DNA of 64,000 nucleotides from an uncultured Elusimicrobia bacterium (GTDB taxonomy: Bacteria; Elusimicrobiota; Elusimicrobia; UBA1565; UBA9628). The translations under genes were made by a program, and so were the position numbers. Below are positions 1 through 64,000 of the stretch, piece by piece. Numbering within the stretch: the stretch's first letter is position 1; every line of letters starts with the position of its first letter. The stretch is taken from positions 1 through 64,000 of the forward strand of contig CAIKVT010000058.1 in NCBI GenBank assembly GCA_903830945.1, given 5' to 3'. Under the pieces are notes generated by a model. The model searched no databases. It saw nothing but the letters and a program-made list of their open reading frames with translations, and had not been told where the DNA came from.

Positions 1-244
1 AGCTGAGGTGCTTGCTGATGAGCTTGGTCATCTCGAACATGTTGACCTGGCTTTTGCCGAAGACTTCCTTGAGCGTCTCATCGGCGTTGATGTTGCGCCT
101 GTTCTTGGTGTCCTGCAGCTTGTTCTTCTTGATGTAAGCCCAGAGCTTCTTGACCACTTCAGTGCGGGGAAGGGGCTTGCTGCCGACGACCTTGGCGAGC
201 TCCGTGCTCGGGGTGAGATCCTTCATGAAAGCGCTCTTAGCCAT
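1..244 (-). CDS. SWIB/MDM2-domain protein (3' end beyond window)
   Basis: Translating the minus strand from an ATG preceded by AGGAG gives MAKSAFMKDLTPSTELAKVV, then a segment with KKLWAYIKKNKLQD and DETLKEVFGK, which is the SWIB (BAF60b) fold. About 80 residues are visible and the frame is still open at the window edge. Bacterial SWIB proteins are small basic proteins thought to bind nucleic acid, and chlamydial members are linked to chromatin or topoisomerase. The family call rests on the LxxYIKxxxLQD pattern. The role in this organism is unknown. It lies downstream of rubrerythrin on the same strand. Confidence 0.85.
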   Translation of the reverse strand, partial: MAKSAFMKDLTPSTELAKVVGSKPLPRTEVVKKLWAYIKKNKLQDTKNRRNINADETLKEVFGKSQVNMFEMTKLISKHLS

Positions 245-334
245 TGTTGTTTTCTCCTTTTTGGTCCGGAATGAGCATCCATTGTGCATGATTTCCCGTC
301 TTAGGTCAAGGCCGGAGACTGGCTAGAGACCGGC

Positions 335-907
335 TCACCAATTCTCGGCCGCGACCTCGAAATAGGCTTGCGGGTGCGCGCAGGCCGGGCAGGCCTGGGG
401 CGCGGTTTCGCCTGCATGGGTATAGCCGCAGTTGCGGCAGATCCATTTTACCTTGGACTTTTTCTTGAAGACCGCCCCGGTCTCCACGCTGGCCAGGAGT
501 CCCCGGTAGCGCCGTTCGTGCTGCTGCTCCGCTACCGCGATGAGTTCGAAGATGCGGGCGGCGGCTTCAAATCCCTCGTTGCGTGCGGTCTTGGCGAATT
601 CCGGGTAGAGGGAGCCCCACTCATGAGACTCGCCGTCCGCCGCGGCTTTGAGGTTTTCCGCGGTCGTGGCGACTTTGCCCGCCGGGAACAGCGCCTGGAC
701 CTGGGCCTCGCCGCCTTCCAGAAGGCTGAAGAAGCGTTTGGCGTGCTCTTTTTCTTGGTCCGCGGTCTCTTCGAAGGCCCCGGCGATCTGCATGAAGCCT
801 TCCTTGCGGGCCTGTCCGGCAAAGTATGTGTACCGGTTGCGGGCCTGCGATTCTCCCGCGAATGCGGTGATTAGGTTCTTCTCCGTCTGGCTGCCTTTCA
901 ACGACAT
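335..907 (-). CDS. rbr: Rubrerythrin
   Basis: A 190-residue protein with a ferritin-like diiron domain followed by a rubredoxin-like Fe(SCys)4 domain. The first part carries the Glu/His ligands (AFAGESQARNRY, EKEHAKRFF, AVAEQQHERRY). The C-terminus carries CRNCGY and CPACAH. Rubrerythrins reduce hydrogen peroxide in the cytosol of anaerobes. I start at MSLKGSQ because AGGAGG lies just upstream and the fold begins there; the open frame extends 69 codons further upstream only by crossing the neighbouring gene. It fits a stress module with the small protein upstream and agrees with an anaerobic lifestyle. Confidence 0.95.
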   Translation of the reverse strand: MSLKGSQTEKNLITAFAGESQARNRYTYFAGQARKEGFMQIAGAFEETADQEKEHAKRFFSLLEGGEAQVQALFPAGKVATTAENLKAAADGESHEWGSLYPEFAKTARNEGFEAAARIFELIAVAEQQHERRYRGLLASVETGAVFKKKSKVKWICRNCGYTHAGETAPQACPACAHPQAYFEVAAENW

Positions 908-974
908 GTCTGAGCCTCCTGGGCCGGCGTTTGGGGCGCTATTGTCGAGATGATTCGAACTGGTGCCGCGCTCG

Positions 975-1229
975 TTATTGTACGACCTTGAAGACCTTGT
1001 CGTGCGGATGGACTTTGGCCGAGACCTTGAAGCCCACCTGGTCGCCGGGCTTGGCTTCGGTGACGGGCTTGTGGTCCACCTGCATGGAGTCCACGATCTG
1101 CGTGAGGTCGTCATGCGCCCCGCGGATGTGGATGGTGTCGCCGGATTTGAGCGTGTCGCTCAGCGCGATGACGCCCGCCGAGACGTGCGCGAAGTAGTGC
1201 GTGATCTTGCCGATCTCCTTTTCAGCCAT
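975..1229 (-). CDS. EF-Tu domain 2-like small protein
   Basis: An 84-residue protein resembling the beta-barrel domain 2 of translation factors (KITHYFAHVSAGVIALSDTL, GDTIHIRGAHDDLTQIVDSM, PGDQVGFKV). It has no GTPase domain. Such stand-alone 'translation elongation factor-like' proteins are common in anaerobic bacteria and archaea and have no established biochemical role. A good Shine-Dalgarno (CAGGAGG) precedes the ATG. It lies 67 bp upstream of rubrerythrin on the same strand, so the two are probably co-transcribed. Confidence 0.8.
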   Translation of the reverse strand: MAEKEIGKITHYFAHVSAGVIALSDTLKSGDTIHIRGAHDDLTQIVDSMQVDHKPVTEAKPGDQVGFKVSAKVHPHDKVFKVVQ

Positions 1230-1319
1230 GATGCCTCCTGAATCTCACTTTATGAATAAAAGATATGTAATGCTCGGGCGATTGTCAATCCGTCTGAGAG
1301 AGCGACCTTGAGGCGCGGA

Positions 1320-2663
1320 CTACCGTTGGGAGCGGAGGCTGTCGCTGCCCGGATCGTTATCGTTGCCGCCCCCGCCGTTGTCATCGTCTCCGTCGCCGCC
1401 GTCATCCGGGATATCCTTGGCCCACCTCGCGAACTTGCCCCAGGAGCCGTCCTTGGCCCAGGCCAGTTCGTCGTAGTGGCTGTTGTAGCTCCCGCTCGGG
1501 ATGTAGATAGCGAGGCCGGAGGCGTCCTTGTACTTGCTGCCCGTGGTCGCGTTGGCGATGATGAGCTCGCGGGCCAGGAAGCTCTCGATCTCAGCGCCTT
1601 GGCTCTTGACCGCCGCGTCCTTGCTCCACGCGTCAACGAGCTTGATGAAATGCAGGAGGTCCTTGTTCTCGCTGTAATAGAAGTGCTGGGAGGCGCTGCG
1701 CGCGGACTTGATCACCGCGGTCTCATTGGCCGACATGACCGCGTCGGCCCAGGAGCTCAGGAGCGTCTGGAGCCGGGGCAGGGCGGCGGTCTTGACCACG
1801 GACTGCGTGGCTTCCTTCCCGGCGCTCGCATAATGCTCCGTGTATGTCTGAGCCGTGAGTTTGGCGAGCGCCATCGAGCCCATGGCGGGTTCGGCCGCCA
1901 GCGGGCCGAGCAGGGTGTTGTAGGTGTAGCCATCGGCCGGCTCGGTCTCCTCGGACTGCACGAGGTAGTCCGCGTAGTCCTTGATCTGATAGCCCACCTC
2001 GGCCATCTGCATGAGGCAAGCGTCGGAAGCATAGATGTCGAGTTTGCCGACGGCGGCCAAGGCCTGGCCGAGGTCCGGGGTGCTCAGGTGGTTGCCGGAC
2101 TCGTCATCATAGGAGATTCCGCGGAGCCAGATGTCCTGGTTGATATCCTTGAGCCAGCCGCTGCCGTGGTTCCACACGATGAGCATGTAGTGTTTGGCGG
2201 GGGCCGTCCTCTTGGCCCAGCTCACGAAGTCCACGAGGTGGTGCCAGTCGCCCATGTCCGCCTTGCCGATCTCTTCTTTTACCTCGCTTGAGATATGGTC
2301 CGCGGCGTCGTCCTTCTGGATGATGTAGCGGCGCTCGCCTTTCCAGCCGCCGTCGGAGGAGTCATAGGTGCTCAAACGGCCCAGCTCGACGGCGATCTTG
2401 ACCTTGTCCGTGGAGCCGACCATCTCCATCTGATTGACGTTCATGAGGCCGTATTTTTCCAGATTGTTCTTCGCGTTGACGTAGACCATGACGGTCCACT
2501 CCGCCAAGTCGGACTTCGGGGAGGATGTGTCCTTGGCGACACGGGCCTGCAGCGTCTCGACGATGCCTGTGACGTCTAGGCCCTGGTCGAAATCCACCTT
2601 CTCCGCGACGGCGCTTCCGGCGCAGAGGAGTGCCGCGGCGACGACGAGTCCTGTCTTGAGCAT
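1320..2663 (-). CDS. Secreted clostripain-family (C11) cysteine peptidase
   Basis: A 447-residue protein with a signal peptide (MLKTGLVVAAALLCAGSAVA) and a clostripain-type caspase-like fold. The catalytic dyad is visible as His166 in VWNHGSGW and Cys216 in SDACLMQM, preceded by the family motif WTVMVYVNAKNNLE. C11 peptidases usually cleave after Arg or Lys. The last 30 residues are a Gly/Asp/Asn-rich low-complexity tail ending SLRSQR. Expression probably starts from a TATAAT about 25 nt upstream, followed by a GGGAGG ribosome site. A paralogue is encoded at 47.0-48.6 kb, which lacks this tail. Confidence 0.88.
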   Translation of the reverse strand: MLKTGLVVAAALLCAGSAVAEKVDFDQGLDVTGIVETLQARVAKDTSSPKSDLAEWTVMVYVNAKNNLEKYGLMNVNQMEMVGSTDKVKIAVELGRLSTYDSSDGGWKGERRYIIQKDDAADHISSEVKEEIGKADMGDWHHLVDFVSWAKRTAPAKHYMLIVWNHGSGWLKDINQDIWLRGISYDDESGNHLSTPDLGQALAAVGKLDIYASDACLMQMAEVGYQIKDYADYLVQSEETEPADGYTYNTLLGPLAAEPAMGSMALAKLTAQTYTEHYASAGKEATQSVVKTAALPRLQTLLSSWADAVMSANETAVIKSARSASQHFYYSENKDLLHFIKLVDAWSKDAAVKSQGAEIESFLARELIIANATTGSKYKDASGLAIYIPSGSYNSHYDELAWAKDGSWGKFARWAKDIPDDGGDGDDDNGGGGNDNDPGSDSLRSQR

Positions 2664-2676
2664 CCGACCTCCCTGG

Positions 2677-2689
2677 ATCCGAATCGGAT
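2677..2689 (-). promoter_or_regulatory. Palindrome overlapping the -10 region of the C11 peptidase gene
   Basis: The + strand reads ATCCGAATCGGAT, a 6+1+6 palindrome. It overlaps the TATAAT hexamer (minus strand, 2693-2688) and the expected transcription start, the usual place for a repressor operator. The regulator is unknown. Confidence 0.4.
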
Positions 2690-2740
2690 TATATCACAAG
2701 AATAGGCGGTGGAGCCTTAGCCGTTCTTGGGGCCAGAGGT

Positions 2741-4225
2741 CTACCGCTCGAAATCCACGAAAGCCCGCTCCAGGCGCACCTGGAGGGCGAGCTTCTCGGA
2801 TTTGGCCATGAGCGCGCGGGCCCAGGCGTCGGGCTGCCAAGCCGGCTCCCGGACCCGCGAGAATTCCGGCCGCGGGTGATTGTAGCCGGCGGCTTCGAAA
2901 AGGCCTGCTCCGGGAAGGAAGGAGTACTCGATGCCGTTGCGGGAGAGCTCTTTGAGGTCCTGGTAAGAGAGGCCGAAGGTCCGGGTCGCCTTGACGTACT
3001 CCATGGTCAGGTTGCTGCGGTTGACGCCCTCGTCGTCCGTGTTGAGCGTGAGGGGGATGCCGTTGGCGCGGTAGAGGTTGAAAGGGTGATCGGCGCCCGA
3101 GACCTTGAGTATGTTCTCGTTGCTGGTGAGGTTGATCTCAACGGCCACGTGCTTCTCCTTCATCTCCCGGAACAGTCCGGGCAGGTCATCTTCCCATGCG
3201 ACGGACACGCCGTGGCCGATGCGGCGGGCATGTCCGAGTTCAATGGACTTGCGGATGCGCGAGCGCATGGGCTCGACCGGGGAATATTCCAGGGTGAGCT
3301 CGCCCGCGTGCAGGGTCAGGTTCGGCTTGCCGAGCCGATTCCATAGGAAGTCGATGACGCGCATCTGCGAATCGAAGTTGCGTCGGGCCGCGGGATCGTC
3401 TTCAGGCGCCACGATGTTGACGGCAGCCACGCGCGGCTCCTGGCTGGCCAAGAACAGGCCCGCGGCCATGTCCGCGAAGAATCCGGCCTCAGGCAAGAGG
3501 CGGTAGACGGTATAGACGTAGCGGACCGTGATGGGGGCCTCGACCGAGCTGACGGGAGCCTGCAGCCCCAAGAGCTTCGCCACCTCGTGGTCGCGCGCGT
3601 CCAAGTAGGTCTTGGCGTCGGCCAAGAGGGCCGGGAACCTTTTCCGCATGGCGGCTAAGGCCTGGTCCAAGTCGTTTGTAGCGGGAGGATCGCGCAGGGC
3701 CTTGTCCTGGGCCGCGTCCGAGGCGACGTCGTCCATGAGCTCTAAGTATTGGACGTTCTGGGCCTTGGCTCGGCCGATGACCTCGGCCAGGCGCGCGTCA
3801 GGCCCCATGGGGCGCATGAGGGGGACGAAGAGGTGGAAGGTGTCGAAGAAATGGTCGTGGCCGCTTCCCAAGGGGCGGCTTCCCCGCATGCTCACGGCGT
3901 CCAGGAACCTGGCCGTCAAGCGCTTGTCGGTCAGCAGGTCCTTGGTGGGGACGAAGCCGGCCTTGGCCAAAGTCGATACGGCGAGGCTTTGAGGGTCGAT
4001 GAAGAAGGCGCTCTTGGCGGCGGAATCCAAGATGCTTTCTGCATAGACCGCGCCCCAGACATGGCTGTGCAAATCCGCGCCCTTGGGCATCCCTTTCAGG
4101 AAAGCGACGAGCTCCGGCTCGCTGCGCTTGGCGGCTTCGAAGCGCCGGGCCGTGGCTGCTTCGTCGCAGAACGCCGGCGCGGCCAGGCAGGCTGCGGAAA
4201 ACAGGATGAGGTATAGACGGTGCAT
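2741..4225 (-). CDS. Exported adenosine deaminase-like hydrolase
   Basis: A 494-residue protein with a signal peptide (MHRLYLILFSAACLAAPAFC) and the adenosine/AMP deaminase metal-hydrolase motifs in order: the Zn-binding ADLHSHVWGAVYAES, LTLHAGELT, RIGHGVS, EINLTSNENI and LTLNTDDEGVNRS, which carries the second Asp pair. It is longer than cytosolic Add (about 340 residues) and resembles secreted ADGF-like enzymes. The start has AAAGGAGGG upstream. It lies 16 bp downstream of a cytosolic-type amidohydrolase, so both appear to form a nucleoside deamination operon, this one acting in the periplasm or outside the cell. The exact substrate is inferred. Confidence 0.85.
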   Translation of the reverse strand: MHRLYLILFSAACLAAPAFCDEAATARRFEAAKRSEPELVAFLKGMPKGADLHSHVWGAVYAESILDSAAKSAFFIDPQSLAVSTLAKAGFVPTKDLLTDKRLTARFLDAVSMRGSRPLGSGHDHFFDTFHLFVPLMRPMGPDARLAEVIGRAKAQNVQYLELMDDVASDAAQDKALRDPPATNDLDQALAAMRKRFPALLADAKTYLDARDHEVAKLLGLQAPVSSVEAPITVRYVYTVYRLLPEAGFFADMAAGLFLASQEPRVAAVNIVAPEDDPAARRNFDSQMRVIDFLWNRLGKPNLTLHAGELTLEYSPVEPMRSRIRKSIELGHARRIGHGVSVAWEDDLPGLFREMKEKHVAVEINLTSNENILKVSGADHPFNLYRANGIPLTLNTDDEGVNRSNLTMEYVKATRTFGLSYQDLKELSRNGIEYSFLPGAGLFEAAGYNHPRPEFSRVREPAWQPDAWARALMAKSEKLALQVRLERAFVDFER

Positions 4226-4241
4226 GCTCCCTCCTTTGTCT

Positions 4242-5573
4242 TCAGCCGCGGTAGCGGCGGACCTGGTGCATGCCGGCGCCCACCAGGCGCAAGGCACGGA
4301 CCTCAGCTTCGCGCCGGACGCGTTCCTCATCCAGCGTGACCAGCTCTTTGTGGCGCAGGAGCCAGCGGCCGTCGCACATGACGTCCGTGACGTCGCCGGG
4401 ATGCGCGGTGTAGACCACGGCGGCGGCCAGGTCGTGGCGCGGCACCCAGTGGGCTTGGTCCGTGTCGAAGAGGATGAGGTCGGCGCGGCCGCCCTCGACG
4501 ATGGCGCCGCTGTCCGAGAACCCCATGGCCTGGGCTCCGGCCGAGGTGGCCAGGCGCAGGAGCCGGCCGCAGGGCATGGCCTCGGCTTTGCGCTGGTCGT
4601 TCTTCTGGACCAGGCCGGCCAGGCGCATGACTTCGAGCATGTTGAGGTCGCTGTTGGAGGCCGGGCCGTCGGTGGCCAGGGCGGCGTTGATGCCAAGCTC
4701 CAAGAATCGCTGCAAAGGCGCCATGCCCATGCCGAGCTTCATGTAGGTCTTCGGGGAGTGCGCGACGCAGACGCGCTTGCGCGCGAGGAGCGCGAGGTCG
4801 CCTTGCGTCACCGAGATGCAGTGCGCGGCTAAAGCGTGGATCGGGCCGTCGAAGAGGCCGAGCTCGGCCATGTGCGCGACCGGGGTCTGGCCGTGCTCTG
4901 CCAGGGAACGTTCCACCTGCTCGTGCGACTCGGAGAGGTGCAGGTGGATGCCGATATGGAGGCGGTGCGCGGCGTCGACGACCTTGCGGAGGAACGCGTC
5001 CGGGCACATGTAGGGCGAATGGGGGCCTAAAGCCACGCGTAGACGGCTCTCGCCGCCGCGATGGCGCAAGCGGGCGAAGTCCACTGTCTTCTGGAGGGTG
5101 GCGTGGCCGATCTCCCGCTCTGCGCCTAGGCCGAAGAGGCACCAGGCCAGCAGGGCCTTCATCCCCGAGACTTCAACGACCTTGGCCACTTCCTCCATCC
5201 AGAAGTAATGGTCGGCAAATCCCACGGTGCCGGAGCGGATCATCTCGGCGGAGGCCAGGGCCGCGCCCCAGAACACGTCTTCGGGCGTCAGGGCTGATTC
5301 CGCCACCCAGATTTTCTCGTTGAGCCAGCGGTCGAAGGGGAGGTCCTCGGCCCACCCGCGCACCAGGGTCATGGGGCTGTGGCAGTGCGCGTTGAAAAAA
5401 GCCGGGACCACGAGGCGGTGGCGGCCCACGACCGTTTCGTCGGGATGGAAGTCCCGGGGGATGCCGCCCACGGCGTGGATGGCGTGTCCGGCGATGGCGA
5501 TGTCGCAGTCATGCAGGACGCGGTCGTGTGGGTCTAGGGTGAGGATATCCGCGCCTTTGATGAGGACGTTCAC
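4242..5573 (-). CDS. mtaD: MTA/SAH-type deaminase (amidohydrolase)
   Basis: A 443-residue amidohydrolase with the metal motif NAHCHSPMTLVRGW, followed by HLHLSESHEQVE, a Zn His in HCISVT, and ATDGPASNSDLNML. This combination is typical of 5'-methylthioadenosine/S-adenosylhomocysteine deaminases, though related guanine or triazine hydrolases share it. I choose the GTG start (VNVLIKGADIL). It sits six bases after TATGAT and has no Shine-Dalgarno, so the mRNA is predicted to be leaderless. The gene is followed at 16 bp by the exported deaminase. A bidirectional stem-loop separates it from PFOR. Confidence 0.85.
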   Translation of the reverse strand: MNVLIKGADILTLDPHDRVLHDCDIAIAGHAIHAVGGIPRDFHPDETVVGRHRLVVPAFFNAHCHSPMTLVRGWAEDLPFDRWLNEKIWVAESALTPEDVFWGAALASAEMIRSGTVGFADHYFWMEEVAKVVEVSGMKALLAWCLFGLGAEREIGHATLQKTVDFARLRHRGGESRLRVALGPHSPYMCPDAFLRKVVDAAHRLHIGIHLHLSESHEQVERSLAEHGQTPVAHMAELGLFDGPIHALAAHCISVTQGDLALLARKRVCVAHSPKTYMKLGMGMAPLQRFLELGINAALATDGPASNSDLNMLEVMRLAGLVQKNDQRKAEAMPCGRLLRLATSAGAQAMGFSDSGAIVEGGRADLILFDTDQAHWVPRHDLAAAVVYTAHPGDVTDVMCDGRWLLRHKELVTLDEERVRREAEVRALRLVGAGMHQVRRYRG

Positions 5574-5579
5574 GAGCGT

Positions 5580-5585
5580 ATCATA
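5580..5585 (-). promoter_or_regulatory. -10 box of mtaD (leaderless)
   Basis: TATGAT ends six nucleotides before the GTG start of the deaminase. The expected transcription start falls on or next to the start codon. Confidence 0.5.
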
Positions 5586-5636
5586 CCAAAGGTCGGCGCG
5601 GCATGGACCTTCAACCGTTCTCCGGTGAAAAGAGGA

Positions 5637-5662
5637 CCCCCGCCTCCTGATCGAGGCGGGGG
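5637..5662 (-). terminator. Terminator downstream of PFOR
   Basis: A perfect 10-bp stem (CCCCCGCCTC / GAGGCGGGGG) with a 6-nt loop. On the minus strand it is followed by a pyrimidine run containing TCTTTTC, and on the plus strand by CCTTTTCT. It lies between the PFOR stop and the mtaD start. Confidence 0.8.
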
Positions 5663-5682
5663 CCTTTTCTATCCGGGCTAGG

Positions 5683-8600
5683 CTAGTTGGTCTGGCAGGT
5701 CTTGGCCAGGTCTTGGTCTGTGGGATTGACTGAGCCGGGTGCCGCTGGCTCAAAGGTCTTCCGCAGCCCTTCCAGAACCTTCCAGGTGTACTGGACGTCC
5801 TCGGCTGCGAGCTTGGCCAGCCGGTGCGCCTCATCCGGATTTGACATGTGCAGGACCTTGTAGCGCTGCTCAGCGCCCAGGTACTGCTCCAGCGGGATCT
5901 TGCCAGGCTTGGAGTCGATCTGCAGCGGGTTCTTGCCCTGCGCGGTCAAGGCCGGATTGAAGCGCATCAGAGGCCAGTAGCCGCAATCCACGGCCAGCTT
6001 CTGGTGTTCCAGGCCCTTGCCCTCTTCGATGGCGAAGCCGTGCGCGATGCAGTGGCTGTAGGCGATCACGATGGCCGGGCCGTCATAGGCCTCGGCTTCC
6101 GCGAAGGCCTTCACGGTCTGAGCGTCGCTGGCGCCCATGGCTACGCGCGCTACGTAGCAGTCGCCGTAGCCCAGGGCTGTCAGGGCCAGGTCCTTGCGCT
6201 GGGTCTTTTTGCCGCTCACGGCGAAGCGCGCCGTGGCGCCGCGGGGCGTGGCCTTCGAGGCTTGGCCGCCCGTGTTGGAGTAGACTTCGGTGTCGAGGAC
6301 CAGGACCTTCACGTTCTTGCCCGAGCGCAAAACATGGTCGAGGCCGCCGTATCCGATGTCGTAGGCCCAGCCGTCGCCGCCTACCACCCAGACGCTCTTG
6401 CGCACCAGGCCGTCGGCGAGCTGGGCCAGGTCCTTGGCCGGAAGTTCCTCGACGCCTTTGATCTTTTCTTGGAGTTTGACGACCCGCTCGCGTTGGGTTG
6501 CGATGCCGCTTTCGTCGTCCTGCTTGGCCTCGATGAGTTCCTTGACGAGGTCCTTGCCGATCTTGGACTCATAGCGCTTGAGCAGGCTCTCTGCATACTC
6601 GCGCTGCTGGTCGATGGCCAAGCGGAAGCCCATGCCGAACTCCGCGTTGTCCTCGAAGAGCGAGTTCGACCAAGCCGGGCCGCGCCCTTCCTTGTTCATG
6701 GTGTAGGGAGTGGTCGGCAGATTGCCGCCGTAGATGGAGGAGCAGCCCGTGGCATTGCCGATGACGAGGCGGTCGCCCACCAGCTGGGTGAGGAGCTTCA
6801 CATAAGGGGTCTCGCCGCAGCCCGCGCAGGCGCCCGAGAACTCGAAAAGCGGCTCGAGCATCTGGCTGCCCTTGACGGTCGCCACCGCCACGTTGCGGCG
6901 GTCCGGGTAGGGCAAAGACAGGAAGAAGTTGAAGTTCACCTTCTCCTTCTCCATGAGGGCCGCGGCCGGCACCATGGTCAGGGCCTTGCGGTTCGGGTCG
7001 GTCTTGTCCTTGCCGGGGCAATTGACCGCGCAGAGATTGCAGCCCGTGCAGTCTTCAGGAGCGAGTTGGACCGTGAATTTCGTGCCCGTGGGGAAATCCT
7101 TGCCCTTGTATGGCGCGCTGACGAAGGTCTGTGGGGCCTTGGCCAAGGTCGCCTCAGGGTAGGCCTTGACCCGGATCGCGGCATGGGGGCAGACCAAGGA
7201 GCATTTGGCGCACTGGATGCATAAAGACGGCTCCCATTTCGGGACCCGTTGGGCGATGGCGCGCTTCTCCCACTTGGTGGTGCCGGTGGGGAAGGTCCCA
7301 TCCGCCGGGAAGGCGCTCACCGGCAGGTCGTCGCCGCGGTAGGCCATGAGCTCGGCCGTGACCTCGCGGATGAACTCCGGGGCGTCAGCCGCGACCATGC
7401 TCTTGAGCTCGCCGCCCGAGACCGGAGTCGTCGGGTACTTGACCTCGATGAGGCCGGAGACCGCGTCGTCGACGGCCTTGCAGTTCTTGGCCACCACGGC
7501 CTCGCCCTTGGAGGAGTAGGACTTCTTGATGGCGCCCTTGATGAGGTCCATGAAGCCGGGCAGGAGCTTGGTGATGTGGAAGTAGCAGGTCATCATCACC
7601 GTGTTGATGCGCGGCCCCAGGCCCGCCTCGCGAGCGACCTTGTAGGCGTCGAGGGCGTATAATTTAAGCTTCTTCTCCACGATGGACTTTTTGATGTGCG
7701 CGGGCAGGCGCTCCCAGATGGTCGCGGGCTCCAGGCAGTTGAGGAGGAACGTCGCTCCGGGGCCGGCCAGCTTGAGCACGTCCACGCTCTGCATCAGCCG
7801 TTCCTGGTGGCAGGCCACGAATTGGGCTTGGGAGACCAGGCAAGAGGCCCGGATGGGCTTGGGCCCGAAGCGCAGGTGCGAGATGGTCATGGATCCGGCC
7901 TTCTTCGAGTCGTAGACGAAGTAGCCCTGGGCGTTCATCTCCGTGTTCTCTGCGATGAGCTTGATGGAGTTTTTGTTGGCGCCCACGGTGCCGTCGGCGC
8001 CCAGGCCGTAGAATACCGCGCGCTGGGTCTCCGGGTACTCGGTGGTCCAGCTCTCGTCGTACTCCAGCGAGTTGTGGGTGACGTCGTCCTTGATGCCGAC
8101 TACGAAGTGGTTCTTGGGCTTCGACTGACCGAGCTCGTCGAAGATGGCCTTGGCCTGGGTCGAAGTGTATTCCTTTGAGGAGAGGCCGTAGCGTCCGCCG
8201 ATGATGCGGGGGCGCTGCGCCGGGCGCTGCCAGCCGTTGGCGTAGGCTTCCTCGATGGCGGCGATGACGTCGAGGTGCATGGGGTCCATGGAGCCGGGCT
8301 CCTTGGTGCGGTCCATGACCGCGATGTGCTTGACGCTCGCCGGCAGGGCCGCGACGAAGCGCTTGGAGTCGAAAGGCCGGTAAAGCCGGACCTTGACCAG
8401 GCCGACCTTCTCGCCTTTGGCGTTCAGGGCTTCGACGGCCTCCTCGGTGGCGCCGCAGCCTGAGCCCATCATGACGATGACTTTCTCCGCTTGCGGGTGG
8501 CCGACGTAGTCGAAGAGTTTATAAGCCCGGCCGGTGACCTTGGCGAAGCGGTCCATGACGGCCTGGATCGTATCCGGGGCGGCCAGGTAATAAGGATTGG

Positions 8601-9297
8601 AGGCTTCCCGAGCCTGGAAGAAGACGTCCGGGTTCTGGGCCGTGCCCTTGATCGTGGGATGGTTCGGGGAGAGGGCGCGGCTGCGGTGTTCGTCGATGAA
8701 TTTTTGCTGCACGATCTGGCGCAGTTGCTCGGGGGAGAGGGTGCGAATCTTGAGGATCTCGTGCGAGGTCCTGAAGCCGTCAAAGAAATGCACGAAAGGC
8801 AGGCGGCTCTCCAACGTGGCGGCGTGGGCGATGGCGCCCAGGTCGGTGACTTCCTGCACGTTGTTGGAAGCTAGCAGGGCCAGGCCGGCGCCGCGCACGG
8901 ACATGACGTCGGAGTGGTCGCCGAAGATGGAGAGGGCGTGCGTGGCCACGGTGCGCGCGGCCACGTGGAAAACCACCGGGGTCAGTTCGCCTCCGACCTT
9001 GAACATGACCGGGATCATGAGCAGAAGGCCCTGGCTGGAGGTGAAGGTCGTGGCCAGGGCGCCGGTGGAGACCGCACCGTGCAGCGCGCCGGCCGCGCCG
9101 GCTTCGCTTTGCATCTCGACGACACTGGGGACGACGCCGAATAGGTTGGGCTTTCGGGCAGCGGCCCAGGCGTCGCAGGATTCGCCCATGTTGGAGGAGG
9201 GGGTGATCGGGTAGATGGCGATGACTTCGCTCAAAGCGTAGGCGACCCGGGCCGCGGCTTCGTTTCCGTCGATGGCGTCGAATTCATTATTTTTCAT
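5683..9297 (-). CDS. nifJ: Pyruvate:ferredoxin (flavodoxin) oxidoreductase, single chain
   Basis: A 1204-residue homodimer-type PFOR. It converts pyruvate and CoA to acetyl-CoA and CO2 while reducing ferredoxin. Visible domains: the N-terminal pyruvate-binding domain (AIYPITPSSNMGE), a gamma-like domain (VMMGSGCGATEEAVEAL), a ferredoxin domain near residues 690-755 with CIQCAKCSLVCPHA and CTGCNLCAVNCPG, and a C-terminal TPP domain with CAGCGETPY and GDGWAYDIGYGGLDHV near 974. Length is normal for the family. A promoter is readable upstream (TTGGCA, 17 bp, TAAAAT). It makes this a fermentative or otherwise anaerobic carbon hub. Confidence 0.97.
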   Translation of the reverse strand: MKNNEFDAIDGNEAAARVAYALSEVIAIYPITPSSNMGESCDAWAAARKPNLFGVVPSVVEMQSEAGAAGALHGAVSTGALATTFTSSQGLLLMIPVMFKVGGELTPVVFHVAARTVATHALSIFGDHSDVMSVRGAGLALLASNNVQEVTDLGAIAHAATLESRLPFVHFFDGFRTSHEILKIRTLSPEQLRQIVQQKFIDEHRSRALSPNHPTIKGTAQNPDVFFQAREASNPYYLAAPDTIQAVMDRFAKVTGRAYKLFDYVGHPQAEKVIVMMGSGCGATEEAVEALNAKGEKVGLVKVRLYRPFDSKRFVAALPASVKHIAVMDRTKEPGSMDPMHLDVIAAIEEAYANGWQRPAQRPRIIGGRYGLSSKEYTSTQAKAIFDELGQSKPKNHFVVGIKDDVTHNSLEYDESWTTEYPETQRAVFYGLGADGTVGANKNSIKLIAENTEMNAQGYFVYDSKKAGSMTISHLRFGPKPIRASCLVSQAQFVACHQERLMQSVDVLKLAGPGATFLLNCLEPATIWERLPAHIKKSIVEKKLKLYALDAYKVAREAGLGPRINTVMMTCYFHITKLLPGFMDLIKGAIKKSYSSKGEAVVAKNCKAVDDAVSGLIEVKYPTTPVSGGELKSMVAADAPEFIREVTAELMAYRGDDLPVSAFPADGTFPTGTTKWEKRAIAQRVPKWEPSLCIQCAKCSLVCPHAAIRVKAYPEATLAKAPQTFVSAPYKGKDFPTGTKFTVQLAPEDCTGCNLCAVNCPGKDKTDPNRKALTMVPAAALMEKEKVNFNFFLSLPYPDRRNVAVATVKGSQMLEPLFEFSGACAGCGETPYVKLLTQLVGDRLVIGNATGCSSIYGGNLPTTPYTMNKEGRGPAWSNSLFEDNAEFGMGFRLAIDQQREYAESLLKRYESKIGKDLVKELIEAKQDDESGIATQRERVVKLQEKIKGVEELPAKDLAQLADGLVRKSVWVVGGDGWAYDIGYGGLDHVLRSGKNVKVLVLDTEVYSNTGGQASKATPRGATARFAVSGKKTQRKDLALTALGYGDCYVARVAMGASDAQTVKAFAEAEAYDGPAIVIAYSHCIAHGFAIEEGKGLEHQKLAVDCGYWPLMRFNPALTAQGKNPLQIDSKPGKIPLEQYLGAEQRYKVLHMSNPDEAHRLAKLAAEDVQYTWKVLEGLRKTFEPAAPGSVNPTDQDLAKTCQTN

Positions 9298-9303
9298 GGT
9301 AAT

Positions 9304-9332
9304 CCTATTTTATGATTTTGAGAGGCCCTTGC
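9304..9332 (-). promoter_or_regulatory. Sigma70-type promoter of PFOR
   Basis: On the minus strand TTGGCA is followed after 17 bp by TAAAAT, ending about nine bases before the ATG. AGGAT within this gap may serve as a weak ribosome site. Confidence 0.55.
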
Positions 9333-9334
9333 CA

Positions 9335-9349
9335 ATAAGTATCTCTAAT
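9335..9349. promoter_or_regulatory. 15-nt motif shared with the korAB promoter
   Basis: ATAAGTATCTCTAAT occurs here, just upstream of the PFOR -35 box, and again exactly at 61049-61063 around the start of korA. It is in opposite orientation relative to the two genes. A common regulator site is possible; no known consensus is recognised. Confidence 0.35.
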
Positions 9350-9413
9350 AGTCTACCGATTGAAATAAATCCGTGATGGGGGCCGGTTATCATATGGGCG
9401 GCGAGGTTCACTT

Positions 9414-9605
9414 ATGCAAGCTCTTCTGGCGATCGGACTGGGCAGTTACAGCGGGGGCTTTCAGAGCTCGGGGCCTGTGAGTGGCGTTTGTTTGTGCCTG
9501 TTCTGGGCCGGGAGCTTCATGCTCGGCGCCGCATTCTGGCATCTTTGCAAGGCGCCGGAAATCCAGGCAGCGGCGCTGTCTTCCTCTGAATCCCCTAGTT
9601 CTTGA
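9414..9605 (+). CDS. Small hydrophobic protein, uncertain
   Basis: A possible 63-residue protein with one or two hydrophobic stretches (SGVCLCLFWAGSFMLGAAFW) and a Ser-rich tail. GAGGT lies about eight bases before the ATG. It occupies the gap between PFOR and dtd, which run on the other strand. No family is recognised and no antisense gene competes for the space. It may not be expressed. Confidence 0.3.
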   Translation: MQALLAIGLGSYSGGFQSSGPVSGVCLCLFWAGSFMLGAAFWHLCKAPEIQAAALSSSESPSS

Positions 9606-9618
9606 ATGGGAGCATGCG

Positions 9619-10065
9619 CTAGAGTCCGTCGGAGTCGAGCCAGATGGTGACCGGGCCGTCGTTGAGTGACTCGATTGCCATGTGGGCTCCGAACTCCCCG
9701 GCGGCCACGCTCACGCCCGATGCGCAGAGCATCTGGCTGAAGCGCTCATAGAGGGGGCGGGCGAGGTCTGGATGGGCCGCGGCCGTGAAATCAGGCCGTC
9801 GGCCGCCCTTGGTGTTGGCGAATAGGGTGAACTGCGAGATGACCAGGGCCGAGCCTTTCTCATCGAGCAAGGACCTGTCGAACTTATTGTCGGCGTTGGA
9901 GAAAATCCTGAGATTGATTATCTTCTCCGCCAGCTTCTTGGCCGTCTCACCGGTATCGTCCTTGCCGACTCCCAGGTAGATGAGCAGGCCCTTGCCGATG
10001 GCGCGGGTCTCACCGCTGGGCAGGCGCACGCTGGCCCGTGATACTCGCTGAATGAGGGCGCGCAT
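9619..10065 (-). CDS. dtd: D-aminoacyl-tRNA deacylase
   Basis: A 148-residue protein matching Dtd along its whole length: MRALIQRVSRASV, the catalytic-pocket motif SQFTLFA, and the cross-subunit loop NDGPVTIWLD. It hydrolyses D-aminoacyl-tRNA and Gly-tRNAAla, and the length is standard. The ATG lies seven bases after TATAAT on the minus strand, preceded by TGC (an extended -10), and no Shine-Dalgarno is present, so a leaderless mRNA is predicted. It is divergent from thpR with only 19 bp between the start codons. Confidence 0.95.
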   Translation of the reverse strand: MRALIQRVSRASVRLPSGETRAIGKGLLIYLGVGKDDTGETAKKLAEKIINLRIFSNADNKFDRSLLDEKGSALVISQFTLFANTKGGRRPDFTAAAHPDLARPLYERFSQMLCASGVSVAAGEFGAHMAIESLNDGPVTIWLDSDGL

Positions 10066-10071
10066 AATTCG

Positions 10072-10078
10072 TATTATA
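10072..10078. promoter_or_regulatory. Shared bidirectional -10 element of dtd and thpR
   Basis: The heptamer TATTATA reads TATAAT on the minus strand (seven bases before the dtd ATG) and TATTAT on the plus strand (seven bases before the thpR GTG). One near-symmetrical -10 element can therefore serve both divergent leaderless genes. Confidence 0.55.
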
Positions 10079-10084
10079 GCAGAC

Positions 10085-10633
10085 GTGAGTCAGACGGCGC
10101 GGCTCTTCATCGCGGTCCCTGTTTCAGACGAGGTCCGTCTCGCCGCGGCGCGACTCATCGCGGAGCTGCGGCTCTCGGGAGCCGACTGCAAATGGGTGGA
10201 ACCTGAAAACCTGCATCTGACCTTGCGGTTCTTCGGGGAGACCCCGCTGGAGAGGATTCCGGTAATCGAGCACCTTATGCGCCGGGCCGCACAAAGGCCG
10301 CAGTTCGAAGTCTCATTCGGGGAAGTAGGCGCCTTCGATTCATGGGATGACCCTCAAGTGGTATGGGTGGGGGTGGGCAGCGGCGCGGCCGGCCTTGCGG
10401 CTTTGGCCGATGCTTTGAGGGCATCAGCGGAAGGCCGGCCCTTTTCAGCGCATCTGACCATCGGACGCAGGCGCAGCGGCACCGGCTGGGAGAGGCTCAG
10501 GGCGGCGGCGCTTCAGGCCGGATCACTGGAATCATGTCAGACCGTGGACAGGGTCGTCCTTTTTGAGAGTAGGCTGACGCTTCGAGGTCCGACATACTTG
10601 GTCCGCGGCGAGGCCCTGATGGGGAGGGGGTGA
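10085..10633 (+). CDS. thpR: RNA 2',3'-cyclic phosphodiesterase (2'-5' RNA ligase family)
   Basis: A 182-residue protein of the 2H phosphoesterase fold. Both catalytic HxTx motifs are visible: HLTLRFFGE and HLTIGR. RLFIAVPV marks the usual N-terminus. I choose the GTG start (VSQTARLFIAV) because the fold begins there and it lies seven bases after TATTAT; no Shine-Dalgarno is visible. It overlaps promoter space with divergent dtd and is followed after 10 bp by a ferredoxin-type gene. Confidence 0.9.
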   Translation: MSQTARLFIAVPVSDEVRLAAARLIAELRLSGADCKWVEPENLHLTLRFFGETPLERIPVIEHLMRRAAQRPQFEVSFGEVGAFDSWDDPQVVWVGVGSGAAGLAALADALRASAEGRPFSAHLTIGRRRSGTGWERLRAAALQAGSLESCQTVDRVVLFESRLTLRGPTYLVRGEALMGRG

Positions 10634-10643
10634 ATCCCGAATC

Positions 10644-11351
10644 ATGAAGCGCAAGATTATCCACATCGACGAGTCAAAATGCGACGGCTGCGGACTTTGC
10701 GCTTCGGCTTGCGCCGAAGGCGCCATCAGAATCATCGACGGCAAGGCCAAGCTGGTCAGCGAGACGTACTGCGATGGTCTAGGCGCATGCCTGGGGGGAT
10801 GTCCGCAGGGGGCTCTGACTATCGAGGAGCGCGAGGCCTCGGGATTCAGCGAAGAGGCTGTCAAGGAGCATGTGGAAAAAGAACAAGCTGCCGCGCCACC
10901 TCATGCCGCCAACCATGGCGGCTGTCCTTCTTCCAAGATGATGGATTTCGGACCAGCCCAGTCGGCCAAATCCGCCCTGTCCCATTGGCCAGTGCAGCTC
11001 CACCTCATCTCGCCGGCCGCTCCCTGTTTCCAGAACGCGGACATGGTCCTGGCCGCGGACTGCGTGGCCTATGCCCTGGGCGGTTTCCATGAGAATTACC
11101 TCCAGGGCCGGCGTTTGAGTATCGCCTGCCCCAAACTCGATTCGAACCAGGAAGAATACGCGGAGAAAATCCGCTGCCTCATCGACGAAGCCAAGATCAA
11201 TACGCTTGTGGTCATGATCATGCAGGTGCCATGCTGCTCCGGGCTGCTGGCCATGGCCAAGAGCGCGGCCCATAGAGCCAAACGCAAGATCCCTGTCAAG
11301 GCCGTAGTCGTAGGGCTCAAGGGCGATATCCTCTCCGAGGAGTGGGTCTAG
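10644..11351 (+). CDS. 4Fe-4S ferredoxin-domain protein
   Basis: A 235-residue cytosolic protein. The N-terminus is a ferredoxin domain with CDGCGLCASACAEGAI and a second cluster site CDGLGACLGGCPQGA. The remaining 170 residues form a globular domain with more cysteines (AAPCFQNADMV, ACPKLD, QVPCCSGLL). Homologues are annotated only as iron-sulfur binding proteins in anaerobes. The next gene, 30 bp downstream, is a flavoprotein, so the two may pass electrons to each other. The function is inferred from domain content only. Confidence 0.8.
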   Translation: MKRKIIHIDESKCDGCGLCASACAEGAIRIIDGKAKLVSETYCDGLGACLGGCPQGALTIEEREASGFSEEAVKEHVEKEQAAAPPHAANHGGCPSSKMMDFGPAQSAKSALSHWPVQLHLISPAAPCFQNADMVLAADCVAYALGGFHENYLQGRRLSIACPKLDSNQEEYAEKIRCLIDEAKINTLVVMIMQVPCCSGLLAMAKSAAHRAKRKIPVKAVVVGLKGDILSEEWV

Positions 11352-11381
11352 CCGGCAAGCAGAGTCTATAACGGAGGCATC

Positions 11382-12038
11382 ATGAACATCCTTCTCATTT
11401 CCGCCAGCCCGCGCAAATCCAAGAGCCAGACCCTTGCCCTCGCGCAGCATGTCGTCAAAGGTCTCGGCGTCTCTGCGCGGGTCGAGACCGTGCATCTGTG
11501 CGACCTAAAGATAGGCTATTGCACTCACTGTGAAGCCTGCCATGTCGCCTGCCTGCGCTGTCCTATCAAGGACGATGTGCCTGCGCTGCTGAGTAAGATG
11601 CTCGCCGCGGACGGCATCATCCTGGCGACGCCGAACTACATCAATCAGGTCACCGCCGCCTTGAAAGCGGTGTTCGATCGTTCCAGTCATTTTATCCACT
11701 GCAAGCGCCTTCTGGGTCGATATCTCTGCGGGGTGGTCACCTCGGGCAGCGGCACCCAGGACGATCGTGTCCTCGACTATCTCCGGCACTATTCCCATAT
11801 CTGCGGCGCGCAGTTCTCCGGCGGAGTCTCCGCCTGCTCCTATGCCCTGGAGAAGAAGACCGCCGAAGCCGTCCGTCTCGGCAGGAAGTTTGCCCAGGAC
11901 ATCGGCCGGCGCAAGGAGTATCCCGCCCAGACTCGTGTCATTAAGAAAGGCATGGCCCATTTCGGGCGCATCATCGGGATGCGCAAGGACCATTGGCGCG
12001 GCGAGTACGCTTACTGGAAGGAGAAGGGCTGGCTGTAG
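11382..12038 (+). CDS. NADPH-dependent FMN reductase / iron-sulfur flavoprotein family
   Basis: A 218-residue flavodoxin-fold protein. The FMN phosphate loop is at the N-terminus (ISASPRKSKSQTLAL), and a cysteine-rich segment (CTHCEACHVACLRCPIKDD) at residues 47-65 resembles the cluster-binding or redox-Cys loop of iron-sulfur flavoproteins. ATPNYINQV is the conserved flavin-contact loop. GGAGG precedes the ATG. It is probably co-transcribed with the ferredoxin-domain gene upstream. The electron partner is unknown. Confidence 0.82.
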   Translation: MNILLISASPRKSKSQTLALAQHVVKGLGVSARVETVHLCDLKIGYCTHCEACHVACLRCPIKDDVPALLSKMLAADGIILATPNYINQVTAALKAVFDRSSHFIHCKRLLGRYLCGVVTSGSGTQDDRVLDYLRHYSHICGAQFSGGVSACSYALEKKTAEAVRLGRKFAQDIGRRKEYPAQTRVIKKGMAHFGRIIGMRKDHWRGEYAYWKEKGWL

Positions 12039-12052
12039 CCGGGCCCCGAGCC

Positions 12053-14827
12053 TTAGAAGCGCTCGTACTGCGGCTTCCAGACGCGCGAGAACCCGAACGA
12101 GACGCCGGTCATGGCGCTGTAGCCCCAGAGCGGCCTGGTCTTGAGCGCGAATGAGTAGAAGTCGAGGAAGGGCGCGATGGTGAGGCGCTTGTGGATTGGG
12201 ATGCGCAGCTTGAAGTTGACGTCGCTCTCCCATCGCAGGTCCTGGGACTGGTCGTGGTTGGTCAGGAAGAAGTAGTTGGCCCAAGCCTCGCCTTCGAATT
12301 TCACGGGAGCGGGTCCGAAGTCCCGGGCGAAGAGCGCGCGGGCGCGCAGACCGTATTGGGTGTTGACTGGGTCAATGGAATAGTCGCGCTTGATGTTGGC
12401 CGCTAGGCGCAGCGAGCGCACGAAGGTGCCGTCGTAGAATTCCACGCCGGGATAGGCCGAGTAGATGTTGCGGCGTCGCAGCGGGGGGGTGGCTTCGAGT
12501 TGGCCCTCGTAGTTGAGGGCCAGGGACGGGCCCCAGGAATGGGCCAGCCACGGCTGCAGGACCGCTCCGATGCGGCGGGTGCCGCTGGTCGTGAGGCTCA
12601 TGCGGTTGGACGTGACATTGGTGATGGGGGGCTGGTCTCGGGGCCGCAGGCTGCTGCGGGCGTAGTCGAGCTCCAAAGTGTTCCCCCACTTGTAGTCCTG
12701 CAGCAGGTAGTCGGCGTCGGTTTTGAGGTTGCCGCCGATGAGCAGCTCGTTGCTGCCCTGGATGCGGGGGTTGGGCACCGAATTGAAGTCATTGGCGCGC
12801 GCGACCTGGGTGCCCTGCAGGTTGAGGCTCACGTCGCGGAAATTGACCCGCCAAAGGCCTGTCTTGGCGATCGGCTGGCCCTGCATCCAGTCCCAGTATC
12901 GCGCGGGCGGAGTGTCGTGACGGCTGATCAGGGCCGCCATCACGATCTCACCGATGCTGCGGCCGCCGGGAGCGGGATTGTGTTCGCCCGGAAGATCGAG
13001 CAGGTCCGCGACTATCTTGGATGTCGCTACCCGATAGAGCTCATTGGGATCCAAGGGCAGCCCGTGGACGGTCGTGGTGCCGCTGGGACCAAGGCCTCCG
13101 ACAGCGAAAGGGACTTTGTCCGGCCCCGTGGCATCCTGTGCGGCGAGCAGCTTCTGAGAGTCCTCAATCAGTGACTTGAGCTGGCTGCCTTTCAGCCATA
13201 CGATGACGGGCTGGTCATCGTATCTGAGCCAGACATTCAGAAGCCTCCTCTTGACCGCGGCCCCGGTTTGGACCCCCAGCGGCCAAGCGCGTAAGAGGCC
13301 GGCCTCGGAATGCGTCTCCTCCGCCAGCAGGCCCGCGGCCATGGTCCAGAAATCCTTTTCCTGGATGTTCTGCGTGGCCCGGATCTCGGAGGGGAGGATC
13401 TGGCTGGCGGCGGGAATGAGCACCGGTTCTGTGGAGTAATTTATGCCGTAGGATTCCGGGTCGAATCCGGGGAATGCGTCGGAACCGGGCATGGAGTCAT
13501 CCAGGAGAATGGGGGAACCGCGCACCCGCATGTCGGAGCGGTCGCCGTGCGGGGTCATCGTGACCTCGGCCAGGTTGAGTGCCTGCGGATGAGCGCGCAT
13601 GATCCAGAGCGGAGACTCGTATTTCCTGCGGCCGGCTTGGTTGGCCTGCGTTTCGAAGGGATGCGCCCCGGGCAGGGGGCCTTCCGATTCCGCCATGATC
13701 AAGTCCACGCCGTGCGCCGCCTTCCGTAGTGGCTCCATGTCCTTGTTGAGCGGGACCAGGAGCACCACGACATCGGCTTGCGCGCGGAATTTACTTATCC
13801 GAGACGCCAGGGCCTGGATAGGGTCGATGATGCTCATGTTTTTTAGTCCGGCCTGGGACAGGTACTTCGACGCAGATGGCGGTGTGACGGCCGTGATCGC
13901 CACCTGGAGACCGCCGGCCTCCAGCAGGGCATGGTCGGGCAGGAGGTTCACCGCCGGGGCGCTGGACACGACGAGATTGGCGGAGAGGAAATGGATGCCA
14001 TTGGGATGCCTGCGACGATATCCTTCCAGGTCCTTCCAGTGGAATATGTCGGCGGAAGCCACTGCGCTGTAGGAAAGCCCGAGCTTTTCCAGGGCCTCGA
14101 TCAGCGCCGATCCTTGGAACTCGGCGAGCGGGTCCCCGAAGACATCGCCCCGGGATAGGCCGATGATGGGGGGCGAGTCGTTTTTCGTGCGCTTCAAGGC
14201 CGTGGCCAATCGGCCCAGACCGCCGGATTGTTTTCCGATCAATACCATGGAGAGGTTTTGATCCTCCCAGCGCAGATGCACGAGGCCGGCGATGGCGTTG
14301 CTCCATCGTGCCTCTTCGCCCCGTGAGGGGTCCAGCAAGGCCGTGACCAGGGAGTCCCCTGAGGGCTGTTGGACCACGGAGAGCATCACGGTCCGAGTGG
14401 CAGGGAGCACGCTCCAGGATCCCTGATATGTGGAAGGGTCCTGGGCTGCTTGAAGCAGGGCGGAGATCAATGAGGGATTGGACGGGGTGAAGATCGCGAC
14501 CGATGACTCGGTTTCCAGGACCAGAGCCGGGGTCTGTCCGGAGGCGCCTGGGAGCCCGTGGGGGATGCGAAAACGGTAGTCGCTCCCGCTGTAATATCCA
14601 TCCAGCATCTCTATGTCGCGCAGTGTCCCGCTGGACGGGTATTGCCGTAGCACGCGCATCAACGGGGTCGCGAGCTCCCAGTCATCAAAATGGTAGGAGA
14701 CGTTCTCGATGAGGGCCAGCCGGACCGCGCCCGAGGAGAGGGTTTTGGCGTGTAGGGGGAGGGAGAGGAATACGGAAACCAATAAAAAGCACAGTCCTCC
14801 ACCTTTCGGGGGCAAGATGGCCTTCAC
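12053..14827 (-). CDS. Degenerate 5'-nucleotidase fused to outer-membrane beta-barrel
   Basis: A 924-residue exported protein with signal peptide GLCFLLVSVFLSLPLHA. Residues around 200-380 follow the 5'-nucleotidase metallophosphatase pattern (GGLGRLATALK, SRGDVFGDPLAEFQGSALI, FLSANLV). However, the expected GNHEFD is ASADIF, the later His motif reads VPLN, and GGHSH reads AESEG, so the metal ligands are mostly gone. Residues about 525-620 fit the 5'-nucleotidase C-terminal substrate domain (VIVWLKGSQLKSLIE, LDPNELYRVATSKIVADL). From about 660 on, alternating aromatic strands end in SRVWKPQYERF with a terminal Phe, as in outer-membrane barrels. It is likely a surface-bound non-catalytic binding protein; the ligand is unknown. 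Confidence 0.65.
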   Translation of the reverse strand: MKAILPPKGGGLCFLLVSVFLSLPLHAKTLSSGAVRLALIENVSYHFDDWELATPLMRVLRQYPSSGTLRDIEMLDGYYSGSDYRFRIPHGLPGASGQTPALVLETESSVAIFTPSNPSLISALLQAAQDPSTYQGSWSVLPATRTVMLSVVQQPSGDSLVTALLDPSRGEEARWSNAIAGLVHLRWEDQNLSMVLIGKQSGGLGRLATALKRTKNDSPPIIGLSRGDVFGDPLAEFQGSALIEALEKLGLSYSAVASADIFHWKDLEGYRRRHPNGIHFLSANLVVSSAPAVNLLPDHALLEAGGLQVAITAVTPPSASKYLSQAGLKNMSIIDPIQALASRISKFRAQADVVVLLVPLNKDMEPLRKAAHGVDLIMAESEGPLPGAHPFETQANQAGRRKYESPLWIMRAHPQALNLAEVTMTPHGDRSDMRVRGSPILLDDSMPGSDAFPGFDPESYGINYSTEPVLIPAASQILPSEIRATQNIQEKDFWTMAAGLLAEETHSEAGLLRAWPLGVQTGAAVKRRLLNVWLRYDDQPVIVWLKGSQLKSLIEDSQKLLAAQDATGPDKVPFAVGGLGPSGTTTVHGLPLDPNELYRVATSKIVADLLDLPGEHNPAPGGRSIGEIVMAALISRHDTPPARYWDWMQGQPIAKTGLWRVNFRDVSLNLQGTQVARANDFNSVPNPRIQGSNELLIGGNLKTDADYLLQDYKWGNTLELDYARSSLRPRDQPPITNVTSNRMSLTTSGTRRIGAVLQPWLAHSWGPSLALNYEGQLEATPPLRRRNIYSAYPGVEFYDGTFVRSLRLAANIKRDYSIDPVNTQYGLRARALFARDFGPAPVKFEGEAWANYFFLTNHDQSQDLRWESDVNFKLRIPIHKRLTIAPFLDFYSFALKTRPLWGYSAMTGVSFGFSRVWKPQYERF

Positions 14828-14853
14828 GCTGAAGTTGCCTGGACCGCGCCCAT

Positions 14854-17055
14854 TCAGGGCACTAAGGAGTCGTCGGAGGCCGATCGGGACCGGATCGCGG
14901 CTTGCCCGCGCGGGATCAGTGAGATCCAGTCCGCCACGATGCGCGCCGCCTCGTCGCGATAGACGTCCGGGGCTGATGGGTCCTTGTTCTCTTCTTCCTC
15001 CCCGTTGAGGTCTGCCGTCTTGGCTTGGGTCGAGGCCTGCACCGCGGTCGCTGCGGGCTTGCTGATCAGCGCTTCCAGGGTGATTTCGACTTCAGGGAAT
15101 TTCGGCGTCTTGCGTGCGGCGCGCGCGGCCTTGCGGTTCTTGGCGCGATCTTCGTCGGCGGTCTTCTCGGCCCGGCGCTTGCCCTCGTTGAGCGAGAGCG
15201 CTTTGTCCTTCTGCTGCTTCTGGTAGCGTTCGATGTCCTCGCGGATGTAGCCGAACTCCGGTGAGGCTGCGACCCGCACCTGCGAGTCCTTGTCGAGCTG
15301 GGCTAGGACCGGCGTCACCTTGTCGAGTTTTTGGTACGGGACCGGCTCTACCTCGTCATAAGGCATGGCATTTTTAAGAGAGGTCTCGGTCATGTCCATG
15401 GAGTCCGCCACGGCCGGCATGCGGATGTCGGGGATGACTCCGCGGTTCTGGGTCGAGCCGCCGGAGATGCGGTAGAATTTCTGGATGGTGAGTTTGAGCG
15501 AGCCCGGCTTGTGCTCGCGCAGGGCCGAGGGCATATACTGGTCGAGCTCCACGACCGACTGTACCGTGCCTTTGCCGAAGGTGCTCTTGTGGCCCGCGAT
15601 CACGGCGCGGCCGTAGTCCTGCAGGGCCGCGGCCAGGATCTCCGAGGCCGAGGCCGAGGCGCGTGAGGTCAGCACCAGCATGGGCCCCGCATAGGAAACG
15701 TCGCTCTCCGGGGCCGGGGTGCGCAGGACTCGGGTGAAGCCGCGGGTGTCCTTGACCTGGACCACGGCGCCGTCGTTGATGAACACTCGCGTGAGCGCCA
15801 CCGCCTCGGAGAGCGAACCTCCGCCGTTGTGGCGCAGGTCCAGGATCAGGCCGTCTATGCCCTTGGACTCCAGCGCGGCCAGGAGCTTAACTACGTCGCG
15901 CGTCGTGCTTTTGGCGTCGCCGGCACCCTTGAGGTCGGCGTAGAAGGATGGCAGGTCGATCTCGCCGATGCGGGCGCTCTTGCCGCCCGGCTCCGGGACC
16001 GTGAGGATCTTGGCCCGGGCTTCCTGGTCGGTCAGCTTGATCTCATCGCGGACCAAGGCGATGATTTCGCGCTTCGAGGAATCCGCGGACTCGGCCGGGA
16101 TGACTTTGAGGCGCACCGTGGTCCCCTTGTCGCCGCGGATGAGCTGGACCAGCCGGTCGAGCTTCATGCCCACGGCGTCCAGGAACGGCCCGTCTCCTTG
16201 GGCCACGGCCTCGACTTTGTCGTTGGGCTTGAGCCGGCCGCCCTTGGCGGCTGGACCTCCTGGAACCAGCGACACGATCTTGGCGTAGCCGTCCTCAGAA
16301 CGCAGCACGGCGCCGATGCCGACCAAGGAGAGCTTCATGCTGATGTTGAAGTTCTCCGCCGAGGGCGCGGCCATGTAGTCCGAGTGCGGGTCGTAGGAGT
16401 GGGCCAAGGCGTCGAGATAGGCCTGCAGGACGTCGTTGGCGTCGAACTCCTTGAAACTGCGCAGCAGGCGGTCGTAGCGGGTCGTTACAGTCTTGGCCGG
16501 ATCCTCGGGCTTGGCACTTCCGAGCCGCTCTTGGAGGATGTCGAATTTAACGCGCAGGCGCCAGAGGTTCGTCGATTCTTTCTCATCGGCGGGCCAGGGC
16601 AGCTCATGACGATCCACGACCAGACTTTCATCCTCCGTGAACGTGAAGGTCGAGGCCGCGAATCTTTCAACTTGGGTCTTGCGTTCCTGCGCGCGCTTGA
16701 GGAAGCGCTCGAAGATTTCGTAGGCCGGGGAGAGGTCGCCGTTGCGGATCGACTCGCCCATGCGGTCTCCGTAGCGGGTCCCGAACTCATCCACGTCGGA
16801 CTTTTCGAAGAACATGTGGTTGTAGTCGTAGTATTCGAGATATTCGTGCAGCCATTGCCGGGACAGGGATTCGTCGATGGGCCGGTGGTTGTAGTGGGTC
16901 TGTTCGAAGATGCGCGCCACGAGCTGGGCCACGACCTGCTCGGCCGGGGTCGATTCCAGGACGGCCCAGGCCGGCAGGGACCACGCGGCGATGAGGACGA
17001 GGGTCAGGGACGCGGCCCGGCCAGTCCACCTCAGGTGGGTCCGCCAATTGCTCAT
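14854..17055 (-). CDS. prc: Tail-specific (C-terminal processing) protease, S41A
   Basis: A 733-residue periplasmic serine protease. Order: signal peptide (SLTLVLIAAWSLPAWA), Tsp N-terminal domain (YDYNHMFFEKSDVDEF), PDZ domain (MKLSLVGIGAVLRSEDGYAKI), S41 catalytic core with Ser in SRASASASEILAAAL and Lys in STFGKGTVQSVVEL, then the Tsp C-terminal domain. It degrades or trims periplasmic proteins. I start at MSNWRTH because CGAGGAG precedes it and a normal signal peptide follows. An upstream in-frame ATG at 17094 lies six bases after TATAAT and would add 13 residues. Confidence 0.93.
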   Translation of the reverse strand: MSNWRTHLRWTGRAASLTLVLIAAWSLPAWAVLESTPAEQVVAQLVARIFEQTHYNHRPIDESLSRQWLHEYLEYYDYNHMFFEKSDVDEFGTRYGDRMGESIRNGDLSPAYEIFERFLKRAQERKTQVERFAASTFTFTEDESLVVDRHELPWPADEKESTNLWRLRVKFDILQERLGSAKPEDPAKTVTTRYDRLLRSFKEFDANDVLQAYLDALAHSYDPHSDYMAAPSAENFNISMKLSLVGIGAVLRSEDGYAKIVSLVPGGPAAKGGRLKPNDKVEAVAQGDGPFLDAVGMKLDRLVQLIRGDKGTTVRLKVIPAESADSSKREIIALVRDEIKLTDQEARAKILTVPEPGGKSARIGEIDLPSFYADLKGAGDAKSTTRDVVKLLAALESKGIDGLILDLRHNGGGSLSEAVALTRVFINDGAVVQVKDTRGFTRVLRTPAPESDVSYAGPMLVLTSRASASASEILAAALQDYGRAVIAGHKSTFGKGTVQSVVELDQYMPSALREHKPGSLKLTIQKFYRISGGSTQNRGVIPDIRMPAVADSMDMTETSLKNAMPYDEVEPVPYQKLDKVTPVLAQLDKDSQVRVAASPEFGYIREDIERYQKQQKDKALSLNEGKRRAEKTADEDRAKNRKAARAARKTPKFPEVEITLEALISKPAATAVQASTQAKTADLNGEEEENKDPSAPDVYRDEAARIVADWISLIPRGQAAIRSRSASDDSLVP

Positions 17056-17100
17056 GGTCGCTCCTCGCGGCGGCTGCGCTGCAGCATCGGGCATGGCTCT

Positions 17101-17106
17101 ATTATA
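17101..17106 (-). promoter_or_regulatory. -10 box of prc
   Basis: TATAAT on the minus strand, six bases before an in-frame ATG (17094) and 45 bases before the Shine-Dalgarno-preceded ATG (17055). Confidence 0.5.
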
Positions 17107-17164
17107 GATAGGGAAGGAGCGTCGGCGCTAGGGGGTGGCGTTCAGATTCCTTCGGCGGCAGGCC

Positions 17165-18418
17165 CTATTTCGTCTGGGGCGGCGCCGGTTTGAGGAAGTT
17201 CCGCACTGCGCGCAGGGCATTTTTGACCGGGGCTAAGAACGGGAATTTCTTCTCCAGCGCGAGGATGTCGCTTTGGGCGGCCGTAATCTTCGGGTCGAGG
17301 CGGCCCATGTCTTCGTAGGCCCTGCTGCGCACCTCCGCTGCGTTCCCGTGGAATTCAGCCGCGGCGAACTCGTAGGGGTGATCGACCAGCACTCTGAGGG
17401 AGGCCTTTTCTTTCAGAAGCCCGCGGAGTTTGTCCCGGAGCTGCCGGTGCTCTTGCCGGATCGCGGCTTCCATCTGGGCGATGGCTTGCTGCTTTTGGGT
17501 GATCTGGGGTTCAAGCGCTCTGCCTTGCTGGTAGGCGACGGCGCGCGCTTCGGCTGCGCCGCCTCGGTATTCAGGCGCCAGGCTGGAGAGCGCTCTGCCG
17601 GAGTGCAGGAGCAAGTCGTGCTGCTCGCGCAGCGCTTTGAGCTGGCTCTTCGCTCGAGCGAGGTCTTCCGAGCTTGTGGGCCGCTCCCCAGCCACGGCTG
17701 GGGTGGCAGGTCCTGACAACGAAGGGGTGTGCGGGCTGAGCCGGGCATGCTGACGCGCGAAACTCTGCGGATCCGCTGGTCCCGACTGGATCGCTCCGGC
17801 ATTTTTTTCTCCGGGCAGAGATTTCACTGGAGACTTGCCTTGTAAGCCTTGGGCGATGTCCCTGATCTTCGCGTCGAGGCGGGCGCGCTGCGCCTCGGAG
17901 AGCTGGGTGTGCGCCTGGACATAGACCTTTGCGAGGTGAGTGATCTCAGAGGCGGGCAGGTAATCGCCTGAAGCCTGGCCCAACACGTAGAGTTTAGCCA
18001 CCAGTTCTGGAGAAACTTCCTGGTTGGCCTGCTGGGTCAGGGCCGTCGCTTCTTGTTGGACCGTCTCCTGGGTCTTGACCGCGGCGGATTCGAGCAGGGC
18101 GCGTTGGGCTTCCGGGGCCATGCCGGAGAAGGCTTCCGGGGTCACGTTCTGTGATTCCAGAGTCATGACTATCGGCGCAAGATGCAGACGCAAGTCTGGG
18201 CTGGATAAGTCGTTTTTTAGCAGGGATAAGCAGCTCCCCGTCGGCAATGCGCTGGCGGGCAGCTGCGTGATGGATGCGCCGATGGCGCCTGCCCAGGCCC
18301 CGGGGACCGAGGTGTATAGGGACGCCCGTCCTTCGACTTGCGCGAAAGAAGGAATGTCGGATGCGGCCAGGACTCCGGCGAGCAAAGCCGCTGCCCAAAT
18401 GAATCGATTCGTTTTCAT
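17165..18418 (-). CDS. Secreted helical protein of unknown function with a duplicated segment
   Basis: A 417-residue protein with a signal peptide (FIWAAALLAGVLAASDIPSFA). It is rich in Ala, Gln and Glu, and long stretches look coiled-coil (LARAKSQLKALREQHDLLL). Two C-terminal segments are clearly related: YRGGAAEARAVAYQQGRALE and FHGNAAEVRSRAYEDMGRLD, each followed by PxIT and a helix. I do not recognise a family. It is downstream of the PC4 gene on the same strand, and prc follows it. AGAGGA precedes the start. Confidence 0.7.
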   Translation of the reverse strand: MKTNRFIWAAALLAGVLAASDIPSFAQVEGRASLYTSVPGAWAGAIGASITQLPASALPTGSCLSLLKNDLSSPDLRLHLAPIVMTLESQNVTPEAFSGMAPEAQRALLESAAVKTQETVQQEATALTQQANQEVSPELVAKLYVLGQASGDYLPASEITHLAKVYVQAHTQLSEAQRARLDAKIRDIAQGLQGKSPVKSLPGEKNAGAIQSGPADPQSFARQHARLSPHTPSLSGPATPAVAGERPTSSEDLARAKSQLKALREQHDLLLHSGRALSSLAPEYRGGAAEARAVAYQQGRALEPQITQKQQAIAQMEAAIRQEHRQLRDKLRGLLKEKASLRVLVDHPYEFAAAEFHGNAAEVRSRAYEDMGRLDPKITAAQSDILALEKKFPFLAPVKNALRAVRNFLKPAPPQTK

Positions 18419-18496
18419 GGCATCCTCTGGGGTCGGCCTATGAAAAGAAGTGTAGCCCGAAGGCTGGATTCCGTCAAGACCTATGGGGCGCTGCGG

Positions 18497-18955
18497 CTAT
18501 TCTTTGACGACGAGTTGGCGCATCTCCTTGAGATAGGAGGCGGCCTGGGGCACGTCCTTGTACGGGATGCGCACGCCCTTCTTCGACCATCCTTTATAGG
18601 ATGAGTCCTCGACCCATTCGCGCAGGTCCACGCCGGTGGTGTCGCGGAAGATGGTGATGCGCACCACGAGTTCGACGCCCGCCTTCTTCGGGAAGCGGGC
18701 TAGTTCCACATCTTCGGTGGTCTCGGGTTCCTTGGGCAGCTTTTGCAGTTCGGGAAGGACTTTGTCGAGGAGGATTGCGTTTAAAGTAATGCCGGACTTC
18801 GTGGGCCCCGTGTAGGAATCGCCCTGGATAAAGGTGCGGATTGATCCGTATTTGTAGCCCTTGTACTCGTCCACGTAGAACTTAAGCTGGGTGGTTTCCG
18901 ACAGGGAGATGGTCCCTAATTCCTTGAGAGGCTTGAATTCTCGGGGTTCTGCCAT
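18497..18955 (-). CDS. Tandem PC4/p15-like ssDNA-binding protein
   Basis: A 152-residue protein containing two copies of the PC4 fold. Copy 1 (about residues 15-70): LKFYVDEYKGYKYGSIRTF and PTKSGITLNAILLDKVLPEL. Copy 2 (about 90-150): ITIFRDTTGVDLREWVEDS and SKKGVRIPYKDVPQAASYL. PC4 and its bacterial relatives bind single-stranded or melted DNA as homodimers, so a two-domain chain may act as a covalent pseudo-dimer. TATAAT and GGAGGG are both present upstream, giving a short leader. It diverges from the CNNM gene with 62 bp between the starts. Confidence 0.75.
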   Translation of the reverse strand: MAEPREFKPLKELGTISLSETTQLKFYVDEYKGYKYGSIRTFIQGDSYTGPTKSGITLNAILLDKVLPELQKLPKEPETTEDVELARFPKKAGVELVVRITIFRDTTGVDLREWVEDSSYKGWSKKGVRIPYKDVPQAASYLKEMRQLVVKE

Positions 18956-18975
18956 TGTCCCTCCGACTATCCACA

Positions 18976-18981
18976 ATTATA
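18976..18981 (-). promoter_or_regulatory. -10 box of the PC4-like gene
   Basis: TATAAT on the minus strand. The transcript would have a leader of roughly 14 nt holding GGAGGG, so this gene uses a Shine-Dalgarno, unlike its divergent neighbour. Confidence 0.5.
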
Positions 18982-19003
18982 CCATAACCTGGCTGCCAAA
19001 ATA

Positions 19004-19009
19004 TATAAT
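19004..19009 (+). promoter_or_regulatory. -10 box of the CNNM-EIIA gene (leaderless)
   Basis: TATAAT ends eight bases before the ATG and no ribosome site is present. Confidence 0.5.
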
Positions 19010-19017
19010 ACTCGCGG

Positions 19018-20544
19018 ATGTTTACATTATTAATCGTCTGTCTGTTGCTTATCTCGGGCAACGCTTTCTTTGTGGCCATGGAGCTTTCTCTGATCCGTGT
19101 GCGTTCCTCCCGCATGGAGTTGCTGGCCCGTAAGGGCAACCTCAGCGCCATACAGGTTCAGGAGATGCTCGGAAGTCTCGATGACTACATGGCCGCTTTT
19201 CAGTTGGGCATCACGGTGCTCAGCCTGGCTTTGGGCTGGATCGGCGAGCCGGCCCTGGCCCATTGGGTGGAACATCGTTTGAGCGGGCTTGGTGTCATGT
19301 TGCCTGGTCATTTCGTCCATGCCCTCGCCTTAACCGTTGGGCTGAGCCTCCTGTCGACGATCCAGATCGTCCTGGGGGAACTGGTGCCTCGGGCCGTCGG
19401 AATCCAGAAGGCCGAGGTGATTTCGCTTTGGGGATCCTTCCCCATGAAGGCCTATGCGCGGGCGATCCGGCCTCTTGTCGCGCTCATGTCCGGCCTTTCC
19501 AAGGCCGTGCTCAGGCTCCTGGGCCTCAAGCCGGCCGCGGAATCAGACTCCACCCTTTCTGAGGAGGAGATGCGCGTTCTCTTGGGGGAGAATCAGGAGA
19601 AAGGCTCCTTCCCGTTGGAGCGACTCCTCTTGCTGGAGAACCTCTTCGACCTGGGCCGGGCTTTGGTCGAAGAGGCCATGGTCCCAGCGGAGAAAGTCGC
19701 TTTTCTTTCCGTGGAAAAGAGCTGGGCTGAGAATATGGAGATCGTCCGTCTGCGGCGCTTTTCCCGCTATCCCCTTTGCGCCGGCGGCCTCGACAACGTC
19801 TTGGGCATGGTCCACATCAAGGACTTGGTGCTCAAGATGCCTGCGCCTCTGGCGCTGGACGCTTCGGCTCCGGACCTGCGCCAGATCAGGCGCGAGTTGG
19901 CTGAGGTCTCCGAGGGGGAATCCTTGGAGAAGCTGGTCAAGATCTTTCCAGACAAGGGCATCCACATGGCCGTGGTAAAGAACGCTCAGGGCCGCGTCAC
20001 GGGGCTGATCACCCTGGAGGACATCCTGGAGGAGCTCGTCGGCGAGATCAATGATGAGTTCGACCTGCCCCAGGCCTGGAACCTGGCGGATCTGGTCGTG
20101 GGCCCGGCGGTCGCAGTCGGCCTGCAGGCCTCCGACCGCAAGGCGGCCGTGGCCGTTCTGCTTTCCAGGCTCAAGGAGGCGGTGCCGGAGATTAATGAGG
20201 AGGAGATACTCAAGGCGGTCATTGATCGCGAGGCCAAGCTTTCCAGTGCGGTCGGCCGCGGCGCGGCCGTGCCGCACGCCCGGTTGCCAGGACTTTCCCG
20301 GCCGTTCATCGCGGTTGGCCGCTTTGCCAAGCCGGTGCCCGGCCCTGCTCCGGACAACGTGCCGGTGCGCCTGGTCTTCCTCATCCTGACGCCGGTCTCC
20401 GCCCCCATCATTCAGCTTAGGATCCTTAGCCGCATCGCGGCGCTTTTGACAAACGAGAACCTGCGCCGCAAGCTTCTGCGTGCTAAGACCGGTGAAGCCC
20501 TGCTGGAGACCCTGCGCACCGCGGACACCCTGCTGGCCGTCTAA
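19018..20544 (+). CDS. CNNM/CBS membrane protein fused to a PTS EIIA-like domain
   Basis: A 508-residue inner-membrane protein. Residues 1-190 are a CNNM (DUF21) domain with several membrane helices (LIVCLLLISGNAFFVAMELS). Residues about 205-330 are a CBS pair (GLDNVLGMVHIKDLVL, GRVTGLITLEDILEELVGEI). Instead of the usual CorC/HlyC C-terminal domain there is a type-2 PTS EIIA-like domain with the phosphorylatable His in GRGAAVPHARLPGL (His420) and PVRLVFLILTPVSAPIIQLR. CNNM proteins handle Mg2+ or other cations. The fusion suggests phosphorylation-coupled control of transport, which is inference. Confidence 0.82.
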   Translation: MFTLLIVCLLLISGNAFFVAMELSLIRVRSSRMELLARKGNLSAIQVQEMLGSLDDYMAAFQLGITVLSLALGWIGEPALAHWVEHRLSGLGVMLPGHFVHALALTVGLSLLSTIQIVLGELVPRAVGIQKAEVISLWGSFPMKAYARAIRPLVALMSGLSKAVLRLLGLKPAAESDSTLSEEEMRVLLGENQEKGSFPLERLLLLENLFDLGRALVEEAMVPAEKVAFLSVEKSWAENMEIVRLRRFSRYPLCAGGLDNVLGMVHIKDLVLKMPAPLALDASAPDLRQIRRELAEVSEGESLEKLVKIFPDKGIHMAVVKNAQGRVTGLITLEDILEELVGEINDEFDLPQAWNLADLVVGPAVAVGLQASDRKAAVAVLLSRLKEAVPEINEEEILKAVIDREAKLSSAVGRGAAVPHARLPGLSRPFIAVGRFAKPVPGPAPDNVPVRLVFLILTPVSAPIIQLRILSRIAALLTNENLRRKLLRAKTGEALLETLRTADTLLAV

Positions 20545-20554
20545 TTAGTAGTAT

Positions 20555-21997
20555 ATGACTGGTATGACTCAGGGGCGGCCTCGCCGCGTTGCGGTCTTGG
20601 GCGCGGGGATTACGGGGCTCTCCGCGGCCTACGAATTGCGCCGCCGTGGGGGCGGGCGCCAGTTGCCGCCCGAAGTGGTCGTCTTCGAGTCGGCGGATCG
20701 CGTCGGGGGCAAGATCCGCACCGAGACGCATGACGGCGTGCTCTACGAGGCCGGGCCGGACTCCTTGAGCATGGCTAAGCCGCAGGCCATGGAGCTGGTG
20801 CGGGAGCTGGGATTGGGCCCTGAACTTCTGCACACCAACGCCCGGCACCGCCTCCTCCTTATTCTGGCCGGCGGTCGATTGCGGTCCTTGCCTGAGGGTA
20901 TGGGGCAGGGCATGCCCTCGCGTTGGTGGCCTTTCTTGTGTAGCGACCTATTGAGCTGGAAGGCCAAGCTGCGTCTCTTGGGTGAGCCGTTGGTACCAGC
21001 CGAGGACGGGGAGAGCGACGAGTCCCTGGCGGAATTTTTCGGCCGACGTCTGGGCCTGGAGGTTGTGGAGCGGTTGGTGGAGCCGATCCTGGCCGGTGCC
21101 TGCCTGGGCGATCCGGCGCGCCTGAGTTTGCGCAGCACTTTCCCGCAGTTCGCGGACATGGAACGTCGCGGGGGTCTGCTCCGTGGATTCTGGCGGGGGC
21201 GGACTCGACGCTTGGCGCCCTCGACGGAGACCGTCTGGCCCGTGACCTTGCGTGGCGGCCTCTCTCTTATTTCTGAGACCTTGGCGCGGCGTCTGCCCTC
21301 CGGCTGCCTGCGTCTGGGCGCTGTCGTGACCAGGCTGTCGCGCCGCAGCGGCGGCTGGGAGGTGCGGACTGCGGCGGGGCCGGAGGCCTTTGACGCTGTG
21401 ATCGCGGCCCTGCCGGCCCCGGCTCTTGCCCCGGTTGTAGAGGTGGTCGACCAGGAGCTTGCCGGTATCCTGCGCGAGATCCCTTATGTCGCTGCTGCGG
21501 CGGTCACTTTGGCGTATGACCGCAAGGGTTTTTCTCACCCGCTTGACGCATGTGGATTGATCGTGCCTCGCTCTGAGGGCCGTCATCTGGCCGCCGCTGT
21601 TTTCACTTCGATCAAGTTCTCCGGTCGGACGCCGGCGGACCTGGTCCTGGTGCGGGGCCTGCTGGGCGGGGCGGGGCGCGACTTGGAGGCGGTCGGCGAG
21701 GATGCCTCGGCCGCGCGCACGGTGCGCAACGAATTGCGCGACATCCTAGGATTGGGAGAGGCGCATCCGCGCTGGACCCGGGTGTCGCGCTGGCCGGCCG
21801 CGTACCCCCAGTACACCATCGGCCACGCCTTGCGTTTGCGTCGCCTGGAGTCCTGCTTGCACTCCTGTCCCGGGTTGATCTTCGCCGGAGAATCCTATCG
21901 CGGCGCGGGCCTGCCAGACTGCGTACGTTCCGGCCGGCTTGCCGCGGCCAAGGCACTGACGCCTGCCGGCGGCCGCGTCGTTTCCGGGGTTGCTTAG
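20555..21997 (+). CDS. hemY: Protoporphyrinogen oxidase, HemY type
   Basis: A 480-residue FAD-dependent amine-oxidase-fold protein. The N-terminal dinucleotide motif is VAVLGAGITGLSAAYEL, followed by VGGKIRTE and YEAGPDSLSM, and the C-terminus has the second FAD motif GLIFAGESYRGAGLPDCVRS. It oxidises protoporphyrinogen IX or coproporphyrinogen III in heme synthesis. No other heme genes are in the window. Its TAG stop overlaps the GTG start of rlmN by one base, implying translational coupling. Confidence 0.88.
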   Translation: MTGMTQGRPRRVAVLGAGITGLSAAYELRRRGGGRQLPPEVVVFESADRVGGKIRTETHDGVLYEAGPDSLSMAKPQAMELVRELGLGPELLHTNARHRLLLILAGGRLRSLPEGMGQGMPSRWWPFLCSDLLSWKAKLRLLGEPLVPAEDGESDESLAEFFGRRLGLEVVERLVEPILAGACLGDPARLSLRSTFPQFADMERRGGLLRGFWRGRTRRLAPSTETVWPVTLRGGLSLISETLARRLPSGCLRLGAVVTRLSRRSGGWEVRTAAGPEAFDAVIAALPAPALAPVVEVVDQELAGILREIPYVAAAAVTLAYDRKGFSHPLDACGLIVPRSEGRHLAAAVFTSIKFSGRTPADLVLVRGLLGGAGRDLEAVGEDASAARTVRNELRDILGLGEAHPRWTRVSRWPAAYPQYTIGHALRLRRLESCLHSCPGLIFAGESYRGAGLPDCVRSGRLAAAKALTPAGGRVVSGVA

Positions 21998-23028
21998 TGG
22001 ACCTGCGGCGCGCGGCCAAGGTGATCAAGGACTTGGGTTTGCCGCCCTACCGCCTCGATCAAGTGAGGCGGGCGGTCTTCGGGCATGCCGTTTCCTCTTA
22101 TGAGGAGATCTCGGTTTTGCCTATGGAACTGCGCGCCGAACTGACGCGCTCGGCTGCGATCCTGTGCCTGGCGCCCCGCGAGGTCCTCGTCTCTCCGGAC
22201 GGCCGCGCGCGCAAGGCGGCGCTGGCGCTTCTCGATGGGAAGGTCGTGGAGACCGTGCTGCTGCGTCCGAGCCCACGGCGCTGGACGGCCTGCGTTTCCA
22301 CGCAGGTCGGCTGCGCCTTTGGCTGCGTCTTCTGCGCCACGGGGCGAATGGGCTTCGTGCGCGATCTGACCGCGGAGGAGATCACGGACCAGGTCCTGTT
22401 CTGGCGCCGGCACATGCTGCGCGAAGGCCTGGAGGGAGGCGTGAGCAACGTGGTCTACATGGGTATGGGCGAGCCCTTGGCCAACTACGCGGCTGTGGCC
22501 CAGAGCCTTAAGGACCTCATCGACCCCAGGCAGCACGGCATCGGTGCCCGGCATGTCTCGGTCTCGACCGTGGGCATCCCCCAGGGCATCGAGCGCTTCG
22601 CCGCAGATTTTCCGCAGATCAACCTGGCTGTTTCCCTGCACGCGGCTGAAGACGAGCTGCGCAGCCGGCTCGTGCCGGCCAACCGGGCCTTTCCCTTGGC
22701 GGAACTGGCCCGGGCACTGGAACGCTACCTCGGCATCAGCTCCCGAAAGGTCCTTTTGGAATACGCTCTGCTGGCCGGAGTCAACGACCGGGCGCGCGAC
22801 GCCGACGCCCTCGTGGCTTTCGTCCGCCGGTTGGGCCGGCCCGAGCTTTTTCACGTCAATCTCATCCTTTATAATCCGACTGAGGCTTCGTTGCGGCCCA
22901 CGTCCGAGCTTGAGGCGCGGCGGTTCCAGGACCGTCTGCTGGCCGCCGGTCTGAAGGCCACGCTGCGCCAGAGCCTGGGCGCCGACATCCGGGGGGCCTG
23001 CGGACAACTCGTGTCCGAGAGGAGATAA
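21997..23028 (+). CDS. rlmN: 23S rRNA (A2503-C2)/tRNA (A37-C2) methyltransferase
   Basis: A 343-residue radical SAM enzyme. The 4Fe-4S motif CAFGCVFC, GMGEPLANY, and the C-terminal methyl-carrier Cys in ADIRGACGQL are all present. The GTG start overlaps the hemY stop as TAGTG. It methylates A2503 of 23S rRNA and A37 of some tRNAs. It is followed immediately by msrC with a one-base gap. Confidence 0.95.
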   Translation: MDLRRAAKVIKDLGLPPYRLDQVRRAVFGHAVSSYEEISVLPMELRAELTRSAAILCLAPREVLVSPDGRARKAALALLDGKVVETVLLRPSPRRWTACVSTQVGCAFGCVFCATGRMGFVRDLTAEEITDQVLFWRRHMLREGLEGGVSNVVYMGMGEPLANYAAVAQSLKDLIDPRQHGIGARHVSVSTVGIPQGIERFAADFPQINLAVSLHAAEDELRSRLVPANRAFPLAELARALERYLGISSRKVLLEYALLAGVNDRARDADALVAFVRRLGRPELFHVNLILYNPTEASLRPTSELEARRFQDRLLAAGLKATLRQSLGADIRGACGQLVSERR

Positions 23029-23029
23029 G

Positions 23030-23575
23030 ATGGAAGACTTCCCTGATCGATCCACGGAGACGGAGGAGGAGCGCCTCAGGGGGCGCCCTTCCCGCGCGCG
23101 CTACGATAAGGTGCATCTGGCTCTGGAACGCAAGTGGCGGCGGCGGGAACTCAAGGCCGACCGCATGATGCGCGAAGTGGTGGACGTCCTTTGGGACACA
23201 TTCGCCGACAGTCCCTACTCTTGGTGCGGCTTCTATCTGCTCGCGGCGGACGGCCAGAGCCTAGTGCTGGGGCCGCATCGCGACACGCCGGCCTGCTCGC
23301 CTTTGCCTATGCACGGGGTTTGCGGCCGTGTGGCGTTCAGCGGCCAGGCGCTGGTGATCCCGGATGCGAAGGCTCCGGGCGAGGCTCTTATCGCATGCGA
23401 CCCCCGCACCCTTTCGGAGATCGCTCTGCCGGTTTTCGACAAGAGCGGGAAGGTCTGGGCCGTTTTCAACGTGGACAGCGCGGCGCCCGCGGCTTTCGAC
23501 GAGATGGACCAGAGGTGGCTGGAGAAGATCCTTAAGCGCTTCGATGAGACCGGCGCGCCTGAGTCGGGCCGCTGA
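23030..23575 (+). CDS. msrC: Free methionine-(R)-sulfoxide reductase, GAF type
   Basis: A 181-residue protein with a 40-residue basic N-terminal extension and then a GAF domain of the fRMsr (YebR) type. All three family cysteines can be placed: TPACSPLPM, HGVCGRVAF and LIACDPRTLSEI, followed by VFNVDS. It reduces free Met-R-sulfoxide. GAGAGGAG precedes the ATG and overlaps the end of rlmN, so it belongs to the same operon. The N-terminal extension is longer than usual. Confidence 0.87.
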   Translation: MEDFPDRSTETEEERLRGRPSRARYDKVHLALERKWRRRELKADRMMREVVDVLWDTFADSPYSWCGFYLLAADGQSLVLGPHRDTPACSPLPMHGVCGRVAFSGQALVIPDAKAPGEALIACDPRTLSEIALPVFDKSGKVWAVFNVDSAAPAAFDEMDQRWLEKILKRFDETGAPESGR

Positions 23576-23669
23576 ATTTCATGGGCGTTGTCCGGCGCTT
23601 CGGCAAGAGTTTGCGGTGTGCCACAACCAGGGCGGAAGGTCTGGAAGAAGGATAGGGGGCCAGGCAAGA

Positions 23670-24395
23670 ATGAAGCGAATATCTCTGATCGTATTTTTCG
23701 CGGCGCTTGGCGTTGCCGCCAGCGGCACCCATCAAGTCGTGCATGCGGCGCAATATGTCACGCCCGCCGCTTTCTATTTGCAGGAATCCGTCGCGCAGGC
23801 CGTGAAGCTGGCGCCGCCTCCTGCCGAGGGCTCTGCTGAAGATAGGAGCGACCTGGCGATCGTGCATGAATGGCAAGTCAAGCGCAGCTTGAATGAGTGC
23901 GCTCGGGCTTCTCTCGAGTCTGGGCTCTTCGACTATGACGGATTTTTCGGCAGTATGAGCCCTTTTCCCCTGCCTATGCCGATAGAGGCCGTGGAGTTCT
24001 TCCAACACGTGAGGGCGGACACCTCCCATATTGTGGACAGGTTCAAGAGAGGATATGACCGCCGGCGCCCTTACGGAAGAGATGGCACGCTGCATCCGTG
24101 CATCCAGACCCCTAAAGGAGACAAGTACTCCTACCCCAGCGGGCATGCCGCGCTAAGCCGGGTGTTGGGCCTTGTTCTTTCCGACCTTCTGCCAGCGCGG
24201 CGCGCTGAATTCATGGCCAGGGCCGACGAGATCGCTCTGGACCGTATCATCGGCGGAGTGCATCATCCCTCCGATGTCGCGGCCGGCCAACTTCTCGCCG
24301 ATGAGATCCACGCCGAGTTGCTCAAGAGCCCGGGGTTTCTTGCGGACTTGAAAAAAGTTCGTCTATTGATCAAGCACCTATCACCCGTGAATTGA
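23670..24395 (+). CDS. Class A-like acid phosphatase (PAP2 superfamily), exported
   Basis: A 241-residue protein with a signal peptide (ISLIVFFAALGVAASG). The three phosphatase motifs are present: KRGYDRRRPY (KxxxxxxRP), YPSGHA, and DRIIGGVHHPSDVAAG (a variant SRxxxxxHxxxD in which Asp replaces Ser). It resembles bacterial non-specific acid phosphatases of about 250 residues and probably releases phosphate in the periplasm. That would fit the phosphate transporter encoded just downstream. The ribosome site is weak. Confidence 0.85.
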   Translation: MKRISLIVFFAALGVAASGTHQVVHAAQYVTPAAFYLQESVAQAVKLAPPPAEGSAEDRSDLAIVHEWQVKRSLNECARASLESGLFDYDGFFGSMSPFPLPMPIEAVEFFQHVRADTSHIVDRFKRGYDRRRPYGRDGTLHPCIQTPKGDKYSYPSGHAALSRVLGLVLSDLLPARRAEFMARADEIALDRIIGGVHHPSDVAAGQLLADEIHAELLKSPGFLADLKKVRLLIKHLSPVN

Positions 24396-24407
24396 CGCTA
24401 CAGTCAA

Positions 24408-24439
24408 GCCGCCCAGACAATGTTGCTTGTCTGGGCGGC
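24408..24439 (+). terminator. Strong stem-loop after the acid phosphatase gene
   Basis: A perfect 12-bp stem (GCCGCCCAGACA / TGTCTGGGCGGC) with an 8-nt loop, 12 bp after the stop codon. No T run follows, so it may be an mRNA 3' end protector or a non-canonical terminator. Confidence 0.5.
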
Positions 24440-24584
24440 GCTCGTGTCAGGAGAGTCCGAGTGTTGTCGTTCTGTTGTCGTTCGCGATGCGCAAGCTGTT
24501 GCGGCTGCAATGAGAGTCTAGCGGGCCCGTGTGACAGAATTATTTCAAGCCGCGGATTATGGGATATAATCTAACACTCTTCCC

Positions 24585-25604
24585 ATGGACCTGCTGAGCG
24601 TCGTCCCCGTCGCCGCGGTCGTCATCATCGTTCTGGCCGTGGGCTTCTCCTTCGTCAATGGTTTCCACGACGCCGCCAACGTGGTGGCCACCATGATCTC
24701 CACGCGCGCCTTTCAGCCGGAGAGCGCCCTGATCATCGCGGCCTTGGCCGAGTTCGTCGGGCCCTTCATTTTCGGCACCGCCGTGGCTCGGACCATCGGC
24801 CAAGGCATCATCTTGCCCGGGGACGCCACGGTGGGTGTCATACTGGCGGCTTTGCTGGGCGCCATCGTCTGGGGCCTTATCACCTGGTATTTAGGCCTGC
24901 CATCTTCATCGAGCCACGCCTTGGTCGGAGGCATGGCCGGAGCGGTCCTGGCGGCCTCCGGGCCGGCGCATCTGCGGTTCCATGGTTTTGCCGCGGTCCT
25001 GGTCGTGCTCTTCACTTCGCCACTTATCGGTCTCTTCGCCGGTTACTGGTGCCAGAAGGTCCTTCTCCTCCTCTCTCGCGGCTTTACCCCGCGCTTGAAC
25101 GAGGTCTACAAGCGCCTGCAGGTCGTCTCGGCCGTGGCCCTGGCCCTCGCCCACGGCACCAACGACGCCCAGAAGTCCATGGGGCTCATTGCCATGACCT
25201 TGGTCTCCACCGGGGTCATGCGTGTCTTCGCGGTCCCGACTTGGTCCATCGGTGTCTGCGCCCTGGCCATGGGTCTGGGCACGGCCATCGGCGGCTGGCG
25301 CATCATCAAGACCGTGGGCGACCGCATCTATCGCCTGCGGCCCATCAACGGCTTCGCGGCCCAGAGCGCTTCAGCCGTGGTCATCATGTCCGCGGCCGTC
25401 TTCGGGGGGCCGGTATCCACCACCCACGTGGTATCCTCGGCCATCGCGGGCGTGGGCTGCGCGGAGCGCGTCAAGTCCGTGCGCTGGAACATGGCTTTCG
25501 ACATTGCCTTGGCTTGGATCGTCACCATCCCGGTTTCGGCGGGGTTGGCCGGTGCGGCTTATTATCTCTTGCGCATCGGCTTCCATGTCTTCAGGAGGTC
25601 TTGA
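24585..25604 (+). CDS. pitA: Low-affinity inorganic phosphate transporter, Pit family
   Basis: A 339-residue inner-membrane protein with about ten hydrophobic segments. The two inverted PiT signature repeats are GFSFVNGFHDAANVVATMI and ALALAHGTNDAQKSMGLIA. It imports metal-phosphate with protons or sodium. TATAAT lies 14 bases before the ATG with no Shine-Dalgarno, so the leader would be very short. It is followed directly (TGAATG) by its usual partner DUF47 protein. Confidence 0.93.
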   Translation: MDLLSVVPVAAVVIIVLAVGFSFVNGFHDAANVVATMISTRAFQPESALIIAALAEFVGPFIFGTAVARTIGQGIILPGDATVGVILAALLGAIVWGLITWYLGLPSSSSHALVGGMAGAVLAASGPAHLRFHGFAAVLVVLFTSPLIGLFAGYWCQKVLLLLSRGFTPRLNEVYKRLQVVSAVALALAHGTNDAQKSMGLIAMTLVSTGVMRVFAVPTWSIGVCALAMGLGTAIGGWRIIKTVGDRIYRLRPINGFAAQSASAVVIMSAAVFGGPVSTTHVVSSAIAGVGCAERVKSVRWNMAFDIALAWIVTIPVSAGLAGAAYYLLRIGFHVFRRS

Positions 25605-26219
25605 ATGGGACTGCGTGAAATCTTCTTCCCGCCCAAGCGGGATTTCGTCAAGATGCTCAAAAAGCAGGCGGAGAAGACCGCCGAGGGCATGCGGGCCCTG
25701 CAGGAGTATGTCTCGGACCCCACCCCGGAGCGGGATAAAAAGGTGGTCCGGCTTGAGGATGAAGCCGACGAGATGCGGCGCATCCTCATTGAGGAGCTCA
25801 ACCTCTCCTTCGTCACGCCTTTCGACCGGGAGGACATCTACGCCCTCTCGCGCGCCATCGACGACATGATCGATTACGCCAAGTCCACTGTCGAGGAGAT
25901 GAATCTTTTCGAGGCCAAATCCAACGAGCACTTGCAGCGCATGGCCGAAGGCCTCTGCGAGGCAGCCCGGGAGATCGCCTCCGCCATCCCGCTGATGACC
26001 ACCCATCCCAATGTCTGTCAGCAGCACATCGTGCGCGCTAAGAAGGCGGAGAACTTCGTGGAGCATCGCTACCGCGAGGCCCTCGCCGAGCTTTTCAAGC
26101 TCGATGACGTCAAGGAGATCCTCAAGCTCCGGGAGATCTACCGGCACCTTTCCAACGCGGCGGACCGGGGCGATGAGGCCGCCGATATCATCGGCGACAT
26201 TGTCGTGAAGATGACATGA
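25605..26219 (+). CDS. DUF47/PhoU-like phosphate transport accessory protein
   Basis: A 204-residue all-helical cytosolic protein starting MGLREIFFPPKRDFVKMLKK, typical of DUF47 (TIGR00153) partners of Pit transporters. The E/DxxxD-type helices (VRLEDEADEMRRILIEELN, RAIDDMIDYAKSTVEEM) fit a PhoU-like metal-binding bundle. AGGAGG sits in the last codons of pitA, so the pair is translationally coupled. It probably modulates Pit activity. Confidence 0.9.
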   Translation: MGLREIFFPPKRDFVKMLKKQAEKTAEGMRALQEYVSDPTPERDKKVVRLEDEADEMRRILIEELNLSFVTPFDREDIYALSRAIDDMIDYAKSTVEEMNLFEAKSNEHLQRMAEGLCEAAREIASAIPLMTTHPNVCQQHIVRAKKAENFVEHRYREALAELFKLDDVKEILKLREIYRHLSNAADRGDEAADIIGDIVVKMT

Positions 26220-26243
26220 CGCGGAAAAAGTTACAATAAGCGC

Positions 26244-27881
26244 ATGAGATACTGGCGGTCAGCAGGCCCGCTGGTCGCGGCCCTGGCCCTGGGGGGCTGC
26301 CTCGGGGAACTCCCCAGCCTTCCCGAGGTGCACACCGGCAATCCGCCACTGGCCACGCCCGGCGGCCCCACGCCGATCAAGACCGACGCGCAGATCACTA
26401 ACGCGCTCGTGGACTTGGTGGAGGCCAAACGCCAGTTCAAGGTGGACGCCTCTCAGTTCCAGGCGGGGACGCCCGAGGGGGACCTGGTTTCTCTGGGATC
26501 GCCTATCGGCTACCAACTGCGCACGCGCTACCTTTCACTGGGCATCCCCCTGGCGGAGGCCCTTTCCCGCAACGCCGATCCGGTGTTCCGCGAGCGGCTC
26601 ATCAATTTGGCGCGTTGGGACGCGGACGCAGAGACCCGTGCCGCGGCTTTGGTGGCCTTGGCCGGGGCGCACGACGCGGTCCACTACGACGTGTTCCGCG
26701 AGGCCCTCATACATCTTGACGTGGCCGTGCGCTTCGGGGCATTGGAGGCGCTCATCGTCTGGGACCATCCGGAAAAATCCCTGCCGCTGCTCACGCAGGT
26801 CGCGGAGAGCGATTCGGAGCCTATCCTGCGCGTCTATGCCTCCGGGGGTTTGGCGCGCCTGCAGGATCCGGCGGGACTCCTGCGCTTGCGTGCCTTCCTG
26901 GATCATAACTCCTGGCTGGTGCGGGCTATGGCCGCGCAGTACCTCGGCGACTACGGCGGCGCCGAGGACTACGACCTGCTCGTCTCTCGCATCGGCCGGG
27001 AAACAGCAAACGATTTCGTGGTGGCCGAGTACTGCATCGCGGCGCTCAAGCTCGTCCCTAAGAAGGAGCCGCGGCCCGCCCTGCCGCCGGCGGCACCGGC
27101 GCCTCATCCCACCGTGGACCTTGGCGCCTTCCAACTCGAGCCCTTGGTCATCGTCGCGCACCGCGAGAGGATTCAAAATCAGCTGGCCATCGACCCGCAG
27201 ATCAACGCACATCTCCTGCGCCTGCTGCAGCAGCGCATGGACGCGCGGCCCGACTCCCAGCAGGCGCAGGACGCCTCTGTCGGCAATCTCAACAAGCTCG
27301 CCACCGCGACCGGCTACAAGCTTAAGACCCGCTACACTGAGTTGGGATTCTTGCTCACCGAGGGGTTGGCCGGCGTGACCGACATGCAGATCACCTCGGA
27401 ACTCGAGAAGGTCGCGCGGCTGGGGACCAACGTCCAGACTCGGGCCGCGGCTATGGTGGCCCTGGCTTTCACCCATGACCTGCGCTACTTTCCCCTGTTC
27501 CAGAGTGCCGTCGTCAATCCCAATATCACGGTGCGCTTCGGGGCGCTGGAGTCATTGCTGACTTTGCAGAACCCCGTGGTTCAGTTCCAGATCGGCAACG
27601 CGGCGCGCGCGGACGTCTCGCTGCTCGCGCAGATCTATGGGGCCAACGGCATGTGGCACATGGGCGATATTTTTGGACGGGAGATCCTGCTCAACTTCGC
27701 CCAAAACCAGGACTGGCTCGTGCGCGCCATGGCCATCCGCTACCTGGGGGAGCTGGGCGGAGCCGATGAGTATATCAAGATCATGCAATGGTTCTCTTTT
27801 GAACACAATCAGATGGTCAAGGCCGAGATGTGCTCAGCGCTTTTGACCCTCCAGAAATTCAACACGCCCCTGCAACCCTAA
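26244..27881 (+). CDS. Lipoprotein with two related HEAT-repeat halves
   Basis: A 545-residue protein with a lipobox (LVAALALGGC) and HEAT-like helical repeats. The two halves are homologous. Compare TRAAALVALAGAHDAVHY with TRAAAMVALAFTHDLRYF, VAVRFGALEALIVW with ITVRFGALESLLTL, and SWLVRAMAAQYLGDYGGAED with DWLVRAMAIRYLGELGGADE. It probably acts as a protein-binding scaffold in the envelope. It starts six bases after TACAAT with no Shine-Dalgarno, and heads an operon with ExbB, ExbD and TonB, so it may couple to that motor. Confidence 0.75.
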   Translation: MRYWRSAGPLVAALALGGCLGELPSLPEVHTGNPPLATPGGPTPIKTDAQITNALVDLVEAKRQFKVDASQFQAGTPEGDLVSLGSPIGYQLRTRYLSLGIPLAEALSRNADPVFRERLINLARWDADAETRAAALVALAGAHDAVHYDVFREALIHLDVAVRFGALEALIVWDHPEKSLPLLTQVAESDSEPILRVYASGGLARLQDPAGLLRLRAFLDHNSWLVRAMAAQYLGDYGGAEDYDLLVSRIGRETANDFVVAEYCIAALKLVPKKEPRPALPPAAPAPHPTVDLGAFQLEPLVIVAHRERIQNQLAIDPQINAHLLRLLQQRMDARPDSQQAQDASVGNLNKLATATGYKLKTRYTELGFLLTEGLAGVTDMQITSELEKVARLGTNVQTRAAAMVALAFTHDLRYFPLFQSAVVNPNITVRFGALESLLTLQNPVVQFQIGNAARADVSLLAQIYGANGMWHMGDIFGREILLNFAQNQDWLVRAMAIRYLGELGGADEYIKIMQWFSFEHNQMVKAEMCSALLTLQKFNTPLQP

Positions 27882-27887
27882 AACGAT

Positions 27888-28526
27888 ATGGACCTGAAAT
27901 TCTTGACGATTCTGGCGCTTACCGGCGGAAGCTGGGTCATCTACTTGCTTTTTCTATGTTCGGTGGTGGCTCTATCCGTGATCGTGGAGCGGATCATCGT
28001 GCTGCGCCGCGAAGAGTCCGCGCTTGCGGGGCTCGACGCCGCCTTCTTGGGCGGTCTGTGTTCCGAGGAACTGCCTGAGCTGGAGAAGACGATCGCCCGC
28101 CATCCCGGCGCCGCCTCGCGTATTTTGCTGGCGGGACTAGCCCAGGCGCGCCACGGCCCGGCGGGAGTGGAAGATCACCTGGTGGCGGCCACACTCGCGG
28201 AGAAGCGCGGCCTGGAGCGGCGGCTCATGGTCCTGGGCACCTTGGGAAACAATGCGCCTTTTGTGGGGCTCTTCGGCACCGTGCTGGGCGTCATCAAGTC
28301 CTTCCACGATCTGGCCGCCAGCGGCTCAGGTCCCGAGGTGGTGATGCAGGGCCTCTCCGAGGCGCTGGTGGCCACAGCCGTGGGTCTCTTCGTGGCCATT
28401 CCCTGCGTGGTGAGCTACAACTATCTCTTCGGCAAGGCCAAGGACCTTCTGGCCCGGACCGAGTCTTTTGGCCGCATTCTTTTGGCGCAGGTGCGTGCGC
28501 AGCACGCCTCCGTGGGTCACAAGTAG
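27888..28526 (+). CDS. exbB: MotA/TolQ/ExbB proton channel protein
   Basis: A 212-residue inner-membrane protein. One helix lies near the N-terminus (WVIYLLFLCSVVALSVIVERI). Two more lie in the conserved core, APFVGLFGTVLGVIKSFHD and GLSEALVATAVGLFVAIPCV. With ExbD and TonB it converts proton flow into force on outer-membrane partners. It follows the HEAT lipoprotein after 6 bp. TolQ is an alternative name, but the TonB-like gene two positions downstream favours ExbB. Confidence 0.9.
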   Translation: MDLKFLTILALTGGSWVIYLLFLCSVVALSVIVERIIVLRREESALAGLDAAFLGGLCSEELPELEKTIARHPGAASRILLAGLAQARHGPAGVEDHLVAATLAEKRGLERRLMVLGTLGNNAPFVGLFGTVLGVIKSFHDLAASGSGPEVVMQGLSEALVATAVGLFVAIPCVVSYNYLFGKAKDLLARTESFGRILLAQVRAQHASVGHK

Positions 28527-28533
28527 GAGCGGC

Positions 28534-28935
28534 ATGGCTTCTACCGCCAGCGAAGACAGCGCCATCACGGGGATCAACGTGACCCCGCTGGTGGACATAA
28601 TCCTGGTCGTTCTCATCATCTTCATGGCCACGGCGCCGCTGATCCATAACCGAGCCATGAAGGTGGACCTGCCCAAGTCGGCCCAGCACGAGCGGGCGGC
28701 CACGGAGGCCTTGCAGGTGGTCTACAGCGCCCAGCACGAGATATCCCTCTCCGGCAAACGCATGACCGAAGGTCAGCTGGGAGTCGAGCTTCAGGCCCTG
28801 GTCGCCAGGTCCGCGGACCTGCGCGTGGCCCTGCGGGCGGACCGGAACCTTCCTTACGGGGAGATCGTGCAACTCTTGGATGTGGTGCGCGGCGCGGGCG
28901 TGCACAAGATCGGTCTCGAAGTCAAAGCGAAGTAA
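28534..28935 (+). CDS. exbD: ExbD/TolR biopolymer transport protein
   Basis: A 133-residue protein with one membrane helix (VTPLVDIILVVLIIFMATAP) holding the conserved proton-path Asp, followed by a periplasmic domain ending GAGVHKIGLEVKAK. TAGGAGC precedes the ATG, directly after the exbB stop. It works with ExbB in the same operon. Confidence 0.92.
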   Translation: MASTASEDSAITGINVTPLVDIILVVLIIFMATAPLIHNRAMKVDLPKSAQHERAATEALQVVYSAQHEISLSGKRMTEGQLGVELQALVARSADLRVALRADRNLPYGEIVQLLDVVRGAGVHKIGLEVKAK

Positions 28936-28953
28936 CGCGCCGTGCGTTAGAAT

Positions 28954-29691
28954 ATGCCATCGGGAACGAAAGGCGGGCCGGATCTTTTTCAGAAGTGCCT
29001 GGCGGCCTCTTTTGCCCTACACGTGGGTCTGCTCATCGGCGGCCGCCTCATCCATCGCCCGGCTGCGCCGCCTCCGATCGAGGTGGACTTGACCGAGTTT
29101 CCCGGTCTAGGCGGGGGGCCGGCCAAGCTGGGGGCACCCAAGAGGCTGGTGCCGCAAGCCAAGGGTCTGCCTATGCCCGCGGAGGACAAGCTCCCGCCTA
29201 AGCCCAATCCGAGCCCGGAACCGCCTAAGGATTGGGTCCTGCCAGGTCCCAACACTAAGATCGTGGAAAAACCTCCGGAACCGGCGCCCACTCCGGGAGG
29301 TACTTTCGAGGGCACGGGCACGGCGGCCAAGGTCGGCGGCTCGGGCGTTGGAGCGGACTATGGCGTGCCCAATGGCACCGGGGAGGGCGGCTCGGGGCTG
29401 ACGAAGCTTCCGGTTCTCCTCAATAAGGATGAGCTTCTGGCTATCATGAGGCGCTTCTATCCGGAGAGCGAGCGCCGCGCTAGCCGGGAAGGGAAAGTGA
29501 TCGTCTTTTTGCACATCAGCGCGGCAGGCCGGGTAGACCCGGTGGACATCGGACAGTCCGGCGGGGCCGCTTTCGACGTTGGAGCCAAGGAAGTGGCCAA
29601 GCGCATGCGCTTTTCTCCCGCTCTCGGCCGCAACGGCGAACCGGTCCCGGTCAAGATGCCGCAGGCCATCATCTTCCAGCTGGAAGACTAG
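28954..29691 (+). CDS. TonB-family energy transducer
   Basis: A 245-residue protein with an N-terminal membrane anchor (FQKCLAASFALHVGLLIGG), a Pro/Lys-rich periplasm-spanning linker (PPKPNPSPEPP), a Gly-rich stretch, and a TonB C-terminal domain (REGKVIVFLHISAAGRVDPV, VGAKEVAKRMRFSPAL). No TonB-dependent receptor is encoded in this window, so the outer-membrane partner is unknown. Confidence 0.85.
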   Translation: MPSGTKGGPDLFQKCLAASFALHVGLLIGGRLIHRPAAPPPIEVDLTEFPGLGGGPAKLGAPKRLVPQAKGLPMPAEDKLPPKPNPSPEPPKDWVLPGPNTKIVEKPPEPAPTPGGTFEGTGTAAKVGGSGVGADYGVPNGTGEGGSGLTKLPVLLNKDELLAIMRRFYPESERRASREGKVIVFLHISAAGRVDPVDIGQSGGAAFDVGAKEVAKRMRFSPALGRNGEPVPVKMPQAIIFQLED

Positions 29692-29704
29692 GCCGCGGCC
29701 CGGC

Positions 29705-30658
29705 TTAGAGCTCGATTTCGAGCCCGTCGTAGGCCAGGTCCACGGCCAGATCCGAGGTTTCGGCGTAGAGCTTGACGTATTGGCGCGTGTCGGCGAGGAG
29801 CTGGTCCAGCGCCTTGTCGCTGGAGCGGGGCTCCCGGTGGAAGAGGACGAGGCGCTTGGCTCGGGCTTGGACCGCGAGCTCCACGCCCAGCACGTTGCTC
29901 GAATGCCCCCAGTCCTTCTTCGAGAGGTCCGCTTCGGCCAGGGAGTACTGGGCGTCGAAGACGAGGAGGTCGGCCGCGGAGAAGAATTCGACGAAGCGCG
30001 GCCCCTGGACGCGGTCGTCGGCTTTGTGCTCGGAGTCCGTGGAATAGACCACCTTCCGGCCCGCGGCTGAAAACGCGTAGCCGAATGAGCCTCCCGGGTG
30101 GGCCTGTTCCACGGCGCGGACGCGGAAGCCGCCGAGCTCATAGTCTTGTCCCGGAGTCAGGACCGTGAAGCGCACGGCCGCGGGCAGGGCGGAGAAGGGG
30201 ACCGGGAAATAGGGCGTGTCCTGCTGGCCGGAGACGGCCGTCGCGATATCCGCATGGCAGCCGTAGATGTGGATTGTGTTTCCGGGGATATAGGCCGGCA
30301 GGAAGAAGGGGAGCCCTTGGATGTGGTCCCAGTGGAGGTGAGAGAGGAAGATGTGGAAGACCTTGGGCGCGCCGCCGTCTTTTCGGGACAGCATGCGCAC
30401 GCCCAGGTCGCGGATCCCGCTGCCTGCGTCGCAGATGACGCGATGCTCACCGTGGGATATCTCGACGCAGGAGGTGTTCCCGCCGTAGGTGGCGCGTGTC
30501 GCGAACGGCAGCGAGTCCACGAAGTCCTCGAGGTCGGCGAGGCTGTCAAAACGCCGCCCCCGGGCCGCGCTCAGCGCGTTGAGAACCTTCCCGCGTATCG
30601 CGGAGGCATTCATCGGGGCGGGGATGGAGCCGCAGGTCCCCCAGAACCGGACTTTCAT
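29705..30658 (-). CDS. MBL-fold metal-dependent hydrolase
   Basis: A 317-residue metallo-beta-lactamase-fold protein starting MKVRFWGTCGSIPAP. The Zn site HLHWDHIQGLPFF (HxHxDH), VEQAHPGGSFGYAF, YSTDSEH and a late His in LFHREP are visible. It resembles cyclic-phosphodiesterase-like or RNase Z-like MBL proteins found beside signalling genes; the substrate is unknown. It lies 16 bp downstream of rnd on the same strand. Confidence 0.82.
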   Translation of the reverse strand: MKVRFWGTCGSIPAPMNASAIRGKVLNALSAARGRRFDSLADLEDFVDSLPFATRATYGGNTSCVEISHGEHRVICDAGSGIRDLGVRMLSRKDGGAPKVFHIFLSHLHWDHIQGLPFFLPAYIPGNTIHIYGCHADIATAVSGQQDTPYFPVPFSALPAAVRFTVLTPGQDYELGGFRVRAVEQAHPGGSFGYAFSAAGRKVVYSTDSEHKADDRVQGPRFVEFFSAADLLVFDAQYSLAEADLSKKDWGHSSNVLGVELAVQARAKRLVLFHREPRSSDKALDQLLADTRQYVKLYAETSDLAVDLAYDGLEIEL

Positions 30659-30674
30659 GGTCTGACTTTAATCC

Positions 30675-31826
30675 TTAGGCTTTGGGACGGAGCAGCTTGA
30701 GCAGCGCTTCGCCGTAGCGTTGGCGCTTGAGATCGGAGAGCCCCGCTAAAGGTTCGGGCTCTCCGGCCGCGGCGGCGCGCGCCAACTCATGCAGGCTCGA
30801 GGTGTCCAGGATCACGATGGGCTCCACCGATTCGTGCTCAGCCTGCTCCTTGCGCCAGCGGCGAAGGATCTCGAAGATCCGGCGGTCCTTATTGCTGTGG
30901 CGCTGGCTTGTGCGCGGAGGCTCGACCGGCGGCGGGGCCTGCCGGCCGCGCGCCAGGGATTCCAGGAGGGCGTCGCCGAACTTGCGCAAGAGATAGGGGG
31001 TCATGCCCTTGACCTTGGCCAGAGACCCGCTGTCGTTAGGCATGTCCGCGGCGAGCCGGATCATGAGCTCCTCGGACATGATCCGGAAAGGCGCCCGGTC
31101 CAAGGACTTGGCGCGCTTATCGCGCATGAGGAATATCTCACGCAGGCAGGCCAGCTGCCGGTCCGTGAGCCGATTGCGTCCAGCGAGCCGCCAGAAGCCT
31201 TCCGGGTCGAAGTTCCGGATCACGGGCTCGATCTTGGCAAGCCGGGCGCAAGCCTCGGCCGCGTCCCCTTCCCGGCCCTTCTCGCGCAGTTGGGCCTTGA
31301 GGATATCCGTGAGATGCATGAGGTAATGGGTGTCGAGCTGGGCGTACTTGAGGTGTGCAGCGCTTAGGGGACGCAGTCCCCAGTCCGCGCGCTGGAGTTT
31401 TTTGGAGAGGGTCACGCCGAAATAGCCGCGGATGGCCGCGGCCAGGCCCAGCTCCTTGGCGCCCAGGAGGCGTCCTGCTATCATGGTGTCGAAGAGGTTG
31501 GCGAAGGTGAATCCGTAGTCACGTTTGAGGCAGAGCACATCGTACTCGCCGGCGTGGAAGATCTTCTCGATATGGGGGTCGGCCGTGAGCTCGCCCAAGG
31601 CCGAGAGGTCCGAGATCGCTATGGGGTCTACGATGAAATCCGCGTGCGCCGAGGATATTTGAAAGAGGCAGACCTTCTCTTGGTAGGCGTAGAATCCGTT
31701 GGATTCGGTGTCGATGGCCAGCCGTGGCTCCTGGCGCAGCTCGGCGACGACCTCTTCCAGGTGTTCCCGCGCGGTGACCAAAGTGGCGGGGGCGATCTCT
31801 TCGAGAGGGTGATGCTTGGTGGGCAT
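30675..31826 (-). CDS. rnd: Ribonuclease D
   Basis: A 383-residue 3'-5' exoribonuclease. DEDD motifs are visible: AIDTESNGFY, FHAGEYDVLCL and AQLDTHYL. An HRDC-type helical region follows (ACLREIFLMRDKRAKSLDRA) and a second helical segment contains TPYLLRKFGDALLESL. It trims tRNA and other RNA 3' ends. It follows proC after 15 bp. Confidence 0.92.
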   Translation of the reverse strand: MPTKHHPLEEIAPATLVTAREHLEEVVAELRQEPRLAIDTESNGFYAYQEKVCLFQISSAHADFIVDPIAISDLSALGELTADPHIEKIFHAGEYDVLCLKRDYGFTFANLFDTMIAGRLLGAKELGLAAAIRGYFGVTLSKKLQRADWGLRPLSAAHLKYAQLDTHYLMHLTDILKAQLREKGREGDAAEACARLAKIEPVIRNFDPEGFWRLAGRNRLTDRQLACLREIFLMRDKRAKSLDRAPFRIMSEELMIRLAADMPNDSGSLAKVKGMTPYLLRKFGDALLESLARGRQAPPPVEPPRTSQRHSNKDRRIFEILRRWRKEQAEHESVEPIVILDTSSLHELARAAAAGEPEPLAGLSDLKRQRYGEALLKLLRPKA

Positions 31827-31841
31827 GATCGCTGGCGCCGT

Positions 31842-32666
31842 TTAATCGCCGTAGAGGCGGCTGAGTTCCTGGGAGCGCTGGGTCGCGGTCACGATGGCAT
31901 CGATGATCACGCTGCGCAGGCCCCTGGTCTCGAGCATGTGGATGGCGTTGATGGCCGTGCCGCCCGGGGTGGTCACCTCGTCCTTGAGTATGGCGGGGTG
32001 CTTGCCGGTCTCGATGACGAGCTTGGCCGCGCCCAGCACCGTCTGGGTCGCGAGCTTGGTGGCCACGTCTCGCGGGATGCCCATCTTGACGCCCCCGTCG
32101 ATCATGGCTTCGATGACCATGAAGATGTAGACCGGGCCCGTGCCGGAGAGGCCGGTGACGGCGTCCATTGCCGTCTCGGGCAGGACTACGACTTTGCCCA
32201 CGGAGGAAAAGATGCGTTCGGATAAGGCCAGATCGCCCGCCCCCGCGTGTGCGCCCGCGGCTACGGCGGTGGCGCCGGCGTCGACCAGGCAGGGCGTGTT
32301 GGGCATGGAGCGGACCACCGGGCAGGGCTGGCCCAGTTTTTGGGATATGGTCTTGGTGGTGATTCCGGCCATGAGGCTGACGATGAGCTGCTCGGGTTTG
32401 ATCGCGGAGGAGAGCTCCGTCAGGACCTGGGACGAGACCTGGGGCTTGACCGCGAGGATGACGATGTCGGCGCCGGCGATGGCCTTCTTGTTGTCCGGCG
32501 TCGTGTTGATGCCCCAGTCCTTCTTCAGAGCCGCCAAGGCGTCCTCATTGCGGCGTGAGGCGGTGATGTCCTTCGGGGTCGTGAGCTTGGCGCGCAGCAT
32601 GCCGCCGATGAGGGCCGCGCCCATGTGTCCGGCGCCCACGACCGCGATCTTCTTGTTGGACAGCAT
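31842..32666 (-). CDS. proC: Pyrroline-5-carboxylate reductase
   Basis: A 274-residue NAD(P)H-dependent enzyme for the last step of proline synthesis. The Rossmann motif VVGAGHMGAALIGGM, SGTGPVYIFMVIEAM, and the C-terminal signature EVTTPGGTAINAIHML are present. Two adjacent ATGs exist (32669 and 32666). TGGAGGG is better spaced for the second, so I use it. The operon continues into rnd and the MBL hydrolase. Confidence 0.95.
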   Translation of the reverse strand: MLSNKKIAVVGAGHMGAALIGGMLRAKLTTPKDITASRRNEDALAALKKDWGINTTPDNKKAIAGADIVILAVKPQVSSQVLTELSSAIKPEQLIVSLMAGITTKTISQKLGQPCPVVRSMPNTPCLVDAGATAVAAGAHAGAGDLALSERIFSSVGKVVVLPETAMDAVTGLSGTGPVYIFMVIEAMIDGGVKMGIPRDVATKLATQTVLGAAKLVIETGKHPAILKDEVTTPGGTAINAIHMLETRGLRSVIIDAIVTATQRSQELSRLYGD

Positions 32667-32743
32667 CATCCCTCCAGAGTGTGAAACCCACCGTAGAAGT
32701 TATAACATTTGTGATATAGGGCTTTCACTCAAGTGATTCACCG

Positions 32744-33358
32744 ATGAATCCTCTGGCGCAAGGCTTCTGGCTCGGCTTGGCCACGGGGCCGTACTGTTTC
32801 GCGGCATGCGCACCCTTTCTGGTCTCTTACCTCTGCGCCGAGGGGAGGCCGGCTTTTGGCGACAATCTTAAATCTCTGGCGCGCTTCTTGGCCGGCCGGT
32901 TCATGGCCTACCTCATCTTCGGCGCGGCCGCCGGAGCCGTGGGCGCCGTGGTGAGTAGTTCCGTGCCTGTCTGGCTTCCGGCCGCGACTCTGGCCATAAG
33001 CGCTTTTCTGATGCTTGCGTGCTCTGTGGTCCAGAGTTTCCCGCGGGTCTCCTGGTGCCTGGCCGCGGGGAGATGGACGACGCCGCATAGGCTGCCTTTC
33101 GCCATGGGGTTCCTGACCGGGATCAATGTCTGCCCGCCTTTCTTGACCGGGATGGTGGTGGTCTTGGCCATTGGCAGCGCCGCGGGCGGCGTCGCCTTCT
33201 TCATGGCCTTCTTCGCGGCGACCTCGCTCTACTTGCTGCCGGTGTTGGGGGTCTGGCCCTGGCTTTCTCACTTGCGGGCCCGGAGCATCGGCCGCTGGGC
33301 GCTCGGGCTCGCCGGCGTGTGGTATCTTGCGCAAGCCGCCCGGCTGCCCTGGCGCTGA
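32744..33358 (+). CDS. CcdA/DsbD-like (SafE-type) membrane protein
   Basis: A 204-residue protein with about six membrane helices. Two Cys-Pro-type motifs, YCFAACAPFLVSYL in the first helix and TGINVCPPFLTGMVVV in the fourth, match the thiol-exchange helices of CcdA/DsbD transmembrane domains (the 'sulfite exporter TauE/SafE' DsbD_2 group). It may pass electrons across the membrane to periplasmic thioredoxin-like proteins; no such partner lies beside it. It is convergent with the S1/P1 nuclease gene, with 181 bp between them in which I see nothing. Confidence 0.78.
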   Translation: MNPLAQGFWLGLATGPYCFAACAPFLVSYLCAEGRPAFGDNLKSLARFLAGRFMAYLIFGAAAGAVGAVVSSSVPVWLPAATLAISAFLMLACSVVQSFPRVSWCLAAGRWTTPHRLPFAMGFLTGINVCPPFLTGMVVVLAIGSAAGGVAFFMAFFAATSLYLLPVLGVWPWLSHLRARSIGRWALGLAGVWYLAQAARLPWR

Positions 33359-33539
33359 TCTTCAGGGCACGGCTCGTTCCAATCCGGGGAAGTTCCGCTA
33401 CCGGGCTCGAGACCGGGTCAGGGGGCCTCTCTTCCGTGTTGTGTTGGACCATCTGGAGGAGTTCGCTGTGCGCCTAGCCTCGCCGCATTCTGTGTTTTCT
33501 CCTCACGCTCAGGTCTATGTTTCGCCAGGCGACCGGACG

Positions 33540-34577
33540 CTACTCGAAGTCGGGGCGCTCGGGAAGCTGCGGGAGCTTCAGCGGCTTGGGCTGCCGGCGC
33601 GCTCGGCTGGGCTGATCGCCGGAGCCGAAGGCTTGTTCCAACAAGGCGGCAAGGCGCACGCCCGCTTTTTCAAGGCGCTCGTTGACGATGGGCTCCATCG
33701 CGTCGTGATAGCTCGCGCCCAGTGTGCTCCCGAAGCAGGCCGGACCATCCGGCCCCTTGCCGTAGTAGTCGGGATAAACATGGGTTTGCGCGATCTGGAA
33801 TGTCTCGAGCGCCGCGGTCCCGACGTAATCGCCTTGCGTCCATAAAGTCACGTCCATGCCTTGCAGCGCCCGCTCCAGCTGCCCGCTGAGGGCGACGGGG
33901 TCATTGACGTTGTCGGAAGGCGCCACGAGATGGTCCCACAATGAATGCAGATTGAGCGGATACTTCGGGTCTTGCGATTCGGTCCAGGTGATCTTTTTGT
34001 TGTTGCCGCCGCGGTCATCCACTCCATCGACGAACTCCGTGGCGCAGTGCAGAGGTTGGTGTAGGTCGCCGACGAAATGCACCAGGAACATGAGAGAGGT
34101 CGTGTCCTGAGGATCCTTCTGCAGGGCCTGGGACTCCGCCCGGATCTGGTCCACGACGCAGTTCGCGTTGGGGCAATAGGCTTCCATATCCGCCGCCTCC
34201 CGCGGAGAAGCGGTGATAGGGACATCGATGAAATGCCAGGACGCGCTCTGGGGCTGCATGGAGAACTTGCCGCAAACGCCGGATGGCGCCAGCCCATCGC
34301 TGTCGCCTACTGTCGTGCAGTCGTCCTCCTCGGCGCCCAAACCCCGGAGTTGATCGGCGCAGACTGAGAGGTCCGCCAACGTCGCATGGGGAGCGAGTCC
34401 GTTGAGCACGGACTGGATGTTGATCTTCGCACCGTCGCTTAAGCGATTCCAAGCGATTATCGCCACGGTGCGATGCCCGTTGGAGGACCAGGCTAACAGG
34501 GCCTGCGGGCAGATTAAGAGCGCGACCGCCATGGCCAAGGCTGGCCAGTTTCTATATCGCAATTCGCATAATCGCAT
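33540..34577 (-). CDS. Exported S1/P1-type nuclease
   Basis: A 345-residue protein with a signal peptide (LAMAVALLICPQALLA) and the trinuclear-zinc ligands of S1/P1 nucleases: mature N-terminal Trp in AWSSNGHRTVA, WHFIDVP, HFVGDLHQPLHC and NLHSLWDHLV. Cleavage right before Trp exposes the N-terminal Trp ligand as in the family, which supports the start at MRLCELRY (AGGA five bases upstream). Earlier GTG and ATG codons in the same frame are alternatives. It degrades single-stranded DNA and RNA outside the cytoplasm. The C-terminal 25 residues are basic and proline-rich. Confidence 0.9.
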   Translation of the reverse strand: MRLCELRYRNWPALAMAVALLICPQALLAWSSNGHRTVAIIAWNRLSDGAKINIQSVLNGLAPHATLADLSVCADQLRGLGAEEDDCTTVGDSDGLAPSGVCGKFSMQPQSASWHFIDVPITASPREAADMEAYCPNANCVVDQIRAESQALQKDPQDTTSLMFLVHFVGDLHQPLHCATEFVDGVDDRGGNNKKITWTESQDPKYPLNLHSLWDHLVAPSDNVNDPVALSGQLERALQGMDVTLWTQGDYVGTAALETFQIAQTHVYPDYYGKGPDGPACFGSTLGASYHDAMEPIVNERLEKAGVRLAALLEQAFGSGDQPSRARRQPKPLKLPQLPERPDFE

Positions 34578-34773
34578 AGGAATCCTCATTCTCACATGAT
34601 AAGGTAGCATAGGTTTAGGCTTGCCTCTGAAACTTGTCAAGGGTCCGTTTCCTGGGATTCGCCAATCCTCCCGGCGGCGATGACCTGCCAGCCGCTTAGG
34701 CTGACCGTTGACTAGAGCCGGAACTCGGCCGGCCTGACGGCGTTTTTTAGGATTCGTGTATTTAATGTATCAT

Positions 34774-34789
34774 AGGGGCTTCGGCCCCT
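34774..34789 (+). other. UUCG-tetraloop hairpin upstream of the [12 protein letters not shown] gene
   Basis: AGGGGC TTCG GCCCCT, a 6-bp stem closed by C-UUCG-G, an exceptionally stable RNA hairpin. It lies just after TTTAAT and TATCAT hexamers and about 100 bases before the gene, so it is probably at the 5' end of that mRNA. Otherwise the 312-bp gap holds only one copy of the recurring ~30-nt motif. Confidence 0.45.
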
Positions 34790-34834
34790 TGCAGGGGGCT
34801 GAAGACGGAAGGATTGCATCAGAACAGAAGAGTT

Positions 34835-34866
34835 GGGTGAGGGGAGGTTCTCGAAGCCGGGTTATG
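34835..34866 (+). repeat. Recurring ~30-nt motif, copy 1
   Basis: Core GGGAGGTTCTCGAAGCCGGG, followed by TTATG. It is similar to sequences at 51804-51834 and 53583-53613 (shared TCGAAGC followed by a GGGT-like run, preceded by a GAGG-rich stretch). It lies 24 bp before the [12 protein letters not shown] gene. Confidence 0.45.
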
Positions 34867-34889
34867 TCTTCTGACCATGGGGAGTTGCC

Positions 34890-35645
34890 ATGAACGAGCA
34901 TAAAATTACTATCCAAGTCACTGTCTCGCGCCGGACATTCGTCTGTGCGGCGGCGGTCCTGATCTTATGCTGCGCCGCCAACGAGTTGGTCTCCGAGAGC
35001 ATGACCATGACGACGTATTACCCGGCACCTTCGGGTGTTTACAAACGGCTGACCACGACGGGCCCAGGGAATACCGTCCTGGTTCAATACGGTGGCTCTG
35101 TAGGCATCGGGACCGGGACTTCTGTGCCTACCCAACTTCTGGATGTGGCAGGCAGCGCCCACTTTTCTGGTAATGTCTCCATTGGGAGAGCAACCGCTCC
35201 CTCCGCGTTGTCTGTCGCCGGCGGCGTCCAAATGGGGCCTGACACCTCGGCCTGCACCATGGACAAGGAAGGGACGTTGATGTGGAGTGCGGGGGCTCTG
35301 CAGGTTTGTACGGGCGGTAACTGGACACGATTGGCTCCCTTGCTTTCCCCAACCCCAACCCCAACCCCAACTCCAACCCCATACCCACACCCAACCCCGA
35401 CCCCGACCCCGACCCCAACTCCAGTCCCGACCCCGACACCGTCCCCGCGCGGCACACTCGCCGGTAGCTGCCACGGTCCTGGTGTCGCTACTTGGCCGGC
35501 GACTAGCTGTGTATATCCAGACGCTCAGATCGACGACCTCGTCACAGCCTGCGCGGCCGGCTGGGAGCCTAACCCGAGTACGCATCTGTGTGTAGGGCCC
35601 GGCTCTCACTCGGGGTGCGGCTCCAGGACGTGCATCAAACAGTAA
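34890..35645 (+). CDS. Exported [12 protein letters not shown]-motif protein with Pro-Thr repeat
   Basis: A 251-residue protein. A hydrophobic N-terminus ([18 protein letters not shown]) is followed at once by the motif [19 protein letters not shown], then [20 protein letters not shown] and FSGNVSIGR, which resemble the repeats of phage tail-fibre-like or surface proteins. A Pro-Thr linker of about 34 residues leads to a Cys-containing C-terminal domain ([19 protein letters not shown]). The [12 protein letters not shown] motif is, as I recall, frequent in Elusimicrobiota surface or pseudopilin-like proteins. The function is unknown. GGGGAG precedes the ATG. Confidence 0.75.
35347..35448 (+). 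repeat. CCAACC/CCGACC tandem hexamer repeat (Pro-Thr linker)
   Basis: About 16 imperfect copies of a six-base unit CC(A/G)ACC inside the coding region, encoding alternating Pro and Thr. In-frame length variation by slippage is likely. Confidence 0.85.
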
Positions 35646-35762
35646 TAGGTATCGTCTTCCAGGCTTGTCGTCAATCGGTGGGGCGGTTCCTCACGCCACG
35701 GGTCGTCGGAGGGACTGCGGTTCGCTGCCGCATGCCGCATGTGCTAGAATACCAACAAGATT

Positions 35763-37001
35763 ATGCTGGTATTTGCCTATAAAGCCAAGGGTGCTGACGG
35801 GAATATCATAGAAGGCACTGTCGACGCGGAGGAGCAGAAGGCCGCGGTCGCGCGCCTTCGCGACCAGAAGCTGGTCATCCTGGAGATCGGCGAGAAGATC
35901 ACCGGCCCGCTTGAAATGCTCAAGGCCCTCTTCAAGCGCAAGGGTAAGGTCTATACGCGTGACTTGGTGCTCTTCTCGCGCCAGCTCTCCACCTTGGTGG
36001 GCGCGGGCGTGCCCATCGTGCAGAGCTTGGCCATCCTGGAAAACCAGGCCGAGAATCCGGCCTTCAAGGAGGTTTTGAACGCCGTGCGCGTCGATATCGA
36101 GAGTGGACTCTCCATCTCGGACGCCCTCCGCAAGCATCCGGACGCTTTCCCCGAACTCTACACATCCATGATCAAGGCCGGCGAGCTGGGCGGCATACTC
36201 GACACCATCCTGGAGCGTCTGACCGCCTATTTGGAGAGCAACGAGGCCTTGAGGGCGAAGGTCAAGTCCGCGATGATGTATCCCCTCATCGTGCTGAGCA
36301 TCTGCTTCATCATCACCGTCTTCCTGCTTACCTTCGTCATCCCGCGCTTCGCCGCTATCTTCGAGAGCTTCGGGGCCCAGTTGCCTCTTCTGACTCAGAC
36401 CCTGCTCGACCTCTCTACGTTCGTCAAGCAGCCCGTGCATTTCATAGGCATCGCTTTGTCTCCGGTGGGGCTCTGGTACGCTTATAAGCGCGCCTATAAG
36501 ACGCCTATGGGGCAGAAATGGATCGACAGCCAGACGCTGAAGCTGCCCCTTTTTGGCATCATCCTTAAAAAGGTGGCCGTGGCACGCTTCACCAGGACTT
36601 TGGGGACGCTCATCAAGTCCGGTGTGCCGATCCTTCAGGCTCTGGAGACGGTGGCTTCTACCGCCGGAAACGTGGTCATCGCAGAGGCGGTGCTGGGGGC
36701 GCGCGAGTCCATCCGTGAGGGCGGGCACCTCAGCGACCCGCTCAAGAAATCCGGTGTTTTCCCCAACATGGTCACCGCCATGATCTCGGTCGGCGAGGAG
36801 ACCGGCGCGCTCGACACCATGCTCTCCAAGATCGCGGACTTCTACGACCAGGAGGTCGACACCGCGGTCAAGGGATTGACTTCGCTCATCGAGCCCATCG
36901 TCATCGTGGTCATGGGCACCATCGTGGGCACCATCGTCGCCGCCATGTTCCTGCCCATGTTCAGCATGGGTGAGCTGGCGGGCAACATGGAAGGCAAATA
37001 G
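35763..37001 (+). CDS. pilC: Type IV pilus / type II secretion inner-membrane platform protein
   Basis: A 412-residue protein with two T2SF domains and about three membrane helices. FSRQLSTLVGAGVPIVQSL and IKAGELGGILDTILERL belong to the first domain. FTRTLGTLIKSGVPILQAL and MISVGEETGALDTMLSKIA belong to the second. It forms the base on which the ATPase assembles pilins. TAGAAT lies 12 bases before the start without a good ribosome site. No other pilus genes are nearby, so it stands apart from its system. Confidence 0.93.
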   Translation: MLVFAYKAKGADGNIIEGTVDAEEQKAAVARLRDQKLVILEIGEKITGPLEMLKALFKRKGKVYTRDLVLFSRQLSTLVGAGVPIVQSLAILENQAENPAFKEVLNAVRVDIESGLSISDALRKHPDAFPELYTSMIKAGELGGILDTILERLTAYLESNEALRAKVKSAMMYPLIVLSICFIITVFLLTFVIPRFAAIFESFGAQLPLLTQTLLDLSTFVKQPVHFIGIALSPVGLWYAYKRAYKTPMGQKWIDSQTLKLPLFGIILKKVAVARFTRTLGTLIKSGVPILQALETVASTAGNVVIAEAVLGARESIREGGHLSDPLKKSGVFPNMVTAMISVGEETGALDTMLSKIADFYDQEVDTAVKGLTSLIEPIVIVVMGTIVGTIVAAMFLPMFSMGELAGNMEGK

Positions 37002-37017
37002 GTCCGTCGCTTCCCCC

Positions 37018-37317
37018 ATGGCGGCAATGAACCTGGTCATACAGGAGTACGCAAAGAAGCTCAAGAAGGCACTGGAGCATTTGCGCTACAGCCACAACAA
37101 AGTCCGACGTTTGCCCGCGGACTCATCGAAACTTGACGAAGAGCAGTTGGAGACGTGGGAGAGCTTTGCGGCGCGGTTTGCGCGCGTGGTCGACTTATTT
37201 CTTACGAAGTACCTCCGTGCGGTCGTGCTCCAGGACGATCCTGGTTTTGAGGGCTCCTTGAGGGATTTTGTCAATCAAGCCGAGAAAATCGGGCTGATTG
37301 GAAGCGCTCAGCGCTGA
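37018..37317 (+). CDS. HEPN-domain toxin, N-terminal part (frameshifted)
   Basis: A 99-residue helical product (LKKALEHLRYSHNKVRRLP, ARFARVVDLFLTKYLRAVVL, GSLRDFVNQAEKIGLIGSAQR) matching the first part of HEPN proteins paired with MNT nucleotidyltransferases. It stops at TGA exactly where the family continues with a Trp and the RNxxxH helix. That missing half is encoded in the overlapping frame at 37317-37457. The change CGCTGGATGG to CGCTGATGG (one lost G) would explain the break. Start is ATG 37018 or 37027. It is either inactivated, read by frameshifting, or a sequencing error. Confidence 0.65.
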   Translation: MAAMNLVIQEYAKKLKKALEHLRYSHNKVRRLPADSSKLDEEQLETWESFAARFARVVDLFLTKYLRAVVLQDDPGFEGSLRDFVNQAEKIGLIGSAQR

Positions 37318-37457
37318 TGGCCATCCGCGAGCTCAGGAATATCACGGCTCATGAATGCGCCGAGGAAGAATTGAGCGGATATTTCAAGCGAGCCAGGAAG
37401 CTGGCTGGTGAACTTTTGCGGGTCGAGAATATCCTGAAAAAGGCCAAGATCCGGTAG
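37317..37457 (+). CDS. HEPN-domain toxin, C-terminal part with RNxxxH motif
   Basis: A 46-residue frame that overlaps the previous stop as TGATG. It begins MAIRELRNITAHECAEEELS, carrying the HEPN catalytic R-N-x3-H motif (RNITAH), and ends LLRVENILKKAKIR. It joins naturally to the upstream HEPN frame and ends 5 bp before the MNT gene. As a separate polypeptide it would lack the rest of the bundle, so I read it as the displaced 3' part of one gene. Confidence 0.6.
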   Translation: MAIRELRNITAHECAEEELSGYFKRARKLAGELLRVENILKKAKIR

Positions 37458-37462
37458 AGGCG

Positions 37463-37822
37463 ATGAGGCTGCGCCGGCAGGAAATCGCCGCGATTATCCA
37501 AGTCCTGGGCGCTCATCTCAAAGAGCGTTCGGCCGCGCTCTACTTGTTCGGCAGCAGGACGCAAGATCAGCTGAAGGGCGGAGATATAGACCTCTTGGTG
37601 TTGGCGTCGTCGGCGGTGGTAAAGGGCTTGCGCACGGGGAAGCACTTCCTGTTGGCCGAGCTTAAGAAGGAACTCGGGGATCAGCGCATCGATCTGACTT
37701 TGGCCGAGCCGGCCAAGGCGCGGCGAGACCCTTTCCTCTCGTGCGCGCTCCGGGCCGCGGTCCTCCTTAAACGATGGGGGCCTGTTGACGGCGGAGGCCG
37801 CAAAGGCTTGCAGGACGGATAA
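37463..37822 (+). CDS. MNT-type minimal nucleotidyltransferase (antitoxin)
   Basis: A 119-residue protein with the nucleotidyltransferase signature LYLFGSRTQDQLKGGDIDLL (GS...DxD) and a later Asp in QRIDLTLAEP. In HEPN/MNT toxin-antitoxin systems this partner modifies the HEPN RNase by AMPylation and neutralises it. AGAGGCG precedes the ATG. It is intact while its toxin partner appears frameshifted. Confidence 0.85.
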   Translation: MRLRRQEIAAIIQVLGAHLKERSAALYLFGSRTQDQLKGGDIDLLVLASSAVVKGLRTGKHFLLAELKKELGDQRIDLTLAEPAKARRDPFLSCALRAAVLLKRWGPVDGGGRKGLQDG

Positions 37823-37844
37823 GCCCGCCTCGACAATCTTCGCC

Positions 37845-39152
37845 TCAGCCCAGCAGTTCCTTACCGCGCAGTAACCGGTGGTACTTGATCCCGAAGCGGT
37901 GCGCCTCGTCGCGCAGGCGCTGCAGCAGCCTCAGAGCAGGCCGGCTGCGTTCCAGGATGAGCGACTCGGGTCTGTCGGGCAAGAAGATCTCCTCGATGCG
38001 CTTGGCTAGCGCCGCCACCGGGATGCGCAGCTTGAGTTCCCGGATCTCCTCCAAGGCGGCGCCCAGCTGGCCTTTGCCCCCGTCTATGAAGATGAGGTCG
38101 GGAAGCGCGGAGCCTTCCCGCTGCAGGCGGCCGTAGCGCCGCCGCACGGCCTCGGCGATGGACGCGAAGTCATCGATACCAGAGACCTCGCGCAGTCGGA
38201 ACCTGCGATAGTGGTCTTTGTGCGGCTCTCCGCCCTGGAAGCAGACCATGGCGGCCACGAGCTGGCGCCCTTGGAAATGAGAGACGTCGAAGCATTCGAT
38301 GTGGAAGGGGGCTGTGGATAGGTTCAGCGCGGCCTGCAAGTCCGTGACCGAGCGGCTGGCCGCCAGGGGCTGGGCTAGATCTCCCGCGCCGATCGCGCGC
38401 ACGCGCACCCGTTCGCCGATCTGATCGAGGGCGGCTAAGTTGTCGCGTAGGCGGGCGGCGCGCTCATACTCCAGCTTTCGCGAGGCCTCGCGCATCTCGC
38501 TCTCGAAGCGCCGGCGCAGGTCCGCGTGGCGGCCCGAGAAGAACAGCACGGCGTCCCGCGCCACTCGGCGGTAGTCGCGACGGCTGATGTGGCCCGCGCA
38601 GGGCGCCGGGCAGTCCTTGGTGTGGTAGTAAAGGCAGGAGTGCAGGGTGCGCGGGTCCAAGGGCTTGTCCATACTGAAGTCCCAGCGGCAGGGGCGCAGG
38701 GGGAAGAACTTCCGCTTCCAGAGATGGTCGAGCAGGCCCTTGATGGGCGAGACCTTGGGATAGGGGCCGAAGTAGAGGGCGCCGTCCTTGAGCTTGCGGC
38801 GGGTCAGCAGGATGCGGGGGAAGTCCTCCCGCACCGTGATCTTGACGTAGGGATAGGACTTGTCGTCCTTCCACATGGCATTGAAGAAGGGCTGGTGCTC
38901 ATGAATGAGGCGCCGCTCCAGAAGTAGGGCCTCGCGCTCCGAGCCGCAGGGGACGTAATCGATGGCGCGGATCAGCGGCGTCAGGTAGGTGTTCTTGAGG
39001 TCGGGCTTGTTTGGGTTGAAATACTGGGCCACGCGCTTGAAGAGGTCTTTGGCCTTGCCGATGTAGAGGATGGCGCCGTCGGCGTCGCGCATGAGGTAGA
39101 CGCCGCAGGCGTGCGGGACGTGGGAGCGGTCCGGCCCGGACGGCCCTTGCAT
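37845..39152 (-). CDS. uvrC: UvrC-type excinuclease subunit lacking the C-terminal HhH domain
   Basis: A 435-residue protein with the UvrC order: GIY-YIG nuclease (GVYLMRDADGAILYIGKAKD), Cys-rich segment, UVR motif (SRKLEYERAARLRDNLAALD), and the RNase H-like endonuclease domain with FDVSHFQGRQLVAAMV, LIFIDGGKGQLGA and DEAHRFGIKYHR (the D-D-H triad). It then stops at KELLG, whereas typical UvrC (about 600 residues) continues into a tandem helix-hairpin-helix domain. Start MQGPSGPD lies six bases after TATAAT with no ribosome site, so the mRNA is probably leaderless. Confidence 0.88.
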   Translation of the reverse strand: MQGPSGPDRSHVPHACGVYLMRDADGAILYIGKAKDLFKRVAQYFNPNKPDLKNTYLTPLIRAIDYVPCGSEREALLLERRLIHEHQPFFNAMWKDDKSYPYVKITVREDFPRILLTRRKLKDGALYFGPYPKVSPIKGLLDHLWKRKFFPLRPCRWDFSMDKPLDPRTLHSCLYYHTKDCPAPCAGHISRRDYRRVARDAVLFFSGRHADLRRRFESEMREASRKLEYERAARLRDNLAALDQIGERVRVRAIGAGDLAQPLAASRSVTDLQAALNLSTAPFHIECFDVSHFQGRQLVAAMVCFQGGEPHKDHYRRFRLREVSGIDDFASIAEAVRRRYGRLQREGSALPDLIFIDGGKGQLGAALEEIRELKLRIPVAALAKRIEEIFLPDRPESLILERSRPALRLLQRLRDEAHRFGIKYHRLLRGKELLG

Positions 39153-39158
39153 ACACGT

Positions 39159-39164
39159 ATTATA
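39159..39164 (-). promoter_or_regulatory. -10 box of uvrC (leaderless)
   Basis: TATAAT on the minus strand, six bases before the ATG. No clear -35 is visible. Confidence 0.55.
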
Positions 39165-39191
39165 CAATCACGGCGGCAGAAATCGCGGGCG

Positions 39192-39208
39192 GCGTTGACG
39201 GTGGCCGT
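39192..39208 (+). repeat. 17-bp direct repeat, left end of the ORF6N cassette
   Basis: GCGTTGACGGTGGCCGT, identical to 39963-39979. The two copies bracket the ORF6N gene and its operators. Confidence 0.75.
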
Positions 39209-39216
39209 GGCGCATC

Positions 39217-39747
39217 TTAAGATCCTCCCGGATCAGCGGACTTGAAGCCGATGCGGCGGCGCGGTTCGGGCGGGGACTCTAGAAAGCCGCGGATGGCGGC
39301 GAAGAGAGCCCGGATTTGGACATCGTGCGTCCTGACCTTGCCCTCGAGCTCCGAGAGCTTGTCTGCGAGTTCTTTGTGGGCGGCTACCATACGGCGCATG
39401 CGATTGAAAGCACGCACGATCTGGATGCTGGCCGCGACCGCGATGGGACTTTTAAGCACTGAGGCCAGCATGACGGCACCGTGCTCGGTGAATGCCGCCG
39501 GCAGGTTTGGGGAGAATTTTAGTCTCTGCAAGTGGCCGTGATTCGCCACCAATGCCGTTTTCTCCTCTTTCGTGAGGCGGAACATGAAGTCCCCGGGAAA
39601 GCGCTCCCGGTTGCGCTTTACTGCCTCATTCAGCCGGAAAGTGGGAATCCGGTAGATGCGCGCGAGATCCGCGTCCAGCATGACGTTCTGTCCGCGGATG
39701 CGCAGGATGCGACGGTCTACGGCGGTAGGCTCGATTCCGTGATCCAT
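39217..39747 (-). CDS. ORF6N (KilA-N-related) DNA-binding domain protein
   Basis: A 176-residue protein. The ORF6N domain spans about residues 10-100: LRIRGQNVMLDADLARIY, TFRLNEAVKRNRERFPGDFM, and AAFTEHGAVMLASVLKSPIA. A coiled-coil follows (HKELADKLSELEGKVRTHD) and then a basic tail. These phage-derived proteins are thought to bind DNA; a defined role is lacking. I start at MDHGIEP. The open frame extends 65 codons further, through the palindromes, which it would translate as SQFMMTS and SQFAMTS. Similar SQxxTS peptides occur inside many ORF6N proteins, so a longer product cannot be excluded. Confidence 0.82.
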   Translation of the reverse strand: MDHGIEPTAVDRRILRIRGQNVMLDADLARIYRIPTFRLNEAVKRNRERFPGDFMFRLTKEEKTALVANHGHLQRLKFSPNLPAAFTEHGAVMLASVLKSPIAVAASIQIVRAFNRMRRMVAAHKELADKLSELEGKVRTHDVQIRALFAAIRGFLESPPEPRRRIGFKSADPGGS

Positions 39748-39808
39748 AATATATATACGAGTTGGAGGCCATTTTGTTCCATTCGACCTGACATGAAGCG
39801 GAGAGGTC

Positions 39809-39823
39809 ATCGCAAATTGCGAT
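39809..39823. promoter_or_regulatory. ORF6N operator-like palindrome 1
   Basis: ATCGCAAATTGCGAT, a near-perfect 15-nt palindrome upstream of the ORF6N gene. It belongs to a set of three with consensus ATCRYARAYTGYGAT. Confidence 0.6.
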
Positions 39824-39844
39824 AACCTTCTGAAGCCAGAAGTC

Positions 39845-39859
39845 ATCATAAATTGTGAT
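39845..39859. promoter_or_regulatory. ORF6N operator-like palindrome 2
   Basis: ATCATAAATTGTGAT, 36 bp centre-to-centre from palindrome 1. Its flanks GTC and GAC extend the symmetry to 21 bp. Confidence 0.6.
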
Positions 39860-39882
39860 GACCTCCCGCGGTCCGTCCGACT

Positions 39883-39897
39883 ATCGCAGACTGCGAT
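39883..39897. promoter_or_regulatory. ORF6N operator-like palindrome 3
   Basis: ATCGCAGACTGCGAT, 38 bp centre-to-centre from palindrome 2, with flanking T and A extending the symmetry. Confidence 0.6.
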
Positions 39898-39962
39898 ATG
39901 TATTTTTCTACTGGTCGAGTTGACATGACGGTTCAGGCTCATCTTGCATTGGACAACTCTGA

Positions 39963-39979
39963 GCGTTGACGGTGGCCGT
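39963..39979 (+). repeat. 17-bp direct repeat, right end of the ORF6N cassette
   Basis: GCGTTGACGGTGGCCGT, identical to 39192-39208. It includes the TTGACG that serves as the rpsT -35 box. Confidence 0.75.
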
Positions 39980-39995
39980 CAGGAAGTGATTTAAT
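39966..39995 (+). promoter_or_regulatory. Promoter of rpsT
   Basis: TTGACG, an 18-bp spacer, then TTTAAT, ending six bases before the rpsT ATG. Transcription is expected to begin at the start codon. Confidence 0.7.
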
Positions 39996-40001
39996 CTACC
40001 T

Positions 40002-40307
40002 ATGCCAGCCAAAAAGAAGACCATGCGGCACCGCTCGGGTATCAAGGCCCACCGGCAATCTCTCAAGCGGCACGTGCGCAATGTCGACATGAAGAAGACC
40101 ATCCGTCGGGCGGCGCGCGCCGCCGGCGACGCGGCCACGGCCAAGGACTCCAAGACATCCGAGCTCCTGGCCAAGGCCTCCTCGGCTTTTGACCGGGCGG
40201 CCCAGCGCGGCGTCATCCACTGGAAGACCGCCGCGCGTCGTAAGTCCCGCCTCGCCAAGCGTGTGGCGGTCGGGCTCGCCACAGCTGCTGCTCCCGCTAA
40301 AGTCTGA
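40002..40307 (+). CDS. rpsT: 30S ribosomal protein S20
   Basis: A 101-residue basic protein starting MPAKKKTMRHRSGIKAHRQS with the S20 pattern MKKTIRRAARAA and a late RGVIHWKTAARRKSRLAKRV. It binds 16S rRNA early in 30S assembly. There is no Shine-Dalgarno: the ATG sits at the predicted transcription start of a good sigma70 promoter. The last ten residues are an Ala/Pro/Lys tail. Confidence 0.96.
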   Translation: MPAKKKTMRHRSGIKAHRQSLKRHVRNVDMKKTIRRAARAAGDAATAKDSKTSELLAKASSAFDRAAQRGVIHWKTAARRKSRLAKRVAVGLATAAAPAKV

Positions 40308-40329
40308 CGCGCCCCGGGGCAACTGCGAT

Positions 40330-40354
40330 AGGGACACCCTGCCAGGGTGTCCCT
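40330..40354. terminator. Stem-loop between convergent rpsT and holA
   Basis: An 11-bp perfect stem (AGGGACACCCT / AGGGTGTCCCT) with a 3-nt loop in a 60-bp gap between convergent genes. It could end both transcripts, although no T run follows on either strand. Confidence 0.5.
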
Positions 40355-40367
40355 GTGTATTGGTGGG

Positions 40368-41375
40368 CTATTTCGAGCAGAGGTCCACGATCAGCCGTTC
40401 GATCTCCTGCGGAGCCGATAGCCAGCTGCGCGATTTAAGGGAGACCTCCACTTCCAGGCAGGTGCCCAGGTCCCGGCGCAGGCGGGCCTCGCTGAGGCGT
40501 TTGAGGAAGGATAAGTAGTCCCGGTCCCAGTAGCTGTTCAGGCGCAGGGCGCTGAAGATCTCGCTCTCGGAGCGGCCGGCCTTGAGCATGCGCTTAGCGC
40601 GCAGCTGCTTGTGCACCGAGGAGCTGATCTGGTTGATCGCCCGGAAGGCCTGGTCGTCGGGTTTGCCTTCTTGGAAGAGTCGTTGCAGGTGCGTCAGGGC
40701 GGCCTTGAGCTGGCGGGTCTGGACCAGGCGGGGTAGGGCGAAAGGGTCGGCAGTCTTCTGATAGCCCAGGCAGGCGGTCACATGATCCAGGCCGATCTCC
40801 TTGGTTTTGGCGGCGAAAAGCGATGCTTTTTCCAGCTCCTGTTTGAGTATGGCCCAGTCAGTGCCAGCTTCCGCGACTAAAGCCTCGGCCGCTTCGGTGG
40901 AGACGGCCTTGCCTGTCCGGCGGGCTTCGGCCTGTAGGCGCGCCACGGCGTCCTCTTCGCGTAAGGGTTTGAATAAGCATACAGCCCCGGCCGCGGCCGC
41001 GGCCTTGACCAAGGCGTCGCGCAAGTCCAGCTTGCGCTCTTCTGAGAAGAGGACCAGGGAAGTGCTGGGCGAGGGCGACTGGAGATAACCGACCAAGGCG
41101 GCGCGGACCTCGGCGGCGAGCTTGGCGCTCTCGACTATGACCAGGCGCCGGTCCGCGAATACCGGCAGGGTCATGGCTTCCGTGATGACCGCCGCGACTT
41201 GGCCCGCGGCGTCGCCTGAAAATTGCGCGCAGTTGAAGCTGTCTGCCTTGAGCGCCGCCTTGAGCGCTGTTGCGGCCTCGGCTCTGGCCGAGGCGTCCTC
41301 TCCTATGAAGTAGTAGACCGGGCGGAACTTCCCCGATTGCCATTCTTTGACGAGGTCGGCGTAGCGGGTTTCCAT
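40368..41375 (-). CDS. holA: DNA polymerase III subunit delta
   Basis: A 335-residue clamp-loader subunit (FRPVYYFIGEDASARAEAAT, LPVFADRRLVIVESAKL, STSLVLFSEERKLD, ADPFALPRLVQTRQLKAAL). It opens the sliding clamp during replication. It follows lptE by 3 bp in the order leuS-lptE-holA, as in E. coli, which supports all three calls. Confidence 0.9.
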   Translation of the reverse strand: METRYADLVKEWQSGKFRPVYYFIGEDASARAEAATALKAALKADSFNCAQFSGDAAGQVAAVITEAMTLPVFADRRLVIVESAKLAAEVRAALVGYLQSPSPSTSLVLFSEERKLDLRDALVKAAAAAGAVCLFKPLREEDAVARLQAEARRTGKAVSTEAAEALVAEAGTDWAILKQELEKASLFAAKTKEIGLDHVTACLGYQKTADPFALPRLVQTRQLKAALTHLQRLFQEGKPDDQAFRAINQISSSVHKQLRAKRMLKAGRSESEIFSALRLNSYWDRDYLSFLKRLSEARLRRDLGTCLEVEVSLKSRSWLSAPQEIERLIVDLCSK

Positions 41376-41378
41376 CGC

Positions 41379-41999
41379 TTAATAGGCGTGGGGATTGACT
41401 GGCGTTAGGGGCGTTTGCGGCGAGGAGAGCGGATCGGTGGAGGGAGCGTCGCCCTGGATGATGCGCCGCGAGGTGCCCGTGACCGTGCCGAAGCCGTCGA
41501 TGACCCGCTTGACGATGTCCTTGGCCAAGGTGTTCCAGATCTGTTCACGGGCCAGCTCCTCGGTCAGGCCTCCCGCCAGAGTGGGGGCGGAGTATGTGAA
41601 GACTTCATCGATGTTTTTTTCAACCCAAAGAGCCTGGTCGGGCTTCTTGCGGTCTACGAACTGGATGTCGGTGAGAACGCGCAGCTTGTAGGCCGTGGGC
41701 ACGAGGTTGGCGTCGTACTGGATGGGCGTGCTGAGGTAGCGCGAGATGGTGGTCCAGACCACGCCGTCGGCCTCAGCCTCGGGCACGAGGGGGTAGCGGC
41801 CGTCGCGCAGGAACTCGTCGCGCACGGCGAGCATGAGTTTGTCCTCCAGCCCGAACTGCCCCGTCTTGTTGAGGATGGGATGCAGGGCGATGCGGCGGAC
41901 GTCCTGGGGTAGGATTTGCGGCGTAGGATTGTAGTGGACTTCCGGGCCGCTGCAGCCCATGGCCGCGGCCGCGATTAACAGGGTCCAGTGTTTGCGCAT
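41379..41999 (-). CDS. lptE: LPS-assembly lipoprotein LptE-like
   Basis: A 206-residue lipoprotein. A signal peptide with lipobox (LLIAAAAMGC) is followed by RRIALHPILNKTGQFGLEDK and DGVVWTTISRYLSTPIQYD, matching the LptE fold. It would plug the LptD barrel in the outer membrane. Its Shine-Dalgarno (GTGAGGTG) overlaps the end of leuS. The last 30 residues are Ser/Pro/Thr-rich. Position between leuS and holA strengthens the assignment. Confidence 0.85.
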   Translation of the reverse strand: MRKHWTLLIAAAAMGCSGPEVHYNPTPQILPQDVRRIALHPILNKTGQFGLEDKLMLAVRDEFLRDGRYPLVPEAEADGVVWTTISRYLSTPIQYDANLVPTAYKLRVLTDIQFVDRKKPDQALWVEKNIDEVFTYSAPTLAGGLTEELAREQIWNTLAKDIVKRVIDGFGTVTGTSRRIIQGDAPSTDPLSSPQTPLTPVNPHAY

Positions 42000-42004
42000 A
42001 GGTT

Positions 42005-44533
<2,529 letters not shown>

Positions 44534-44539
44534 GCCGAA

Positions 44540-44545
44540 ATTGTA
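44540..44545 (-). promoter_or_regulatory. -10 box of leuS (leaderless)
   Basis: TACAAT on the minus strand, six bases before the GTG start. Confidence 0.5.
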
Positions 44546-44610
44546 CCATTTGGGCCGACGGGGCCATCGTTGTAGTAGACGCGGGTCATGTTTTTTGGCA
44601 TTCCAAGAGC

Positions 44611-44616
44611 TATAAT
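44611..44616 (+). promoter_or_regulatory. -10 box of the sodium:solute symporter gene
   Basis: TATAAT, 46 bases before an ATG that has GGAGCTGAAGG upstream. This gene has a normal leader, unlike divergent leuS. Confidence 0.5.
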
Positions 44617-44662
44617 TCATGATCGCGGCCGCCGTATCCTGGGCCGCGGAGGGAGCTGAAGG

Positions 44663-46354
44663 ATGAACCAGACCTTGGCCGTGATCACGCATCGGACGTT
44701 GGCGCCCGTTGATTTAGCGATCATCGGTTTGTACTTCCTCGTTGTGTTCGCCATCGGCTTCTATTTCGCGCGCAAGGAGCGCACCTCCTCTGATTACTTT
44801 CTGGGCGGACGTCGCGTCGGCTGGTTCGCTATCGGAGCGTCTCTTTTCGTCTCCAACATCTCCACCGAGCATTTCATCGGACTGGCCGGTTCCGGAGCCT
44901 CTTCGGGCCTGGCGGTCGGCCACTTCGAGTGGCTGGCCACGCTCATGCTATTGCTGCTGGGCTGGGTGTTCGTGCCCTTTTATCTGCGCTCCAATGTCTT
45001 CACCATGCCCGAGTTCCTGGAGCGGCGCTTCAACCGCTCGTGCGCGGTCTATCTGGCCGGCATCTCCATCATCGCCTATATCATCACTAAGATCGCCGTG
45101 CACTTGTGGGCGGCGGCCATCGTTTTGGAACGCGTGGTGGGCTGGAGCCCGATGCATGCGGCTCTGATCCTGGTGGTGATGACCGGCGTTTACACCGTGG
45201 CGGGCGGGCTCTCCGCCGTGATCTACACCGAGGTGGTGCAGACTTTGGTCCTGCTGACCGGGGCCGTCGCGCTCACCTGCATCGGGCTGCACCAGGTCCA
45301 CGGCTTCGCCGGCCTGCGCGCCGCCTTGCCCGCGGAGTACTTCCACATGATCAAGGCGGCCTCCCACCCGGCCTATCCGTGGACGGGAATCTTCTTCGGC
45401 GCGCCGATCTTGGGCATCTGGTATTGGTGCACGGACCAGGTCATCGTCCAGCGAGTGCTCTCCGCCAAGGACGAGGGGCACGCCAAGGCCGGGACCATCT
45501 TCGCTGGATTCTTGAAGCTCCTGCCCGTGTTCTTGCTGGTTGTGCCTGGTCTCATCGCCTTGGTGCTCTACCGGAACCTCTTCCATGTAGACGCCGCCGG
45601 CCAGATCACCAACGGCGACATCGCCTTCCCTACGCTCATCATCAATCTTCTGCCCACCGGGCTGGTGGGCCTGATGATCGCGGCGTTGCTGGCGGCGCTC
45701 ATGGGAGGCATGGCCTCGGTGTTCAATTCGGCCTCCACGCTCGTGACCCTGGATTTCTATAAGAAGCTGCGCCCCCAGGCCAGCGAGCGCCAGCTGGTTA
45801 ATTTTGGCCGCGTGGCCACCGGTATCATGGTCGTGCTGGGAATGCTCTGGGTGCCGCTCATCCCATACATGAGCTCGCAGCTCTTCATCTATCTCCAGAG
45901 CGTGCAGGCCTACATCAGCCCGCCGATCGCGGCCTGTTTCATCCTGGGCGTCCTTTGGCCCCGCCTCAACGGCGCGGGGGCGTTGAGCTCGCTCTTGACC
46001 GGCTTCGTTCTGGGCGCGGCGCGGTTCATTCTGGAGATACTGGTCAAGACCGGCCGCGTGCCGGCCGTGGGCCTCGTGGGCTGGCTGGTCGGGGTCAACT
46101 TCCTGCATTACGCCATCCTGATGTTCGTGATCTGCGCTTTAGTGCTGGTGGGGGTGAGTCTTCTGGGCGAGGCACCCGAGCGCCGCAAGCTTGCCGGACT
46201 CACTTTCGCGACCGTGGACGACAAGCTCGACGACGTGACTCCGGTCGCGATGCCCAAGCCGGGGGCGGAGACCGCGCGCGAGCATCACCTCAATCTGGCT
46301 TTTAGCTTCCTGCTGGTGGCTACGGTCGTCGGACTTTGGATACACTTCCGTTAG
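44663..46354 (+). CDS. Sodium:solute symporter (SSS/SLC5 family)
   Basis: A 563-residue protein with about 14 membrane helices. SSS signatures include DYFLGGRRVGWFAIGASLF, SNISTEHFIGLAGSGA, YTVAGGLSAVIYTEVVQ and ALMGGMASVFNSASTLVTLD. The sequence is closest in style to SGLT-like sugar or inositol carriers, but the substrate cannot be read from the sequence. It overlaps the next gene by 19 bp. Confidence 0.9.
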   Translation: MNQTLAVITHRTLAPVDLAIIGLYFLVVFAIGFYFARKERTSSDYFLGGRRVGWFAIGASLFVSNISTEHFIGLAGSGASSGLAVGHFEWLATLMLLLLGWVFVPFYLRSNVFTMPEFLERRFNRSCAVYLAGISIIAYIITKIAVHLWAAAIVLERVVGWSPMHAALILVVMTGVYTVAGGLSAVIYTEVVQTLVLLTGAVALTCIGLHQVHGFAGLRAALPAEYFHMIKAASHPAYPWTGIFFGAPILGIWYWCTDQVIVQRVLSAKDEGHAKAGTIFAGFLKLLPVFLLVVPGLIALVLYRNLFHVDAAGQITNGDIAFPTLIINLLPTGLVGLMIAALLAALMGGMASVFNSASTLVTLDFYKKLRPQASERQLVNFGRVATGIMVVLGMLWVPLIPYMSSQLFIYLQSVQAYISPPIAACFILGVLWPRLNGAGALSSLLTGFVLGAARFILEILVKTGRVPAVGLVGWLVGVNFLHYAILMFVICALVLVGVSLLGEAPERRKLAGLTFATVDDKLDDVTPVAMPKPGAETAREHHLNLAFSFLLVATVVGLWIHFR

Positions 46355-46908
46355 AACCCGGCCGCGGCATCCTCTGCCTGCGACCCAACGTCAGCCGCGC
46401 GGAGGCTCTGCTCGAATTTTCCGAGGCCGGACTGCTGAGCCGTCTGGCGCATGGCCCGCTGCGGCGCTTGGTCGATATCTACATCCCCTATCGGCTTTAC
46501 CGCGTGGAGCTGCTCGACGGCCAGTCGCGCGAGGTCGTGCACTTGGCGCTCGATTCGGTGCGCGCCAGTTTTGACGTTTACGCCTTTCCCGCCGTCCCGC
46601 AGGGCCCGGAGCTGCGGATGGTCGACACCCGCAACCATCCCGAGCCGTGTGTGCCGGAAGCTCAGGCCCGCGACGAGGTCTTACAGCGCGGCCGGCGACT
46701 CGCCTATGAGCGCGGCCTGTTGCGTATCCGGGATTTGCGCCTTTCCGCCGAGCTGGTCATGTCTGATTTTTATATCCCCTATTGGGTGGGTTTCTTCGGA
46801 CGCGGAGCGGTGGCATCGCAGGTGCGCGTTCTCGACGCGGTGCGCCGGTGCATGGAGGGGGACAAGCTATGTGCCTTCGTGCGTGAGTGGCTGGCGGGCT
46901 CCGCTTGA
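46336..46908 (+). CDS. Conserved-looking protein of unknown function
   Basis: A 190-residue soluble protein, probably starting at TTG inside the end of the symporter gene. It contains two similar strands, VDIYIPYRLYRVELLDG and SDFYIPYWVGFFGRG, and a C-terminal helix (LDAVRRCMEGDKLCAFVREW). I do not recognise a family. The overlap indicates co-translation with the symporter. The start codon is uncertain, as no better-placed ATG or GTG follows. Confidence 0.6.
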   Translation: MDTLPLEPGRGILCLRPNVSRAEALLEFSEAGLLSRLAHGPLRRLVDIYIPYRLYRVELLDGQSREVVHLALDSVRASFDVYAFPAVPQGPELRMVDTRNHPEPCVPEAQARDEVLQRGRRLAYERGLLRIRDLRLSAELVMSDFYIPYWVGFFGRGAVASQVRVLDAVRRCMEGDKLCAFVREWLAGSA

Positions 46909-47018
46909 TAATGGCGGTCTCGGTCGGGAATGTGGGCTCTAGGTGCCAAGCGAACCCAGGTCCAAAGTCTGCGCGCCTGTTTCCCCAATGGCTCATTCCC
47001 GCCGCCTGCCTTTTGCGG

Positions 47019-47024
47019 TAGAAT
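47019..47024 (+). promoter_or_regulatory. -10 box of the second C11 peptidase gene (leaderless)
   Basis: TAGAAT, six bases before the GTG start, with no ribosome site. Confidence 0.5.
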
Positions 47025-47030
47025 GGGGCC

Positions 47031-48644
47031 GTGAAATCGGTATCGATCATTCTATTGCTCGTCCAGTCCTTCTTGCTCAGTCCCGTGCTCAGCGCTCAGA
47101 CCGTCCATGCGGCGCCCGTCTCCATGCCCTCGTTGGTAGTCCCGCTGGCCGTTGGCGCCGCCGGGGGCCGGATCGGCACCGGCGCCATCGGCCTCGGCTC
47201 ACAATCCCTAGGCGCTGGTCGGCTCAGTTTCTCTCCGGTGCTCGGTCTCTCCGCCCCCGTGGTCCAAGTTCCCGTGGCTGCCGCTCCAGTAAAAGCCGTT
47301 CAGACAGCGAACGCCATTCTTTTTGCCCTGCCGGTCGCAATACCTCAAGCGGCTGGCATCAAGACTGTCGCGCCGGCTGCTCTGCCTTCGGCTGCAAACG
47401 AACCAGTCAAGGCCAGCCTCCTAAGTTCTCTGCAAGCCGCGGCTGAGCCTCGGCAGCCAGGCCAGACCAAGGATGCCGCCGCCTCCGTCCTCTTCGACGG
47501 CACAGGGCAGAAGGCCGAGCCCAAGGAATGGACCTTCATGGTCTTCCTCAACGGTCACAATAATCTCGACGACTTTGGCGAAGTCAACATCAAGCAGATG
47601 GAGAAGGTCGGCTCCAATGACCGGGTCAACATCGTCGTGCAGTGGGCCTCCCTTGGCAAGCCCACCAAACGCATGCTCATCCAGCGCTCCGAGACCGGCG
47701 AGGTCAGTTCACCTGTCATCGAGGAGATGCCGGTCGTGGACATGGGAAGCGCCGAGCAGCTCTTTGAGTTCATTCGCTGGGCCGTCGAGCACTTCCCGGC
47801 TCAGCGCTATATGATCGACCTCTGGGACCACGGCGCCGGCTGGCACGCCAAGAGCAAGGGCCAGTTCTCTCCGCTTGACATCAGCTGGGACGATCAGACC
47901 GGTCACCACATCACCACCGAGCAGCTCGGCGTCGTGATGCGCAAGGTCAGGGATCTTGTCGGCCGGCCTATCGACGTCCTCGGTTTCGACGCCTGCCTCA
48001 TGGCCATGGGCGAGGTCGTGGCGCAGGTCGCCGACTCCGTTCATTATGTCGCGGGTTCAGAGCAGACCGAGCCTGGCGCCGGTTGGCCCTACGAGAAAGT
48101 CCTCAGGCAATGGCTGGCGGCCAAGGCCGATGACGGTGCGGCGCTGCTTAAGGCTCTTACAGAACAGTACGTGGTGGCTTACGACCGCGACGTGGCTTTC
48201 TCAGGCCTCGACCTCAGCAAGCTGCCTGCTTTCATGGAGGCAGGCAAGGCATTCGGCAAGGAGCTTGCCGGGCTCAATGCTTCCAAGTTCGCCGAAGTCC
48301 GCAAGGCGGCGCAGGCGACCCAGCGTTACGCCTACTCCGACTACGGCGACTTCCTGGATTTCGTCACCAAGCTTGCCAACGCTCCGGTGGCCATCGTCTC
48401 CGCGCCGGTCATCGCCGCGGTCACGGCTGCTTACAAGGCGATGGTGGTGGCCAATGCCGCGACTCCCGACATCGGCGGCTCCAACGGGATGTCCATCTGG
48501 CTGCCTATGACCTCTTACCTTTGGCGGGAGTACGGCGCCCGCTATCTCGGACTCCTCTGGCACACCATGACTGATTGGGGCCAATTCGCGCGCCGGCTCT
48601 CCGGTGCGCGTGAGGCCCCTGGCGCCGGGCCGCCTTCGAGATAA
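47031..48644 (+). CDS. Secreted clostripain-family (C11) cysteine peptidase, second copy
   Basis: A 537-residue protein with a signal peptide (SIILLLVQSFLLSPVLSA), a long Ala/Val/Pro-rich pro-region of about 120 residues, and a C11 core: WTFMVFLNGHNNLDDFGEV, His267 in DLWDHGAGW and Cys322 in GFDACLMAM. GSNGMSIWLP near the end aligns with ASGLAIYIPSG of the copy at 1.3-2.7 kb. The pro-region suggests activation by cleavage. The GTG start follows TAGAAT by six bases. Confidence 0.88.
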   Translation: MKSVSIILLLVQSFLLSPVLSAQTVHAAPVSMPSLVVPLAVGAAGGRIGTGAIGLGSQSLGAGRLSFSPVLGLSAPVVQVPVAAAPVKAVQTANAILFALPVAIPQAAGIKTVAPAALPSAANEPVKASLLSSLQAAAEPRQPGQTKDAAASVLFDGTGQKAEPKEWTFMVFLNGHNNLDDFGEVNIKQMEKVGSNDRVNIVVQWASLGKPTKRMLIQRSETGEVSSPVIEEMPVVDMGSAEQLFEFIRWAVEHFPAQRYMIDLWDHGAGWHAKSKGQFSPLDISWDDQTGHHITTEQLGVVMRKVRDLVGRPIDVLGFDACLMAMGEVVAQVADSVHYVAGSEQTEPGAGWPYEKVLRQWLAAKADDGAALLKALTEQYVVAYDRDVAFSGLDLSKLPAFMEAGKAFGKELAGLNASKFAEVRKAAQATQRYAYSDYGDFLDFVTKLANAPVAIVSAPVIAAVTAAYKAMVVANAATPDIGGSNGMSIWLPMTSYLWREYGARYLGLLWHTMTDWGQFARRLSGAREAPGAGPPSR

Positions 48645-48855
48645 AGCTCGGCTCCGGCATGGCCGGCGAAGGGGCTGTGAACTGGCTCAAGTTCTCGCAG
48701 CGCTGGATGTCGCCAAGCGCGGCAAGCCGAGCGTCCTTGCGGTGATCGTTGGCGCTGGCTATGGCTATGTGCGCCCTAGTTGGGCCCGAAGTCGGAAGTG
48801 GGGATGTTCAGCGGAAGCGGTTGGCGCAGCGACTTGGCCAAAGTGGCGTAATCCC

Positions 48856-48966
48856 TCCTACAAACCAAGAGCCGCATCGTGTGCGAGAGCGTGGGCGCCA
48901 TGCCCATCAAGGGCAAGAAGGACCCCGTCGAGATCTGGCTGGTGAAGGGCCTAAGGCCCGCAAGTG
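48856..48966 (+). pseudogene. Possible remnant of a class III nucleotide cyclase
   Basis: In the 331-bp gap after the C11 gene one frame reads SRIVCESVGAMPIKGKKDPV and then EIWLVKGL, which resembles the last strands of adenylate/guanylate cyclase domains (KGKxEPVxxYxV). An in-frame stop lies just before it and no start fits. The rest of the gap shows no convincing coding frame. It is most likely a decayed gene end; the similarity is short. Confidence 0.3.
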
Positions 48967-48975
48967 AGCCCGAAA

Positions 48976-50814
48976 TCATCGGAGCAGCGGCCGCAGTTCC
49001 TCACAGCTGCCTTCCTCGACGAGCCGGCGGATGAGTTCGTGATAGGTCAGGCCAGGAACGTTGCCGCCGATCATGGCCTCAATGTCAAAGAGCGCGAGAC
49101 TCCGGAGCATCGCGCGCGAATCGTAGCCCGCCCACCGGAGGTCTTGGATCAGCCTGAAGATGAGCCCGTATCTGCTGTGTAACTGCGCCTCGACCCATCC
49201 GGGCGACGAGCCGGAAAGGACGTCGAAAAGGAGGCGTTCCAAAGCGCTCGCCCGCTGGCCCTTGTCGAGCTTCAGCAGGTGGAACCTGGCCTCGAAGTAG
49301 AGCTCTGGAGTGTTCGAGGGCGATGCCGGCACTCGAGGCTCGACGGCGTGCAGGACGTCGCCTAGCATCCGTCGCGCCAGGCCTTCGTACTCGGCGGCTT
49401 GGGGCTCGGGCGGGATCTTGATGCCATCCCTGGTGTAGAGGCTCGCGTTGGAGTACGCATGTGCGGCGTTGATGGCGTGCTTGCCGAGCAGGAATTTGGT
49501 CAGCAGGACGGCCCGCGAGTCCGTTGGAAGGTCTTTCCCAAGCAGTCCCAGAGCCTGCTGGTAATGACGTGCGGCCTTGTCGACGTCCGGCAGAGACTCG
49601 CCGCGGGACCAGATGCTGGCCTGCGCGACCTGATCCGGGAAGCCGTAAGTGAAGCCATGGAAGATACCCAGGCTTAGATGCGTCAGAGCCAGTTCGGTCC
49701 GTGTCGCTGACGTCGTCGAATCGGCCTGCAGCGCTTCAAGTTCCGTCAGTCTTGCGTGGGCCTGGCGAAGGCGCTTGAGCCATGAAGCCTGGTGTGCGCC
49801 GCTGATGAACTCTGAGCCATGGAGTTGATCCAACAGATAATCCTGCGAGGACTGCGGCATGTAGGCCATGAAAGAGATCGCTTCGGATGGCAATAGTCTC
49901 GCGACCTCCTCGCGCAGGAGCTGAATCTGATACAGCCGCGATCTCTCGCTGGTCCTGGCCAGGATCGAGCGCACGAAGTGGGGCAGGATCCCGAAGGCTT
50001 TGGCGGCCATCGATGGAGCCGAGTCAGGGACTGACAGCAGAGCGGAGACGCTCTGCTTCAGGCCAGCTGATTGTGGCATGCGTTGTGCGACTTGCTTTTC
50101 CGGCGCCGGGTGTAGACGCCATCCCTCGAGCTGATCGTCGCGGCCATTCCCAATAGCCGCAGCCGGGACTTGTTCGAGGTCCGCTGAGCCTTTGCCCCGC
50201 AGCAGGACTGAAGCGATATCCCGCGCCGTAGACATCGCACGCTCCGAGCGAGCCGATGAGGCCATCCGTATCACGGAATCTACTTGCGCCGATATGGTAG
50301 AGAAAGGCGCTAGCTCGGAGGCGGCAGTGGAAAGTCCCTCGACACTCAGTCCGCCCTGACTGACTGCGGCAGTGATCTCATCCGCGCGGGCTTGGATCGC
50401 TGTGCGCATCTTTTCGCCCGTGTTCTGGCCGCGGTAGGCGCTTACAATCGCGGCGCGGACACTCTCCCGCGTCTTGCTGTCCGAGTTCAGTGCCGCGGCC
50501 CGCAGTCGGCTCTCGAATCCGGAGGGCAAGGTCATCATCCCGACGATCCGGCGATGAGCTTCCGAATCGGGGTCCAGGCACTCGATGACGCCTAAGGAAG
50601 GAGCCAGAGAGATTAAGCCAATTCCGGCGTCTGTCCGCATGAATTTCTGCAGTGCGGCGATCATGCCCGGGGCTACAGGACTGTAAGGGACGCTCCAGGC
50701 CCGAATAACGCCGCCTCCCGCTGGAGCCGCTCTCATGGGGCCGGCGTGGGCCAATCCAGCCGCAAGCATCGACATGACCGCAATGGAAATGGGCATCAAG
50801 GGGGGAGTCCTCAT
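48976..50814 (-). CDS. Large secreted protein of unknown function
   Basis: A 612-residue protein with a signal peptide (MPISIAVMSMLAAGLAHA). It is largely helical. The C-terminal half has TPR-like spacing (KAARHYQQALGLLGKDLP, AINAAHAYSNASLY). No catalytic motif is seen and I recognise no family. TATCCT lies six bases before the ATG, matching the leaderless pattern of this chromosome. The 247 bp upstream of it hold only this promoter and short inverted repeats. Confidence 0.7.
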   Translation of the reverse strand: MRTPPLMPISIAVMSMLAAGLAHAGPMRAAPAGGGVIRAWSVPYSPVAPGMIAALQKFMRTDAGIGLISLAPSLGVIECLDPDSEAHRRIVGMMTLPSGFESRLRAAALNSDSKTRESVRAAIVSAYRGQNTGEKMRTAIQARADEITAAVSQGGLSVEGLSTAASELAPFSTISAQVDSVIRMASSARSERAMSTARDIASVLLRGKGSADLEQVPAAAIGNGRDDQLEGWRLHPAPEKQVAQRMPQSAGLKQSVSALLSVPDSAPSMAAKAFGILPHFVRSILARTSERSRLYQIQLLREEVARLLPSEAISFMAYMPQSSQDYLLDQLHGSEFISGAHQASWLKRLRQAHARLTELEALQADSTTSATRTELALTHLSLGIFHGFTYGFPDQVAQASIWSRGESLPDVDKAARHYQQALGLLGKDLPTDSRAVLLTKFLLGKHAINAAHAYSNASLYTRDGIKIPPEPQAAEYEGLARRMLGDVLHAVEPRVPASPSNTPELYFEARFHLLKLDKGQRASALERLLFDVLSGSSPGWVEAQLHSRYGLIFRLIQDLRWAGYDSRAMLRSLALFDIEAMIGGNVPGLTYHELIRRLVEEGSCEELRPLLR

Positions 50815-51061
50815 ATTGAAAGGATACCATTCAGGACTGTTTTCGTCGTAGGTCCTTACGGTAGAAGCCAGTGAGCAATCGGCCTATGGCTATATAGGAC
50901 CAAACATGAAGCCGACAACAAACCCAAAACCTTCAGTAAGCCGTAGCTCATGCCCGGTTTGGGCTATTTGCCCGCTGATCTTGGCCCGCCGGGCACAGGC
51001 AAAAACGCGGCGATGCGATACACTGATATGTTGGAGATTGGTTTATGAAGAAACAATGCCC

Positions 51062-51886
51062 TTATTCCGGGTCGCCAGGTTTCCAGTGACTGGGTAACTT
51101 CTCTCCTTCGATTTGACCGGCATAATCCAACTTCAACTGACGGCAGCAATCTCCCCAATCATCGCTGCCATCTCTCATTTCACAAACACCGTAGGGAGTT
51201 TCGTATTTTCTAAAATATCGATAATCAAAACCTTTAGGAGCTTTGTACTGAACCCTATAACTTATCCAATTCTCATCTTTTAAACATTGATGCGGTTCAA
51301 CCTGGATATTCCCGGCATGAAATTCCATGTAACCGGTACATTCTTTCCTCACCGGATTTAAAGTAATTCCGGCAGAAAAGAACGTGGTCAAATGTTGATT
51401 TTCCAGTGCGCACGCATAATTTCCTTCCGGCTGGATATTCGGATCCCCCTGCCAATGCATTTTTTTTCTCGCTGGGATGTTGGGAACGTCTTCAAAAGCG
51501 ATCACTTTGAAGTTCAATTGCGTACAACAATCTTTATAAGCATCTTCATTCTTATGAATGATGCATTTTCCATAAGGGGTGCGAATTTCAACATAACCTA
51601 TCGCATGATGAGGCTTCCAAATTTCTGGGAGTTTATACTGCTGATGAGGATCCCCGGGGTAATGGTAGCCGCATTGTCTAGTCTCTTTATTGACGACCAG
51701 GACCGGCCCCATTTGAGCAGTCGCACCTTGATCTGTCATAAGAGGGAGTAAAAGCACAAACAAGATTAGACATTTTAAAAAGGTTTTAAAGGTCCCCCGA
51801 TCTGGGCGCGGCGAGGTACTCGAAGCGGGGTTATCTGCTATCTTTTCGCAGATTGGACTCACTGAGCCCCTATCCGTTCCAAGCAC
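51062..51886 (-). CDS. AT-rich, cysteine-rich exported protein with duplicated DCCxQL domain
   Basis: About 274 residues if read from the GTG that overlaps the atoE stop (TAGTG); the true start is unclear. A hydrophobic export segment (FLKCLILFVLLLPLMTDQGA) precedes two related modules. Module 1 has TPYGKCIIHKNEDAYKDCCT then QLNF. Module 2 has TPYGVCEMRDGSDDWGDCCR then QLKL. LPEIWKPHH and LPSHWKPGD form another related pair. Each module likely holds disulfides. Base composition is clearly AT-richer than all neighbours, which points to recent transfer. No family is recognised. Confidence 0.6.
   Translation of the reverse strand: MLGTDRGSVSPICEKIADNPASSTSPRPDRGTFKTFLKCLILFVLLLPLMTDQGATAQMGPVLVVNKETRQCGYHYPGDPHQQYKLPEIWKPHHAIGYVEIRTPYGKCIIHKNEDAYKDCCTQLNFKVIAFEDVPNIPARKKMHWQGDPNIQPEGNYACALENQHLTTFFSAGITLNPVRKECTGYMEFHAGNIQVEPHQCLKDENWISYRVQYKAPKGFDYRYFRKYETPYGVCEMRDGSDDWGDCCRQLKLDYAGQIEGEKLPSHWKPGDPE
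51804..51834 (+). repeat. Recurring ~30-nt motif, copy 2
   Basis: Core GGCGAGGTACTCGAAGCGGG, followed by GTTAT. It marks the boundary between atoE-side sequence and the AT-rich gene. Confidence 0.45.
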
Positions 51887-53304
51887 TATGAGAGGGTCCG
51901 CGCGAACAGCCAGCACAGCAGAAGCACCACCGGAACGTGGACGATGAGTTGCAGGACGCTGTATCCCACTAAATCGCGTGCTTTAAGGCCGAGGATGGCC
52001 AGTAGCGGCAGCATCCAGAAGGGATTGACCAGGTTGGGGAGGGCCTCGGCCGCGTTGTAGGTCTGCACCACCCAACCCAGATGCACGTGCTGAAGGCTAG
52101 CAGCCTTCAGCACGTAGGGCGCCTCGACAACCCATTTGCTCCCGCCGGAAGGAATGAATACGCCGAGCAGGGCTGAATAGAGTCCCAGCAGCAGCGGATA
52201 GGTCCCAGGCGTGCTCATCCGCGCGAAAAGATTCGCCAGCCAAGCCGATATGCCGGTGCCGGTGATCATGCCGAAGATGACGGCGTAAAATGGGAATTGG
52301 ATCAACACTCCTCCCGCGGCAGGCACGGCTCGGGCCACGGCGCGGGCAAAGCGTATGGGCCGCGCATGCAGGAGGAGCGCGGCCGTGATGAACAAAAGAT
52401 TGTAGGTATTGAGGTCGAGCGCGGCGAGCGCTCCGTGCGGCGAAATTAGAAAGACGTGGGCCAGGTACCAGCAGAGAATGCCCGCCATGAAGATGTTGAG
52501 CAGCGGGCTGTGCTCCAGCCACTCGCCGGGTTTGCTGGGGGCTTCGACTGTGGGATCGGGGGGAGTCAGATCCACTCCAAAGAACTCGGCTCCGCGCGCC
52601 TGCTCGGCGCCAGGAGCCGAATAGTAAGCGACGAGTACCGAGATGGCGATCAGGGTGCCGGCCAGCGCCAAGCTCTGCCATAAAAACAGCGTCTGGGTCA
52701 GGGGAATAAGTCCGCTGATCTCAAAGAGCGTCTGCGGCAGCGCTGACTTCGTCGCCATCATGAGGGCGGCCGAGGAAGAAAGCCCGAGCGCCCACACCGC
52801 CCCTAATCCGAGATAGGCCGCGGCGCCGGCCGCGCGATAATCCATGTTCTTCATTCGGCGCGCCAGCTCCTTGACCAGCAGGCCGCTAAAGATCAGGCTG
52901 AATCCCCAAGAGAGCAGAGAGGAGACCATGGAGAAGAATGCGACGAACGCCACGGCTCCTCTGGGAGTCTTCGGGATCCGCGCCAACCTCTCGATAAGGC
53001 GGGCGACCGCAGGCGCCGAGGCCACCGCGAATCCGCCGATAATGACCATGGCCATCTGCATGGTAAAGGGAACGAGCGACCAAAAGGCCTTACCACCCTC
53101 GATGGCCAAGCTGGAGGGCGATTGGCCGAGGCAAAGCCCCAACAGGAAGGTGACGAGAACGCCGAGAAAGGCGAACACCAGAGCGTCCGGGAACCAGTTT
53201 TCGGTCCATTGCGCCAGAGCGAGCCCTGCTCGCGCTAATAAGGAGTCTTCCCGATAGGTTGTAGGCGCAATATCCCCGCTTCGCCTAGCCGCCGCGCCTC
53301 TCAT
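51886..53304 (-). CDS. atoE: Short-chain fatty acid transporter AtoE family
   Basis: A 472-residue protein with about 12 membrane helices. Family landmarks: WTENWFPDALVFAFLGVLVT, SWGFSLIFSGLLVKELARRM, GKAFWSLVPFTMQMAMVIIG and FIPSGGSKWVVEAPYV. AtoE proteins carry short-chain acids such as butyrate or acetoacetate. A hairpin is found in its leader. Its neighbour across the intergenic region is the STAS-lyase fusion gene, on the opposite strand. Confidence 0.9.
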   Translation of the reverse strand: MRGAAARRSGDIAPTTYREDSLLARAGLALAQWTENWFPDALVFAFLGVLVTFLLGLCLGQSPSSLAIEGGKAFWSLVPFTMQMAMVIIGGFAVASAPAVARLIERLARIPKTPRGAVAFVAFFSMVSSLLSWGFSLIFSGLLVKELARRMKNMDYRAAGAAAYLGLGAVWALGLSSSAALMMATKSALPQTLFEISGLIPLTQTLFLWQSLALAGTLIAISVLVAYYSAPGAEQARGAEFFGVDLTPPDPTVEAPSKPGEWLEHSPLLNIFMAGILCWYLAHVFLISPHGALAALDLNTYNLLFITAALLLHARPIRFARAVARAVPAAGGVLIQFPFYAVIFGMITGTGISAWLANLFARMSTPGTYPLLLGLYSALLGVFIPSGGSKWVVEAPYVLKAASLQHVHLGWVVQTYNAAEALPNLVNPFWMLPLLAILGLKARDLVGYSVLQLIVHVPVVLLLCWLFARTLS

Positions 53305-53326
53305 TGCTCTTGATCCTCTACCCTTC

Positions 53327-53348
53327 CGCCTGCGGACCCCCGCAGGCG
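53327..53348 (-). promoter_or_regulatory. Leader hairpin of atoE
   Basis: A perfect 9-bp stem (CGCCTGCGG / CCGCAGGCG) with a 4-nt loop between a putative promoter (TTTACA, TATCAT-like) and the atoE ribosome site. It has no T run. Confidence 0.35.
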
Positions 53349-53472
53349 TTATGATACATACCTGTAAAGCGCTTTATCAATACCTACTTTCCCTATGAGT
53401 GGGCGCGAAGCTAATTTGGTGTTCTACTCAACCAACCCATATGACATTTTTTGCCGTGGAGGATGAGGCTCT

Positions 53473-53578
53473 GCCGATAAATCGGCTGTCCGCCGGAAAA
53501 ACTGGCGGCCCAGTCTGGTCAATAGATGGAACTCATCGCGTGGCCTTCGCCTGGGTGGAATAAATTCGGAAGAATTTA
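53473..53578 (+). other. Cluster of three stem-loops, possible structured RNA or regulatory DNA
   Basis: The 350-bp gap between atoE and the STAS-lyase gene contains GCCGATAAATCGGC (53473-53486), a 7-bp stem with an AAAAA loop (53490-53508), and TAAATTC GGAA GAATTTA with a GNRA loop (53561-53578). The recurring ~30-nt motif follows. No convincing coding frame is present. Confidence 0.35.
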
Positions 53579-53582
53579 ATCC

Positions 53583-53613
53583 GGACGAGGCGAGGGGTTC
53601 GAAGCGGGGTGAT
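53583..53613 (+). repeat. Recurring ~30-nt motif, copy 3
   Basis: Core GGCGAGGGGTTCGAAGCGGG, followed by GTGAT. It sits just upstream of the predicted promoter (TATCAT, 53634-53639) of the STAS-lyase gene. Confidence 0.45.
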
Positions 53614-53654
53614 TCCTCCTGCAATCAATTTAGTATCATACCCGAGTTGAGATC

Positions 53655-54833
53655 ATGATCCAATCGCAATACAAGATTGTTGGAGAAGCGCTGGTTGTTT
53701 CGTTGATCGGCCGCCTCGATGCGACGACCTGGGAAAGCTTCTGGAACGGGTTGTTGCTGAAGCTTCAGGATGCTCCGAAGAAGCTGATTTTCGATCTGGC
53801 TGGATTGGAGTATATCAGCAGCGCAGGCATGCGCGTCTTTCTTCTGGCGGAGCGTCGGATGCGCGAAAAAGGCGGCTCAATAGAGTTGCGCAGCCCGGTC
53901 GAGATTGTCCGTAGGGCTCTGGAGATAAGCCAACTGCAGAGCCTATTCCCTATCATTGAGTCTGGCCGGAGCAAGGACAAACCGAAGGAACCGAGTGAGA
54001 CCCGGCTTTACGGCCATTCCGCCGGCGATGCCTTCCGCGACCGCCTAGCGACGCGCAGGATTCTTCCGTTGATAGGCATCTATGACGTCTTCTCCGCGCA
54101 ATTGGCCGCCAAGCGCTTCGAGGGAGTCTTCTGCAGCGGATTCGGATATGCCGCCAGCCAATACGGCTTACCCGACATCGGTTACGTGAATTGGCATGAT
54201 ATCATGGATTTCGCGACCCGCGTACGGCAGGTCCTGCCCGCGACCCATATCCTCGTGGATGTGGATGACGGGTTTGGCGAGGAGCCCATCGCGGCGAACA
54301 CCGTCAAGAACCTCGAGATGAACGGGGTTTCCGCGGTGATGATGGAGGACCAAAAACGGCCACGGCGCTGCGGACACTTCGAGGGCAAACAGGTGCTGGG
54401 CATGGAGCAGTACCTGGTCAAACTCAAAGCCGTGCTTGCGGCGCGCAAGCGCCTCTTCGTGATCGCGCGCACCGATGCCACGGACTGGAACGACGGCATG
54501 AAGCGGGCGGTCCTTTACGCCAAAGCCGGGGCGGATGCGGTGATGGTGGAGGCGGTGCATGATTTGAAGTACGTGGAGGAAGTGGCGCAGGCCGTGAAGG
54601 TCCCCCTGATGGTGAACCAGATCCACGGCGGCAAGAGCCCCAACTGGACCCTGCAGGAAATGGAGGCCGCGGGAGTGGCCATCGCGATCTTCAGCACTCC
54701 CTGCCTGTTCGCCGCCCAATACGCCATCGAGCGATACCTCGACCAAATGCAGAAGCATCATAAGCTCGTGGGCGAAAACACCGTCGGAATGGCTGAATGC
54801 GTGAAGATGCTCTATACGCCTCCCATGGGCTAG
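53655..54833 (+). CDS. STAS domain fused to isocitrate lyase/PEP mutase-family enzyme
   Basis: A 392-residue two-domain protein. Residues 1-105 form a STAS domain of the anti-sigma-antagonist type ([36 protein letters not shown]) with the Ser normally phosphorylated. Residues about 120-390 form an isocitrate lyase/PEP mutase barrel: [26 protein letters not shown], the lyase signature RRCGH (Cys239) and FVIARTDA. The catalytic Cys favours a methylisocitrate- or dimethylmalate-lyase-like C-C cleavage over phosphonate chemistry. It overlaps or nearly abuts the TauE gene (5 bp). Confidence 0.85.
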
Positions 54834-54837
54834 GATA

Positions 54838-55623
54838 ATGATCCCTTGGCACCCCGGCATGCTCACTCCCGGCCAGTATGGCTTGGCGGCATCGGCGGCG
54901 CTGGCCGCGGGGGCGGTCAATGCCCTTGCTGGCGGCGGGACCCTCATCAGCTTCCCCACGCTCATATTCCTCGGCGTGCCTGCCGTATCGGCGAACGTCA
55001 CCAATACGGTCGCACTCTGTCCCGGCTATTTTGGCGGGACGATGGCGCAGTGGGACGATCTAAGGACGCAGATCCGGAGGCTCTGGGTCGTCGTCCCGGC
55101 AAGCATCGCGGGTGGAATTTTCGGGGGATTCCTCCTGCTGCATACGGGAGAACGGCTATTCCGGGAATTGGTCCCTTGGTTGATTCTGCTGGCTTCGGGG
55201 CTGCTGGCGGTCCTGGACCCCGTCCGCGCCGGCCTGGAGCGGCGCATGGGAAAGAAATACGGCGCGAGTCTCGAGAAGCTCGTGGCCCTGCCCGTCGGAT
55301 TGGCCTCGATTTATGGCGGGTACTTCGGTGCGGGTTTGAGCGTAGTCGTCCTCTCCGTGCTGGGGATCACCCTCAAAGATTCGCTGACACGACTCAACGC
55401 GTTGAAACAGGCTGTCGCCTTTAGCGTCAATATAGCAGCAGCGATCTACCTTCTTTTCTCGGGTCAAGTCTTCTGGTCTGTCGCACTTGTCATGGCGGTC
55501 GGGGCGCTGGTCGGCGGGACGCTGGGCGGCAAGTTCGCCGGGCGCATAAAGCCGTCCGCGTTGCGCTGGACGGTGGTTGCCCTCGGGTTGGTCATTTCCG
55601 CCATCTATTTCTCTCGAGGATAG
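54838..55623 (+). CDS. TauE/SafE-family membrane exporter
   Basis: A 261-residue protein with about eight membrane helices. The two family repeats are [19 protein letters not shown] and [20 protein letters not shown]. TauE/SafE proteins export sulfite or organic acids such as sulfoacetate. It follows the STAS-lyase gene by 4 bp and is surely co-transcribed, suggesting it moves a product of that enzyme. Confidence 0.88.
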
Positions 55624-55652
55624 ATTTGCGGATACCAATCCTCCCGGCGACG

Positions 55653-56069
55653 ATGGATCAGAGACTCAAAAACCCCGACGACATGACGCCGGAAGAACGC
55701 TTGGACCGGATCGTGGAAATACTGGCCGAGGCCTCGGTCCGGCTCTTCTACAAGCAGCAGGGCAAGGCGGCCGAGCCCGCCGGCCCGCCTATCCCCGACA
55801 CCCCGGCCCAGGTGTATTGCCCGACGAAGCTGGGCCGGTTGCCTTTCGGACAGAAGGAGTTCGAGGGGCTGCGCGTCGAATCTCCCGACGAGGCGGCGTT
55901 GGTCAAGCGCATCTATGAGCTGGCGCGGGAGGGACTCTCCTCCGAGGCCATCGCCAAGCGGCTCAACCAAGAAGACAAGACGAGCAAGCGTTCGGGGAGG
56001 TGGTCGAGGGTCGCCGTGTGGCGGATACTCCGACGGCAACAGAAAAGGGCGTTACAGAATATTCCGTAA
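55653..56069 (+). CDS. Small recombinase-domain protein
   Basis: A 138-residue protein whose second half (LPFGQKEFEGLRVESPDEAA, IYELAREGLSSEAIAKRLNQ, GRWSRVAVWRILRRQQ) matches the DNA-binding 'Recombinase' domain of large serine recombinases. It lacks the catalytic resolvase domain. The N-terminal part has a helix (TPEERLDRIVEILAEASVRL). It may be a stand-alone regulator derived from a recombinase or a relic of an integrated element. It lies beside tRNA-Asp. A TTG start at 55626 is also possible. Confidence 0.65.
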   Translation: MDQRLKNPDDMTPEERLDRIVEILAEASVRLFYKQQGKAAEPAGPPIPDTPAQVYCPTKLGRLPFGQKEFEGLRVESPDEAALVKRIYELAREGLSSEAIAKRLNQEDKTSKRSGRWSRVAVWRILRRQQKRALQNIP

Positions 56070-56074
56070 CGCCC
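56047..56074 (+). terminator. Stem-loop at the end of the recombinase-domain gene
   Basis: GGGCGTTAC / GTAACGCCC, a perfect 9-bp stem with a 10-nt loop that spans the stop codon. No T run follows. Confidence 0.4.
56061..56071 (+). repeat. 11-bp inverted repeat, left copy
   Basis: ATTCCGTAACG, the exact reverse complement of 56200-56210. The pair encloses about 130 bp between the recombinase-domain gene and tRNA-Asp. Confidence 0.45.
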
Positions 56075-56199
56075 CTCTGGGTGGCCGACTCAGCCGCGAC
56101 TTCTGCGTCGAGTCCGTTGCTCCCGCGACGTCCTTGCGAGGAGCGATTTCCCTGATTCCTCGACGGAGTTTTGGAATCCGTGTGACCGATTTGAAAAAC

Positions 56200-56210
56200 C
56201 GTTACGGAAT
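56200..56210 (-). repeat. 11-bp inverted repeat, right copy
   Basis: CGTTACGGAAT on the plus strand, partner of 56061-56071, ending 14 bp from the 3' end of tRNA-Asp. Confidence 0.45.
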
Positions 56211-56223
56211 CAGCACAAAAACC

Positions 56224-56302
56224 TGGCGGGGTCGACGGGATTTGAACCCGCGGTCTCTGCCTTGACAGGGCAGCGTGTTAAACCAGGCTACACCACGACC
56301 CC
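56224..56302 (-). tRNA. tRNA-Asp (GTC), CCA encoded
   Basis: The minus strand folds as a cloverleaf: acceptor GGGGTCG / CGACCCC, anticodon stem-loop CTGCC CTGTCAA GGCAG with anticodon GTC, and T arm GCGGG TTCAAAT CCCGT. Discriminator G is followed by genome-encoded CCA. Length is 79 nt with CCA because of a long D loop. Confidence 0.95.
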
Positions 56303-56348
56303 AAAATCGAGTCAGCCACTATACCAAATTCCGAGCTACGGAAAAACT

Positions 56349-56420
56349 TGGGTCGTGTAGGATTTGAACCTACGACCCTTCGCGTGTAAGGCGAATGCTC
56401 TACCGCTGAGCTAACGACCC
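56349..56420 (-). tRNA. tRNA-Val (TAC)
   Basis: Cloverleaf on the minus strand: acceptor GGGTCGT / ACGACCC, anticodon stem-loop TTCGC CTTACAC GCGAA with anticodon TAC, and T arm CGTAG GTTCAAATC CTACA. Discriminator A; CCA is not encoded. TAAAAT lies nine bases upstream (56435-56430), so it probably heads a two-tRNA unit with tRNA-Asp. Confidence 0.95.
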
Positions 56421-56467
56421 GATATGGTTATTTTACCACACTTGGCGGGTGGCGGGCTTCTTGATTC

Positions 56468-56839
56468 TTAGGGAAGGAATGTGATCTTTCCGACGAAGTA
56501 GTCCGCGCCCAGGTTGACCAGGTCGGACGCCGAGTGCAGGGCTTTGCGCAGAGCCGATAGTCGCAGGGTCCGATTGAGCTTGATCGTCAGGGTCAGCGTT
56601 TCCTGATCGAAATCAACCTTGGCGGATTCAACTTCCGGCAGCTTCATTGCTTCGATTTCGATGCCGCGGCCGCAGGTCGTCGTCAGCATGCCGATAATAT
56701 TGACGGCGTAGTGCCCGGAGGGGAGTTCCTTGTACGCTATGGCTTCTTCTGCGGGAAAGGCGTGGGCCGGCGTGCTCCGGGCGGCCGGGCACGTAAAAAC
56801 GGTCATGACCACTATGCCGGCAGCCGACCAACTTCGCAT
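56468..56839 (-). CDS. Exported HMA-like domain protein
   Basis: A 123-residue protein with a signal peptide (SWSAAGIVVMTVFTCPAA) and a ferredoxin-like heavy-metal-associated fold: IIGMLTTTCGRGIEIEAMKL, then VESAKVDFDQETLTLTIKL. The usual CxxC is reduced to one Cys (TTTCGRG), so metal handling may differ or be lost. Start is the ATG; a GTG two codons upstream is possible and lies five bases after TATGCT. Confidence 0.65.
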   Translation of the reverse strand: MRSWSAAGIVVMTVFTCPAARSTPAHAFPAEEAIAYKELPSGHYAVNIIGMLTTTCGRGIEIEAMKLPEVESAKVDFDQETLTLTIKLNRTLRLSALRKALHSASDLVNLGADYFVGKITFLP

Positions 56840-56930
56840 GAGCACAAATTAGCATATTCTTCAGACGATTTAGTAAACTCACCGCGCGAGAGCCTTTCCA
56901 AGGCTCTGTGGTTTGGAACCGGAGGCATGA

Positions 56931-57533
56931 ATGGCTTATGCTCAGACGCTGCCGATGCGCCAGGGAGTCTTCTACGACGCGGCTGGTGGCCGGGACTCGG
57001 TCCTGGGTGATGCCGCGGCCGTTGTGATCATGAGTTGGGCCATCGCTGTCTGCGCCCGGCTCTGCGTGCCCCTGCCCTTCACCCCGGTGCCACTGACCGG
57101 CAGCACGTTGGGCGTCCTCTACGCCGGGGCCCTGTTGGGACCCCGTCGCGGTAGCGCCGCGGCGGCGCTCTATCTCCTGCAAGGCGGCTGTGGTTTGCCA
57201 TTCTTTTCTGGAGGGGCCGCGGGTTGGGCGTGCCTGCTCGGGCCAACGGGCGGTTACTTGCTGGGCTTCCTGCCCGGCGCCTGGCTGGCCGGCTTCCTGG
57301 CACAGCGGGGATGGGACCGCAGGACGGGCTCCAGCCTGGTCCTGCTGCTGGCCGGGTCCGCCGTTATCCTGGCCTGCGGCTTGGTCGGGTTGGCCCGTTT
57401 CGTCCCCTTCGGCCGCCTTCTCTCCGTCGGGCTCTATCCATTCCTGGCGGGGGACTTGCTCAAGTCCGTGGTCTGTGCCGTCCTCCTGCCTTGGGGCTGG
57501 CACCGGATCGGTCGCGAAAGTGGAAAAAAATGA
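56931..57533 (+). CDS. bioY: Biotin transporter BioY
   Basis: A 200-residue membrane protein with six helices and the BioY pattern: VPLPFTPVPLTGSTLGVLYA, GPRRGSAAAALYLLQGGCGL, GPTGGYLLGFLPGAWLAGFL and YPFLAGDLLKSVVCAVLL. It is the substrate-binding S component of an ECF transporter or works alone; no EcfA or EcfT genes are nearby. GGAGGC precedes the ATG. Confidence 0.92.
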   Translation: MAYAQTLPMRQGVFYDAAGGRDSVLGDAAAVVIMSWAIAVCARLCVPLPFTPVPLTGSTLGVLYAGALLGPRRGSAAAALYLLQGGCGLPFFSGGAAGWACLLGPTGGYLLGFLPGAWLAGFLAQRGWDRRTGSSLVLLLAGSAVILACGLVGLARFVPFGRLLSVGLYPFLAGDLLKSVVCAVLLPWGWHRIGRESGKK

Positions 57534-57625
57534 ACATGGACGATGGATTGACAGAATAGAACCCAACAGTTACACTTTGCGAGCTCGTCGCGACCGTGCG
57601 GGCACTCGAATATAAATTTTTAATC

Positions 57626-60070
57626 ATGAAGAAAACGACGGTCTGGGACGTCGTCATTGGATTTATCCTCACGCTGTGCGTTTTGGCGGCCTATTCCCTG
57701 AGCTGGCCCCCCTTCGAGGGCATCGAGCTCAAGTTCTATGACGTGCGATCCAAGCTCCGGCAGAATTTTGCCGTGGCTGACGAGGTCGTGCTCGTATCGA
57801 TAGACGACAGCTCCCTGGCTGCCGTTGGCCGCTGGCCATGGCCGCGCTGGCGCCTGGCGACCTTGGTCGACAAGCTTTCGTCCGCGGGAGCCAAGGTCGT
57901 GGGCCTCGATATCGTGTTCTCCGATGATGAATATAACCCGGGCCTGACTGAGATCAAACGCCTGCAGGACCGCTACGCGGGACTTGTCAGCTCCCGTGCC
58001 GTCATGGACAAGAGGAAGGTCTTCGACTTGGAATTCTCCTCCGCCATGGCTCATCTCGAATCGGACTCCAAGTTGGAAGCGTCTCTGCGGAAGGCCGGCA
58101 ACGTGGTTTTGTCCATGTTTTTCTCTCAGGGCGGCAAGTTCGGGATCAAGCCGGAGACGCTTCCGGTCGCGGTGTCGAGTTTTGCCGTCGCCCACGAAGC
58201 CGTGGCCGGGGTCCTGGAACTTCCCAGCCCGGACGGCCTTAAGGCTGTCTTCCCCATCGTGAGGTTTGCCTCGGTTTGCGCCGGCATAGGCCATATCAAT
58301 ACCACGCAGGACTGCGACGGCGTTTTGCGTCGAGAAATCCCGGTCTTCCGTTATGCGGACTCCTATTTTCCTTCCTATGCGCTGGAACTGGTCATGGCCT
58401 ATAGCGGGCTCAGCCCGCAGGAGGCGGTCTTTCAGCCAGGCCGTGAGGTCCGTGTGGGGAAGATCGCCATCCCGCTTGATGATGATAGCCGCATGATCAT
58501 TTCTTTCAATGGTCCGGAAGGGACCTTCCGATCCTTTACTTATCAGGACGTGATGAATGACAAGGTCTCCCCGGATGCCTTTGCCGGCAAGATCGTTATC
58601 GTCGGGCTGACGGCTTCTGCGGCGGCAACGCTCTTCACCACGCCCTTGGCCAACAACTTCCCGCCTATCGAGCTGACCGCCAATGTCATTGAGAATATCC
58701 TGCACCGCAGGTTCCTCACGCGGCCCCTTTGGGCCGTGAAGTTTGAGCTGGGCATCTTGTTGGCCGTTGGGTTATTCATCATGTTCGTGTTGCCCCGTTT
58801 GAAAGTTCTTTCGGGTCTGGCGGTCAGCGTTATTCTCTTGGGGGGGTTGGTCGCCGTCGGCATCTATCCGTTCGTTGGCAATGGCTACTGGATCAAGGTC
58901 GCCTACCCTGCGATTCTGCTTATTTTGGCTGATCTGGTCGTCATCTTTAAGTGCTTCCTCATTACGGAGAAGGGTCAGGATGTCGCGGTCATGATCCCCG
59001 GGCCCGCGGCCTCTGTCGACGGAGCGCTCTCCGGGGGCAGCGGCGAAGCCAAGAGGGAAGGCGCGGCGGTTGTCACGGGCGGCGATGTGAAATCCACTTT
59101 GGGACGCTATGAGATCGAGAAGGAACTTGGCCGCGGAGCCATGGGAGTCGTGTATCTGGGCCGCGACCCGAAAATCAACCGGCAGGTGGCCATCAAGACT
59201 ATCATCTTCGATGAGGGTTCGGACGCTGCCGCGACCAATGGGATCAAAGAACGCTTCTTTCGGGAGGCGGAGTCGGCCGGGACCCTCAACCATCCCAACA
59301 TCGTGCGCATCTTCGACGCGGGCGAGGAGGCTGAAGTGGCTTTTATCGCCATGGAGCTGCTCGACGGGAACGACTTCACGCGCTACACCCAGAAGGGGGG
59401 CCTGCTGCCCGTGCCTCAGGCCCTGGAGTACGTCGCCATCGTCGCCGACGCCCTTGACTACGCCCACGCCCAGGGGATCGTGCATCGGGATATCAAGCCG
59501 GCCAATATCATGCTCCTTAAGGATGGGACGATCCGTGTCGCCGACTTTGGAATCGCCCGCATCATCGCCTCGACCAAGACGGCCACGGGCATGGTTCTGG
59601 GAACGTTGTCCTACATGAGCCCGGAGCAGATGGCGGGCAAGAAGGTGGATGGCCGCTCCGATATCTTCTCGTTGACCGTCGCCCTTTACGAGCTGCTGAC
59701 TGGCGAGCGGCCCTTCAGGGGCGGGGAGGGCCTCGGGCCCTTGCTGTTCCAGATCGCCAATGACCATCATCCCGATCCCCGCACCGTGCGGCCGGACTTG
59801 CCGCACTGCGTGGTCCCTATCCTCGATAAAGGCTTGGCCAAGGATCCGGACCAGCGTTACGCTCGCGCGGCATTACTGGCCGCTGATTTGCGGGCATGTG
59901 TCGCGGCCATCCAATCCGGCATCTTCACCGCAGAGTCCACCCAGCCTCCCCTGCCGCCGGCCGCGCCGTCCCCCGCTGTCGTCGCTGTGCCGGCGGCGGC
60001 TCCGGCCTCCGATGTGGCCATCCGTCTGCCTCCCCGCGGGGCAGAGACCCCTGGCCCGGATGAGCCGTGA
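57626..60070 (+). CDS. CHASE2-sensor Ser/Thr protein kinase
   Basis: An 814-residue membrane kinase. After one helix (VVIGFILTLCVLAAYSLSW) comes a periplasmic CHASE2 domain (VVLVSIDDSSLAAVGRWPWP, AKVVGLDIVFSDDEYNPG), then three membrane helices, and from about residue 490 a Hanks-type kinase: GRGAMGVVYLGRD, Lys in VAIKTI, HRDIKPANIML, ADFGIAR, MSPEQMAG. A Pro/Ala-rich tail ends the protein. It overlaps the PP2C gene by 4 bp. The signal sensed is unknown. Confidence 0.93.
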   Translation: MKKTTVWDVVIGFILTLCVLAAYSLSWPPFEGIELKFYDVRSKLRQNFAVADEVVLVSIDDSSLAAVGRWPWPRWRLATLVDKLSSAGAKVVGLDIVFSDDEYNPGLTEIKRLQDRYAGLVSSRAVMDKRKVFDLEFSSAMAHLESDSKLEASLRKAGNVVLSMFFSQGGKFGIKPETLPVAVSSFAVAHEAVAGVLELPSPDGLKAVFPIVRFASVCAGIGHINTTQDCDGVLRREIPVFRYADSYFPSYALELVMAYSGLSPQEAVFQPGREVRVGKIAIPLDDDSRMIISFNGPEGTFRSFTYQDVMNDKVSPDAFAGKIVIVGLTASAAATLFTTPLANNFPPIELTANVIENILHRRFLTRPLWAVKFELGILLAVGLFIMFVLPRLKVLSGLAVSVILLGGLVAVGIYPFVGNGYWIKVAYPAILLILADLVVIFKCFLITEKGQDVAVMIPGPAASVDGALSGGSGEAKREGAAVVTGGDVKSTLGRYEIEKELGRGAMGVVYLGRDPKINRQVAIKTIIFDEGSDAAATNGIKERFFREAESAGTLNHPNIVRIFDAGEEAEVAFIAMELLDGNDFTRYTQKGGLLPVPQALEYVAIVADALDYAHAQGIVHRDIKPANIMLLKDGTIRVADFGIARIIASTKTATGMVLGTLSYMSPEQMAGKKVDGRSDIFSLTVALYELLTGERPFRGGEGLGPLLFQIANDHHPDPRTVRPDLPHCVVPILDKGLAKDPDQRYARAALLAADLRACVAAIQSGIFTAESTQPPLPPAAPSPAVVAVPAAAPASDVAIRLPPRGAETPGPDEP

Positions 60071-60888
60071 GCATGAAGCTCGTCTGGGATTTTTTCGGCA
60101 GGACTGACTCCGGTTGCGTGCGTTCCAACAACGAGGACAACTGGGGCATCGACGCGGTTCTGGGCCTGCTGATCGTGGCCGACGGGATGGGCGGGCACAA
60201 TTCGGGGGAGGTGGCCAGCGGCCTGGCCGTTTCGACCATCCTGGAGACCGCGCGCCGTGTGTTCGGGGGAGAGAAGATTTTTTCCCCGGAGGGCGGTGTT
60301 TCGGGCTTGTCGGTGGGCTGCCGACGCCTGGAATATTTTATCAAGACCGCCAACGCCGTCATCTATGAGAAGGGCCGGGCTTTCCCCAGGGATGCGGGCA
60401 TGGGTACGACCGTGGTCGCGGTCTTGGCTGAAGAGCGAGCCCTGAGCGTGGCCCATGTCGGCGACAGTCGCCTTTATCTGTTCCGCGGGGGCGTCTTGAG
60501 TCAGTTGACCCAGGACCATTCACTGGTCGGCGACCAGTTGCGCCAGGGCCTCATCACTCTTGAGGCGGCGGCGCGCTCCACCTTGCAGAACATCCTGACC
60601 CGTGCCGTGGGCGCGGAGCCGGTGGTCGATGTCGACGTCATGGATCATCCGGTCCAGCCCGGGGACGTGGTCCTCCTGATGACCGATGGCCTTAATAAGA
60701 TGGTCGGCGATGAGCAACTCGCCGCGGTGCTGGCTCGGGAATCGTCCTCGGCGCAGGTGGTAGACACCCTGGTGGATATGGCCCGCCGGGCCGGGGGATT
60801 GGATAATATCACGGTGATCTGCGGCCGCCTGAATGCGGTCCCTGCGCGGGGATTCTGGCAGCAGGTTCTGCGGTTATGGGAGCGTTGA
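60067..60888 (+). CDS. PP2C-family Ser/Thr protein phosphatase
   Basis: A 273-residue cytosolic metal-dependent phosphatase: RSNNEDNWGID, LIVADGMGGHNSGEVAS, GMGTTVVAV, SVAHVGDSRLYLF and LMTDGLNKMV, with GGLDNITVICGRL near the end. The GTG start overlaps the kinase stop (GTGA); an ATG two codons later is an alternative. It almost certainly reverses the action of the kinase encoded just upstream. Confidence 0.93.
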   Translation: MSMKLVWDFFGRTDSGCVRSNNEDNWGIDAVLGLLIVADGMGGHNSGEVASGLAVSTILETARRVFGGEKIFSPEGGVSGLSVGCRRLEYFIKTANAVIYEKGRAFPRDAGMGTTVVAVLAEERALSVAHVGDSRLYLFRGGVLSQLTQDHSLVGDQLRQGLITLEAAARSTLQNILTRAVGAEPVVDVDVMDHPVQPGDVVLLMTDGLNKMVGDEQLAAVLARESSSAQVVDTLVDMARRAGGLDNITVICGRLNAVPARGFWQQVLRLWER

Positions 60889-60971
60889 TCCCGATATGTA
60901 GTTCGGCCTGAGGGGCGCGGCAGCATCCTGTGGTTCTCAGACCTTCTGGGGCAGCCTGGCCTTCCCACCGA

Positions 60972-60989
60972 CGGGGAATGGCTTCCCCG
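60972..60989 (+). terminator. Stem-loop between the phosphatase and korA genes
   Basis: CGGGGAA / TTCCCCG with a 4-nt loop, 84 bp after the phosphatase stop. No T run follows, so termination is uncertain. Confidence 0.3.
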
Positions 60990-61048
60990 ACTGGCTTGAT
61001 TCAACCTTGTATAAGCGGTATATTGTTTTGGCGGTCCCCGTTTTTATT

Positions 61049-61063
61049 ATAAGTATCTCTAAT
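61049..61063. promoter_or_regulatory. 15-nt motif shared with the PFOR promoter
   Basis: ATAAGTATCTCTAAT, identical to 9335-9349. Here it lies just downstream of a TATTAT -10 hexamer (61045-61050, TTGTTT 16 bp upstream) and covers the predicted transcription start. Confidence 0.35.
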
Positions 61064-61073
61064 GGAGCACACG

Positions 61074-62939
61074 ATGAATAAACTTAAGACGGCCAAATCC
61101 AGGCAGCAGCCCGCGGAGGAGCTGGAGTCGGTCACCATCCGTTTCGCGGGAGACTCCGGAGACGGCATACAGCTGACCGGCGCTCAGTTCTCCACTGCCA
61201 CGGGCATCGCGGGCAACGACTTGAGCACATTTCCCGATTATCCTGCGGACATCCGGGCCCCCATGGGCAGCCTCTTCGGCGTGAGCGGCTACCAGATCCA
61301 TTTCAGTTCCGGACGGGCCTTTACGCCGGGCGACAGTCCGGACGTGTTGGTGGCCATGAACCCCGCGGCCCTCAAGGTCAATGTCAAAGACCTGCGCAAG
61401 GGCGGACTGCTCATCGCTAATTCCGACGCTTTCAGTCTGCAGAATCTGGCCAAGGCCGCCTACACCAGCAACCCCTTGGAGGATGGATCGCTTTCGGAAT
61501 TCCGGCTTATCCCGGTGGAGCTCTCCCGGCGCACCGGTGAGGCTCTCCAGGGCATGCCTCTGACCAAACCCCAAGTCGAGCGCTGCAAGAACTTCTACGC
61601 TTTGGGCATGATGTACTGGCTTTACGATCGGCCCATGGAAGGGACTCTCAAATGGATCGAGAGCAAGTTCAAAAAGACTCCTGCGATGGCAGAGGCCAAT
61701 AAGAAAGCCCTTCTGGCGGGCAACGCCTTCGCCGAGACGACCGAGCTCTTCGGGCAGTACTACCGGGTCAAGAAGGCGCCCGCGGAGCCCGGGACTTATC
61801 GCAACATCACTGGTAATGAGGCGGTGGCTTTGGGCCTGCTGACCGCCTCGCACCTCTCCGGGCTCCAGCTTTGGTACGGCTCCTATCCGATCACTCCGGC
61901 CTCGGAGATCCTCCATGAGCTTTCCCATTACAAGAACCTGGGCGTCAAGACCTTTCAGGCGGAGGATGAGATAGCCGCCATCTGTTCCTCCATTGGGGCC
62001 GCTTTCGCGGGCTCTTTGGGGACTACCGGGACCAGCGGTCCCGGCGTGTCTTTGAAGTCCGAAGCCCTCGGCCTTGCCGCCATCGTGGAACTGCCGCTGG
62101 TCATCGTCAATATTCAGCGTGGCGGCCCGTCCACGGGTCTGCCTACCAAGACCGAGCAGTCCGACCTATTTCAGGCTCTTTACGGTCGTCATGGGGAATG
62201 TCCCATGCCGGTCCTCGCGGCAGCCACTCCTGGGGATTGCTTCCGGATGGCCATCGAGGCCTGCCGCATCGCCATAAAGTACATGACGCCCGTGCTTCTG
62301 CTCTCCGATGGGTTCCTCGGCATCGGCTCCGAGCCGTGGCGGGTGCCGGATGCGTCCAAGCTCCCCCAGTTTCCGCCGCCCAAGCTGCCAGCGCCGGAAA
62401 AATTCAAGCCCTATCAGCGCGACCCGCAGACCTTGGCGCGGCCCTGGGCCCTGCCCGGGATGTCAGGCTATGAGCACCGGGTCGGGGGACTGGAGAAGGC
62501 TGATGTGACGGGCACGGTCAGTTATGACCCGGAGAACCATGAGCGCATGTGCCGCCTGCGCCAAGCCAAGATCGATAAGGTGGCCTCCGAGATCCCTCCG
62601 ATCGAGGTATTGGGTCCGACGAGGGGGAAGGTCCTGGTCTTGGGATGGGGCAGCACCTATGGGGCCATCACCGCCGCGGTCAGCCGCCTGCAGGCCAAGG
62701 GCGAGCCCGTGGCCTGCGCGCACCTGCGTTATCTTAATCCCCTGCCGTCTGATCTGGGCCAGGTCCTGTCCCGCTACGAGCGCGTGCTGGTCCCGGAACT
62801 CAACCTGGGGCAGTTGGTACACGTGCTCCGTGATCGGTACTTATTGGACGTCCAAGGTCTGAACAAGGTGAAGGGGCAGTCCTTCAAGGTCGCCGAGATC
62901 GATAGCGCCGTCATGGCCCTGCTCGCGGGTCGTGCGTAA
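61074..62939 (+). CDS. korA: 2-oxoacid:ferredoxin oxidoreductase, alpha subunit (gamma-alpha fusion)
   Basis: A 621-residue protein. Residues about 15-200 are the gamma domain (VTIRFAGDSGDGIQLTGAQF, DYPADIRAPMGSLFGVSGY). The alpha domain follows (NEAVALGLLTASHLSGLQLW, SYPITPASEILHELS, GTTGTSGPGVSLKSEALGLA). With KorB it oxidises 2-oxoglutarate or a related 2-oxoacid, reducing ferredoxin. I start at MNKLKTAK because GGAG lies six bases before it; ATG 61062 in frame would add four residues. Confidence 0.92.
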   Translation: MNKLKTAKSRQQPAEELESVTIRFAGDSGDGIQLTGAQFSTATGIAGNDLSTFPDYPADIRAPMGSLFGVSGYQIHFSSGRAFTPGDSPDVLVAMNPAALKVNVKDLRKGGLLIANSDAFSLQNLAKAAYTSNPLEDGSLSEFRLIPVELSRRTGEALQGMPLTKPQVERCKNFYALGMMYWLYDRPMEGTLKWIESKFKKTPAMAEANKKALLAGNAFAETTELFGQYYRVKKAPAEPGTYRNITGNEAVALGLLTASHLSGLQLWYGSYPITPASEILHELSHYKNLGVKTFQAEDEIAAICSSIGAAFAGSLGTTGTSGPGVSLKSEALGLAAIVELPLVIVNIQRGGPSTGLPTKTEQSDLFQALYGRHGECPMPVLAAATPGDCFRMAIEACRIAIKYMTPVLLLSDGFLGIGSEPWRVPDASKLPQFPPPKLPAPEKFKPYQRDPQTLARPWALPGMSGYEHRVGGLEKADVTGTVSYDPENHERMCRLRQAKIDKVASEIPPIEVLGPTRGKVLVLGWGSTYGAITAAVSRLQAKGEPVACAHLRYLNPLPSDLGQVLSRYERVLVPELNLGQLVHVLRDRYLLDVQGLNKVKGQSFKVAEIDSAVMALLAGRA

Positions 62940-62998
62940 GGAAAACCATGTCGCACGGCACATGCCCTTTCCCTATGGGCAGGGCCAGAGGAGTTGAT

Positions 62999-64000
62999 AT
63001 GCATGATCATGGATTGGAGAAGCTTCCGGGCTCCGGCCCGCTGCCCGACTCGCGAAAATTCTCTTCCGACCAAATGGTCCGCTGGTGCCCGGGATGCGGG
63101 GATTTCGCGGTCCTCGCCGTGGTCCAGAAAGTGCTGGCGTCCTTGGACATCTCCCGTGAAAAATACGCATTCATCTCGGGCATCGGTTGCTCCTCGCGCT
63201 TCCCCTACTACATGAACACCTACGGGTTCCATAGCATTCATGGTCGGGCCCTGCCCATCGCGACAGGCGTCAAGTGCGCCAACCCCGAGCTCCAGGTGTG
63301 GGTGGCCACGGGAGACGGCGACGCCCTCTCCATCGGCGGCAACCACTTCATCCACACCCTGCGCCGCAACGTGGACCTTAAGGTGATCCTGTTCAACAAC
63401 CGGATCTACGGCCTGACTAAAGGACAGATATCGCCCACCTCGGAGTTCGGCAAGAAGACGAAATCGACCCCCTGGGGTTCGATCGAATATCCGATCAACC
63501 CCGTCACCATGGCCTTGGCTTCGGAAGCGACTTTCGTGGCCAGGGGCATCGCGGCCGACGTGCCCGGCATGACCGAGATCATCACCCGGGCGGCCAAGCA
63601 CCACGGCACGGCCTTCGTGGAGGTCTTCCAGAACTGCGTGGTGTTCAACAACGGGGCCTGGAAGGAGGTGGAGGACAAGGCCACGCGTGAAGAACGGGTC
63701 GTGCGCCTGCAGCACGGCAAGCCGCTGATCTTCGGCAAAGAGATGAACAAGGGCATCCGTCTCCGGGGCATGGACCCGGAGGTCGTGGAGTTCCTGCCGG
63801 GACAGCCCCCTAAAGACCTGATGGTACACGACGAGAAGGCCGAGTCGCCGCACGGGGCCTACCTCCTGTCCAAGATGAGCGAGACGGCATGCCCCATCCC
63901 GCTCGGCGTCTTCCGCGCGGTGCGTCAGCCGACGCTGCACGAACTGATGGAAGAACAGATCATCAAGGCCCGGCAGTCCGCGCCCACCGACCTGCAGACG
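62999..64000 (+). CDS. korB: 2-oxoacid:ferredoxin oxidoreductase, beta subunit (3' end beyond window)
   Basis: At least 334 residues, open to the window edge. The start (MHDHGLEKLPGSGPLP) has AGAGGAG upstream. RWCPGCGDFAVLAVVQKVL, GIGCSSRFPYYMNTYGFHSI, and the TPP/Mg motif TGDGDALSIGGNHFIHTLRR with FNNRIYGLTKGQISPTSEFG define the KorB/VorB type. It lies 59 bp after korA. The C-terminal part is visible up to PLGVFRAVRQPTLHELMEEQ, the usual KorB ending, so little is missing. Confidence 0.93.
   Translation, partial: MHDHGLEKLPGSGPLPDSRKFSSDQMVRWCPGCGDFAVLAVVQKVLASLDISREKYAFISGIGCSSRFPYYMNTYGFHSIHGRALPIATGVKCANPELQVWVATGDGDALSIGGNHFIHTLRRNVDLKVILFNNRIYGLTKGQISPTSEFGKKTKSTPWGSIEYPINPVTMALASEATFVARGIAADVPGMTEIITRAAKHHGTAFVEVFQNCVVFNNGAWKEVEDKATREERVVRLQHGKPLIFGKEMNKGIRLRGMDPEVVEFLPGQPPKDLMVHDEKAESPHGAYLLSKMSETACPIPLGVFRAVRQPTLHELMEEQIIKARQSAPTDLQT

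Follow-up and report, generated by a model that had tools for sequence, protein, structure and literature searches.

A degenerate 5′-nucleotidase fused to a predicted 12-stranded outer-membrane β-barrel in Elusimicrobiota

Results

A fused gene for a pseudo-5′-nucleotidase and a β-barrel

We report that a single gene of an uncultured Elusimicrobia bacterium encodes a 5′-nucleotidase-type fold that has lost its active site, joined to a predicted 12-stranded outer-membrane β-barrel, and that this fusion may serve as a channel with a built-in periplasmic cap. The window analysed here, the first 64,000 nucleotides of contig CAIKVT010000058.1 (assembly GCA_903830945.1), belongs to a 3.24-Mb genome of the phylum Elusimicrobiota. 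The gene occupies positions 12053–14827 of the minus strand, on which all features of the chain described below are also located, and encodes 924 amino acids in the order signal peptide, pseudo-5′-nucleotidase and barrel. Its open reading frame is intact and starts with GTG, 26 nucleotides past the stop codon of a Prc/tail-specific protease gene (14854–17094, minus strand) that lies directly upstream; no clear ribosome-binding site was seen upstream of the GTG. The fold, the loss of the site, the fusion, its conservation and the type of barrel were all assessed by computation, as detailed in the following sections.

Residues 28–651 have the fold of UshA and CD73

No Pfam family reached its cut-off for the 924-residue chain, the weak matches being those to 5_nucleotid_C (E 0.014) and DUF3078 (E 0.008), and no Pfam or NCBIfam model scored above cut-off for the member in the window. 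A PDB sequence search with the single protein gave no match, and a first scan of genome contigs with it found no relative. The best NCBIfam match was UshA_like_PCGU (NF041198; E 3.9e-11, residues 199–379), to which the chain scored 42.2 bits against a cut-off of 275. We also compared a profile of 32 fused members with one of 12 intact 5′-nucleotidases, consisting of Escherichia coli UshA and Elusimicrobiota enzymes; the two aligned over 424 columns with a probability of 99.9 and an E-value of 6.6e-33. An AlphaFold model of the full chain, built from a 20-sequence alignment (pLDDT 83.8, pTM 0.76), superposed over residues 28–651 on UshA (Z 23.9), SoxB (Z 23.1) and CD73 (Z 22.4), with the UshA match spanning residues 28–647, and Foldseek retrieved the same fold at E-values of about 1e-16. 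These results confirm that residues 28–651 form a UshA/CD73-type two-domain unit, a metallophosphatase domain followed by a 5_nucleotid_C domain, which an earlier sequence-only reading of this DNA had recognised as a 5′-nucleotidase.

The chain begins with a Sec-type signal peptide (residues 1–27; 14747–14827), probably cleaved after LHA, in which we read no lipobox; residues 1–29 are disordered in the model. The strand equivalent to motif I, identified by structural match, comprises residues 33–46 (14690–14731), and the degenerate metallophosphatase domain, delimited by profile and structure matches, comprises residues 191–430 (13538–14257). As the superposition extends from residue 28 and the profile match only from residue 199, we placed residues 45–190 (14258–14695) as an insertion of about 150 residues, a feature missed by the earlier reading. 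It separates the motif-I strand from the GGLxR helix. In the most enzyme-like member of the family (L030/L129), which lacks the insertion, motif I leads straight into this helix. The 5′-nucleotidase C-terminal domain fold follows at residues 431–651 (12875–13537), again supported by both profile and structure.

The PCGU/PCGC motif of the UshA_like_PCGU family is absent from the translation of the fused chain, and none of 295 Elusimicrobiota genomes contained a match to NF041198 over its cut-off. UshA_like_PCGU-type relatives in the phylum share with the fused chain the absence of the classical motif I; the four read here differ from it in that they lack a barrel and carry a thioredoxin-like part at the N-terminus. 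The four loci, L058:1372–2829(−), L059:892–2355(+), L060:1357–2793(−) and L066:802–2358(+), encode UshA-like proteins with a TlpA-like thioredoxin part at the N-terminus, CxC in place of motif I (for example, ESCDCPENPFGG) and GDQE in place of GNHE; they are cysteine forms that resemble the family of UshA-like selenoproteins. An in-frame TGA in locus L026 was considered as a selenocysteine codon and rejected, the TGA being the terminal stop.

The metal and nucleotide sites have degenerated across the family

We mapped the residues of UshA onto the alignment of the 32 fused members; the motif-I strand, which falls outside the hhalign alignment, was placed structurally. The sequence-only reading had called the enzyme catalytically dead, with GNHEFD turned into ASADIF and the later histidine motifs gone, and the mapping bears this out. 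ASADIF (residues 257–262; 14042–14059) is in register with GNHEFD: N116 of UshA corresponds to S258 (Asn in 2 of 32 members), H117 to A259 (His in 1 of 32) and E118 to D260, the one kept position, which is Asp or Glu in 32/32. H217 is replaced by P359, with His in four members only. AESEG (residues 379–383; 13679–13693) takes the place of GGHSQ, so that H252 becomes S381, at a position where the residues listed for the family do not include His, and Q254 becomes G383. D84 is present in the protein of the window, as D228, and in only 4 of the 32 members. Thus, when the seven metal ligands of UshA are considered, replaced or variable residues stand at four aligned positions and at that of Q254, D84 is present in the protein of the window, and D41 and H43 are unaligned; the strand that would carry the latter two reads RLALIENVSYH here, without the D-x-H of motif I. 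Even L129, the member nearest to the canonical enzymes, has degenerate metal-ligand and nucleotide-site positions.

The earlier reading had also stated that the substrate-binding C-terminal domain is kept. This holds for the fold and fails for the binding residues, as the nucleotide-binding positions R410, F429 and F498 of UshA correspond to G518, Y536 and I605, respectively, and vary among the 32 members. The invariant positions of the enzyme part in this alignment are N284, D375, E508, G547, G578 and Y598. Intact enzymes, too, retain the invariant Asn of the SAN segment and Asp of the GID segment, which thus look structural, and we found no conserved set of His, Asp or Cys residues in the enzyme part of the 32-member alignment. 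An enzyme fold, the loss of catalytic residues across orthologues and a gene under apparent selection (see below) are all found here, as they are in a pseudoenzyme. The genome encodes a separate 5′-nucleotidase homologue elsewhere (E 2e-136 against the intact profile), which probably supplies the enzymatic function.

The C-terminal region is predicted to form a 12-stranded barrel

The last part of the chain (residues 658–924; 12056–12856) folded into 12 antiparallel strands (residues 658–917), both in the full model and when predicted alone from 47 sequences (pLDDT 89.7, pTM 0.84). The chain ends in Phe924, in agreement with the proposal, made from the sequence, of a β-barrel of some 260 residues ending in Phe. 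The hydropathy of the strands alternates as in a barrel wall, with a family mean z of 4.5 against shuffled sequences, none of 2000 of which scored as high; the strands of the enzyme part gave a z of 2.3 in the same test. An Omp85/BamA protein is encoded in the same genome.

Fold comparisons placed the barrel closest to PcoB (Z 16.5), Tsx (Z 15.0) and OMPLA (Z 14.3), a group matched in shape over about 200 residues (Z 16.5–13.7, rmsd 3.4–4.1), followed by NanC/KdgM (Z about 12–13). The autotransporters NalP (Z 11.3), EstA (Z 10.5) and EspP (Z 9.5) scored lower. PcoB, Tsx, OMPLA and KdgM/NanC have the same number of strands, 12, but only 8–16% identity to the barrel, and no match to the Pfam families of the PcoB/Tsx/OMPLA group was found at E ≤ 1 among 47 barrel members. 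To our knowledge, none of these proteins carries a pseudo-nucleotidase. The Pfam autotransporter β-domain matched neither the chain of the window nor any of the 47 barrel members. Weak matches to DUF3078 (PF11276), a family of Bacteroidota outer-membrane proteins of unknown function, were obtained for 26 of the 47 barrel members (best E 9.6e-8); the barrel of the window scored 20.8 bits, under the gathering cut-off of 25 bits, with only about 65 residues covered.

A short junction would hold the pseudoenzyme close to the barrel

The folded enzyme domain ends at residue 651 and a short junction (residues 652–657; 12857–12874) connects it to the barrel, the distance to Trp659 being 6–8 residues in 31/31 relatives, as judged from the predicted model and the alignment. 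An outer-membrane barrel with an even number of strands has both ends in the periplasm. The loops following the odd strands comprise 17, 7, 12, 6, 10 and 5 residues and the turns following the even strands 2, 12, 4, 4 and 2 residues, the 12-residue turn after strand 4 being the exception to the short-turn rule. As the even turns are mostly short and the odd loops longer, the termini of the barrel are expected to be periplasmic. Since 6–8 residues are too few to span the barrel, we infer a periplasmic position for the pseudoenzyme, just below the mouth of the barrel, a docking geometry deduced from the length of the linker.

Distribution and evolution of the fused chain

Of 57 related genomes, 30 contained the chain or recognisable pieces of it, and most of the homologues were full length with open frames. 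Chains with the same domain order were found repeatedly in one class of Elusimicrobiota; their contigs are independent of one another and represent many genera and several families. Within a sample of 295 Elusimicrobiota genomes, the barrel was present in 136. A contig scan with the barrel alignment, for which one narrow pattern was used, gave 22 loci labelled Elusimicrobia/Elusimicrobiota or just ‘bacterium’.

Fused chains of about 900–1000 residues were found in families f1, f2, f3, f5, f10, f11 and f13 and in a few members of f12, and stand-alone barrels of about 290–305 residues in those genomes of f12 that are small (reduced) and in f15, a family of another class. A single change in the barrel tree separates fused from stand-alone forms (support 100/98). 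In the midpoint-rooted tree, the root of which is not fixed, the stand-alone forms are nested in the fused f12 group, which makes loss of the pseudoenzyme the simpler reading of their origin. The barrel is 85–86% identical to those of the two nearest relatives, and the other parts of the chain are 51–60% identical. NG86 dN/dS values were 0.2–0.56 in every part, with dS partly saturated, and the chain thus appears to be under purifying selection. Genomes G033 and G205 have two paralogues of the fused protein (L140:6805–9534(+) with L016, and L124 with L125), the L125 paralogue being extremely divergent.

Gene neighbourhoods differ between lineages

The common order in family f1 is Prc, in many cases ClpB, and the fused gene, often with LigT and DTD genes on the far side; in the window, ClpB is absent between Prc and the fused gene. 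Family f2 has instead a gene for a small secreted thioredoxin-like CxxC protein directly upstream of the fused gene (L104:3632–4069, L106:3644–4081 and L108:3704–4126, all on the plus strand). Clustering of the neighbours revealed no universal conserved partner, and because the neighbours differ between lineages the context names no substrate or partner.

Upstream of Prc in the window, on the same strand, lie a gene for a predicted secreted protein of 417 residues without a confident family match (17165–18418) and one for a small protein (18497–18976), two stretches of which match the PC4 family of ssDNA-binding coactivators. An intact-looking secreted 5′-nucleotidase of 529 residues (L138:1230–2816(−)) is encoded two genes from the stand-alone barrel L138:4949–5848(+), and its relatives occur near the barrel in L131, L135 and L139 with the same synteny. 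We considered whether stand-alone barrels have their enzyme part encoded nearby and rejected this idea, as these four loci share one synteny in related genomes and are not independent evidence.

Discussion

Both domains of the chain are of known kinds. A fusion of the two with the enzyme dead in every examined member was not found in the openly accessible literature that we searched, in line with the impression of the sequence-only reading that no such family had been described. UshA, CD73 and SoxB (COG0737) have in common with the fused chain the two-domain fold of its residues 28–651, and differ from it in that the fused chain is devoid of the metal, catalytic and nucleotide-binding residues and has acquired the insertion after motif I as well as the barrel.

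We consider it possible, at somewhat less than even chances, that the protein is an outer-membrane channel with a non-catalytic periplasmic pseudoenzyme as its cap. The barrel would span the outer membrane, with its two ends on the periplasmic side, and act as a PcoB/Tsx/KdgM-type channel. Directly below its mouth, the pseudoenzyme would serve as a cap, a gate or a docking platform and bind either a partner protein or a substrate that is not a nucleotide, and the insertion may have taken the position once held by the metal site. As the slowest-evolving part, and one that can exist alone, the barrel would be the functional core, and the pseudoenzyme an accessory without which some lineages manage. 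The short, fixed linker and the PcoB/Tsx/OMPLA-like fold favour such a capped channel over surface display; that OMPLA, which is an enzyme, shares the barrel shape counts against a channel. A bolder version, which we offer with considerable doubt, is that these proteins are phylum-wide channels of the Elusimicrobiota in which a dead 5′-nucleotidase with an insertion at its active site became the built-in periplasmic gate of a Tsx/PcoB-like barrel or its ligand-binding cap; a scavenging pair made up of an enzyme and a channel would have been fused and later turned into a non-enzymatic transporter.

An unlikely though serious alternative is that the protein is a periplasmic scaffold or envelope-maintenance factor, in which the barrel chiefly anchors a protein-binding pseudoenzyme to the outer membrane, for instance one that presents substrates to Prc or aids outer-membrane assembly. 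The frequent position beside Prc or Prc-ClpB (protein quality control) in family f1 and the thioredoxin-like neighbour in f2 would fit this, as would the link of a DUF3078 relative, PG1786 of Porphyromonas, to type 9 secretion, of which it is listed as a hypothetical component (PMC9722745). These neighbourhoods, however, are not kept across lineages, and a mere anchor would predict neither a barrel more conserved than the pseudoenzyme nor one that exists alone. The sequence-only reading had instead proposed a surface receptor or autotransporter-like display system, with the pseudoenzyme moved to the surface through or by the barrel as a receptor or adhesin. Type Va autotransporters such as NalP, EstA and EspP, which do appear among the barrel fold matches, likewise consist of a signal peptide, a folded N-terminal passenger and a C-terminal 12-stranded barrel. 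Their linker segment, however, runs through the barrel lumen before strand 1, whereas in the fused chain the UshA-like domain aligns up to residue 651 and strand 1 starts at 658, which leaves no pore-spanning helix in any relative. Together with the better fit of PcoB, Tsx and OMPLA, the lack of the Pfam autotransporter domain and the expected periplasmic termini, this makes display distinctly improbable.

That the protein has remained an enzyme, its active site having moved or become independent of metal, could be argued from the acidic residue retained at the E118 position and from the apparent purifying selection; with no conserved His/Asp/Cys set and the invariant SAN and GID residues looking structural, we regard it as very unlikely. 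The chance that the gene is an artefact, a spurious fusion of reading frames, a frameshift or an assembly error, is close to nil: its only supporting point is the lack of a clear ribosome-binding site, and it is refuted by the homologues in the related genomes and by the wide spread over families of the same order free of internal stops. A capped channel is the reading that we prefer.

Elusimicrobiota are a little-studied phylum whose ways of assembling and exploiting the outer membrane are poorly understood, and the fused chain or its barrel is one of their recurrent envelope proteins. It is a clear example of an enzyme that has become an accessory of a membrane protein, and the existence of a less degenerate relative, L129, and of lineages with the barrel alone makes the order of fusion, decay and separation testable.

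Follow-up and report, generated by a model that had tools for sequence, protein, structure and literature searches.

A STAS domain fused to an ICL/PEP-mutase superfamily lyase in an uncultured Elusimicrobia bacterium, with a possible role in oxalate formation

The best-known roles of STAS domains lie in the regulation of sigma factors, stressosomes, and SulP transporters. An open reading frame of an uncultured Elusimicrobia bacterium joins a STAS domain to an enzyme of the isocitrate lyase (ICL)/PEP-mutase superfamily, and thereby raises two questions: which reaction does the enzyme catalyze, and what does a STAS domain do on it? Both are addressed here through the window, i.e., the whole 64,000-nucleotide stretch of DNA that was analysed, and through the genomes that carry related lyases.

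The fusion gene and its STAS domain

The gene occupies positions 53655..54833 of the window (+ strand, as do all features of the gene given below) and encodes 392 residues in a single open frame from ATG to TAG. It contains the two domains that the initial annotation proposed, and Pfam finds both. The STAS domain spans residues 6-102 (53670..53960; 5.9e-13) and also exceeds the cut-off of the NCBIfam model ant_ant_sig (60.1 vs 53.45 bits). The ICL/PEP-mutase superfamily barrel, residues 124-368 (54024..54758), is recognized by Pfam (PEP_mutase PF13714, 6.6e-38, residues 127-364) and by structural matches of its model. The linker between them, residues 103-123 (53961..54023), has no start codon: ATG, GTG, and TTG are all absent from frame 0 across residues 95-125, so an independent start of the barrel within the linker is impossible. 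A misassembly or a frameshift had initially been raised as what might underlie the fusion. The start-free linker, together with stops in both other frames across the same residues, rules out a frameshift fusion and likewise two overlapping genes. Third-position GC, 0.66 in the STAS part and 0.80 in the barrel, indicates that both parts are coding in one frame. A promoter scan returned no more than chance.

That an assembly artefact joined two unrelated genes is very improbable. Only one assembly carries the fusion, but it lies on a contig of 233 kb, the join is in frame at a domain border without a homopolymer, and neither part has a near-identical copy elsewhere in the genome. As sequence, the fusion is almost certainly sound.

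By sequence, the STAS part resembles anti-anti-sigma factors of the SpoIIAA/RsbV type. Its motif reads LEYISSAG, a small correction to the D-x-x-SSAG first given, and includes Ser55-Ser56 (53817..53822), of which Ser56 is presumably the phospho-acceptor, by homology to SpoIIAA. The same motif occurs in the stand-alone STAS proteins of this genome that have adjacent kinases. To the genome's stand-alone STAS proteins in general, the STAS domain of the fusion shows a resemblance of 27-34%. Unlike SpoIIAA/RsbV-type factors, this domain is followed by an enzyme, has no kinase gene beside it, and lacks the final short stretch of the stand-alone sequences, which the linker replaces. The check for adjacent SpoIIAB-like kinases that the initial annotation suggested has a mixed outcome: there is no SpoIIAB-like GHKL kinase among the neighbouring genes read around the fusion gene, and two are encoded on other contigs of the genome, C29 and C82, each beside its own STAS gene. 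Near one of these pairs lies a gene for a Cache-HAMP-SpoIIE phosphatase. Downstream of the fusion gene, at a distance of about 2.8 kb, a CHASE2-Ser/Thr protein kinase gene overlaps a PP2C phosphatase gene (57596-60888). A further protein, encoded beside a STAS gene at L076:2310-3839 (-), combines a SpoIIAB-like ATPase domain with about 370 C-terminal residues that have no Pfam match. Taking the fusion as real, we regard regulation of the lyase by STAS phosphorylation as possible, if doubtful.

Distribution and family of the lyase

The full protein was searched against 57 relatives and 340 genomes of the host phylum on the host side, against 345 genomes of the phylum and 175 of the family of a Nitrospira hit, and against 387 genomes of the phylum and 177 of the order of an Opitutales hit. 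With overlaps considered, this amounts to about 1,300 genomes from three phyla, the two beyond the host's being samples. A second STAS-lyase fusion is found neither in these genomes nor in the plasmids, phages, and viral contigs searched, and a full-text literature search found no description of the layout, which agrees with its having been flagged as unusual. The lyase clade itself is absent from the other 6 host-genus genomes (7 were searched, host included), and no lyase of similar identity occurs in the rest of the host phylum. The nearest relatives, from Nitrospira UBA2083 (61% identity) and three Opitutales-order genomes (59-62%), are lyases without a STAS domain, whose match starts only beyond STAS, around residue 97-118. 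This scatter of the closest lyases across phyla suggests that the lyase was acquired by horizontal transfer. A viral or phage origin was considered and rejected: viral contigs contain no relative, and phages give unrelated prpB-type matches only. Directly after the permease gene that follows the fusion gene comes a gene (55626-56069) whose small product contains a partial Recombinase domain; genes for tRNA-Asp and tRNA-Val follow shortly after it on the opposite strand (56224-56420). Together they possibly mark an island border.

Two further features of related loci may be recorded here. The Opitutales lyase of genome G341 (L002:5947-6846) is interrupted by an in-frame TAA and is intact in two other genomes of the order. 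In a host-family relative, L011:1030-3525 (-) encodes a malate synthase fused to an isocitrate lyase, and similarly long frames match in several other members of the family.

Both catalytic motifs reported initially are intact. The metal-binding loop DVDDGFGEE (residues 202-210; 54258..54284) is kept in the clade, and in RRCGH (residues 237-241; 54363..54377), which contains the presumed catalytic Cys239, residues C239, G240, and H241 are invariant in alignment A1. The best NCBIfam model for the enzyme part is prpB (4e-53), with a score of 180.4 bits against a cut-off of 354.4, i.e., about half. Phylogenetically, the window lyase is placed with its Nitrospira and Opitutales relatives (support 100/99). 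This group in turn joins proteins from Nitrospirota and Streptomycetaceae, again with 100/99, and the methylisocitrate lyases fall outside. The enzyme is therefore not an ordinary methylisocitrate lyase: its prpB score is well under the cut-off, the genome has no PrpD-family match, and the clade that contains it is distinct and has full support.

Individual residues bear on the substrate. Ser347 (54693..54695) stands where fungal oxaloacetate acetylhydrolase (OAH) also has serine, the residue that marks OAH, and where methylisocitrate lyases have proline. The comparison of this marker position used L072-L074 and left out the reverse-strand loci L036-L038, L040, L043, and L049-L052; the serine is not specific to the clade, because L004, a more distant lyase outside it, has serine too. 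The TEFG of methylisocitrate lyases is replaced by IHGG. The EDK-x5-NS loop of PEP mutase is absent and a CGH loop stands in its place; PEP mutase chemistry is unlikely because the gating loop retains CGH.

The structural comparison used the barrel alone of an AlphaFold model built from three sequences (mean pLDDT 58.8; most of the STAS part and of the linker is <60), and how the two domains sit relative to each other was left uninterpreted. The best matches of this low-confidence barrel model are methylisocitrate lyases, dimethylmalate lyase, and oxaloacetate acetylhydrolase (Z 26-28). Over the whole fold, methylisocitrate lyase scores slightly above OAH (Z 28 vs 27 with the same low-confidence model), which counts against OAH; for the C-terminal 76 residues, OAH is the best solved match, weakly (3e-4) and with methylisocitrate lyase close to it. 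The window lyase thus shares with fungal OAH (PDB 3lye, 3m0j, 3m0k) the superfamily barrel, the metal loop, the CGH gating loop, and the serine at Ser347, and differs from it in being bacterial, fused to STAS, and about 28% identical in structural alignment. With PrpB it shares the DxDxGxG and [KR]RCGH motifs and has its best overall sequence and structure scores, but it falls far under the family cut-off and departs from PrpB at the IHGG and Ser347 positions.

Oxalate-ligase homologues and permeases beside the lyases

The evidence that directs attention to oxalate comes from gene neighbourhoods. In all four Nitrospira-phylum genomes that carry the clade (L072, L073, L074, and L001), the lyase adjoins an adenylating enzyme or lies a few genes from it. 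Among 345 genomes of this phylum, the lyase clade is present in 4 and an oxalate-ligase-like homologue (counted at E<=1e-90) in 6, and all 4 are among the 6; by a hand calculation that assumes independent genomes, such co-occurrence has a chance probability of about 3e-8. The ligases of L072, L074, and L001 have plant and yeast oxalate-CoA ligases as their best solved structures (1e-115 to 1e-129), compared with 1e-65 for FadD13 in one comparison, and the L073 ligase is about 71% identical to that of L074. Residues equivalent to His214, Ser289, and His319 of Arabidopsis AAE3, which we take to be its oxalate contacts, are kept in 4 of 4 lyase-linked ligases. The His319 position is proline in two same-sample homologues that have no detected clade lyase beside them, as well as in the host's own acyl-CoA ligase. 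No oxalate ligase close to these is encoded by the host (best match 33%), and the oxalate link therefore rests on the relatives.

The clusters at L072, L073, L074, and L001 comprise the oxalate-ligase homologue, carrier-protein domains, NRPS modules or transferases, and the clade lyase; their products are predicted to carry an oxalyl unit. L073 also encodes an enzyme of the oxalyl-CoA decarboxylase/2-hydroxyacyl-CoA lyase family. This thiamine enzyme raised the possibility of a phosphonate pathway (PEP mutase plus phosphonopyruvate decarboxylase), which was rejected: the lyase has the CGH loop, and the thiamine enzyme is of the acetolactate synthase/oxalyl-CoA decarboxylase kind rather than a phosphonopyruvate decarboxylase.

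In the window, a TauE/SafE (TSUP) permease gene (54838..55623, + strand; Pfam 2.3e-38) starts 4 bases past the stop of the fusion gene; its protein may export the product. The lyase of the Opitutales-order locus L097 also has a TauE/SafE gene next to it, here upstream on the same strand at a distance of about 220 bases. Although assigned to one Pfam family, the two permeases show no pairwise similarity, which counts against the oxalate reading. Two Opitutales-order loci have neither a ligase nor a permease beside the lyase, and Streptomycetaceae carry the clade lyase in other clusters, e.g., an NRPS-independent siderophore cluster; both observations count against the oxalate reading. What most simply unites the neighbourhoods is oxalate: the lyase would make it, and export or activation would follow.

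The siderophore cluster lies on an Embleya plasmid (L034:5066-17951) and contains two IucA/IucC genes, a PLP synthase, a PLP decarboxylase, a siderophore-interacting protein, and the clade lyase (9992-10852), which possibly stands there in place of the SbnG citrate synthase.

Candidate reactions and the role of the STAS domain

The account that we tentatively favour, at somewhat short of an even chance, is that of a lyase converting oxaloacetate to oxalate and acetate, with an adjoining exporter and with STAS as a regulator or docking module. The enzyme would hydrolyse oxaloacetate in the manner of fungal OAH, and the permease encoded next to it would export the anion; in the Nitrospirota relatives, oxalate would instead be adenylated and then loaded on a carrier protein. 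STAS would either anchor the enzyme on a kinase or other protein of a partner-switching system, or control it by phosphorylation of Ser56. We infer the substrate, the export, and any regulation by STAS. For oxalate formation from oxaloacetate taken by itself, we put the likelihood near to, and still below, one half. A narrower form of the proposal, in which a bacterial OAH has its oxalate output switched by phosphorylation of the built-in STAS domain and coupled to its own exporter, with the cell's partner-switching kinases and its SpoIIE phosphatase setting the phosphorylation state, is quite improbable.

Of the other reactions, methylisocitrate cleavage (or that of a 2-alkylmalate or isocitrate-type substrate) would act on propionate or short-chain acids from a neighbouring transporter, again with STAS as regulator. 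A divergent gene for a short-chain fatty acid transporter does lie nearby (51886-53304; Pfam), prpB is the best family model, the catalytic motifs are common to both, and methylisocitrate lyases are the top structural matches. Yet we consider this unlikely: the score of 180 bits stands against a cut-off of 354, the substrate-marker positions read IHGG for TEFG and Ser347 for Pro, the clade is set apart in the tree, and the genome has no PrpD-family (PF03972) match, although other dehydratases could replace PrpD. A biosynthetic lyase that acts on an oxalate-derived or other 2-oxo acid, for example by condensing a citrate-like or oxalyl-derived block without releasing oxalate, would suit the thiotemplate and siderophore clusters of the relatives, the resemblance in content of the Embleya cluster to the staphyloferrin B genes, and the chemical versatility of the superfamily. 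The window, however, holds no such cluster around the fusion gene, and condensation is unfavourable for most ICL/PEP-mutase superfamily members; this, too, we judge to be improbable. The initial annotation had proposed methylisocitrate, dimethylmalate, and phosphonopyruvate as substrates to assay; our results favour oxaloacetate as the first candidate, oxalate being the product.

A different doubt concerns STAS itself, which might be a by-product of a recent fusion or insertion with no regulatory role, the lyase acting as its unfused relatives do. Restriction of the fusion to a single genome, the lack of a comparable lyase in the rest of the phylum, the Recombinase-domain gene with two tRNA genes close by, and the lower third-position GC of the STAS part are in keeping with this. 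The clean frame and a motif as intact as that of the genome's dedicated STAS proteins argue the other way, and we regard this possibility as somewhat unlikely.

A 2024 review describes bacterial oxalate synthesis as a knowledge gap and gives the obc genes of Burkholderia as the known case (PMC11045627). Burkholderia Obc1/ObcAB forms oxalate from oxaloacetate (PMC5028181), as predicted for the window lyase, but the Obc1 reaction consumes acetyl-CoA and produces acetoacetate. Quite apart from the fusion, the comparison made here leads us to predict that a clade of bacterial enzymes forms oxalate. If the role proposed for the STAS domain is true, a metabolic lyase with such a domain directly attached would offer a simple route to partner-switching control of carbon flux.
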